Below are positions 1 to 33,587 of a stretch of DNA of 33,587 bases, piece after piece (the first letter of the stretch is position 1; each line of letters begins with the position of its first letter). The stretch comes from Rubrivivax sp. Its GTDB lineage: Bacteria > Pseudomonadota > Gammaproteobacteria > Burkholderiales > Burkholderiaceae_C. Both the position numbers and the translations under genes were made by a program. The stretch lies in NCBI GenBank assembly GCA_021297985.1, contig JAJTGU010000124.1, forward strand, positions 1 to 33,587. Direction: 5' to 3'. The notes under the pieces were generated by a model. The model made no database searches and was not told the DNA's origin. It saw only the letters and a program-made list of their open reading frames with translations.

Positions 1-1
1 C

Positions 2-604
2 ATCTCGCCCGGCTGCCCGGTGGTGGTCTATGACGCCCAGGGTGGAGCCTACGCAGCGCGCGCCTGGTGGCTGCTGCGCTGGCTCGGTCACGACGCGGTC
101 GCCTTGCTGGATGGTGGACGCAGCGCCTGGCGCGCCGCTGGCGGTGCACTTGACACCACCCTGCCGCCCGCCCTCGACGCCGCGCCGCCCTACCCTGCCA
201 GCGCCGGGCCGGCAATGCCCACCGTGACGGCCGGCGACCTGCTGGACGTCACGGGAACCGGCGCGCCTGTGGTTGTCGACGCCCGCTCCGGGGAACGCTA
301 CCGTGGAGAGTCCGAGCCGTTGGATCCGGTGGCCGGACACATCCCCGGCGCGTTGAACCGGTTCTTCAAGGACAACCTGGGCCCCGACGGCCGCTTCAAG
401 TCGGCGGAAACCCTGCGTCGCGAGTTCGCCAGCCTTCTGGCCGGACGCGACGGTGCAACGGTCGTGCAGCAATGCGGCAGCGGAGTCACCGCCTGCCACA
501 ACCTGATCGCGATGGAACACGCCGGCCTCGGCACGACCGCGCTGTACCCGGGCTCGTGGAGCGAATGGGTGTCCGATGCCTCACGGCCCGTGGCACGCGG
601 CTGA
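2..604 (+). CDS. sseA: 3-mercaptopyruvate/thiosulfate sulfurtransferase (rhodanese family), 5' end missing
   Basis: The reading frame is open to the left edge of the window, so the start lies upstream; about 200 residues are visible. The visible part covers the end of a first, inactive rhodanese domain (the stretch ending in LLDGG) and a complete second, catalytic rhodanese domain. The active-site loop CGSGVTA is present, with its cysteine codon at 473-475. CGSGVTA is the form typical of 3-mercaptopyruvate sulfurtransferases, whereas thiosulfate sulfurtransferases usually carry CRKGVTA, so mercaptopyruvate is the better guess for the sulfur donor. The enzyme forms a cysteine persulfide and passes the sulfur to cyanide or a thiol acceptor in the cytoplasm. 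The family name is secure; the exact donor is inferred from the loop. Confidence 0.88.
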   Translation: MSPGCPVVVYDAQGGAYAARAWWLLRWLGHDAVALLDGGRSAWRAAGGALDTTLPPALDAAPPYPASAGPAMPTVTAGDLLDVTGTGAPVVVDARSGERYRGESEPLDPVAGHIPGALNRFFKDNLGPDGRFKSAETLRREFASLLAGRDGATVVQQCGSGVTACHNLIAMEHAGLGTTALYPGSWSEWVSDASRPVARG

Positions 605-606
605 CG

Positions 607-640
607 CCCGTTTCGCCGAGCCCGTTTCGCCGAGCCCGTT
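607..640. repeat. Short tandem repeat after the sulfurtransferase gene
   Basis: Two exact copies of the 14-base unit CCCGTTTCGCCGAG lie at 607-620 and 621-634, followed by a third partial copy (CCCGTT, 635-640). The repeat begins three bases after the stop codon of the upstream gene and lies in the 108-bp gap before the stress-protein gene. No function is evident; slipped-strand duplication of a non-coding tail is the simplest explanation. Confidence 0.7.
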
Positions 641-712
641 GACGCCGGTCAATGACCCGGCGGGCAGCGGGCGCATGATCGCGGTCCCGCCACCCCCGCA
701 ACCGGAGGCCCC

Positions 713-1147
713 ATGTACCAACGCATCCTGTTCCCCACTGATGGCTCGGAGGCCACGGACAAGGCCCTGGAGGCCGCGGTCACACTGGCCAAGCTTTGTG
801 GCGCCGAATTGCAGGTGCTTTCGGTCAAGGACCCGTATCCGTTCGCCGCCGTCTCGGAGATCCACCCGATCGCACCGCAGGAGTATCTCGACGCGCAGGA
901 CCGGGCCGCCCGATCCTGCGTTGGCCGTGCCGTCGCTGTGGCTGAAAGTGCCGGCGTCAAGGCCAGTGGTTGCGTCGTCGAGGCGGTGCACCCCTGGGAG
1001 GCGATCGTCGAGCAGGCGCAGACCCAGGGCTGCGACCTGATCGTGATGGCCTCTCACGGTCGCCGGGGCATCGCGGCGCTGCTGCTGGGCAGCGAGACGA
1101 CCCGGGTGCTGACACACACCCAGTTGCCGGTCCTGGTGGTTCGCTGA
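713..1147 (+). CDS. Universal stress protein (UspA family)
   Basis: A single-domain UspA protein of 144 residues, the normal length for the family. It opens with MYQRILFPTDGSE, the usual first strand and the Asp-Gly-Ser turn that contacts nucleotide. Near the C-terminus it has GRRGIAALLLGS, which fits the G-2x-G-9x-G(S/T) loop of ATP-binding family members, followed by the TQLPVLVV strand. A good Shine-Dalgarno GGAGG at 704-708 sits four bases before the ATG and fixes the start. Such proteins are cytoplasmic, form dimers and accumulate during starvation or oxidative and respiratory stress; the specific role here cannot be read from the sequence. The gene appears to stand alone, with a short tandem repeat in front and a convergent gene ending 54 bp downstream. 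Confidence 0.9.
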   Translation: MYQRILFPTDGSEATDKALEAAVTLAKLCGAELQVLSVKDPYPFAAVSEIHPIAPQEYLDAQDRAARSCVGRAVAVAESAGVKASGCVVEAVHPWEAIVEQAQTQGCDLIVMASHGRRGIAALLLGSETTRVLTHTQLPVLVVR

Positions 1148-1201
1148 CGGCGCCGCAGAGGTGCTGAAGACACGCTGCGGCCCGCGATGGCTGTAGCGCT
1201 G

Positions 1202-2638
1202 TCAGGGCACGAGCCGATAACGTGGGCGTTGCGGCTCGCCGGCGGCCTGCTGGCGCGGCGCCGTACGCAACAGCCCGAGGTCGACGAGCTGGGCGAGCGC
1301 GGGGTCCCATCCGACATGGGACCCGGCCAACGCCTCCAGCACCGACCAGACCGCCGCCTGCGGTTCCCGCCCGGTTGGCGGGGATGCGGGCGTCGCGGCG
1401 CCCGCTGCTGCCCGCCTGCCGGATGGGGTTTGGTGGGCCGCCAGGAGATCGGTCCAGCCCACGGTGTTTCGACGTGCCCCCTTCATGATCGTGCCCCAGG
1501 CGGCGAGCGGGTCGCTTTCGCCATCGATCCGCCCGGCGGCGGCAAGCAGTTGCGCCAGCGCCTGACCGCAGGCATAAGGGGCGACACGCAGATTCGCCTG
1601 CTCCTTCGCGGCCAGCGTGTCGCCTGCGACGCCGCTGCAGCGCGAAGCCGCGTCCTCGAAGGCATCGCCGAACGCGGCGGCATCGATCTCGCCATGGCGA
1701 CGCAACAGATCCCAGGCTGCGGCTTCGGCACTGCCTTCGAGCAACGAGATCGCGCCGTCGCCCGGCCGTCCGCCGCGGACAACCGCATTGACGAGATGGA
1801 ACAGCTCATGGATCACGAAGCGGCGCAGTTGCAAGCTCGAAGCCGCGTCTGCACGGTCCCAGCCATCACCTATGAAGTTCAGCCGAACCGCGCCTTCCAG
1901 CGTGTCGCCACGCCAGCTCCGCGGGCCCTCGCGGCGGCCGCTTCGCGTCACCAGAAAGCTCGTGGCCGCACCGGCGTTGCGCAGTGGCGCCAGATCGACC
2001 TCGACCCGCTTCAGCGTGCCGCGGATCTCGGCCAGCAGGCCGGGCGGCAAGGCGCGGTCGACGATGAAACGGTCGCGGCCCACGGCAAGGACCTGCGGTC
2101 GGCCGACCACCAGATAGGCGCCTGAGGCCCTGGCCGACGACACCTTTAACGCGATGTCCGGGCCCGCGTCCATGCCACCAGCGGCCACGACCCCTTCGAA
2201 GCGGAACGTCACCTGGCCGAACGCCGGCGCCGGCAGGAGCGATTCGCTGTAGACGGCAGCGGCACGGCCATCGGCAAAGGGAAGCAACGGTGTGTAGACG
2301 CGGTCCATCGCACCGTCGGCAATGGCATCGTCGAGCCAGACCGTGAGGCTGCGGGCGGGCGCGGCCAGCCGCAGCGTGCGGCCGTCTCCATCCAGCGCTG
2401 CGCCTTCGAGCCGCCAGGCCCGCGCCCTGACGCCCGGGGCATCGGCCAGGACCAGACAGTCGATCACCTGTGCGAAGCGATAGTCGACACGCACCCGTCG
2501 TGCGCTGCCGTCGAGGCTCAGGAAGGCGGTGACGGCATGCGGCTCGGATGGCGGCCGACACTCGGCAGCAGCCGCAAGCGGGGCGACAAGCAGCACAGTC
2601 GCGGCCGCGACCAACTTCTGGCGGCCGTTCGGCCCCAT
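1202..2638 (-). CDS. Exported protein with an HExxH zinc-peptidase-like motif (putative gluzincin)
   Basis: A protein of 478 residues that I do not recognise as a named family. The ATG chosen (2638-2636) shares one base with the TGA of the upstream ZIP gene (TGATG), so translation is probably coupled. The open frame extends further upstream but there lies entirely inside the ZIP gene. Residues 1-25 form a signal peptide: a KLV start, a hydrophobic run and alanines before Glu-Cys. Residues 277-281 read HELFH inside a hydrophobic helix, and 20 residues later comes EGSAE (301-305). HExxH followed by a downstream glutamate is the zinc-site layout of gluzincin peptidases such as the M1 and M61 families. 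The first 250 residues look like beta-sandwich material. I infer a periplasmic or secreted metallopeptidase; activity and substrate are unknown. A cysteine at residue 27 follows the signal, but no proper lipobox precedes it. Confidence 0.65.
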   Translation of the reverse strand: MGPNGRQKLVAAATVLLVAPLAAAAECRPPSEPHAVTAFLSLDGSARRVRVDYRFAQVIDCLVLADAPGVRARAWRLEGAALDGDGRTLRLAAPARSLTVWLDDAIADGAMDRVYTPLLPFADGRAAAVYSESLLPAPAFGQVTFRFEGVVAAGGMDAGPDIALKVSSARASGAYLVVGRPQVLAVGRDRFIVDRALPPGLLAEIRGTLKRVEVDLAPLRNAGAATSFLVTRSGRREGPRSWRGDTLEGAVRLNFIGDGWDRADAASSLQLRRFVIHELFHLVNAVVRGGRPGDGAISLLEGSAEAAAWDLLRRHGEIDAAAFGDAFEDAASRCSGVAGDTLAAKEQANLRVAPYACGQALAQLLAAAGRIDGESDPLAAWGTIMKGARRNTVGWTDLLAAHQTPSGRRAAAGAATPASPPTGREPQAAVWSVLEALAGSHVGWDPALAQLVDLGLLRTAPRQQAAGEPQRPRYRLVP

Positions 2639-3453
2639 CAGTGCGCGTGGCCGGCTTCGTGCAGCAGGGTCGTCGCGAGCACGACGATGGCCAGGCCCGC
2701 GCCCAGCCAGCCGACCTGCGCCAGCGTTTCGCGCCATCCCATGCGCTGCTGCATCTGCGGGATCAGGTCCGCCAGGGCGACGTAGACGAAGCTGCTTGCC
2801 GCGACGACCAGCAGGTAGGGCAGCGCCGCCTCCCAGGGTTCGACGAGAAAGTAGCCCGCAACACCGCCGGCCACCGCGCAAAGCCCTGAGATTGCATTGA
2901 AGCCCAAGGCTCGCCGGCGGCTGAAGCCGGCGTTCAGCAGCACGATGAAGTCGCCCGCTTCCTGGGGGATCTCGTGCAGCACGATGGCCACCGTCGTCAC
3001 CGCGCCCAGCCAGGGGTCGGCGATGAAGGCCGCGGCGATGATCACGCCGTCGCAGAAGTTGTGCACGCCGTCGCCCACCAGCACCGCGTAACCGCCGCGG
3101 CCGGCCTGCTGGGCGTCGAAGGGGTGATGGTGATCATGACCGTCGCCTTCGTGGTGGTGCACGTGGCGGAACAGCTCGACCTTCTCGAGCAGCCAGAAGA
3201 ACAGCAGCCCCGCCAGGAGCGTTGCGAACAACACCTGCGCTCCAGGCCCGCCATGCCCCGAATGACCGGGGTCATCGGCACCAAAGGCCTCGGGCAGGAC
3301 ATGCAGCAAGGCGGTGCCCAGCAGCACACCGGCTGACAGGCTCACGAGGTGGCGAACGACACGCGACAGCACCGTCACGGTGAGGCTGGCGGCGACAAGC
3401 ACCGACAACAGCCCGCTGGCCAGCGTGGCCAGCACGATCATCAATAGGGTCAT
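2638..3453 (-). CDS. ZIP-family divalent metal transporter
   Basis: A 271-residue integral membrane protein with about eight hydrophobic segments. The metal-path signatures are clear: HNFCDG at 131-136 in the fourth segment and HEIPQE at 160-165 in the fifth, the two helices that form the binuclear site in ZIP proteins. Between the third and fourth segments lies a histidine-rich cytoplasmic loop (residues 96-110, HVHHH and HDHHH), usual for a metal-sensing or metal-handling loop. A second His-containing stretch (HSGHGG) is near residue 64, and the C-terminus ends HEAGHAH. The family moves Zn(II), Fe(II) or Mn(II) into the cytoplasm; zinc is the default guess. Its TGA overlaps the start of the HExxH protein gene, so the two form a two-gene operon. 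Confidence 0.88.
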   Translation of the reverse strand: MTLLMIVLATLASGLLSVLVAASLTVTVLSRVVRHLVSLSAGVLLGTALLHVLPEAFGADDPGHSGHGGPGAQVLFATLLAGLLFFWLLEKVELFRHVHHHEGDGHDHHHPFDAQQAGRGGYAVLVGDGVHNFCDGVIIAAAFIADPWLGAVTTVAIVLHEIPQEAGDFIVLLNAGFSRRRALGFNAISGLCAVAGGVAGYFLVEPWEAALPYLLVVAASSFVYVALADLIPQMQQRMGWRETLAQVGWLGAGLAIVVLATTLLHEAGHAH

Positions 3454-3630
3454 GGCGGCCCGGGTCGAGCCCGGAGTCTCTGTGTGTTCCTGATCCGCAA
3501 AAGTTTAGCCGGCGGCCTCGTGCGGTCCGGGCGCTGCGGTCAGGCGCCGAGGTGACGTCGACTGGCGCCGCTGCCAATGGCTGGGCGACTCCAGGCTCGC
3601 CCGCGCTTCACCGAACGGGAAGCGTTTGCC

Positions 3631-3659
3631 TTGACGACGGCCACGAGCGCCGCGAGAAT
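3631..3659 (+). promoter_or_regulatory. Predicted sigma-70 promoter of the cupin-TetR genes
   Basis: A -35 box TTGACG (3631-3636), a 17-base spacer and a -10 box GAGAAT (3654-3659; four of six consensus bases, including the key second A and final T) precede the cupin gene. The expected transcription start, about 3666, falls inside the operator-like sequence that follows directly. A repressor bound there would block initiation. Confidence 0.5.
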
Positions 3660-3678
3660 ACCTACCAACTAGAAGGTA
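3659..3678. promoter_or_regulatory. Operator-like inverted repeat upstream of the cupin gene
   Basis: TACCTACCAACTAGAAGGTA is an imperfect palindrome: the outer arms TACCT and AGGTA pair exactly and some inner pairs also match. It starts at the last base of the predicted -10 box and overlaps the likely Shine-Dalgarno AGAAGG (3671-3676). A near-identical copy lies at 4993-5011 in front of the dehydrogenase gene. Size, symmetry and position suit a TetR-family operator, and a TetR gene sits between the two copies. Confidence 0.6.
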
Positions 3679-3684
3679 CAAGGA

Positions 3685-4347
3685 ATGACCGAACTCGCGA
3701 TCCATGCCCAGCTCGACCGGCGCGCCGTCGTCGACGGTGACGCGCTCCCCTGGCAGGACTCCCCCGCGCCGGGTGTGCAGCGCCGCATGCTGGAGCGCGA
3801 CGGTGGCGAACGGGCCCGCGCAACCTCGGTGGTGCGCTATGCGCCGGGCAGCCGGTTCAGCCCGCATCGGCATGACGGCGGCGAAGAACTCTTTGTGCTG
3901 GAAGGCGTGCTTGAAGACGAGTTCGGCACCTACGGCACGGGCACCTACATCATGAACCCCCCAGGGACGGCACACACACCCGCATCCGCCCTGGGGTGCG
4001 TGCTCTGGGTCAAGCTGCGCCACCTCGGCCCGGAACACGGCGAGCGTGTGGTCGTGGACACCCAAGCCGCCGTTTGGCGGCCGGGCCTGGTGCCGGGGCT
4101 GGCCGTGCTGCCCCTGGGCAGCCATGGCACCCAGCACACCGCCCTGGTGCGTTGGGCGCCCGGTACCCGCTTTCAGAGACATCAGCATTGGGGCGGGGAA
4201 GAAATCTATGTGCTCAGCGGCGTCTTCGAAGATGAGCATGGCCGTTACCCGGCCGGTCATTGGCTGCGCAGCCCCCATCTGAGCCAGCACACCCCCTTCA
4301 GCGACGAAGGCTGCACCATCCTTGTCAAGACAGGGCATCTGCTGTGA
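3685..4347 (+). CDS. Double-domain ChrR-like cupin protein
   Basis: A 220-residue protein made of two cupin domains. The first has the metal-ligand pattern H61-x-H63...E67...H97 (HRHDGGEE and PPGTAH), the second H166-x-H168...E172...H202 (HQHWGGEE and LSQH). The spacing resembles the cupin domain of ChrR anti-sigma factors and the related cupin_7 proteins, but the zinc-binding anti-sigma domain of ChrR is absent, so this is probably a stand-alone cupin. Each domain can bind one metal ion; the reaction is unknown. The ATG at 3685 has a Shine-Dalgarno AGAAGG eight bases upstream, inside the operator-like repeat. The stop overlaps the GTG start of the TetR gene by four bases (GTGA), so both are made from one message. 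Confidence 0.82.
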   Translation: MTELAIHAQLDRRAVVDGDALPWQDSPAPGVQRRMLERDGGERARATSVVRYAPGSRFSPHRHDGGEELFVLEGVLEDEFGTYGTGTYIMNPPGTAHTPASALGCVLWVKLRHLGPEHGERVVVDTQAAVWRPGLVPGLAVLPLGSHGTQHTALVRWAPGTRFQRHQHWGGEEIYVLSGVFEDEHGRYPAGHWLRSPHLSQHTPFSDEGCTILVKTGHLL

Positions 4348-4943
4348 GCGAGTCGAAGCACTTCTCTGAACTCACCCCGGCCGCCGAGCGTCTGGTCGAT
4401 GTGGCGCAGGGGCTGATCCAGCGCGGCGGCTACAACGGCTTCTCCTACGAAGACATCGCCCGCGTGGTGGGCATCAAGAAGCCCAGCATCCACCACCACT
4501 TCCCGACCAAGGCCGACCTCGTGACCGTGGTCACGCAGCGCTACATGCACCGCTTTCGCGAGGCGCTGTTGCGCATCGAAGGCCAGCAGGCCCGCGCGCC
4601 AGAGCGCCTGTTGGCATACGCCGAGTTGTTCGAGCAGACCTATGGCGCGCAGCGCCAGCTCTGCCTGTGCGGCATGCTCGGCGCGGAGGCCGACGCGGTG
4701 CCGGCCGAGGTGGCGCAGGAGGTGCAACAGTTCTTCAAGACCAACCTCCAGTGGCTCACCGACGTCATCGAACAAGGCCAACGGCAGAACAGCCTGCGCA
4801 AGGAGGTGGATGCCCGCGTCCATGCGCAATTGCTGCTGTGCGCGCTGGAGGGCGCCATGGTCGTGGGCCGGGCAGCGGGTAGTGCCATTCACCAGGGCCC
4901 GCAAGCGTTGGGCGCCGCGCTGATTCATTCCCTCAGGGCCTGA
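4344..4943 (+). CDS. TetR/AcrR-family transcriptional regulator
   Basis: A 199-residue protein with an N-terminal TetR helix-turn-helix at about residues 32-53 ([22 protein letters not shown] spans it) and a helical ligand domain after it. The start is GTG 4344, whose GTGA overlaps the cupin stop; the frame is open further upstream, but that part runs inside the cupin gene. Length is standard for the family. Residues 107 and 109 are a Cys-x-Cys pair (RQLCLCGML) in the ligand domain; this segment is common in one TetR subgroup, and the cysteines could sense oxidants or electrophiles, which is inference. The matching inverted repeats in front of the cupin and dehydrogenase genes are the obvious candidate targets, giving autoregulation of cupin-tetR and control of the downstream gene. 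The inducer is unknown. Confidence 0.88.
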
Positions 4944-4960
4944 ACGGGCCTTCAACTCGC

Positions 4961-4985
4961 GGGGCCGATGTGGCCCTCTTTTTCA
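4961..4985 (+). terminator. Possible weak intrinsic terminator between the TetR and dehydrogenase genes
   Basis: A short stem GGGCC (4962-4966) and GGCCC (4972-4976) with a five-base loop is followed by CTCTTTTTC. The stem is only five pairs, so efficiency is doubtful. If real, it would separate cupin-tetR from the dehydrogenase and fit with the latter having its own operator-like site. Confidence 0.35.
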
Positions 4986-4992
4986 CCCTCGT

Positions 4993-5011
4993 TACCTACC
5001 AACTGAAAGGT
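4993..5011. promoter_or_regulatory. Second operator-like inverted repeat, upstream of the dehydrogenase gene
   Basis: TACCTACCAACTGAAAGGT matches 17 of 19 bases with the sequence at 3659-3677, differing only in two central bases (GA for AG). It lies 9 bases before the dehydrogenase ATG and contains that gene's likely Shine-Dalgarno (GAAAGG). No convincing -35/-10 pair precedes it, so the promoter is not pinned down. Confidence 0.6.
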
Positions 5012-5020
5012 TTGTCAATC

Positions 5021-5803
5021 ATGAACACACTCGACTTCTCGAACCAAAAGCTGCTCGTCATTGGTGGCACCAGCGGCATCGGCCTGTCCGTGGCGGAGCG
5101 GGTTCTGCGGGGTGGTGGCCGCGTGGTCGTGACCGGCCACCGCGCTGACAAGGCGGCTGCGGCGCTGCAGCAACTCCAAGCCCTGGGCGACGCCAGCGTC
5201 CTGCAAGCCGACCTGCAGCAAGCCAGCGGCCTGCAGCAGTTGCAAAGCGAACTGCAAGCGCGACACGGCGATGTCAGCCTGCTCGTCAACGCCGCAGGTG
5301 TGTTCGTGCCCAAGCCTTTCCTGGAGCACACCGAGTCCGACTACCGCAGCTACCACGCGCTCAACGAAGCGATCTTCTTCCTGACCCAAGGCGTCGTGCG
5401 GCGCTGGGTGGAGGCAGGCACCGAAGGCGCGATCGTCAACATTGGCTCGATGTGGGCGCAGCAGGCGATCGCCGCGACGCCTTCTTCCGCCTACTCCATG
5501 GCCAAGGCCGGCCTGCATGCCTTGACCCAGCACCTGGCCATGGAACTGGCGCCACGTCGAATCCGTGTCAACGCGGTCTCACCCGCGGTGGTGGCCACAC
5601 CGGTCTACGAGGCCTTCATTCCAAAGGCGCAAGTGCAGCAAGCGCTGGCCGGCTTCAACGCGTTCCACCCCCTGGGACGCATTGGCCAGCCCCAGGACGT
5701 GGCAGCGGTGGTGGCCTTCCTGCTGTCAAGCCAGGCGAGTTGGGTGACTGGCGCCCTTTGGGACGTGGACGGTGGCGTGATGGCCGGGCGAAACATGGCT
5801 TGA
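5021..5803 (+). CDS. Short-chain dehydrogenase/reductase (SDR family, NAD(P)-dependent)
   Basis: A classical SDR of 260 residues. It has the cofactor-binding glycine motif GGTSGIG (15-21), the NAAG structural motif (90-93), the catalytic serine S143 and the YxxxK pair Y158/K162 (YSMAK), and the C-terminal GALWDVDGG segment typical of the family. Arg-rather-than-Asp features after strand two (TGHRADK) suggest NADP(H), but this is tentative. The start ATG 5021 is chosen because the family begins about ten residues before the first strand; an in-frame upstream start at 4970 would run through the operator-like repeat. The substrate cannot be deduced. The gene probably belongs to the regulon of the TetR protein encoded just upstream. 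Confidence 0.9.
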
Positions 5804-5866
5804 GCCGTTCGTGCATCGCGGGCCTGCGCCCCTCTCTTGAAGCGCCAACGACCGCAGGGCCCTCCA

Positions 5867-6751
5867 TCAGACCCCGTGCGTGCGGAACCAGTCCAGGCAG
5901 CGCTTCCAGCCGTCTTCGGCCGCCGGCTTGCGGAAGCTTGGCCGGTAGTCGGCATGGAAGGCGTGCGGGGCGTCGAGGTAGATCATGAAGTCGCTGGCCT
6001 TGGCCGCCGCATTGCCCGCAGCCCCGGCTGCGGCCAGCGCGTTCTGCATCTGCTTGACGGTGTCCAGCGGGATGCCGGTGTCCTTTTCGCCGTAGAGGCC
6101 GAGCACCGGTCCCTTGAGTTGGGCCGCGACCTCGACCGGGTGCCGCGGCTGCAGCGGATTGCCCTGGCCGACCAGGCGGCCGTACCAGGCCACGCCGGCC
6201 TTGACGCCCGGGTTGTGCGCGGCGTACAGCCAGGTGATGCGCCCGCCCCAGCAGAAGCCGGTGACGCCAAGCTTGGCGGTGTCCGCGCCCTGCCCCTTGG
6301 CCCAGGCCACGCAGGCGTCGAGGTCGCGCATCACCTGATCGTCGGGCACCTTGGAGATCACCTCGGCGATCAGCTTGGCGATTTCGCCGTAGCTGGTCGC
6401 GTCGCCCTGCCGCACGAACAGCTCCGGGGCGATCGCGCAATAGCCGGCCTTGGCGAAGCGCCGCGCGACGTCGGCGATGTATTCGTGCACGCCGAAGATC
6501 TCGCTGACCACCAGCACCACCGGCGCGTTCGGCCGGTTGGCCGGTGCGGCACGGTAAGCCGGCATCTTGAAGTCGCCGACCGGTATCGTGACCTCGCCAG
6601 CGACGAGGCCCTGCGTGTCGGTCTTGATCTGCGTCTGCGCCACGACCGGCAGCACAGCGGCGGCAAAGCCGGTGCCCACGGCACCGCGCACGAAGTCGCG
6701 GCGGCTCGGGTCGTTCGCGGGAACCAAGGTGTCGAAGTCGGCTTTCAGCAT
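5867..6751 (-). CDS. Dienelactone hydrolase family protein with Tat signal
   Basis: An alpha/beta hydrolase of 294 residues. The family's Cys-Asp-His triad is visible: C167 in GFCWGG, D224 in YGEKD and H263 in APHAFH. The N-terminus carries a twin-arginine signal, SRRDFV at residues 16-21 followed by a hydrophobic run to about residue 38 (VLPVVAQTQ), so the protein is exported folded to the periplasm. The ATG at 6751 is supported by AGGAG (6764-6760) eight bases upstream; the frame continues further but without such a site. Dienelactone hydrolases open lactone rings in aromatic degradation, but exported relatives in Burkholderiales lack a proven substrate. It is transcribed away from ppx across a 99-bp shared upstream region. 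Confidence 0.87.
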
Positions 6752-6850
6752 GGGCGTCGCTCCTGAAGGGGTCGGTTCTGAATCCCGGTCGGGCCGGGAC
6801 CCGGTGGATTCTCGGACTTTCCGCAAAGGCCCGGCTTGTACGATCCAAGC

Positions 6851-8371
6851 ATGGCATCAACAACACGTACCGCAGCGGCAGGCGGACCGCTCGCGGGCAT
6901 CGACCTCGGGTCGAACAGCTTCCGGCTCGAGATCGGGCAGATGCCGGGCGGACGCTACCGCCGCATCGATTACCTCAAGGAGACCGTACGCCTGGGTGCC
7001 GGGCTCGACGCCGCCGGCCTGCTGTCGGACGAGGCCACCGAGCGCGGGCTGACCTGCCTGCGCCGGTTCGCGTCGAGACTGTCCGGATTTGCACCCGGCC
7101 AGGTGCGGGCCGTCGCGACGCAGACGCTGCGCGAGGCACGCAACCGCAATGCCTTCCTGCTGCGGGCTCAGGAAGTCCTGGGCTTCCCCATCGAGGTGAT
7201 CTCCGGTCGCGAGGAAGCGCGGCTGATCTACGCCGGCGTCGCCCACCTTCAGGCGGGCGACGAACCGCGGCTCGTGATCGACATCGGCGGCCGGTCGACC
7301 GAGCTCATCCTCGGCCGCGGCCGGGTGCCGATGGTGGCGGAGTCCTTCGGCACCGGCTGCGTGTCGCTCAGCCTGCGCTTCTTCGAGGGCGGTCGCATCA
7401 CCGAGGCCGGTTTCCGTGCCGCTCAGGTCGCCGCGGGTGCCGAGTTCGAAGAAGCGCTGGGGCCGTTTGCGCCCGAACACTGGGACCATGCGCTGGGCTC
7501 GTCCGGCACCGCCGGTGCGGTGTCGCAGGTGCTGATCGCGGCCGGCATGAGCGACGGCCGGATCACGCCCGCCGGCCTGCGATGGTGCATGCAGCAATGC
7601 CTGGCGGCCGGCCACATCGACAGGATCGACCTGCCAGGCCTGAAGCCCGAGCGCCGCGCCGTTCTGCCGGGGGGGCTGTCGATCCTGTACACCTTGGCCA
7701 CCCACTTCGACATCCAGGCGCTCTGGCCCGCCAAGGGGGCACTGCGCCAGGGGCTGATCGTCGACCTGCACGAGCGCCTGGTTGGCGCCGGACGCAGCGG
7801 CGACATGCGCGACGAGTCGGTGATTTCACTGCAGCAGCGATTCGACGTTGACGCCGAACAGGCCGAACGGGTCACGCGCATCGCGCTGGCCCTTTGGGAC
7901 CAGGGCGTACCGGCCGCGGTACGAAGCGATGGCGAGCGCCGGCGCGAACTGGCCTGGGCCTGTTCGCTGCACGAGATGGGTTTGATGGTCTCGCACCACG
8001 ACCACCACCGGCACAGCGCCTACCTGCTGGCCAACGTCGACGCGGCGGGTTTCTCGCAAAGCCAGCAGCGACGCATCGGCGAGCTGGTGCTCGGCCAGCG
8101 CGGCGGGTTGCGCAAGATCGAGACCGCATTGGCAGCCAGCGAGGCCTTTGCCTGGCAGGTGCTGTGCCTGCGGCTGGCCGTCATCAAGTGCCACGCCCGC
8201 CAGCCCGTGCACGACGGCGCCTTGCACCTGCTGCCCAGGGGACGCGAGGCCCTGCTGCGCTACACCCGCAGCTGGGCCGACGAACGCCCGCGGACGCTGT
8301 TCCTGCTGCAGGAAGAAGCTGCCGCCTGGGCCCGCCAGGGCGGACCCTTGGCCTTGCGTTTGCCGGGCTGA
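6851..8371 (+). CDS. ppx: Exopolyphosphatase (Ppx/GppA family)
   Basis: A 506-residue Ppx/GppA protein that releases phosphate from the ends of inorganic polyphosphate. The actin-like ATPase fold is marked by GIDLGSNSF (16-24), [13 protein letters not shown] (118-130, containing the catalytic glutamate region) and DIGGRSTE (144-151). The usual third motif is DIGGGSTE, so an arginine replaces one glycine here. A helical HD-like domain follows ([13 protein letters not shown] in its core) and the length matches proteobacterial Ppx rather than the shorter one-domain forms. ATG 6851 is preferred over a TTG 15 bases upstream. Close, convergent ppk supports Ppx over the guanosine pentaphosphatase GppA. 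It ends at a bidirectional terminator hairpin. Confidence 0.92.
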
Positions 8372-8378
8372 AAACACA

Positions 8379-8400
8379 AAACCCCGCCGAGGCGGGGTTT
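8379..8400. terminator. Bidirectional intrinsic terminator between ppx and the PEP-CTERM gene
   Basis: AAACCCCGC and GCGGGGTTT form a nine-pair stem around a four-base loop (CGAG). The A-run on the left and T-run on the right make it usable from both strands: it lies just after the ppx stop and 38 bp beyond the PEP-CTERM gene stop. Confidence 0.85.
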
Positions 8401-8438
8401 GTCGTAACCGTCCGGGGGGCCGGACTCGGCCCAGGCGA

Positions 8439-9068
8439 TCAGCGCGCCTTGCGACGCAGCGCGCCAGCGGCACCGGCCAGCGCCAGGCCCACCAGGGCCA
8501 GCGAGCCGGGTTCCGGCACTTGGTTGCTGCGGTCGGCGACGAAGAAGATCTTCTCGTAGGCGGTGCTTTGATTCAGGAACTGGATGTCGTTGATGCGGTA
8601 GCCGCCCACGAAGCTCAGCGTGTGCAGGCACATGCCGATGGGCGAAGCACCCGTGTTGCACTCGCCGTTGCGGACGACGTCGTTCAAGCCGGCAAAGCCC
8701 CAGGACCAGAAGTCCGAGTACCACCACTGAGCGCCGTTGGATACGTGCGTGGTGCTGGTGTTGCCGGTGTCGATGATCGAATCGGCACGCGTCGTCGCGG
8801 CCAGCGACAGCAGGGTGTTCGAACCGGTCTCGCGACCGGCCATCATGATGTAGTCGCCCTGGCACTGGTTCAGCACGTTTTCGCCGCTGTTGCCAATGGT
8901 GAGGTTGAACGTGGCCACGTAGCACTGCGTCCAGCCGCCACCGGTGACGGTGGCCAGCGACACGTTGGCCTGGGCGCCAAACGGCAGGTAGGTCGGCATG
9001 GCCTGGGCGGCGCCCGCGGCAAACAGGCTGGCGGCAGCCAGGGCGATGGAAGCAAGACGTTTGTTCAT
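8439..9068 (-). CDS. PEP-CTERM sorting-domain surface protein
   Basis: A 209-residue exported protein. Residues 1-23 are a signal peptide (MNKRLAS, hydrophobic run, AQA|M). Residues 184-209 form a textbook PEP-CTERM tail: VPEPGS, a hydrophobic stretch (LALVGLALAGAAGA) and a terminal RRKAR cluster. Such tails are recognised by exosortase (EpsH/XrtA) and removed as the protein goes to the cell surface or the exopolysaccharide matrix of biofilm- or floc-forming bacteria. The body holds four cysteines (49, 69, 137, 147), a tryptophan/aromatic patch near 115-124 and many Asn/Ser/Thr residues, but no named domain. ATG 9068 is preferred to a GTG nine bases earlier. No exosortase gene is in the window. 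The gene lies between the 3' ends of ppx and ppk. Confidence 0.87.
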   Translation of the reverse strand: MNKRLASIALAAASLFAAGAAQAMPTYLPFGAQANVSLATVTGGGWTQCYVATFNLTIGNSGENVLNQCQGDYIMMAGRETGSNTLLSLAATTRADSIIDTGNTSTTHVSNGAQWWYSDFWSWGFAGLNDVVRNGECNTGASPIGMCLHTLSFVGGYRINDIQFLNQSTAYEKIFFVADRSNQVPEPGSLALVGLALAGAAGALRRKAR

Positions 9069-9105
9069 GGCAGGCACCGGGTTTGGTTACAGGCGCCAAT
9101 CCAAC

Positions 9106-9121
9106 TGCGCAAACCGTGCCA
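9106..9121 (-). promoter_or_regulatory. Sigma-54 (RpoN)-like promoter of the PEP-CTERM gene
   Basis: On the minus strand, TGGCACGGTTTGCGCA matches the sigma-54 consensus TGGCACG-N4-TTGCW: the -24 element is perfect, spacing to the invariant -12 GC is exact, and only the two T bases before that GC differ. Initiation would be near 9095, about 27 bases before the ATG. PEP-CTERM genes in several floc-forming betaproteobacteria depend on RpoN and the PrsK/PrsR pair, which supports the reading. Confidence 0.5.
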
Positions 9122-9142
9122 CAACAGAAATCTTGAATTAAA

Positions 9143-9157
9143 TCAACAACTTGTTGA
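9143..9157. promoter_or_regulatory. Perfect 15-bp palindrome upstream of the PEP-CTERM gene
   Basis: TCAACAACTTGTTGA has seven-base arms around a single central base, in an AT-rich patch that stands out from the surrounding sequence. It lies about 50-60 bases upstream of the predicted sigma-54 start. It could be an activator or repressor site, or part of the upstream sequence read by an enhancer-binding protein. Confidence 0.45.
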
Positions 9158-9241
9158 CCACGGGCCGTATACAGTTGTAAGCAATGGAAACTTTTCCGAC
9201 ACCCCCGCCTGCAGGAGGACCCCAGCGATTCGTGAAGAGTT

Positions 9242-11386
9242 TCACAGACCATAACGTCGAGCCAGCGCCTGCTGCGCGCTGACGCCGTCGTCGGCGATGC
9301 GCCGGTACCGGCCCTGGCCGTCCAGCGACCAGGCGTCGCGACGGTCGTGCAGGTAAGGCACCAGGCCTTCGTCGATGACGCGCTGGCGCAGCGCGGCGTC
9401 GCGCACCGGCCAGGCGATCTCGATCCGGCGGAACATGTTGCGGCTCATCCAGTCCGCGCTCGACAGGTACAGCGCCTCGTCGTCGGCGCCGTCGCCCCAG
9501 CGGAAGTACATCACCCGCGAATGCTCCAGGAACCGGCCGACGACCGAGCGCACCTGGATGTTGTCGGTCGCGCCCGGCAGGCCCGGCGGCAGCATGCAGG
9601 CACCCCGGACGATCAGATCGATCCGCGCCCCGGCCTGCCCGGCCGCGATCAGGGCGTGGATCAGCGCCGGATCGGTCAGCGCATTGACCTTGACGACGAT
9701 GCGCGCCGGCCGACCGGCCCGCGCCGAATCGGCCACCTGCTGGATCAGCTTGAGCATGCGCCGGTGCATCACGAAAGGTGCCGTCACCAGGTGCTGCGGC
9801 GGCTTGAGCTTGGTCTGGCTGGCAAGCTGCAGGAACACCGCGTCGGCATCCGCCGCGAGCCCCGGGTCGGCACTGAGCAGGCCGAAGTCGGTGTACAGCC
9901 GCGCGGTCTTCGGGTTGTAGTTGCCGGTCGACAGGTGCAGGTAGCGGCGCAGTCGCGGCTGTCCGTCGTGGCGCGCGCCCTTGCCGCTGGCGGCTTCTCG
10001 CCGCGTCACCAGCAGCAGCTTGGCGTGGGTCTTCAGGCCGACGATGCCGTAGACGACCTGCGCGCCCACCGCCTCGAGCCGCTCGGCCCAGTTGATGTTG
10101 GCCTCTTCGTCGAAGCGCGCCTTCAGCTCGACGACCGCCAGCACCTCCTTGCCGCGACGGGCCGCCTCGATCAGCAGGTCCATCAGCACGCTCTGCGTGC
10201 CGGTGCGGTAGATGGTCTGCTTGATCGCCAGCACGTCGGGGTCGTGCACCGCTTCGCGCAGGAACTGCACGACCGGCTCGAAGCTCTCGAACGGGTGGTG
10301 CAGCAGAACGTCGCGCTGGCGCAGCTGGTCGAAGATGGACTGCCCCAGCGGCAGACTGGCGCTGGGCCAGGCGGCCTCGAACGCCGGGAATCGGAGCGCC
10401 TCGTTCGCCAGCCGGTCGTCGACCTGCTCGATCAACTGGTTCAGCCGCACCAGGTTGACCGGCCCGTTGACCTTGTACAGCGCGACCTCGGGCAACTGGA
10501 ACTGCTCCAGCAGGAAACGGCTCAACTCGACCGGGCAGCTGGCCACCACCTCAAGCCGGATGGCCTGCCCGAAGTGGCGCAGCGTCAATCCGCTGCGCAG
10601 TGCCTGGCGCAGGTTGGTCACGTCGTCCTCGTCGACCTCGAGGTCGGAGTCGCGGGTGACGCGGAACTGCGAAAACGACACCACCTCGCGCCCCCCGAAC
10701 AGCTCGCCCAGGTGGGCGCGGATGACGCTGGACAGCAGCACGAATCCTTGCGCACCGCCCGTCAATGACTGCGGCAGCGATATCACCCGCGGCAGCACAC
10801 GCGGCACCTTGACGATGGCGATCTGGTTCTCGCGCCCGAAGGCGTCGCGGCCCCCGAGCTTGGCGATGAAGTTCAGGCTCTTGTTGGCCACCAGCGGGAA
10901 CGGGTGGCTGGGGTCCAGGCTGACCGGCACCAGCAGCGGCCGCACCTGGGTCTCGAAGAAGCGCTGCACCCATTCGCGCTGCGGGGCGTCGCGCTCGGCG
11001 TGGTTCAGCACCACGATGCCGACCCGCTTGAGCGCGGGCATGACCTCGTCGTTGAACAGCGCGTACTGCTCGTCGATCAGTTCGTGCGCGGCCGCGGCCA
11101 GCGCCTTCAGGTCGGTGCCGGCCTCGTTGCCCTGCTGGCGATGGGCCTCGATCGCGTCGGCGACGCGCACCTCGAAGAACTCGTCGAGGTTGGAGCTCAC
11201 GATGGTGACGTAGCGCAGCCGCTCCAGCAGCGGCACGTCCGCCCGCCGCGCCTGCGCCAGCACGCGGCGGTTGAACTGCAGGATCGAGCGCTCGCGGTCG
11301 AGCAGCGGCGTGCTGTCGGCGATCTTTGCGGGCACCGCGGCCGGCAGGGGGATGGGCGGGACGATGGGTGACTTGGCTTCGGTCAT
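9242..11386 (-). CDS. ppk: Polyphosphate kinase 1
   Basis: A 714-residue PPK1 that reversibly transfers the gamma-phosphate of ATP to polyphosphate. All four domains seem present. The N-terminal helical domain starts at about RERSILQFNRRVL (31-43) and reads NLDEFFEVRVA near 66-76. The catalytic half includes AIKQTIYRTG (387-396), the autophosphorylated histidine H454 in LKTHAKLLLV and RYLHLSTGNYNP (481-492). Length matches other PPK1 proteins. The start ATG 11386 is chosen because the family's N-terminus aligns there; the frame remains open for another 970 bases, but that segment is antisense-frame material inside the ABC ATPase gene. A 68-bp gap separates it from the transporter operon; it contains the 10-bp palindrome GTCGCGCGAC (11404-11413), with no clear Pho box. 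Confidence 0.95.
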   Translation of the reverse strand: MTEAKSPIVPPIPLPAAVPAKIADSTPLLDRERSILQFNRRVLAQARRADVPLLERLRYVTIVSSNLDEFFEVRVADAIEAHRQQGNEAGTDLKALAAAAHELIDEQYALFNDEVMPALKRVGIVVLNHAERDAPQREWVQRFFETQVRPLLVPVSLDPSHPFPLVANKSLNFIAKLGGRDAFGRENQIAIVKVPRVLPRVISLPQSLTGGAQGFVLLSSVIRAHLGELFGGREVVSFSQFRVTRDSDLEVDEDDVTNLRQALRSGLTLRHFGQAIRLEVVASCPVELSRFLLEQFQLPEVALYKVNGPVNLVRLNQLIEQVDDRLANEALRFPAFEAAWPSASLPLGQSIFDQLRQRDVLLHHPFESFEPVVQFLREAVHDPDVLAIKQTIYRTGTQSVLMDLLIEAARRGKEVLAVVELKARFDEEANINWAERLEAVGAQVVYGIVGLKTHAKLLLVTRREAASGKGARHDGQPRLRRYLHLSTGNYNPKTARLYTDFGLLSADPGLAADADAVFLQLASQTKLKPPQHLVTAPFVMHRRMLKLIQQVADSARAGRPARIVVKVNALTDPALIHALIAAGQAGARIDLIVRGACMLPPGLPGATDNIQVRSVVGRFLEHSRVMYFRWGDGADDEALYLSSADWMSRNMFRRIEIAWPVRDAALRQRVIDEGLVPYLHDRRDAWSLDGQGRYRRIADDGVSAQQALARRYGL

Positions 11387-11454
11387 CCGCCGAGAATATG
11401 ACCGTCGCGCGACAAATGCGTGACGTTGCCGGTGCGGGCCCGCGGGACGTGGTG

Positions 11455-12228
11455 CTACTTCAGCGAGTTCGCCAGGAACCCCTGCAGCCGCTCGCTTTGC
11501 GGTCGCACAAGCACCTCGGCCGGATGGCCCTGCTCCTCGATGCGGCCCTTGTGCAGGAAGACGACGTGGTTGCTGACCTCGCGGGCGAAGCTCATCTCGT
11601 GGGTGACGACGATCATCGTGCGGCCTTCTTCGGCGACGCCGCGCATCACGCGCAGGACTTCGCCGACGAGCTCGGGGTCCAGCGCCGACGTCGGCTCGTC
11701 GAACAGCATCACCTGCGGCTCCATCGCCAGCGCGCGGGCGATCGCGACGCGCTGCTGCTCGCCGCCCGACAGGTGCGCCGGGTAGGCGTCCTTGCGGTGG
11801 AACACGCCGACCCGCTGCAGGTAGCGCTCGGCACGCTCGACGGCCTCGGCCCGGCTCAGGCCCAGGACCTGGGTCGGTGCCTCGATGACGTTTTCGAGTG
11901 CCGTCAGATGGGCCCAGAGGTTGAAGTGCTGGAACACCATCGCCACGCGTGAGCGCAGGCGCTGCAGCTGTGCCGCGTCGCGGGCCTTCAGCGCGCCGGA
12001 TTTGTCGGCCACCAGGACCAGCTCCTCGCCGGCGACGACGATGCGCCCGGCGTTGGGCTGCTCCAGCAGGTTCAGGCAGCGCAGGAAGGTGCTCTTGCCC
12101 GAGCCCGACGAGCCGATCATCGAGATCACGTCGCCCTGGCGGGCCCGGACGCTGACGCCATCGAGCACGGTGTTGGCGCCGTAGCGCTTGACGATCCCTT
12201 CGGCCAGCAGCAGCACGTTGTCGCTCAT
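11455..12228 (-). CDS. aotP: Amino-acid ABC transporter ATP-binding protein (AotP/HisP type)
   Basis: A 257-residue ABC ATPase of the polar-amino-acid uptake family. Walker A is GSSGSGKS (39-46), the Q-loop glutamine is Q100, the signature is LSGGE (153-157), Walker B is VMLFDEP with D177/E178, and the switch histidine is H210 (VVTHEMSF). It energises uptake by the two permeases encoded just upstream. It is the last gene of the five-gene operon and starts 14 bases after the AstE-like gene. The open frame extends to 12516 but that part overlaps the AstE-like gene. The order binding protein-permease-permease-AstE-like-ATPase matches aotJQMOP of Pseudomonas, which imports arginine and ornithine; HisP or GlnQ naming would fit the protein alone. 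Confidence 0.88.
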   Translation of the reverse strand: MSDNVLLLAEGIVKRYGANTVLDGVSVRARQGDVISMIGSSGSGKSTFLRCLNLLEQPNAGRIVVAGEELVLVADKSGALKARDAAQLQRLRSRVAMVFQHFNLWAHLTALENVIEAPTQVLGLSRAEAVERAERYLQRVGVFHRKDAYPAHLSGGEQQRVAIARALAMEPQVMLFDEPTSALDPELVGEVLRVMRGVAEEGRTMIVVTHEMSFAREVSNHVVFLHKGRIEEQGHPAEVLVRPQSERLQGFLANSLK

Positions 12229-12242
12229 GGTTGCCACACCCC

Positions 12243-13352
12243 TCAGGCCGACAGCAGCTTGCCGCTGCGGACCACGGTCGTGCCGGCGATCTTGGCCAAG
12301 CGTTTGCCTGGCGTCGCCCAGCGCGTGGCGATGCGGGCGTACAGACGGCCGGCACCCTGGCAACGCAGCGTCGTGACCTGGCCGCTGTCGGGGCAGATCA
12401 CGTCGGCGATGGGCGCTCCGGCAGCGACCTGCTCGCCCGGTTCGGCGCGGAACACGACGACGCCGGCCACCGGCGACGTGATCGGCTCGGACGCCGCCAG
12501 CGGGGTCGGCTCGCAACGAGCCGGCGGCAGCGGTGCCGGCGTGCCGGCCACCAGGCCCCTTCGGCGCAGGAACTCGACGATGGCGTCGGCGTCGCTCTCG
12601 GCCCAGTCATGCCGCGTGTCGGCCTCGCCGCGCAGTTCGACCGTCACGGCAAAGCAGCCCAGCGGGATCGGGTGCTCCGGGAAGCGCTGGCGCAGCGCGA
12701 GCCAGGGCGTGCTGCAGGCTTCGTCGAAGGGCATGTCGCCACTTTCGGTGGCCAGCAGGATGGCCTCGGCGCCCAGCAAGGCGCCGAGTTCGGCTGCCAT
12801 CGCGTGCTGTGGCGTCAGGCCATAGAGGTGCATCGGCGCCTGCGAGTCGCAATGCAGGTCGAGCACGATCTCGCTGGCCACCGCCTGGGCCAGCAGACGG
12901 TGCTTGAGGTCCTGCGTCGGCGTGCTCGAAAGCAGCGCCGCCGCTGAGTCGGCCAACGCACTGCGGATGAGCGCGGCGTTTGCCGCTTCGTCGTCGCCGA
13001 GCCGGCCCTGCAGCACGTCCACCACGCGCGGCGCCAGATCGGGGTAGGCCCGGTTGAAGTTGATGCCGTCGCGCAGGTCGAAGCGGCCATGGTGCTGACC
13101 CTGCAGGTGTTGCGCCAGGCCCAGCGGGTTGGCATAGGGCACGAGCTGCACGCCGCCGAGCAGATCGCCAGCCGCCTCGAGCCGCTCGAGCCGCTCGCGC
13201 AGCTTGTGCGCGACCAGCATCGCCGGCACCTCGTCGGCATGCAGAGACGCCTGGATCGTGGCGCGCGGGGCGCCGGGTCCGAAGCGCAGGCGTCGGTAGC
13301 TGAACTGCTGGCCCGGGCCGCCGCTGGCAAGGGTCTGGATCTCGGAAAGCAT
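12243..13352 (-). CDS. aotO: AstE/aspartoacylase-family zinc hydrolase (AotO-like)
   Basis: A 369-residue member of the succinylglutamate desuccinylase/aspartoacylase family (M14-like fold). Zinc ligands are H38 and E41 (SLHADE) and H167 (LDLHCD); the catalytic glutamate is E239 (TVELRGEAD). The C-terminal 90 residues contain a barrel-sandwich-like segment (ITSPVAGVVVFRAEPGEQV, from about 282), which resembles lipoyl/biotinyl carrier folds and occurs in this branch. Enzymes of the family cleave N-acyl groups from amino acids, so an acylated amino acid linked to arginine catabolism is a sensible substrate guess; none is proven. A homologue, aotO, occupies the same place in the Pseudomonas arginine/ornithine uptake operon. 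ATG 13352 is preferred over a TTG at 13376; neither has a clear Shine-Dalgarno. Confidence 0.82.
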   Translation of the reverse strand: MLSEIQTLASGGPGQQFSYRRLRFGPGAPRATIQASLHADEVPAMLVAHKLRERLERLEAAGDLLGGVQLVPYANPLGLAQHLQGQHHGRFDLRDGINFNRAYPDLAPRVVDVLQGRLGDDEAANAALIRSALADSAAALLSSTPTQDLKHRLLAQAVASEIVLDLHCDSQAPMHLYGLTPQHAMAAELGALLGAEAILLATESGDMPFDEACSTPWLALRQRFPEHPIPLGCFAVTVELRGEADTRHDWAESDADAIVEFLRRRGLVAGTPAPLPPARCEPTPLAASEPITSPVAGVVVFRAEPGEQVAAGAPIADVICPDSGQVTTLRCQGAGRLYARIATRWATPGKRLAKIAGTTVVRSGKLLSA

Positions 13353-13394
13353 GGAGGGGTCGCGGGGGTCCGGCAAAGAGGGATCGGGGCTTGC

Positions 13395-14093
13395 TCAGGC
13401 TGCGGCCTGCTGGGGGCGCAGGTGACGCAGGAAGCGACGCTCGAGCAGCTTGAAGCTGCCGACCATCGAGAAGGTCAACGCGAAGTAGATCGCGGCCGCG
13501 GTGCCGAAGGCCTCGGCCGGCAACAGGTGGTTGGCGTACACGTCACGCGCGACCCGGGTCACGTCGACCAGCGTCACCGTGCTCGCGATGGCCGTGGCGT
13601 GCATCATGCTGACGACCTCGTTGCTGTACTGCGGCAGCGCCCTGCGCAGTGCGCTTGGCAACAGGATGCGGGTGTACAGCTTCAAGCCGTGCAGGCCGTA
13701 GGCGCGGGCGGCCTCGACCTCGCCGTGTGGCGTCGCGCGCAGTGCGCCGGCGAAGATCTCGGTCGTGTAGGCCGTGGTGTTGATGGCGAACGCCAGCCAG
13801 GCGCAGAACCAGGCCTCGCGCAGCATCGGCCAGGCCGCGCTCTCGCGCAGGGACTCGAACTGCGCCAGGCCGTAGTAGATGACGAACAACTGCACCAGCA
13901 GCGGCGTGCCGCGCACGACGTAGGTGAAGGCCCAGACCGGCCAAGCCAGCGCACGCCGTGGCGACACGCGCGCCACGGCCAGCGGCACCGACAACACGAA
14001 GCCGGTTGCCACGCTCAGCACCAGCAGCGTCAGGCAGACCTGAAGCCCATGCGCGTAGTCCGGCAGGCTCGCGGCAATGACGTCCCAGTCCAT
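13395..14093 (-). CDS. aotM: Amino-acid ABC transporter permease (AotM/HisM type)
   Basis: A 232-residue inner-membrane permease with about five hydrophobic segments. The cytoplasmic EAA loop that docks the ATPase is visible at about 124-140 (EVEAARAYGLHGLKLYTRI). TYVVRGTPLLVQLFVIYYG near residues 57-75 is the usual signature of the histidine/arginine/ornithine branch. It starts four bases after the stop of the partner permease gene, so the two are translated together and probably form a heterodimer. Confidence 0.88.
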   Translation of the reverse strand: MDWDVIAASLPDYAHGLQVCLTLLVLSVATGFVLSVPLAVARVSPRRALAWPVWAFTYVVRGTPLLVQLFVIYYGLAQFESLRESAAWPMLREAWFCAWLAFAINTTAYTTEIFAGALRATPHGEVEAARAYGLHGLKLYTRILLPSALRRALPQYSNEVVSMMHATAIASTVTLVDVTRVARDVYANHLLPAEAFGTAAAIYFALTFSMVGSFKLLERRFLRHLRPQQAAA

Positions 14094-14097
14094 GGCC

Positions 14098-14784
14098 TCA
14101 GAAGCTCACTTTCTTGACGCCCAGCGAGTAGCGCTTCTCCAGCCACGACAGCGCCAGGATCGACACCGTCGTGATCGCGAGGTAGATGCCGCCGATGGCG
14201 ACAAAGAACGTGAACGGCTCGCGGGTCGCGGCAGCGGCCATGTTGGCGCGGTGGACCATGTCGTCGAGCCCGATGATGGACACCAGGGCGGTGGCCTTGA
14301 CCATCACCAGCCAGTTGTTGGCAAAACCCGGGATCGCATGGCGGATCATCTGCGGCAGCATGACCCGCCGCACGACCTGGGCCGGGCGCAGGCCGTAGGC
14401 CGACGCGGCCTCGATCTGGCCCTTGGGGATGGCCAGGATGGCGCCGCGGAAGGTCTCGGTCAGGTAGGCACCGAAGATGAAGCCGATGGTCAGCACGCCG
14501 GCCGCGAACGGCGGCACGTCGACATAGCCCCAGCCGTAGCGATCGCCGAGCTCGTTGATCAGGATCTGGCCGCCGTAGAAGATCAGCAGCATCAGCACCA
14601 GGTCCGGCAGGCCACGGATCAGCGTCGTGTAGGTTTCGGCCGCCCAGCGCAGGCCGCGCCCGCCGTAGAGCTTGGCGATCGCACCGGCGAGGCCGAACAC
14701 GCAGGCCACCGTCAGCGACAGCGCCGCCACCGTCAGCGTGACCCAGAGCCCGCCGAGGATCGCGGGCAGATAACCGTGCAGCAT
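14098..14784 (-). CDS. aotQ: Amino-acid ABC transporter permease (AotQ/HisQ type)
   Basis: A 228-residue inner-membrane permease paired with the downstream one. It has about five hydrophobic segments, LIRGLPDLVLMLLIFYGGQ (55-73), the RGLPDLV variant typical of HisQ/AotQ proteins, and an EAA loop at about 123-142 (GQIEAASAYGLRPAQVVRR). It follows the binding-protein gene after 34 bases. Substrate is inferred from operon order only. Confidence 0.88.
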   Translation of the reverse strand: MLHGYLPAILGGLWVTLTVAALSLTVACVFGLAGAIAKLYGGRGLRWAAETYTTLIRGLPDLVLMLLIFYGGQILINELGDRYGWGYVDVPPFAAGVLTIGFIFGAYLTETFRGAILAIPKGQIEAASAYGLRPAQVVRRVMLPQMIRHAIPGFANNWLVMVKATALVSIIGLDDMVHRANMAAAATREPFTFFVAIGGIYLAITTVSILALSWLEKRYSLGVKKVSF

Positions 14785-14818
14785 CGGGTGGGGTGTCCGC
14801 TCAGGCCAGTCCGCGGGC

Positions 14819-15607
14819 TCAGTTGCCGCCGGAGACGTCGAAGTCGAAGTACGGCGCCGCCAAACGCTTGTAGGTACCGTCGGCCTTGATCGCCTTCAGC
14901 GCCGCATTGACCTTCTCGCGCAGCGCGTCGTCGCCCTTTCGGAAGGCAATGCCGACCCCGCCGCCGCCAGCGTCAAGGCGCACGTTCGGACCGACCTGGG
15001 CAAAGCCCTTGCCTTCGGGCTTCTTCAAGAAGGCCTCGCCGGAGACGACCGAGGATCCGAAGCCGATGTCGCCACGGCCGGCGACAAGCTCCATGTAGAC
15101 GTCGGTCTCCTTGTTGACCAGCAGCACCTCGGAGCCCTTGTACTGCTCGGCGATGTGCTTGGCCCGCGGGCTGTTGCGCAGCACGACGATCCGCTTGCCC
15201 TCGAGCGACTTGGGGCTGTGGTCCTTGAAGGCCCCGGCACGGGCGACAAAGCGCGAGGGCACGTCGTAGTACGGGTCACTGAAGTCGGCGGCCTTGCGAC
15301 GCTCGTCGCTGATCGTCATCGACGCGACGATCATGTCGAACTTGCGTGCCCGCAGCGCCGGCATCATGCCGTCCCATTCCTGCTGCACCAGCGTGCACTC
15401 GGCCTTCATCTGCGCGCAGACCGCCAGCGCGATGTCGATGTCGAAGCCGCTCAGCTTGCCATCCGGTCCCATCTTCGAAAAAGGCGGGTAGTTGCCTTCG
15501 ACCCCGACCCTCACCTTGGCCCAGCCTGGGGCCTGTGCGAAGGCAGGTACAGCGCAGGCCACGCAGGCAATGGCGATGGCAGAGGCAAACAGGCGGCGGT
15601 GGTTCAT
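14819..15607 (-). CDS. aotJ: Periplasmic amino-acid-binding protein (AotJ/ArtJ type)
   Basis: A 262-residue solute-binding protein (SBP family 3). A signal peptide covers residues 1-24 (MNHRRL, hydrophobic run, AFA|Q). The mature protein opens with VRVGVEGNYPPFSKM and carries the family signature GFDIDIALAVC (54-64), followed by EWDGMMPALRARKFDMIVASM, as in lysine/arginine/ornithine- and histidine-binding proteins. The ATG at 15607 fits the signal peptide; upstream in-frame sequence lacks membrane-export features. It is the first gene of the importer operon. The 168-bp region upstream, between it and the orn stop, holds no promoter that I can call with confidence, and no clear ArgR box. Preference for arginine/ornithine comes from gene order. 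Confidence 0.87.
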   Translation of the reverse strand: MNHRRLFASAIAIACVACAVPAFAQAPGWAKVRVGVEGNYPPFSKMGPDGKLSGFDIDIALAVCAQMKAECTLVQQEWDGMMPALRARKFDMIVASMTISDERRKAADFSDPYYDVPSRFVARAGAFKDHSPKSLEGKRIVVLRNSPRAKHIAEQYKGSEVLLVNKETDVYMELVAGRGDIGFGSSVVSGEAFLKKPEGKGFAQVGPNVRLDAGGGGVGIAFRKGDDALREKVNAALKAIKADGTYKRLAAPYFDFDVSGGN

Positions 15608-15775
15608 GGTGTCGAAAGGGGACGCCCGGGCGACGTCGTCGGTGCGATGGCCGCGGTTGTAGCAGCGCACCCGCAGCGCCGGGGAGAGGGTCGAAGCCCC
15701 AGCGTCCGTTTCCGGCAAGTCCGCGTCGCGTCCGACAAACGCACAGCCGCTGCGCGCGACGGGCGAACTCGCCAA

Positions 15776-16342
15776 TCAGACCGCCAGCAGCGTCGCGCGG
15801 TAGTGCAGCAACTCGTCGATCGACTCGTGGATGTCGGCCAGTGCGGTGTGAGCCTGCGCCTTCTTGAAGCCTTCCAGCGCCTGCGGCTTCCAGCGCCGGG
15901 CGAGCTCCTTCAGCGTCGAGACGTCGAGGTTGCGGTAGTGGAAGAACGCCTCGAGCTGCGGCATCGTGCGGGCCAGGAATCGCCGGTCCTGGCAGATGCT
16001 GTTGCCGCACATCGGGCTCTTGCCCTTGGGCACGTAGCGTTCGAGGAAGGCGATGGTCTCGGCCTCGGCGCGGGTCTCGTCGATGTCGGAAGCGCGCACC
16101 CGGGCCGTCAGGCCGCTGCGCCCGTGGGTGCCGGTGTTCCACGCGTCCATGCCGTCGAGCACGGCGTCGGTCTGGTGCACGGCGAAGACCGGACCCTCGA
16201 TGCGGCAGGTCAGCATCGGGTCGGTGACGACGACCGCGATCTCGATGATGCGGTCGGACTCCGGCAGCAGACCGGTCATCTCGAGGTCGATCCAGACCAG
16301 GTTGTGTTCGCTGCGGGCCAGCAGGGGCGAGGTCTCGCTCAT
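15776..16342 (-). CDS. orn: Oligoribonuclease
   Basis: A 188-residue DEDDh 3'-to-5' exoribonuclease that degrades di- to pentanucleotides, including the pGpG left from cyclic-di-GMP breakdown. The catalytic residues are D19 and E21 ([10 protein letters not shown]), D119 ([11 protein letters not shown]), H165 and D170 ([11 protein letters not shown]). Length and motifs match Orn closely. The ATG at 16342 gives the standard N-terminus [21 protein letters not shown]. It is divergent from the M48 protease gene with a 64-bp shared gap, an arrangement common in Burkholderiales. Confidence 0.95.
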
Positions 16343-16406
16343 GGTCGGTGCGCTATTTCGTATTGGAGCCGTGGATTCTGGGCCCGAGCCTACACTCGCG
16401 CCTCCG

Positions 16407-17672
16407 ATGCAAGCCACCGCCGTCACCGCCCTTTTCGTGGCCGCTCTGGTGCTGTCGCTGGTCACGCGGGTGTGGCTCGCGACACGCCAGATCCGCCACG
16501 TGGCCGCCCACCGCGACGCCGTCCCCGCGCGTTTCTCGGCCAGCGTGACGCCAGCCGCCCACAGAAAGGCCGCCGACTACACCATCGCCAAGCTGCGCTT
16601 CGGCCTGGTGACCCTGTTTGTCGGAGCCGTTCTGCTGATCGGCTGGACCCTGCTCGGCGGACTCGACCTGCTCAACGCCACGGTGCGCTCCTGGGTCCAG
16701 CCGGCCTGGGGTGACATGGCTTACCAACTCGCGCTGCTGGTGGGCTTCAGCATCGTCGGCAGCCTCATCGATCTGCCCGGCGAGTGGTACGCGACGTTCC
16801 GCATCGAGCAGCGCTACGGCTTCAACCGCATGACGCTGAAGCTGTGGTTGCTCGACGGACTAAAGGGGGCACTGGTCGGCGCCGCAGTCGGCCTGCCGCT
16901 GGCCGCTCTGGTGCTGTGGATCATGGCTTCCAGTGGTGGCCTGTGGTGGCTCTGGGCCTGGCTGGCCTGGGTCGGGTTCAACCTGCTGCTGATGGTCATC
17001 TACCCGACGCTGATTGCGCCGATCTTCAATCGTTTCGTCCCCCTGGAAGACACGGCGCTCAAGGATCGCGTACAGGCGTTGATGGCTCGCACCGGCTTTG
17101 CCGCCAAGGGCTTGTTCGTGATGGATGGCAGCCGGCGGTCGGCGCACGCCAATGCCTACTTCACGGGCCTGGGCTCGGCCAAGCGGGTGGTGTTCTTCGA
17201 CACCCTGCTGCAACGGCTGAACGGCGCCGAGGTCGAGGCCGTGCTGGCGCACGAGCTCGGTCACTTCAAGCGCCGGCATGTGCTCAAGCGCCTGGCCACG
17301 ATGTTCGGGCTCAGCCTGGCAGCGCTGGCCCTGCTGGGTTGGCTGGCGCAGCAGCCGGCCTTCTTTGCCGGACTGGGCACGACGCCGCTGCCGCAGGCCC
17401 CCGCGCACGCGCTGACCTTGATCGTCTTCATGCTCGCGCTTCCGCCCTTCGTGTTCTTTGTCGCGCCGCTCGCGGCCCAGGTGTCCCGCCGGCACGAGTT
17501 CGAGGCCGATGCCTACGCCTGTGCCCAGGCCGACGGCGCCGCCCTGGCCAGCGCCTTGCTCAAGCTGCACGAGGACAACGCCAGCACCTTGACTCCGGAC
17601 CCGGTCTACGCCCGCTTCTACTACTCGCACCCACCCGCGGCCGAGCGCCTGGCGGCGTTGCCGGCACCCTGA
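16407..17672 (+). CDS. M48-family membrane zinc protease (Ste24/CAAX protease-like)
   Basis: A 421-residue polytopic membrane metalloprotease. The zinc motif HELGH is at 282-286 and the third ligand E366 lies in [11 protein letters not shown], the EAD motif of the M48A (Ste24) group. Seven or so hydrophobic segments surround it, and [15 protein letters not shown] (about 239-253) is the segment conserved before the active site. Eukaryotic Ste24 trims prenylated proteins; bacterial relatives likely act in membrane-protein quality control, which is inference. ATG 16407 is chosen since the earlier open frame lies inside orn on the other strand. It heads a run with the pterin dehydratase (30 bp downstream) and rsgA. 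Confidence 0.9.
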
Positions 17673-17702
17673 ACCCCTCTTCACCCCGCTGAGTCCCGCC
17701 CG

Positions 17703-18044
17703 ATGAGACCGTCACCCGCCGAACTGGCCACCCGCCGCTGTCAGCCTCTCGAGGGCCAGCCGGCGATGCAGGACGCCGATGTCCAGGCCCATCTCGAAGG
17801 GTTCCCGGGCTGGGTGCGCGTCGGCGATGCCATCGAGCGCCGGTACGGATTCGCCGACTATCACCGGACGATGGCGTTCGTCAATGCCGTCGCCTGGATC
17901 GCCCATGTGCAGGATCACCACCCCGACCTGGCGGTGAGCTACGGTGCGTGCACGGTGCGTTTCAACACCCATTCTGTCGGCGGCATCTCGATCAACGACT
18001 TCATCTGCGCAGCCCAGGTCGACGCCTTGCTCGCCAGCCCGTGA
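17703..18044 (+). CDS. phhB: Pterin-4a-carbinolamine dehydratase
   Basis: A 113-residue protein of the PCD/DCoH family, which dehydrates 4a-hydroxytetrahydropterin so that the cofactor can be recycled. The active-site signature DHHP (71-74) is intact, followed by NTHSVGGISINDF (88-100) with the third histidine H90. In bacteria the usual partner is phenylalanine hydroxylase, but no phhA is present in this window; it may be elsewhere, or the enzyme may serve another pterin, such as molybdopterin-related metabolism. The gene lies 30 bp after the M48 protease gene and 10 bp before the rsgA start, so it is probably co-transcribed with them. Confidence 0.9.
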   Translation: MRPSPAELATRRCQPLEGQPAMQDADVQAHLEGFPGWVRVGDAIERRYGFADYHRTMAFVNAVAWIAHVQDHHPDLAVSYGACTVRFNTHSVGGISINDFICAAQVDALLASP

Positions 18045-18054
18045 GCCAAGCGTC

Positions 18055-18972
18055 TTGAGTCCACCCGCCGGCGACCGCACGCTGGACCTCGGCCTCGTCG
18101 TGGCGGCCCATGGCCGGCATGTCGTCGTCGAAACCCCTGAGGGCGATCGGGTGCGCTGCCTGACGCGCGGCAAGAAGAGCGAACTCGTGGTCGGTGACCG
18201 GGTCCGCTGGCTTGCCAGCGGCGATGAGGGCGTGATCGAGCGCCTGGAGCCGCGGCGCAACCTGTTCCATCGCCAGGACGAATGGCGGAGCAAGTCGTTT
18301 GCCGCCAACCTGGACCTGATCCTCGTGCTCGTGGCGCCTGAGCCGCCGTTCTCCGAGATGCAGCTCACGCGCGCCCTGGTGGCCGCCGAGTCTGCGGGCA
18401 TTGCTGTGCTGCTGGCGCTGAACAAGGTCGACCTCGCGAGCGCTGACGCCGCGCGCGAGCGACTGAGGCCGTACCGTGCGATGGGCTTCGAACGCATCGA
18501 GCTTGCGCTCAAGCACGACGCGGCCGCCGCCGTGGCCCTGCTGACGCCTCATCTGACGGGCCGCACGACCCTGGTGCTGGGTGCCAGCGGCATGGGCAAG
18601 AGCACGCTGATCAATGTGCTCGTGCCCAGTGCGGCAGCCCAGGTCGGTGAGCTGTCGGTGGCGCTGAACAGCGGCCGCCACACCACCACCACCAGCACCT
18701 GGTACTGGCTCGGCGAAGGCCGCGACTCGGCGCTGATCGACTCGCCCGGCTTCCAGGAGTTCGGCCTGCACCACATCGAGCCGATGGCCCTGGCCGGCCT
18801 GATGCCGGACCTTCGCGCGGCCATGGGGCACTGCCGGTTCCACAACTGCACCCACCGGCACGAACCCGGTTGCGGCGTGCGCGCGGCAGCCGAACGCGGT
18901 GAGATCGCTCCAGCGCGTTTGCGTCTCTACGAGGCCCTGTTCGACGAGCTTTCTCAGCCCCAGCGCTGGTAA
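18055..18972 (+). CDS. rsgA: Ribosome small-subunit GTPase RsgA (YjeQ)
   Basis: A circularly permuted GTPase of 305 residues that checks late 30S subunit maturation. The order is typical: an N-terminal OB fold (about 10-75), then the G4 motif NKVD (123-126), G1 GASGMGKST (176-184) and G3 DSPGF (229-233). A C-terminal zinc module follows, with ligands C260, C265, H267 and C273 (CRFHNCTHRHEPGC). No ATG or GTG is available in frame near the expected N-terminus. TTG 18055, ten bases after the dehydratase stop, is the best start and gives MSPPAGDRTLDLG; the frame is open further upstream but overlaps the dehydratase gene. Confidence 0.93.
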   Translation: MSPPAGDRTLDLGLVVAAHGRHVVVETPEGDRVRCLTRGKKSELVVGDRVRWLASGDEGVIERLEPRRNLFHRQDEWRSKSFAANLDLILVLVAPEPPFSEMQLTRALVAAESAGIAVLLALNKVDLASADAARERLRPYRAMGFERIELALKHDAAAAVALLTPHLTGRTTLVLGASGMGKSTLINVLVPSAAAQVGELSVALNSGRHTTTTSTWYWLGEGRDSALIDSPGFQEFGLHHIEPMALAGLMPDLRAAMGHCRFHNCTHRHEPGCGVRAAAERGEIAPARLRLYEALFDELSQPQRW

Positions 18973-19000
18973 GCCGGGTACCGACCGGCCACCATGGTGC

Positions 19001-19990
19001 TCACCCCAGCACGTTGGCCAGGGTCAGCAACACCAGCAGCAGCATCCACAGCACCACCGAGCGCCAGACGAGGCCGACCACGCTGTGCAGGTGTGCCGCA
19101 GTCGCCGCGCTGCCCGGTGTCGACCCCTGGGCTTCGGCCAGCGTGGCGTCGCCGCCGCCGGCAAAGGGCTTGGAGCGGTCGGGCGTGACGCCGGGCGCGG
19201 CAGCCCCGCCGAGCTGCACGCCCACGGCGCCAGCCGCTGCGGCCAGGATCACGCCCTCGTTCGGATGCAGCCAGAGGCCGGCGTCGCGCCGCCAGGCGGC
19301 CACGGCCTCCTCGAAGTTGCCGACCACGGCGAAGCCGGCCGCAGTCAGGCGCGCGGGCACGTGGTCGATGAACACAAACAGCCGCCGCGCCAAGGCGAGC
19401 ACTCGATCATTGTCGGGTGCGTCGAGCCGCGCATTCTTGAATGCCCACCAGCGGCTCGAGAACTCCGCCATCCGGTACAGCACCGCGCCAACCGGCCCCA
19501 GGCCGACCGCCGACATCACGACGAACCAGAAGAACACGCCGAAGACGTGCCGGTGAGCGGCCAGTACCGAGTGCTCGATGACGTGGCGCAGCAACTCGGT
19601 TCGCGGCAGTTCGCTGGCGTCCAGGTGCAGCCACTGGCCCAGCAGACGCCGAGCCTCGTTTTCGTCGCCACGATCCAGCGCGTCGCGGATGTCGGTGTAG
19701 TAGTGGCTGAACTGGCGGAAACCCAGCGTGAAGTACAGCAACAGCACATCGAAGGCCAGACCACCGATCAGGCTCCAGTGACTGATCGCCAGGTACAGGC
19801 CTCCGGCCAGCACCACCGGAACCCCAACCGACACCGCCCAGACCACCGCGGCATGGTGACGGGCCCCGGCATCGAAGTTTCGACCACACCAGTGCAGCCA
19901 GTGGCCAAGGTTCTGGTGCACCCAGTTCTCGCGTGGCAACGGCTTGAGTTGCTCGATCAGCAACGCCAGCAGGACGGCAAAGAAGCTCAT
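19001..19990 (-). CDS. CobD/CbiB-like inner-membrane protein
   Basis: A 329-residue membrane protein resembling the CobD/CbiB family, whose true members attach aminopropanol to cobyric acid. It begins MSFFAVLLALLIEQLKPLP, as in the CbiB-like proteins widespread in betaproteobacteria, and shows about five hydrophobic segments, the last at the extreme C-terminus (about 305-328). LLLYFTLGFRQFSHYY (83-98) and ARRLFVFIDHVPARLTA (about 215-231) match conserved blocks. These proteins usually occur outside cobalamin clusters, as here, so a role in cobamide synthesis is doubtful; AmpE-like regulators are a related possibility. It follows the NUDIX gene after 46 bp and converges with rsgA, with only 28 bp between stops. 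Confidence 0.75.
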   Translation of the reverse strand: MSFFAVLLALLIEQLKPLPRENWVHQNLGHWLHWCGRNFDAGARHHAAVVWAVSVGVPVVLAGGLYLAISHWSLIGGLAFDVLLLYFTLGFRQFSHYYTDIRDALDRGDENEARRLLGQWLHLDASELPRTELLRHVIEHSVLAAHRHVFGVFFWFVVMSAVGLGPVGAVLYRMAEFSSRWWAFKNARLDAPDNDRVLALARRLFVFIDHVPARLTAAGFAVVGNFEEAVAAWRRDAGLWLHPNEGVILAAAAGAVGVQLGGAAAPGVTPDRSKPFAGGGDATLAEAQGSTPGSAATAAHLHSVVGLVWRSVVLWMLLLVLLTLANVLG

Positions 19991-20036
19991 GTCGCGATGA
20001 TAGGAAGCCGCAACCGCGCAGGCACCCGCGGACCGA

Positions 20037-20726
20037 TCAAGCGGCCAGGAAGCGGTACAGGTTGCGAAGCATGGCTGCGGTAGCGCCCCAGATGAAGAAC
20101 TCGGGCGCCTCTGGCGCTGGCCGCCAGGGCATCGACAGGAACTGGCGCTGACCGCCCTCGTATTGCCAGACATGGCGCTGGTGGTGCGCCGGCGTCATCA
20201 GGTACTGCAGCGGGACCTCGAAGGCGGCATCGACCTCGCCCGGATCGAGTTGCAGCACCAGAGGCGGCTTCAGCAAGGCCACGACCGGCGTCACGACGTA
20301 GGAGGTCACGGTCGCGTAGCTCGGCAGGCTGCCCAGCACCTCGGCGCTGTCGCCAGCCAGGCCGATTTCCTCGGCGGCTTCGCGGAGCGCAGTCGCGACG
20401 GGGTCGGCATCGTCCGGCTCGGCACGGCCTCCTGGGAAGCTGATCTGCCCGGCATGGTCGCGCAGCCGTTCGGCTCGCTGGGTCAGCAGAACGTGCAGAC
20501 CATCGGCACGTTCGACAAGAGGCACCAGAACGCTCGCGTCGCGCGGGGTGCGTTCGGTGAAGAAGCGGCCGTCGCCGCTGAACTCGGGCTGCCAGCTCGG
20601 AGGCGCAGCGAATCGCAGGCGCAGCGCATCGGGCTGCAAATGCGAAACCGGCACCGGCGGCAGGTGGCCGTCGGTGCCGGCGATGGGCACGACTCGCGGG
20701 TCGAAGATGCGCGGCGGAGGGTTCAT
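20037..20726 (-). CDS. nudL: NUDIX hydrolase, CoA pyrophosphatase type (NudL/YeaB)
   Basis: A 229-residue NUDIX protein. The catalytic box is complete, with G100...REAAEEIGL (115-123). Directly before it is LLTQRAERLRDHAGQISFPGG (from 80), the extra signature of the UPF0035 branch that hydrolyses coenzyme A and its thioesters to 4'-phosphopantetheine and 3',5'-ADP. The ATG at 20726 gives a normal family length; the frame reaches further upstream but there overlaps rplS. It sits 43 bp downstream of rplS and 46 bp before the CobD/CbiB-like gene, so it may be a tail gene of the rpsP operon. Confidence 0.88.
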   Translation of the reverse strand: MNPPPRIFDPRVVPIAGTDGHLPPVPVSHLQPDALRLRFAAPPSWQPEFSGDGRFFTERTPRDASVLVPLVERADGLHVLLTQRAERLRDHAGQISFPGGRAEPDDADPVATALREAAEEIGLAGDSAEVLGSLPSYATVTSYVVTPVVALLKPPLVLQLDPGEVDAAFEVPLQYLMTPAHHQRHVWQYEGGQRQFLSMPWRPAPEAPEFFIWGATAAMLRNLYRFLAA

Positions 20727-20769
20727 GCGTGACAAGCCACGCCTGCCACCCCGCGCAGCATCCCGCCGG

Positions 20770-21123
20770 TCAGGAGAGCTTTTCCTTGATGCGGGCCGAC
20801 TTGCCGCTGCGCTGGCGCAGGTAGTACAGCTTGGCACGGCGCACATCGCCGCGGCGCTTGACCTCGATGCCGGCGAGCAGCGGGCTGTAGGTCTGGAAGG
20901 TCCGCTCGACGCCCTCGCCGTTGGAGATCTTGCGCACGATGAAGCTGCTGTTCAGCCCCCGGTTGCGCTTGGCGATGACGACGCCTTCGTAGGCCTGCAC
21001 GCGCTTGCGCGTACCTTCGACGACGTTGACGTTGACGATCACGGTGTCGCCAGGGGCGAAGGCCGGGATCTTGCGGTTCAGGCGGGAAATCTCTTCCTGC
21101 TCAAGGGTGGCGATCAGGTCCAA
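20770..21123 (-). CDS. rplS: 50S ribosomal protein L19
   Basis: L19 sits at the interface of the two ribosomal subunits. This 117-residue protein matches the family over its whole length ([58 protein letters not shown]). The start is TTG 21123, which aligns exactly with the universal MDLI start of betaproteobacterial L19; GGAG (21133-21130) lies six bases upstream. The protein contains no internal methionine and no ATG exists in frame upstream, so a non-ATG start is certain. It is separated from trmD by 111 bp, longer than usual for this operon. Confidence 0.96.
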
Positions 21124-21129
21124 GGGGGG

Positions 21130-21133
21130 CTCC
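21130..21133 (-). promoter_or_regulatory. Shine-Dalgarno that fixes the TTG start of rplS
   Basis: GGAG on the minus strand lies six C bases before TTG 21123. It is the only purine-rich site at a proper distance from the conserved L19 N-terminus and decides the start. Confidence 0.75.
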
Positions 21134-21234
21134 GGTGCGATCTTGAGCGGTGGGTTGAAGAGGAGTCTGGAAGTTGACTGCAGCGTGCCGCCGCGGTGTG
21201 CTTCCTTGAGTCCGTCAGAGGATCGCAAAGCCTC

Positions 21235-21990
21235 CTAGTATAGCCCGAGCGTCGTCAGGAAGCGCTCGTCGTCGGCTGACAGTTGCCCCGCGCCCCGTGC
21301 GGCGGCGATCAGGTCCGGCCGGCGGCGCGCGGTCAACAACAGGGACTGATCACGACGCCAGCGCGCAATCCGGCCATGGTGCCCGGACAGCAGGACGTCC
21401 GGCACCACGTGTTCGACGCCGTCGATCAACAGCGACTCGGGTCGGCTCCAGCTTGGGCCCTCGAGCAGCCCATCGGAAAAGCTGTCCTGTTCATGGGACG
21501 GCGCGGTCAGCACACCCGGCTGCAACCGGGCGACGGCATCGAGCAGCGCCAGCGCCGGCAACTCGCCACCTGAAAGCACGTAGTCCCCAAGGCTGAGTTC
21601 CAGCGTCACCCGCGTTCGCACGACCCGGTCATCCAGCCCTTCGTAGCGGCCGCAGATCAGCACGGCGCCCGGGCCGGTGGCGATCTCGCGCACCAGGGCC
21701 TGGTCAAGTCGGCGGCCGGTGGGAGTGAAGTGGACGACGGGAACCGCTTCGTCACCCCCGCGGTCGGCAGCCACCGCTCCCAGCGCCCGCAGCAGGGGCT
21801 CGGCCAGCATGACCATGCCGGGGCCGCCGCCAAACGGGCGGTCGTCGATGCGCCGGTGCGGGTCGTCGCTGAAGTCCCGCAATGCCCAGGTTCGCACCTC
21901 CACGGGGCCAGCAAACGCCCGGCGCGTGACGCCCTGGGTCAACCAGGGCGCAATCAGCTCGGGGAACAGCGTGACGACGTCAAAGCGCAT
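21235..21990 (-). CDS. trmD: tRNA (guanine37-N1)-methyltransferase
   Basis: A 251-residue SPOUT methyltransferase that makes m1G37 next to the anticodon and so prevents frameshifting. The trefoil-knot motifs are intact: GGGPGMV (54-60), LICGRYEGLDDR (111-122) and SLGDYVLSGGE (133-143). The catalytic aspartate D169 lies in SHEQDSF, the same position as in E. coli. ATG 21990 gives the standard [11 protein letters not shown] start and overlaps the 3' end of rimM by 11 bases, so translation is coupled. Confidence 0.96.
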   Translation of the reverse strand: MRFDVVTLFPELIAPWLTQGVTRRAFAGPVEVRTWALRDFSDDPHRRIDDRPFGGGPGMVMLAEPLLRALGAVAADRGGDEAVPVVHFTPTGRRLDQALVREIATGPGAVLICGRYEGLDDRVVRTRVTLELSLGDYVLSGGELPALALLDAVARLQPGVLTAPSHEQDSFSDGLLEGPSWSRPESLLIDGVEHVVPDVLLSGHHGRIARWRRDQSLLLTARRRPDLIAAARGAGQLSADDERFLTTLGLY

Positions 21991-22615
21991 CGCCCACCAC
22001 ATCACCGGGGTCCACTTCCGGGTCGATCTCCCAGTCGACCCGCAACCGCTGGGTCGCGAGATCCACCTCGTCGACGTAGACACCGACAAACGGAATCAGA
22101 AGCTCTTCGCCGCCCCCGGGTGGTGCGATCCGAAGTACGCAGTGCGGGCCGGTCTCCAACAGGCCAATCACGTCGCCCAGCGCGGCACCCTGGCGGTTGG
22201 AAACCGCCAGACCGATCAGGTCGACCCAGTAGAACTCATCGGGGGCGGTCGAAGGAAAGCTGGCCCTGGAGACAAAGATCCGGGCGCCCTTGAGTGCCTG
22301 GGCTGCGTCCCGGTCGTTCAGGTCCTGGACCATCGCGACGACGTGATCGCCCTGGACGCGAACGCCGGTCACCTTCAGGATCGACGGGACCGCGTACGCC
22401 GGAATGCCGGGCTTCGATGCGAGCCGGACAAGGCCCGGGGCGGGTGGCAGCAGGTGCCAGCGCCGACTGCCGAGCAGCGCCTGCGGGTCGGGCGAGATCG
22501 GCTTGACCTTCACGCCCCCCTTGACGCCCCAGGCGCCGGCGATGCGGCCGACCTCGACCGCATCGTCAGGAAAGCCGTCCGCAGGGCGCGGCGGCTGGAC
22601 GCTGGCTGCGCTCAG
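21980..22615 (-). CDS. rimM: Ribosome maturation factor RimM (apparent CTG start)
   Basis: RimM helps assemble the head of the 30S subunit and binds S19. The conserved N-terminal block [18 protein letters not shown], the middle [17 protein letters not shown], the linker [11 protein letters not shown] and the PRC-barrel end [15 protein letters not shown]...VDW are all present. There is no ATG, GTG or TTG between the rpsP stop and the conserved block. The only near-cognate is CTG 22615-22613, which overlaps the rpsP TGA as CTGA and has AAGAAGG seven bases upstream; it gives 211 residues beginning [14 protein letters not shown]. The first GTG (22513) would delete the conserved block. The family assignment is firm; the start is inferred. 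Confidence 0.9.
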
Positions 22616-22863
22616 GCCGTGGCCTTCTTGGCCTGGGTGAGCAGGCGGCTCACGGTCGGCGACGGCTGGGCGCCGTGGTCGGTCCAGTGGGCGACGCGAT
22701 CCAGCGCCAGGCGCAGCGGCTGCTCGGCGCCCGAGGCCATCGGGTTGTAGAACCCGACGCGCTCGATGAAGCGGCCGTCGCGACGCTCGCGCGAATCGGC
22801 AACGACGATGTTGTAGAAGGGGCGCTTCTTGGCGCCGCCACGTGCAAGTCGGATCACGACCAT
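22612..22863 (-). CDS. rpsP: 30S ribosomal protein S16
   Basis: An 83-residue S16, required early in 30S assembly. It opens [19 protein letters not shown] and continues [22 protein letters not shown], both invariant in the family. ATG 22863 has AGAGGA about eight bases upstream (CCAGAGGATTCCTGCCATG). It heads the rpsP-rimM-trmD-rplS operon. The stop codon TGA overlaps the CTG proposed to start rimM. Confidence 0.96.
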
Positions 22864-22957
22864 GGCAGGAATCCTCTGGGGTACGGTAGGGGTTTGTCGG
22901 ACTGGAATCATCGTGCCGACCGCAGCGCCCGGGAGACACACCGTGCTGGAGTCGATT

Positions 22958-22987
22958 GCGGAGGGGGGCTGTTGGATCCCCCGCCGC
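22958..22987. other. Strong stem-loop in the rpsP leader region
   Basis: GCGG-A-GGGGG (22958-22967) pairs with CCCCC-G-CCGC (22978-22987) around a ten-base loop, with a single A/G mismatch. It is about 95 bases upstream of rpsP, in the 268-bp gap shared with the divergent membrane-protein gene. If rpsP transcription starts near 23053, the hairpin is in its 5' leader. No T-run follows it, so it does not look like a terminator. Confidence 0.4.
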
Positions 22988-23059
22988 GCTTGTCCGGCGC
23001 CGTAGATACGCTGCATGGATCCCGTTGAAGGGCCGTGAGCCGACGCCGAAAAACCCGCA

Positions 23060-23065
23060 AGTATA
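23060..23065 (-). promoter_or_regulatory. Possible -10 element of the rpsP operon
   Basis: TATACT on the minus strand differs from TATAAT at one base and sits in a small AT-rich island upstream of rpsP. No good -35 box lies 16-18 bases away, so the call is tentative. Confidence 0.3.
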
Positions 23066-23131
23066 GTTTGCTCGCACCGCCAGCGGGCCGCAGCGGCCCC
23101 TTGGCGACCCCTTGACGCGTGAATCCTGGCG

Positions 23132-23602
23132 ATGGCTCCTCCCAACAAATCCAAGACCCTCGCCTCCTGGCTGGCCTTCATCGCGGGCAGCCTCGGGCTG
23201 CACCGCCTCTACCTGTACGGCTTTCGGGACGTGCTGGCCTGGCTGCACCCCCTGCCGACCGCGCTGGGGGTCATCGGCCTGCAACGCATGCTCGACCTGG
23301 GCCAGGACGACCGGCTCGCGTGGTTGCTGCTCCCGCTGCTGGGCTTGATGGTGGGCCAGGGCATGTTCATGGCCATCTTGCACGCCTTGACACCCGACGA
23401 GAAGTGGGACGCGCGCCACAACCCGGGGGCCGACGTCACAGCCACCGGCTGGGGTCCGGTGCTGGCGGCGATCCTGTCGTTGCTGATCGGTGGCGGGGTG
23501 CTGATGGCAACAGTGGCCTTCAGCATCCAGATGTTCTTCCAGTGGCAGCTGGAGGCGCCGGCGCCAGCCAGCGAATCGCCTGACCCTGCACCGAAGCCTT
23601 GA
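23132..23602 (+). CDS. TM2-like small membrane protein of unknown function
   Basis: A 156-residue protein with about three hydrophobic segments (roughly 12-32, 63-85 and 108-133). Its start, [25 protein letters not shown], has the lysine, small-residue helix and Gly-x-His-Arg-x-Tyr pattern of TM2-domain proteins, although the rest departs from the minimal TM2 fold. The tail after residue 140 is Pro/Ala/Glu-rich and probably unstructured. Its last 83 bases overlap the 3' end of folK on the other strand. Function is unknown. Confidence 0.72.
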
Positions 23603-24056
23603 AGTCGGCAATGGGGCCCAGCTGCGGGTGGATCAGGTCTGGCGCGAGCTCGAGCAAGGGAAGCAACACAAAGGCCCGTTCGTGCATTCGCGGATGTGGC
23701 AGTTGCAGCATCGTCGGGTCAGGTCGGGTTGACGAGCGCAGTCCGTAGAGCAGCAGGTCAAGGTCCAGCGTCCGCGGTGCATGGCGATAGGGTCGGTCGC
23801 GGCCGAACCGCTGCTCGATCACCTGCAGCTCAGCCAGCAGGCCCTCGGGCTCGAGCGCTGTCTCCAAGGCGGCCACGGCGTTGACGTAGTCCGGACCAGC
23901 GCCGTCGATGGCAGCACTCGCGTACAGGGACGACATCGCCACTGGCACGGTCTGCGGCAGCGCGGCCAAGGCCTGCCAGGCCTTGTGCAGCGTGGCCGCT
24001 GCATCGCCCAGGTTGGCACCCAGGCCCACGTAGGCCCGCTCAGGCGGGGCTGCCAC
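23520..24056 (-). CDS. folK: 2-amino-4-hydroxy-6-hydroxymethyldihydropteridine pyrophosphokinase
   Basis: HPPK transfers pyrophosphate from ATP to 6-hydroxymethyl-7,8-dihydropterin in folate synthesis. The 178-residue product shows VGLGANLGD (10-18), [11 protein letters not shown] (56-66), [23 protein letters not shown], with Mg-binding D98 and D100, and [20 protein letters not shown] from 121. GTG 24056 is the nearest start to the conserved N-terminus and overlaps the pcnB 3' end by 17 bases. About 15 residues beyond the usual C-terminus ([14 protein letters not shown]) extend the gene into the opposite-strand membrane-protein gene. It is the last gene of the hda-HAD-pcnB-folK chain; the pcnB-folK order is common in proteobacteria. 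Confidence 0.94.
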
Positions 24057-25737
24057 CTTCGCCCCCGCCCCCGCCCTCGCCTGCTGCGGGTCCGTTGCCA
24101 CCGGCGGTACCCCGCCCACCCGGGCGCCGACGGCGCCGGCGACGCTTCCGGGGTGCGTCGTCGCCGACGGCGCTGCCTTCGACAGACGACTCCGGGGCGT
24201 CGCCATCTTCCGTCGCTTCGGCATCCGCACGCGATCCCGGTTCCGCCGCCGGAGGCGCTCCCGCCGGCTCCGCGACCGGCGCCGCTTTGGGCACCCGCTT
24301 GACCCGCGAGCCGTGCTGCCGCGAACGCAGGTCCTCGACCATGGCCGCGCGGTCGTCGTCGCTGCCGAGGTGGTAGTCCTCCCACCAGTCGGCAAGCTCC
24401 ACCGGCAGTTCGCCGACGTCGGCCCGCAGCCGCAGGAAGTCGAAGCCCGCGCGGAACCGTGGCTGCGCCGCAAGACCCTGGGCACCGGCCGGTGTGCGCT
24501 TCTCGAAACGTGGCTGCATGAACCAGATCTCGCGCATGTCGGCAGCGAGCTTGCCGCGGCCGGAGATGTCGCCGATCCGTCGCTCGAAAACAGAATCCAC
24601 CGCTTGCTGCAGCGCCGGAAACGATGCCTCGCCGTCGTCGCGCAGTGCGCTCCAGCGTTCCTGGACGTCGTGCCAAAGAAGGCACGCCAGCAGGAAGCTC
24701 GGCACCACGGATCGACCATCGGCCACCCGCGCGTCGGTGTTGGCCAGGGCCTGCTGCACGAAGGCTTCGCGCTGCGCGCTCGGACGTGCCGGGTTCAGCG
24801 CGGCCTCCAGCACAGGGAACACCCCCGCCAGCAGCCCATGTTGTCGCAGGACTTCGACGCTGCGCACCGCGTGCCCGGTCTGCAGCAGCTTGACCATCTC
24901 GTCGAAGAGCCTGGAGGTCGGCACGTCGGCAAGCTTGGGCGCCATCGTCGTGATGGGAGCAGCGGTGCCGGGTTCGATGTCGAAGCCGAGCTTGGCGGCA
25001 AAGCGCAGCAGCCGCACGATGCGCACCGGATCCTCCCGGTAGCGCGCCAGAGGGTCGCCGATCATGCGCAACACGCGCGCACGGGCGTCGCCGAGACCCC
25101 CGTGGTAATCGACCAGCACCTGCGTCAGCGGGTCGTAGTACATCGCGTTGATCGTGAAGTCACGGCGCGCCGCGTCCTCGATCTGTGGTCCCCAGACGTT
25201 GTCGCGCAGCACCCTGCCGCTGGCGTCGACCACGTGTCGAGCGCCGGTCTTGCCCGCAAGCTCGCCCTTGGCCGTCTTCTCGTTGCCGAGCACCTGCTCG
25301 GCCGTGGTGCTGTCCAGGAAGGCGCGGAACGTCGAAACCTCGATGGTCTCGTGTTCGCGCCCGCGACCGAAGACCACGTGCACGAGCCGGAATCGCCGGC
25401 CGATGATGAAGGCTCGCCGGAACAGCACCTTGACCTGTTCTGGCGTGGCGTCGGTGGCGACATCGAAGTCCTTCGGTCGCAGTCCCACCAGCAGGTCGCG
25501 CACCGCGCCACCGACGATGTAGGCCTCGTACCCGGCCTCCTTGAGCGTGCGCACGACGCGCACGGCGTTGTCGTCGAGCAGTCGCAGATCGATGCCGTGG
25601 TCGGCCGCTGCCACCTCGACCCGCTCGCCCAGCGGGATCGTGACCGTTGCGACAGCCTCGGCAGCCGCTGGCGGTGCCGCAGCGTCGGGCCCGGGCTCGC
25701 CTTTGCCGAGCCGGCGCTGGATGAATTTCTTGATCAT
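24040..25737 (-). CDS. pcnB: Poly(A) polymerase I
   Basis: PcnB adds 3' poly(A) tails that mark RNA for decay. The 565-residue protein has the class II nucleotidyltransferase motif [10 protein letters not shown] (76-85) with the catalytic DFD (D90, D92), [12 protein letters not shown] and the RNA-binding region [17 protein letters not shown]. The polymerase assignment over tRNA CCA-adding enzyme rests on the long C-terminal part and the pcnB-folK order. The tail after about residue 490 is low-complexity: alternating Ala/Pro/Glu, then [14 protein letters not shown] and a Gly-rich end. The start ATG shares four bases (ATGA) with the stop of the HAD gene, and the end overlaps folK. Confidence 0.93.
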
Positions 25738-26402
25738 GGATACAGCTTCAGGACCGGCCAGCCGCGCGCCCTTGCGTGGCGCTCCAGGCTGGCCGAAGGG
25801 TTGGTGGCGACCGGATGCGTGACCGCCTCGAGCAGCGGGATGTCGTTGGCCGAATCGCTGTAGAAATGACTCGCCGGCAGTCGGGCCAGCGAAGTGCCGC
25901 GATCTGCCAACCAGGACTGGACCCGCACGACCTTGCCCTCCCGGAACGAAGGCACGCCCTGGACGCGACCGGTGGCCTGGCCGCCGTCATCGCGTTCGAG
26001 TTCGGTGGCGATCAGCGTCGGAATGCCCAGCAGTCTGGCGATGGGCCGTGTCACCGCGTCGTTGGTTGCGGTGACCAGGACCAGTTCGTCGCCTGCCGCA
26101 CGGTGGCGCTCGACCAGGTCGCGCGCCGCATCGCCGAGCATCGGCCGCACGATGTCGTGCACGAAGACCTCGAGCGCCGCGTCGACCTGCGCCAAAGGCC
26201 GGTGGCGCCAGGCCGAGGTTGCAAAGTCGGTATAGGCCGCCACGTCCAGCGTGCCGGCCATGTAGTCGGCATAGAAGCCGTCGTTGCGCGCCTTGTGCTC
26301 GAGGGCATCGGCCCAGCCCAGCGCGATGATGTACTCGCCGAAGGCATGGTCGGAATCGCCAGGGATCAGCGTGCCGTCCAGGTCGAACAGGGCCAGGCTC
26401 AT
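25734..26402 (-). CDS. HAD-superfamily IB phosphatase (SerB-like)
   Basis: A 222-residue HAD hydrolase. Motif I is DLDGT (D7 nucleophile, D9), motif II is the threonine T111 in VTATN, motif III is K157 (GKVVRV) and motif IV is SDSANDIPLLE with D183 and D187. The helical cap after motif I is that of subclass IB, the group of phosphoserine phosphatase and the cell-division-linked CicA-like proteins. Substrate is not known; phosphoserine is possible but unproven. It is tied by ATGA overlaps to hda upstream and to pcnB downstream, an arrangement seen in other Burkholderiales. Confidence 0.88.
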   Translation of the reverse strand: MSLALFDLDGTLIPGDSDHAFGEYIIALGWADALEHKARNDGFYADYMAGTLDVAAYTDFATSAWRHRPLAQVDAALEVFVHDIVRPMLGDAARDLVERHRAAGDELVLVTATNDAVTRPIARLLGIPTLIATELERDDGGQATGRVQGVPSFREGKVVRVQSWLADRGTSLARLPASHFYSDSANDIPLLEAVTHPVATNPSASLERHARARGWPVLKLYP

Positions 26403-27142
26403 CGGGCGTCCGCGCTTTCCGGCTGGTCGGCCGCGGCCTCGTCGCCCAGCATCGCACGCAGCATCGGCAGCGTGATCCGGCGGGTGGTGGACAGCGAGTA
26501 CTCGTCGATGCGCGCGAGCAGCGCGGACAGCTGACCGAGGTCGCGCGGGAAGTGTGTCAACAGATGGTCGAACATCTCGTCCTTGAGGATCAGGCCTCGA
26601 TCATCTGCCTGCCGGCGCAACGCGGCCCGGGTGTCGGCGTCGCCCGGGAGTTGCATCGCATAGACCAGGCCCCAGGCCAGACGGGTCCGCAGGTCCTCGC
26701 GCAGCGGCAGGTCCACCGGCGGCACGCGCCCGGCCGCCAGCACCGGCACACCGTGGGTCGTGGCCTCGACGAACAACGCAAAGGCGGCGCCCTGCTCGTC
26801 GGCGTCGAAACGATCGACATCGTCGAAGACAAGCGCCGACCAGTCGGGCAGGAAGTCCCAAGGCTGCACGCGGCCCGACTCGAACCAGCCAAGCTTGCGA
26901 CCGGCCGCCTGCAACTCGCCCGCCAGCGCCCGCAGCAGATGGGTCTTGCCGCTGCCGGTATCGCCCCAAAGGTAGACCGGCGGCCGCACGGCGTCGATGT
27001 CCGCGCCAGTGCCCTCGTTCACAGCCGCGAGCATGGACGCCAGATGGCGCATCGCCGCCAGGGGCTCGTGGTTCGAGCCGGTCACGAACCCGTCGAAGTC
27101 CATGCTGGGCTGCGGCCCGATGGCCAACGGGATCTGCTTCAT
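26399..27142 (-). CDS. hda: DnaA regulatory inactivator Hda homologue
   Basis: A 247-residue AAA+ protein related to DnaA domain III but lacking the DNA-binding domain IV. Hda binds the DNA-loaded beta clamp and stimulates hydrolysis of DnaA-ATP, preventing re-initiation. The extreme N-terminus QIPLAI (3-8) resembles the clamp-binding peptide QL(S/D)LPL of E. coli Hda. Walker A is GDTGSGKT (60-67) and Walker B LVFDD (104-108). Two tandem ATGs (27145, 27142) are available; 27142 keeps the motif at residue 3. The stop overlaps the start of the HAD gene as ATGA. It follows the SirB1-like gene after 17 bp. Confidence 0.88.
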   Translation of the reverse strand: MKQIPLAIGPQPSMDFDGFVTGSNHEPLAAMRHLASMLAAVNEGTGADIDAVRPPVYLWGDTGSGKTHLLRALAGELQAAGRKLGWFESGRVQPWDFLPDWSALVFDDVDRFDADEQGAAFALFVEATTHGVPVLAAGRVPPVDLPLREDLRTRLAWGLVYAMQLPGDADTRAALRRQADDRGLILKDEMFDHLLTHFPRDLGQLSALLARIDEYSLSTTRRITLPMLRAMLGDEAAADQPESADAR

Positions 27143-27159
27143 CATGGCTGCAGCGGTCT

Positions 27160-28044
27160 TCAATTCGGCCGCGGGCGGCCACGGCGTGGGGTTTCGAGCG
27201 CCCCGGACTGGGCCCACTGAGCCAGCGAGCGACGCATCGCCTCGCTGTCCTCGGCATCCGGCCGGTGCTCCAGGTACAACGACATCGCGGTCCGAGCTTC
27301 GTCCAGCCCACCGTGATGGGCACAGGCCAAGGCCAGGTCGCGCTGCTCTTCCCAGGCTTGCGGCAGCACCAGAACCAGCCGCCGCTGCACCGAAAGCAGT
27401 CGCACATGGTCGCCCGCGCTGCGGTGGATCTCCTTGAGGTTGCGCAACAGCCGGGCCAGGCAATCGCGCGGCGCCGCCGGCTGCAGAAAGAGCGCCAGCG
27501 GCAGCTCCACTCCGCCGAGCATCGCGGCATGGTGCTGGCGGTATGGCGCCAATCGCTCTTCGAGTTGCTCGCGCGACAACGAGTGGCCGTTGAACGGATC
27601 GACGACGACCTCGCCGCGGGGGAGCGCGAGCTTGACCAGGAAGTGACCTGGAAACGAAATGCCGTTCGCCTTCAGTCCGATCTGGGTCGCAAGCTCGACG
27701 TAGAGCAGCGCCAAAGTGATCGGGATGCCGCGTCGCGTCGACAGGACATGCGGCAGGTCGCTGTTGCGCCGGTCGTAGTAGTCGTTGACATTGCCCGAGA
27801 AACCCAACTCTTCAAAGAAGAAGTGGTTCAGCAAACGAAGGCGCTGCAAAGGTGCGGCATCGGCTGGCAGGCGGCGGCCCAAGGCATGTGCCAACGCGTC
27901 CACCTGGGCCAGCACAGCCTGGACATCGAGCCCAGGATCGTCGTCCTGGGCGACAGAGATGGCGGCTTCCAGCAGCGGCAAGCTGCTGTCCTCGGCAACG
28001 AGCGCCGAGAAATAGGCCAGAGGCGTCAGGGGTTCGAATTGCAA
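27160..28044 (-). CDS. SirB1-family protein (transglutaminase-like and TPR domains)
   Basis: A 294-residue protein of the SirB1 family. The first part is a transglutaminase-like domain, with NDYYDRRNSDLPHVL and RRGIPITLALLYVELATQIG (about 104-123) followed by ISFPGHFLVKL; its histidine/cysteine triad is not complete, as is usual for SirB1. The last ~90 residues are tetratricopeptide-like helices (RNLKEIHRSAGDHVRLLSVQRRL, then ACAHHGGLDEARTAMSLYLEHRP). Function is unproven. The start is uncertain: no ATG or GTG precedes the conserved LTPLAYFSALVAED; TTG 28044 is the nearest, TTG 28134 would overlap the end of murJ. Confidence 0.83.
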   Translation of the reverse strand: MQFEPLTPLAYFSALVAEDSSLPLLEAAISVAQDDDPGLDVQAVLAQVDALAHALGRRLPADAAPLQRLRLLNHFFFEELGFSGNVNDYYDRRNSDLPHVLSTRRGIPITLALLYVELATQIGLKANGISFPGHFLVKLALPRGEVVVDPFNGHSLSREQLEERLAPYRQHHAAMLGGVELPLALFLQPAAPRDCLARLLRNLKEIHRSAGDHVRLLSVQRRLVLVLPQAWEEQRDLALACAHHGGLDEARTAMSLYLEHRPDAEDSEAMRRSLAQWAQSGALETPRRGRPRPN

Positions 28045-28130
28045 GGTTCTGATGAGACGGGAGCATGCCCTGGCGGCCAGTGTAGCGAGCGGGACCGGGT
28101 GGCGTGCCCGAGCCGAAGTGCCTGCGACGG

Positions 28131-29690
28131 TCAAGGCGATCGCCGCACGAAGTCATGGCGGCGGACCCCGAGCGCGAAGAGGATCGCGAAGTACCCCAGT
28201 GCCGAGCCGGCAAGGACGGCTGCCATCGCTCCGGCACGCAGGCCCCATTGCGAGCGCATCGCGATCCAGTCGATGGCCTCCGAGGCCCAGGCCAGACCCG
28301 CACCGAGCGCCACGGTGGCCAAGGCCACGCGCAGTGCGAACAACGCCCACCCCGGCGCTGGACGGTAAGCCCCGTTGCGCAGCAAGCCGACGAGCAACAA
28401 GCCGGCATTGACCAGCGCGCCCAAGCCGATCGACAAGGCAAGGCCGGCATGGCCGAACCACGGCACAAAGACCAGATTCAGCAGTTGCGTCGCGGCGAGC
28501 ACGCCGATGGCGATCTTCACCGGCGTGCGGATGTCCTGACGGGCGTAGAAGCCGGGGGCCAGCACCTTCACGGCGACGATCCCGAGCAGGCCGACACCAT
28601 AACCCTGGAGCGCAAGCGCCGTAGCGCCGACATCGCGATCCGTGAATGCCCCATAGTGGTAGAGGACCGCCACCAGAGGCTCCGCAAAGACCAGCAGCGC
28701 GGCAGCGCAAGGCAAGGCCAGCATCAGCATCGTGCGCAGCCCCCAGTCGAGCATCGCCGAGTAGCGGTCGCCTTCGCCCCGAGCCTGCGCCGCAGAGAGC
28801 TGCGGCAGCAGCACGACCCCGAGTGCCACGCCGAGCAGAGCCGTCGGGAACTCCATCAGCCGGTCGGCATAGGTCAGCCAGGACACGGCCCCGACGGCGA
28901 CATGCGACGCGATCTGGGTGTTGATCAGAAGCGAAAGCTGCGCCACCGAGACACCAAGCATCGCCGGGGCCATCTGGCGCAAGACGGTGCCGGTGCCGGG
29001 GTGGCGCCACGCGGCCCGGATCACTGCGGGCGACAGGCCGATGCGCGGCAACTGGCCGATGCGCGCCAGCGCCGGGATCTGAACCGCCAGTTGGAGCACG
29101 CCGCCAAGCATCACACCGCCGCCGAGAGCCAGGATCGGCTCGACTCCGCGCTGCTCGAGCCACGGCGAGCCCCACCAGGCCGCCGCAATGGTGGCCAGGT
29201 TCAGCAGCACCGGTGTTGCTGCAGGTATCGCAAACCGACGCCAGGTGTTCAACACGCCGGCCGCCAGCGCCACCAGCGACATGAAGCCGATGTACGGGAA
29301 CATCAACCGGGTCAGCAAGACGGCGGTGTCGAACTCCGCCAGCCCGGAGCCCATCATCCAGACCAGCACCGGCGCGCCGACCACCCCCATGGCGCAGACC
29401 ACCAGCAGCGTCCAGGCGAGCACGGTTGCCACGGCGTCGACCAGGCTCGCCGTGGCGGCGTCGCCGTCGCGAGCCCGGGTCGCCGCCAACAACGGCACAA
29501 AGGCCTGCGAAAACGCGCCCTCGGCGAACAGCCGGCGGAAGAGATTCGGGATCCGGAACGCGACGTTGAAGGCGTCTGTGGCCGCGCTGGCGCCAAAGGT
29601 TGCCGCGATCAAGAGCTCGCGCACAAGGCCTGACACGCGCGACACCAGGGTCAGCAGCGAGACAGTGGAGGCAGCCTTGAGGAGGTTCAG
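28131..29690 (-). CDS. murJ: Lipid II flippase MurJ (MviN)
   Basis: A polytopic membrane protein of 519 residues (as called here) with 14 or so hydrophobic segments. It moves lipid II across the inner membrane for peptidoglycan synthesis. NLLKAASTVSLLTLVSRVSGLVRE, AFNVAFRIPNLFRRLFAEGAFSQAFVP and the LLGVALGVVLLPQLS block are diagnostic. The family normally begins MNLLKAA; here that first position is CTG (29690). The only standard in-frame start is TTG 29768, which would add 26 unusual residues and has an AAGGCGG five bases upstream, but would lie before the predicted -10 box. I have placed the start at CTG; the TTG alternative remains open. The gene is divergent from rpsT and leads the SirB1-hda-HAD-pcnB-folK run. 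Confidence 0.93.
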   Translation of the reverse strand: MNLLKAASTVSLLTLVSRVSGLVRELLIAATFGASAATDAFNVAFRIPNLFRRLFAEGAFSQAFVPLLAATRARDGDAATASLVDAVATVLAWTLLVVCAMGVVGAPVLVWMMGSGLAEFDTAVLLTRLMFPYIGFMSLVALAAGVLNTWRRFAIPAATPVLLNLATIAAAWWGSPWLEQRGVEPILALGGGVMLGGVLQLAVQIPALARIGQLPRIGLSPAVIRAAWRHPGTGTVLRQMAPAMLGVSVAQLSLLINTQIASHVAVGAVSWLTYADRLMEFPTALLGVALGVVLLPQLSAAQARGEGDRYSAMLDWGLRTMLMLALPCAAALLVFAEPLVAVLYHYGAFTDRDVGATALALQGYGVGLLGIVAVKVLAPGFYARQDIRTPVKIAIGVLAATQLLNLVFVPWFGHAGLALSIGLGALVNAGLLLVGLLRNGAYRPAPGWALFALRVALATVALGAGLAWASEAIDWIAMRSQWGLRAGAMAAVLAGSALGYFAILFALGVRRHDFVRRSP

Positions 29691-29741
29691 ATCGATAAGG
29701 CCCGGGGCAGCCGCCGCGAGTCCAAAAGGGGAAAGCCCGGG

Positions 29742-29747
29742 AGTATA
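29742..29747 (-). promoter_or_regulatory. Possible -10 element of murJ
   Basis: TATACT on the minus strand, about 52 bases before the conserved murJ N-terminus. A TTGTCC lies only 15 bases upstream, a short spacing, so the promoter is weakly supported. If it is used, the message starts downstream of TTG 29768 and the CTG start is favoured. Confidence 0.35.
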
Positions 29748-29848
29748 GGAGCGCCAAAGCGCGGACAAGTCAGCCGCCTTTGACGCGTGCTACACTCGAC
29801 GGTCTTTGCCTACGCGCAAACCCGACTCACTCACCGACCTCACCGTTC

Positions 29849-30151
29849 ATGGCCACCTCGTCCAAAGCCAAGAAGAAGACCGTTCGTATCGCCTCCGGCC
29901 GCAAGCGTGCCCGTCAGGACGTCAAGCTCAACGCGCACAACAGCGCATTGCGCTCGCGCTTCCGCACCGTCGTCAAGAATGTTCAGAAGGCTGTTGCCGG
30001 CGGCGACAAGACCAAGGCCGTCGAGATCTTCAAGTCCGCCCAGAGCACGATGGATTCGATCGCCGACAAGGGCCTGTTCCACAAGAACAAGGCAGCACGC
30101 TTGAAGAGCCGTCTGGCCGCCAAGGTCAAGGCGCTCGCGCTGGCGGCCTGA
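29849..30151 (+). CDS. rpsT: 30S ribosomal protein S20
   Basis: A 100-residue S20, which binds 16S rRNA and helps hold the small subunit body together. The lysine-rich start [37 protein letters not shown] and [22 protein letters not shown] are characteristic. ATG 29849 is fixed by alignment with the family, although the preceding bases (CTCACCGACCTCACCGTTC) are pyrimidine-rich with no Shine-Dalgarno. A strong terminator follows 21 bases after the stop, so it is a single-gene transcript. It faces away from murJ, as in many Burkholderiales. Confidence 0.96.
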
Positions 30152-30172
30152 GCGTCCTCAGCTTCCAAAGAC

Positions 30173-30198
30173 AACCCGCCGCTGGCGGGTTTTTCTTT
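30173..30198 (+). terminator. Intrinsic terminator of rpsT
   Basis: AACCCGCC (30173-30180) pairs with GGCGGGTT (30184-30191) around a GCT loop, followed by TTTCTTT. Its A-side can also serve the convergent DUF3579 gene ending at 30208. Confidence 0.88.
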
Positions 30199-30207
30199 GT
30201 CCGGGGC

Positions 30208-30705
30208 TCAACCCGGAGCGTCCGGCAACAAGCAGATTTCTGCCACCGGCAGTCCGTTGTCGCGGGCGAAGTTCATCACGAAGTCCCAGGCCATCGGCTC
30301 GACGCCTTTGAGTGCCTCGTCGACGATCACGCACTTGACGCCGTCGATCGCGCGCGGAAAGCAATACGGCGAGTAGCCGATGTAGGCACTGATGCCGCCG
30401 ACACCGCCGCCGGGCCGGAACGATGACATCGCACCGGCCAGTCGCTCGGACCAGTCGCTGGGGCGGAAGGCTCGGCCATCCCGTGTGACGCCCTGGATCA
30501 CGAATTGGCGCGGTTTGGCCAGTGGCGCAAGCGGACCAGGGTTCGGCAGCTTCGTTGGCGAGAGGGTCATCGGCGGCGGTGGCAGGACGCTTGGCGCGCG
30601 GGCCAGCGGGCCGGCATGCGGGCGCGTGGCTCGGGTCCCCGGCCACGTCAGTACCGGCAGGATTGTGCCTTGCGGATGGGGCAACTGTTGCGTTGCAGCA
30701 ATCAT
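30208..30705 (-). CDS. DUF3579 family protein
   Basis: The C-terminal 100 residues (from about 66, RQFVIQGVTRDGRAFRPSDWSERLAG through DFVMNFARDNGLPVAEICLLPD) match the DUF3579 proteins that lie between rpsT and argD in Burkholderiales. No function is known. Two starts are possible. ATG 30705 has AGGA eight bases upstream and gives 165 residues with a Pro/Arg-rich, probably disordered extension of about 45 residues. ATG 30570 gives 120 residues, nearer the usual length, but lacks a ribosome site. The longer form is listed because of its ribosome site. Confidence 0.8.
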   Translation of the reverse strand: MIAATQQLPHPQGTILPVLTWPGTRATRPHAGPLARAPSVLPPPPMTLSPTKLPNPGPLAPLAKPRQFVIQGVTRDGRAFRPSDWSERLAGAMSSFRPGGGVGGISAYIGYSPYCFPRAIDGVKCVIVDEALKGVEPMAWDFVMNFARDNGLPVAEICLLPDAPG

Positions 30706-30832
30706 CGGGCGGTCCTGCGTGGTGTCGTATCGCTTGTGATCGGCCGCAAGGCGGTCGACTTGAGGCTGACGCGTACACTGACCGGTCGTTTTTGACCCTC
30801 ACTCCAACCGGCGCCACCGGTGCCGCGCGTCC

Positions 30833-32068
30833 ATGAATGCTCCCGACCCCGCCTTCGTTCAAGCCGCCGGCACTGGCACGCCGGGCATGCCCCAGGTGCT
30901 CAACACCTACGGCCGACTTCCGATCGCACTGTCCCACGGCCGCGGATGCCGCGTCTGGGACACCGAGGGCCGCGAATACCTCGACGCTCTGGGCGGCATC
31001 GCCGTCAACACCCTGGGCCATGGCCACCCCAAGCTGGTGCCGGCGCTCCAGGATCAGGTGGCGCGCCTGATCCATTGCTCGAACTACTACCAGGTCCCGC
31101 TGCAGCAGCAACTCGCAGCCCGGCTGTGCGAACTGTCCGGGCTGAGTGGCGCCTTCTTCTGCAACTCGGGCCTTGAGGCCAACGAAGCCGCGATCAAGAT
31201 CGGCCGCAAGTTCGGCGTCGACAAGGGCTTCGCCAAGCCGCAGATCGTGGTGTTCGAAAAGGCCTTCCACGGCCGCTCTCTGGCCACGCTGTCGGCCACG
31301 GCCAACCCCAAGGTGCAGAAAGGATTCGGTCCGCTGGTGGAGGGTTTCGTCCGTGTGCCTTTGAACGACCTGGCCGCGATCGACCGGGTCGCCGCCGAGC
31401 AGCCCGAGATCTCCGCGGTGTTCCTGGAGACCATCCAGGGTGAAGGCGGCGTCAATCCCGCACGCTGGGAGTTCCTGCGTGGCCTGCGCGAGGCCTGCGA
31501 CCGTCATGGCTGGCTGCTGATGCTTGACGAGGTTCAGTGCGGCATCGGTCGCACCGGGCGCTGGTTCGCCCACCAGTGGGCCGGGATCGTGCCGGACGTG
31601 ATGCCGCTGGCCAAGGGCCTGGGCTCCGGCGTGCCGGTGGGTGCGGTGGTTTGCGGCCCCAAGGCCCTGCATGTGCTTGGCCCGGGCAACCACGGCACCA
31701 CGTTTGGCGGCAACCCGCTGGCCATGCGGGCCGGCGTCGAGACGCTTCGCATCATGGAAGAGGACGGCCTGCTGGCCAACGCGGCCGAAGTTGGTGCGCG
31801 GATGAAGTCGGGCCTTGAGCAACGGCTGGCTGGGCTCCCCGGCGTGCGTGAGATCCGCGGCGCCGGACTGATGCTCGGAATCGAGCTCGACCGGCCCTGT
31901 GGGGTGCTCGTCGCGCGCTGCGCCGAGGCGGGACTGCTGATCAGCGTCACCGCCGACTGCGTGATCCGGCTGGTGCCGCCGCTGATCCTGAGCGCGGCAG
32001 AAGCCGACGAACTGATGGCTCGACTGTGCCCGCTGGTCGAAGACTTCCTGCAGGAACCCCAGGCGTGA
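30833..32068 (+). CDS. argD: Acetylornithine aminotransferase
   Basis: A 411-residue class III PLP aminotransferase that converts N-acetylglutamate semialdehyde to N-acetylornithine, and usually also serves the parallel diaminopimelate step. Family blocks are present: NTYGRLPIALSHGRGCRVWD, FFCNSGLEANEAAIK (the cofactor phosphate site), EKAFHGRSLATLSAT, MLDEVQCGIGRTG and PLAKGLGSGVPVGA, where K261 is the PLP-binding lysine. The downstream argF overlaps its stop as GTGA, confirming the biosynthetic role over catabolic AstC or ornithine aminotransferase. Confidence 0.94.
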   Translation: MNAPDPAFVQAAGTGTPGMPQVLNTYGRLPIALSHGRGCRVWDTEGREYLDALGGIAVNTLGHGHPKLVPALQDQVARLIHCSNYYQVPLQQQLAARLCELSGLSGAFFCNSGLEANEAAIKIGRKFGVDKGFAKPQIVVFEKAFHGRSLATLSATANPKVQKGFGPLVEGFVRVPLNDLAAIDRVAAEQPEISAVFLETIQGEGGVNPARWEFLRGLREACDRHGWLLMLDEVQCGIGRTGRWFAHQWAGIVPDVMPLAKGLGSGVPVGAVVCGPKALHVLGPGNHGTTFGGNPLAMRAGVETLRIMEEDGLLANAAEVGARMKSGLEQRLAGLPGVREIRGAGLMLGIELDRPCGVLVARCAEAGLLISVTADCVIRLVPPLILSAAEADELMARLCPLVEDFLQEPQA

Positions 32069-32997
32069 AGCCCGGCCCGGGCCTGAGGCGGCACTTCCTG
32101 CAGTTCAAGGACCTGCGCGCCGAGGAGTACGCCTATCTCTTCGAGCGAACCCGCGAGATCAAGAAGCGCTTCAAGAACTACGAGCGCTACCAGCCGCTGG
32201 TCGACCGCACGCTGGCCATGATCTTCGAGAAGGCGAGCACGCGCACGCGGGTGAGCTTCGAGGCGGGCATGTACCAGATGGGCGGCTCGGTGGTGCACCT
32301 GACCACCGGCGACAGCCAGCTCGGACGCGCCGAACCGGTGGAAGACAGCGCGCGGGTCATCAGCCGCATGGTGGACCTCGTGATGATCCGCACCTACGAG
32401 CAGGCCAAGCTCGAAGGTTTCGCCGCGCAGTCGCGGGTACCGGTGATCAACGGCCTGACCAACGAGTACCACCCCTGCCAGATCCTGGCCGACATCTACA
32501 CGTTCATCGAGCACCGCGGTTCGATCCAGGGCAAGGTCGTGGCCTGGGTCGGCGCCGGCAACAACATGGCCAACACCTGGCTGCAGGCGGCGGACATCCT
32601 CGGCTTCACGGTGCACGTGAGCACGCCGAGCGGCTACGAGGCCGACGCCGCGGTGGCAGGGGTCAGGAACCCGGCCTGCTGGAAGATCTTCGACCACCCG
32701 CTCGACGCCTGCGCCGGCGCCCATCTCGTGACCACCGACGTCTGGACCAGCATGGGCTACGAGGCGGAGAACGAGGAGCGCCGCAAGGCCTTCGTCGACT
32801 GGTGCGTCGACGAAGACATGATGTCTGCCGCTGCGCCCGACGCCCTGTTCATGCATTGCCTGCCGGCGCACCGCGGTGAAGAGGTCACCGCCGAAGTCAT
32901 CGACGGCCCTCAAAGTGTCGTCTGGGACGAGGCCGAGAACCGCATGCACGTGCAGAAGGCGCTGATGGAGTACCTGCTGCTCGGGCGCATCGGCTGA
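32065..32997 (+). CDS. argF: Ornithine carbamoyltransferase
   Basis: A 310-residue transcarbamylase that makes citrulline from ornithine and carbamoyl phosphate. The carbamoyl-phosphate loop STRTR (58-62), HPCQ (136-139) and the ornithine-specific HCLPAHRG (264-271) are all intact; the last separates it from aspartate carbamoyltransferase. The GTG start at 32065 lies in GTGA shared with the argD stop, giving M-K-P-G-P-G-L-R-R-H-F-L-Q-F, a normal family N-terminus. The frame is open for 13 more codons inside argD, which are not needed. In many relatives argG follows; here the next gene is convergent, 15 bases away. Confidence 0.96.
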   Translation: MKPGPGLRRHFLQFKDLRAEEYAYLFERTREIKKRFKNYERYQPLVDRTLAMIFEKASTRTRVSFEAGMYQMGGSVVHLTTGDSQLGRAEPVEDSARVISRMVDLVMIRTYEQAKLEGFAAQSRVPVINGLTNEYHPCQILADIYTFIEHRGSIQGKVVAWVGAGNNMANTWLQAADILGFTVHVSTPSGYEADAAVAGVRNPACWKIFDHPLDACAGAHLVTTDVWTSMGYEAENEERRKAFVDWCVDEDMMSAAAPDALFMHCLPAHRGEEVTAEVIDGPQSVVWDEAENRMHVQKALMEYLLLGRIG

Positions 32998-33012
32998 GTG
33001 CCCCCGGCGGCG

Positions 33013-33587
33013 TCAGCGCCGCCGCGTCGTCACGGTCAGCGGGCCGGTCGGCACCGGCGATGCACCCGCCGGGTTCACGGCCGACAGCCGGTAATGGTAG
33101 GTCGTCGATCGCTGCAGTCCGGCATCGGTGAAGGCCGTGGTGTTGGGCGGCAGCGCAATGCGCACCGGATTCGTGAACCACGGCGAGATGCTGAGCTCGA
33201 GCTCGAAACTCTGTTCGTTGCTCGACAGGTCGGCCCAGGTGAAGCGGGCGCTGGTCGAGCCGATGCTGGAGACGAAGAAGCTGCCCGGAGCGCGCGGCGG
33301 CAGCTGGAAACCGACCTGCGCGGGCGGCGCGGGCGGTGCGATCGAGCCGTCGATGGCGTAGCGCGAGAGGCTGGTCTCCGTCCCGATGACGTATTCCGGC
33401 CCTGCCGTGCCGAGCCCGAGCAAGCGCGTGCCCTGTGCCACGAAGCGCCGGGTGGATGGCACCAGCGGGCCATAGGCGGCTCCCAGGGCACCATTGGCAC
33501 CCACCGGGTACAGCCGGCCGCCGATCTGCACGACCGTGTTGCCGCCGGCGACGCCGAACACGGCCCCACCCGCGAGCCCGCCGCCAC
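33013..33587 (-). CDS. Fibronectin type III domain protein, C-terminal part
   Basis: The frame is open to the right edge, so the start and most of the protein are outside; 190 residues are visible. The last ~100 form a fibronectin type III domain: PGSFFVSSIGSTSARFTWADLSSNEQSFELEL, then TTAFTDAGLQRSTTYHYRLSAVNPAGAS and a final TVTT, with the conserved Trp, Leu and Tyr core positions. The part before it (GGNTVVQIGGRLYPVGANGALGAAYGPLVP) is Gly-rich and resembles repeated beta elements, perhaps of a propeller or surface adhesin. Such proteins are usually exported, but no signal is visible here. Function is unknown. Confidence 0.78.
   Translation of the reverse strand, partial: GGGLAGGAVFGVAGGNTVVQIGGRLYPVGANGALGAAYGPLVPSTRRFVAQGTRLLGLGTAGPEYVIGTETSLSRYAIDGSIAPPAPPAQVGFQLPPRAPGSFFVSSIGSTSARFTWADLSSNEQSFELELSISPWFTNPVRIALPPNTTAFTDAGLQRSTTYHYRLSAVNPAGASPVPTGPLTVTTRRR

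Follow-up and report, generated by a model that had tools for sequence, protein, structure and literature searches.

The DNA analysed here (the window) is a stretch of 33,587 nt that makes up one complete contig of a draft genome of Rubrivivax sp. On its forward strand a cupin gene (3685-4347, 220 aa) is followed by a tetR gene (4344-4943, 199 aa) and by a gene for a short-chain dehydrogenase/reductase, SDR (5021-5803, 260 aa; Pfam PF13561, E 3.9e-50). The cupin protein has two ChrR-like Cupin_7 stretches (Pfam PF12973, E 1e-66), and its nearest solved chain is 3o14. For tetR, a GTG start overlapping the cupin stop was chosen from sequence and alignment. Its product matches TetR_N and TetR_C_13, the helix-turn-helix domain TetR_N (PF00440) scoring 42.2 bits against a cut-off of 24, and has no close paralog in its own genome (next best E-value 4.8e-6, 26% identity). 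Both neighbours of the cassette, a ZIP transporter gene on its upstream side and a gene for a dienelactone hydrolase on its downstream side, are encoded on the opposite strand. Beyond the hydrolase gene, at 6836-12355, lie reading frames whose translations resemble an exopolyphosphatase (Ppx) and a polyphosphate kinase.

The original prediction had placed two nearly identical 19-bp repeats on either side of a TetR gene. Both repeats were found, with tetR between them: TACCTACCAACTAGAAGGT at 3659-3677 and TACCTACCAACTGAAAGGT at 4993-5011, equal at 17/19 bases. With up to three mismatches allowed outside the two open positions, the 19-mer pattern had two matches in the window and none in 100 shuffles, which excludes chance and agrees with the claim that the motif occurs nowhere else in the window. 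Throughout the draft genome (4.73 Mb, 340 contigs, 96% complete), only the two sites in the window matched at two mismatches or fewer, and at three mismatches there were 15 further places versus 27 for a reversed-pattern control. The 19-mers are thus real, but their extent had to be corrected: the conserved unit behind them is a 16-bp palindrome, TACC-N-ACTAGT-N-GGTA, usually preceded by CC. The predicted operator O1 (3663-3678, TACCAACTAGAAGGTA) differs from it at one position and forms a conserved stretch in the alignment with locus L068. The predicted operator O2 (4997-5012, TACCAACTGAAAGGTT) is degenerate, with four mismatches, and relatives have a good palindrome at the same position; neither operator is assigned to a strand. 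Both sites lie just 5' of a gene, the cupin ATG being at 3685 and the SDR ATG at 5021. The overlap with the ribosome site that had been described holds in the window but not as a general rule, since in pWW0 and many relatives the ribosome site of the SDR gene lies 3' of the palindrome with no overlap.

In L068, the closest relative (TetR 83% identical), both sites stand out amid upstream DNA that is otherwise poorly alignable, and the degenerate second site is identical to that in the window. The 17/19 identity over so short a stretch might also be expected if the two sites were a recent duplication or a chance similarity without function. However, the same two positions are occupied in distant cassettes with different flanks, and this conservation already contradicts such an origin, to which we give next to no credence.

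The motif travels with tetR. A cupin homolog at E <= 1e-20 was found in 51 of 299 genomes of the family (own included), and 30 of the 53 places listed were examined as loci, own copy included. In three of them (L013, which is the window's own, L024 and L036) a tetR homolog stands beside the cupin gene, and in all three the best palindrome match has 0-1 mismatches. In the 27 cupin loci lacking tetR, the best match over the whole locus has three (one locus), four (seven), five (16) or six mismatches (three). An element belonging to the cupin gene was rejected on this ground, as these 27 homologs have no such motif. L024 and L036 carry the motif twice each, before cupin and at the SDR position; L024 retains the site at the SDR position although its SDR remnant amounts to a 19-residue match to the end of that protein.

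TetR homologs came from two sources: 399 genomes of the order (19 at E <= 1e-25 when the window's own is counted; loci L043-L067) and a named genome collection, from which 80 of the 257 confirmed relatives were retained. Together with the window these gave 106 loci, 93 of them with a distinct TetR. Two loci are common to the cupin set and the close-TetR set, L109 and L104 apparently being the contigs of L024 and L036. Where TetR is at least 50% identical (46 distinct loci, window left out), 37 loci have a site with at most two mismatches just before cupin, tetR or SDR, against a mean of 0.12 and a maximum of 13 for permuted palindromes on the same loci (at least one permutation reached 13/46); the loci are related, so that these and the following counts are not independent events. 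The nine close loci without such a site (L044, L071, L087, L094, L096, L097, L108, L118 and L147) have a best match of 3-6 mismatches, and L147 was counted as close on a match over 50 residues only. A site with at most two mismatches was present in 6 of 30 loci at 35-50% TetR identity and in 1 of 16 below 35%, so the strict consensus fades with distance.

The position of the site depends on the gene arrangement. Among 22 cupin-tetR operons (window included), a site with at most two mismatches precedes cupin in 16 and tetR in none; L084, L085 and L091, which have this arrangement and a cupin just 46-49% identical, have a four-mismatch site before tetR. Among 25 loci without an upstream cupin (window included), tetR itself is preceded by such a site in 16. 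Since the site precedes cupin in the operons and tetR otherwise, tetR tends to sit under its own site in both arrangements. SDR genes have a site with at most two mismatches in front in 25 of 29 cases (window included). Conservation of the repeat next to orthologous cassettes had been set beforehand as a test of the original prediction, and the prediction passed it: the repeat tracks tetR, not cupin.

Several neighbourhoods hold additional copies or genes. On a Sinorhizobium plasmid (L155), four operator matches with 0-2 mismatches (1518, 1589, 2972 and 3644) surround a tetR homolog; genes nearby carry the annotations flgD, TetR and hypothetical protein. L112 has two operator copies upstream (1078 and 1215) and a DJ-1/PfpI gene near its tetR homolog, and in L087 DJ-1/PfpI and OsmC genes lie near the homolog (926-2430). 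It is possible that the neighbouring genes in L112 and L087 are further members of the regulon.

At the first site, the operator is accompanied by a promoter. The -10 box that had been noticed at the first repeat is GAGAAT (3654-3659), and it pairs over a spacer of 17 with a -35 hexamer TTGACG (3631-3636), giving a predicted sigma-70 promoter P1 on the forward strand (3631-3659). These hexamers are the sole promoter-like pair within 3500-5100, where shuffles average 0.1. Among 32 distinct site-1 contexts (TetR at least 50% identical and sites with at most two mismatches, plus the window), 24 reach a promoter score of at least 8 of 12, compared with 3.3 and at most 7 in shuffled upstream DNA. 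The geometry is kept in relatives: 20 of those 24 contexts (20/32 overall) have exactly 3 nt between the -10 box and the palindrome, and in column counts over 40 site-1 contexts, numbered from the palindrome, TTGACA falls at -32 to -27 and the -10 box at -9 to -4. A T-run before site 1 is rare (2/33). Because of this fixed geometry, the palindrome O1 would cover the start point. We infer that O1 works by steric occlusion, the ordinary way of TetR: as the operator adjoins the -10 box and spans the expected start of P1, bound TetR would block initiation of the cupin-tetR operon. A palindromic operator near the own promoter is expected of autoregulated TetR repressors, and O1 at P1, with its conservation, provides one at the level of sequence.

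The repeats might instead be RNA elements around the ribosome sites, and in the window both do overlap a purine-rich ribosome site. Against this, many relatives have a near-perfect DNA palindrome, often upstream of the ribosome site; the palindrome follows tetR rather than the cupin gene, the position of O1 is set by the -10 box, and the RNA around O2 in the window folds no better than shuffles (z -0.18). We consider RNA elements very improbable. The circuit originally proposed, a TetR repressor acting on cupin and SDR, is supported by these comparisons, and we regard it as probable (roughly 85%) that the repeats are the two operators of the TetR repressor encoded between them, with negative autoregulation through O1.

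The second site has a different context. An intrinsic terminator is predicted on the forward strand at 4961-4983, with a hairpin at 4961-4977 and a T-run ending at 4983, and O2 starts 13 nt on. Within 3500-5100 of the window two terminator-like sites were found versus 1.2 expected. In the survey of relatives (TetR at least 40% identical, SDR present, sites with at most four mismatches), an intrinsic terminator precedes O2 in 25 of 31 loci, compared with 3.1 and at most 7 in shuffles; the loci without one are L046, L048, L071, L084, L089 and L106. From the last T to the palindrome there are on average 12.2 nt (sd 1.4, 25 loci). Among 26 site-2 contexts chosen by the criteria used for site 1, a sigma-70 -10/-35 pair with a score of at least 8 was absent from 25 and present in one, while shuffles had 2.0 on average and at most 6. 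Lying behind a terminator and lacking a recognisable sigma-70 promoter, the second site may work unlike the first. A sigma-54 promoter at O2 was also considered and rejected: judged by eye, the pWW0 copy matches GG-N10-GC, but L069, L098 and L107 have a spacing of 9, and the hairpin with its T-run accounts for the pattern instead.

How TetR would act at O2 can be outlined as follows. TetR would also occupy O2 in front of the SDR gene, which would be reached by readthrough from P1 across the terminator, and TetR at O2 would stall RNA polymerase in the U-tract and so strengthen termination. The front edge of RNA polymerase lies 14-18 nt ahead of its active site. With O2 about 12 nt behind the U-tract, a polymerase blocked by TetR would therefore stand in the U-tract, which is a matter of geometry and not proof. 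An inducer would release TetR, and the cupin and SDR genes would be expressed. We hold this action at O2, with SDR served by readthrough from P1 and termination strengthened by TetR, only tentatively, as a possibility short of an even chance. That O2 is a repressor-gated intrinsic terminator, at which bound TetR forces release and inducer-bound TetR permits partial readthrough into SDR (and osmC where present), seems rather doubtful. If gating at O2 is true, a single repressor would act on initiation at O1 and on elongation at O2. It counts against readthrough and stalling at O2 that a strong terminator should end most transcripts whether TetR is present or not.

A separate promoter for SDR, unrecognised here, appears about as likely as gating at O2. 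TetR would then bind both sites, O2 would control a promoter without the sigma-70 consensus located in the terminator or spacer, and the terminator would insulate cupin-tetR from SDR; we regard this as a real possibility, somewhat under even odds. A terminator after tetR is ordinary, and O2 is preceded by an A-rich spacer with ACC at its end. Apart from this ACC, no column between the T-run and O2 is strongly conserved, which speaks against a promoter there, as does the missing -10/-35 pair in 25 of the 26 contexts. The distances also argue against insulation: the terminator keeps a constant distance to O2, whereas the interval from the tetR stop to the hairpin is variable (over the 20 loci where tetR lies upstream, mean 10.9 nt and sd 15.7). 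The constant spacing between terminator and O2 could in part be inheritance.

Six loci in which SDR precedes tetR (L070, L084, L085, L091, L093 and L099) bear on the same question. In all six the T-run is kept, 8-13 nt before O2, and a hairpin is present in five by the rule used. A second operator-bearing promoter was sought ahead of the leader, and an operator-like stretch does lie some 132-147 nt from SDR, with three mismatches in L070, four in L085 and L091, and five in L084, L093 and L099. It was equalled in 0 of 300 shuffles for L070, 17 for L085, 25 for L091, 86 for L084, 92 for L093 and 58 for L099, so that on its own it goes beyond chance in L070 only. In five of the six loci a -10/-35 pair ends 3 nt before the stretch; the three best pairs of L091 include none so placed. 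The best pairs of these leaders were equalled in 14-161 of 300 shuffles. In five of the loci a co-directional reading frame ends upstream of SDR, and the terminator there could belong to that frame, which favours a separate SDR promoter with an ordinary terminator. In L070 the frame upstream of SDR runs in the opposite direction, and terminator and O2 are present although no co-directional gene ends just upstream, which speaks against it. The six loci may go back to one event, and as support for gating at O2 they are only suggestive.

The spacing of the two operators also bears on a DNA loop of about 1.33 kb, in which TetR would hold O1 and O2 together and O2 would be an auxiliary operator. 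The sites do lie about 1.32-1.37 kb apart where both cupin and tetR are between them. However, in loci that lack cupin (L098, L102 and L107) the sites are only about 0.67-0.69 kb apart, and TetR dimers are not generally known to loop DNA; a loop is very improbable.

Within the genus, tetR was found in 1 of 31 genomes, the window's own. The neighbouring hydrolase is present in 24 other genomes of the genus, of which 11 were examined as loci (L160-L170). In eight of these, ZIP and hydrolase are direct neighbours with about 5-150 nt between alignment ends, which is the empty site corresponding to the window's 2.4-kb stretch; in the remaining three no ZIP gene was found within the locus. Judged from these comparisons, the cassette is accessory, and on sequence grounds it is mobile. 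Plasmid records with a cassette of the pWW0 type number 30, among them pWW0 and NAH7; DNA identity is 90-100%, and in 28 of the records the match spans at least 80% of the query. A TetR match at E <= 1e-20 occurs in 790 plasmid records. The circuit had been called self-contained, a description in keeping with the empty site in relatives and the homologous cassettes on plasmids.

Some occurrences lie in unexpected records. The cassette's closest relative (83-88% identity) sits on the L068 contig, which is filed as Myxococcota and is possibly wrongly binned. A plasmid record filed under Priestia (CP065422, H10) has a pWW0-type cassette at 100% identity, and a Thalassospira contig (L074) has a near-identical TetR. 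The latter two would represent either recent transfer or contamination.

The closest known counterpart is the orf41-43-44-45 cargo of Tn6603 / Tn4653 on the TOL plasmid pWW0, which has the same order cupin-tetR-SDR. Compared through L073, whose cassette DNA is 100% identical to that of pWW0, its TetR, cupin and SDR are 57, 65 and 66% identical to those of the window. Gene order, homologous genes, an operator at both positions and the terminator before O2 are shared, the O2 of the window being the degenerate one (four mismatches). The difference is a fourth gene after SDR, annotated as OsmC family, which places the window outside the full pWW0/Tn6603-type cassette in this one respect; the pWW0 OsmC protein had no match in the window at E 1e-3. 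In excerpts of the paper on Tn6603, orf41-43-44 are described as cargo without a known phenotype, and these excerpts make no mention of an operator (PMC7765201). A search by term in parts of a further paper found nothing on a cassette of the window type (PMC6723655).

At the level of protein families, the best solved-structure matches to the TetR of the window, over most of the protein, are 2g7s (114.6 bits) and 3on4 (92.6 bits), which are named there only as TetR-family regulators. The TetR stays below the NCBIfam equivalog cut-offs of AcuR (48.3 of 247 bits), ScbR (51.4 of 150) and CurR (39.5 of 300). The cupin protein resembles ChrR anti-sigma factors in its ChrR-like cupin domain, 3o14 having been deposited as anti-ECFsigma factor ChrR. 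It differs from them in having two cupin stretches and remains below the NCBIfam cut-offs for ChrR (TIGR02451, 58.1 of 124.5 bits; NF051881, 43.5 of 300). Judging from titles and abstract starts in the PMC papers searched, no paper on the operator of this TetR clade was recognised. An autoregulated TetR cassette is ordinary in kind; as far as these PMC searches show, the operator consensus for the clade and the terminator-operator unit are new. The libraries and structures searched name this clade only at family level; it now has an operator consensus, which offers a testable control scheme for a cargo carried by catabolic plasmids such as pWW0 and NAH7. If polymerase truly stalls at the terminator, the recurrent terminator-operator unit would represent an unusual action for a TetR repressor.

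Regarding the signal, 91 of the 93 TetR proteins aligned have Cys107 (46/47 close and 45/46 more distant ones, window included), the exceptions being gaps in L147 and L145, and Cys109 in 46/47 close and 32/46 more distant proteins (window included). A Klebsiella plasmid homolog of TetR has Pro at position 107. Two such plasmids encode homologs of 33-37% identity (L157, 3217-5359; L158, 3167-3965), each within an island that also holds OsmC and carboxymuconolactone decarboxylase genes and, as annotated in L157, thioredoxin, alkene reductase, DsbA and SDR genes. In both loci osmC and tetR are directly preceded by operator matches with 2-3 mismatches, and L157 has a further one some 120 nt ahead of its alkene reductase gene. 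OsmC-family genes also stand beside some other TetR homologs, and DJ-1/PfpI genes do so in L087 and L112. These neighbours hint at an electrophile or peroxide signal, while the cassette of the window itself holds only cupin and SDR. The conserved Cys107 may be where an inducer acts to release TetR, the inducer perhaps being a reactive electrophile or a compound of the peroxide type; alternatively, Cys107 may be structural rather than sensing.

E. coli NemR, with its operon nemRA-gloA, is the known system that comes nearest in this respect. It belongs to the TetR family, and Cys107 aligns with its Cys106, so that Cys107 is a candidate reactive site. In the excerpts of two papers, NemR Cys106 is held to sense reactive chlorine (PMC8748444; PMC3739934). 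The TetR of the window is only 23% identical to it over 146 aa, and the window has other target enzymes; in the nemR region the palindrome had no match better than five mismatches. The TetR of the window was thus not filed as NemR, falling short of orthology, and may nevertheless work like it. The downstream gene of nemRA-gloA gains expression by readthrough, according to a portion of PMC3739934, and in this respect the E. coli operon resembles the model proposed here for O2.
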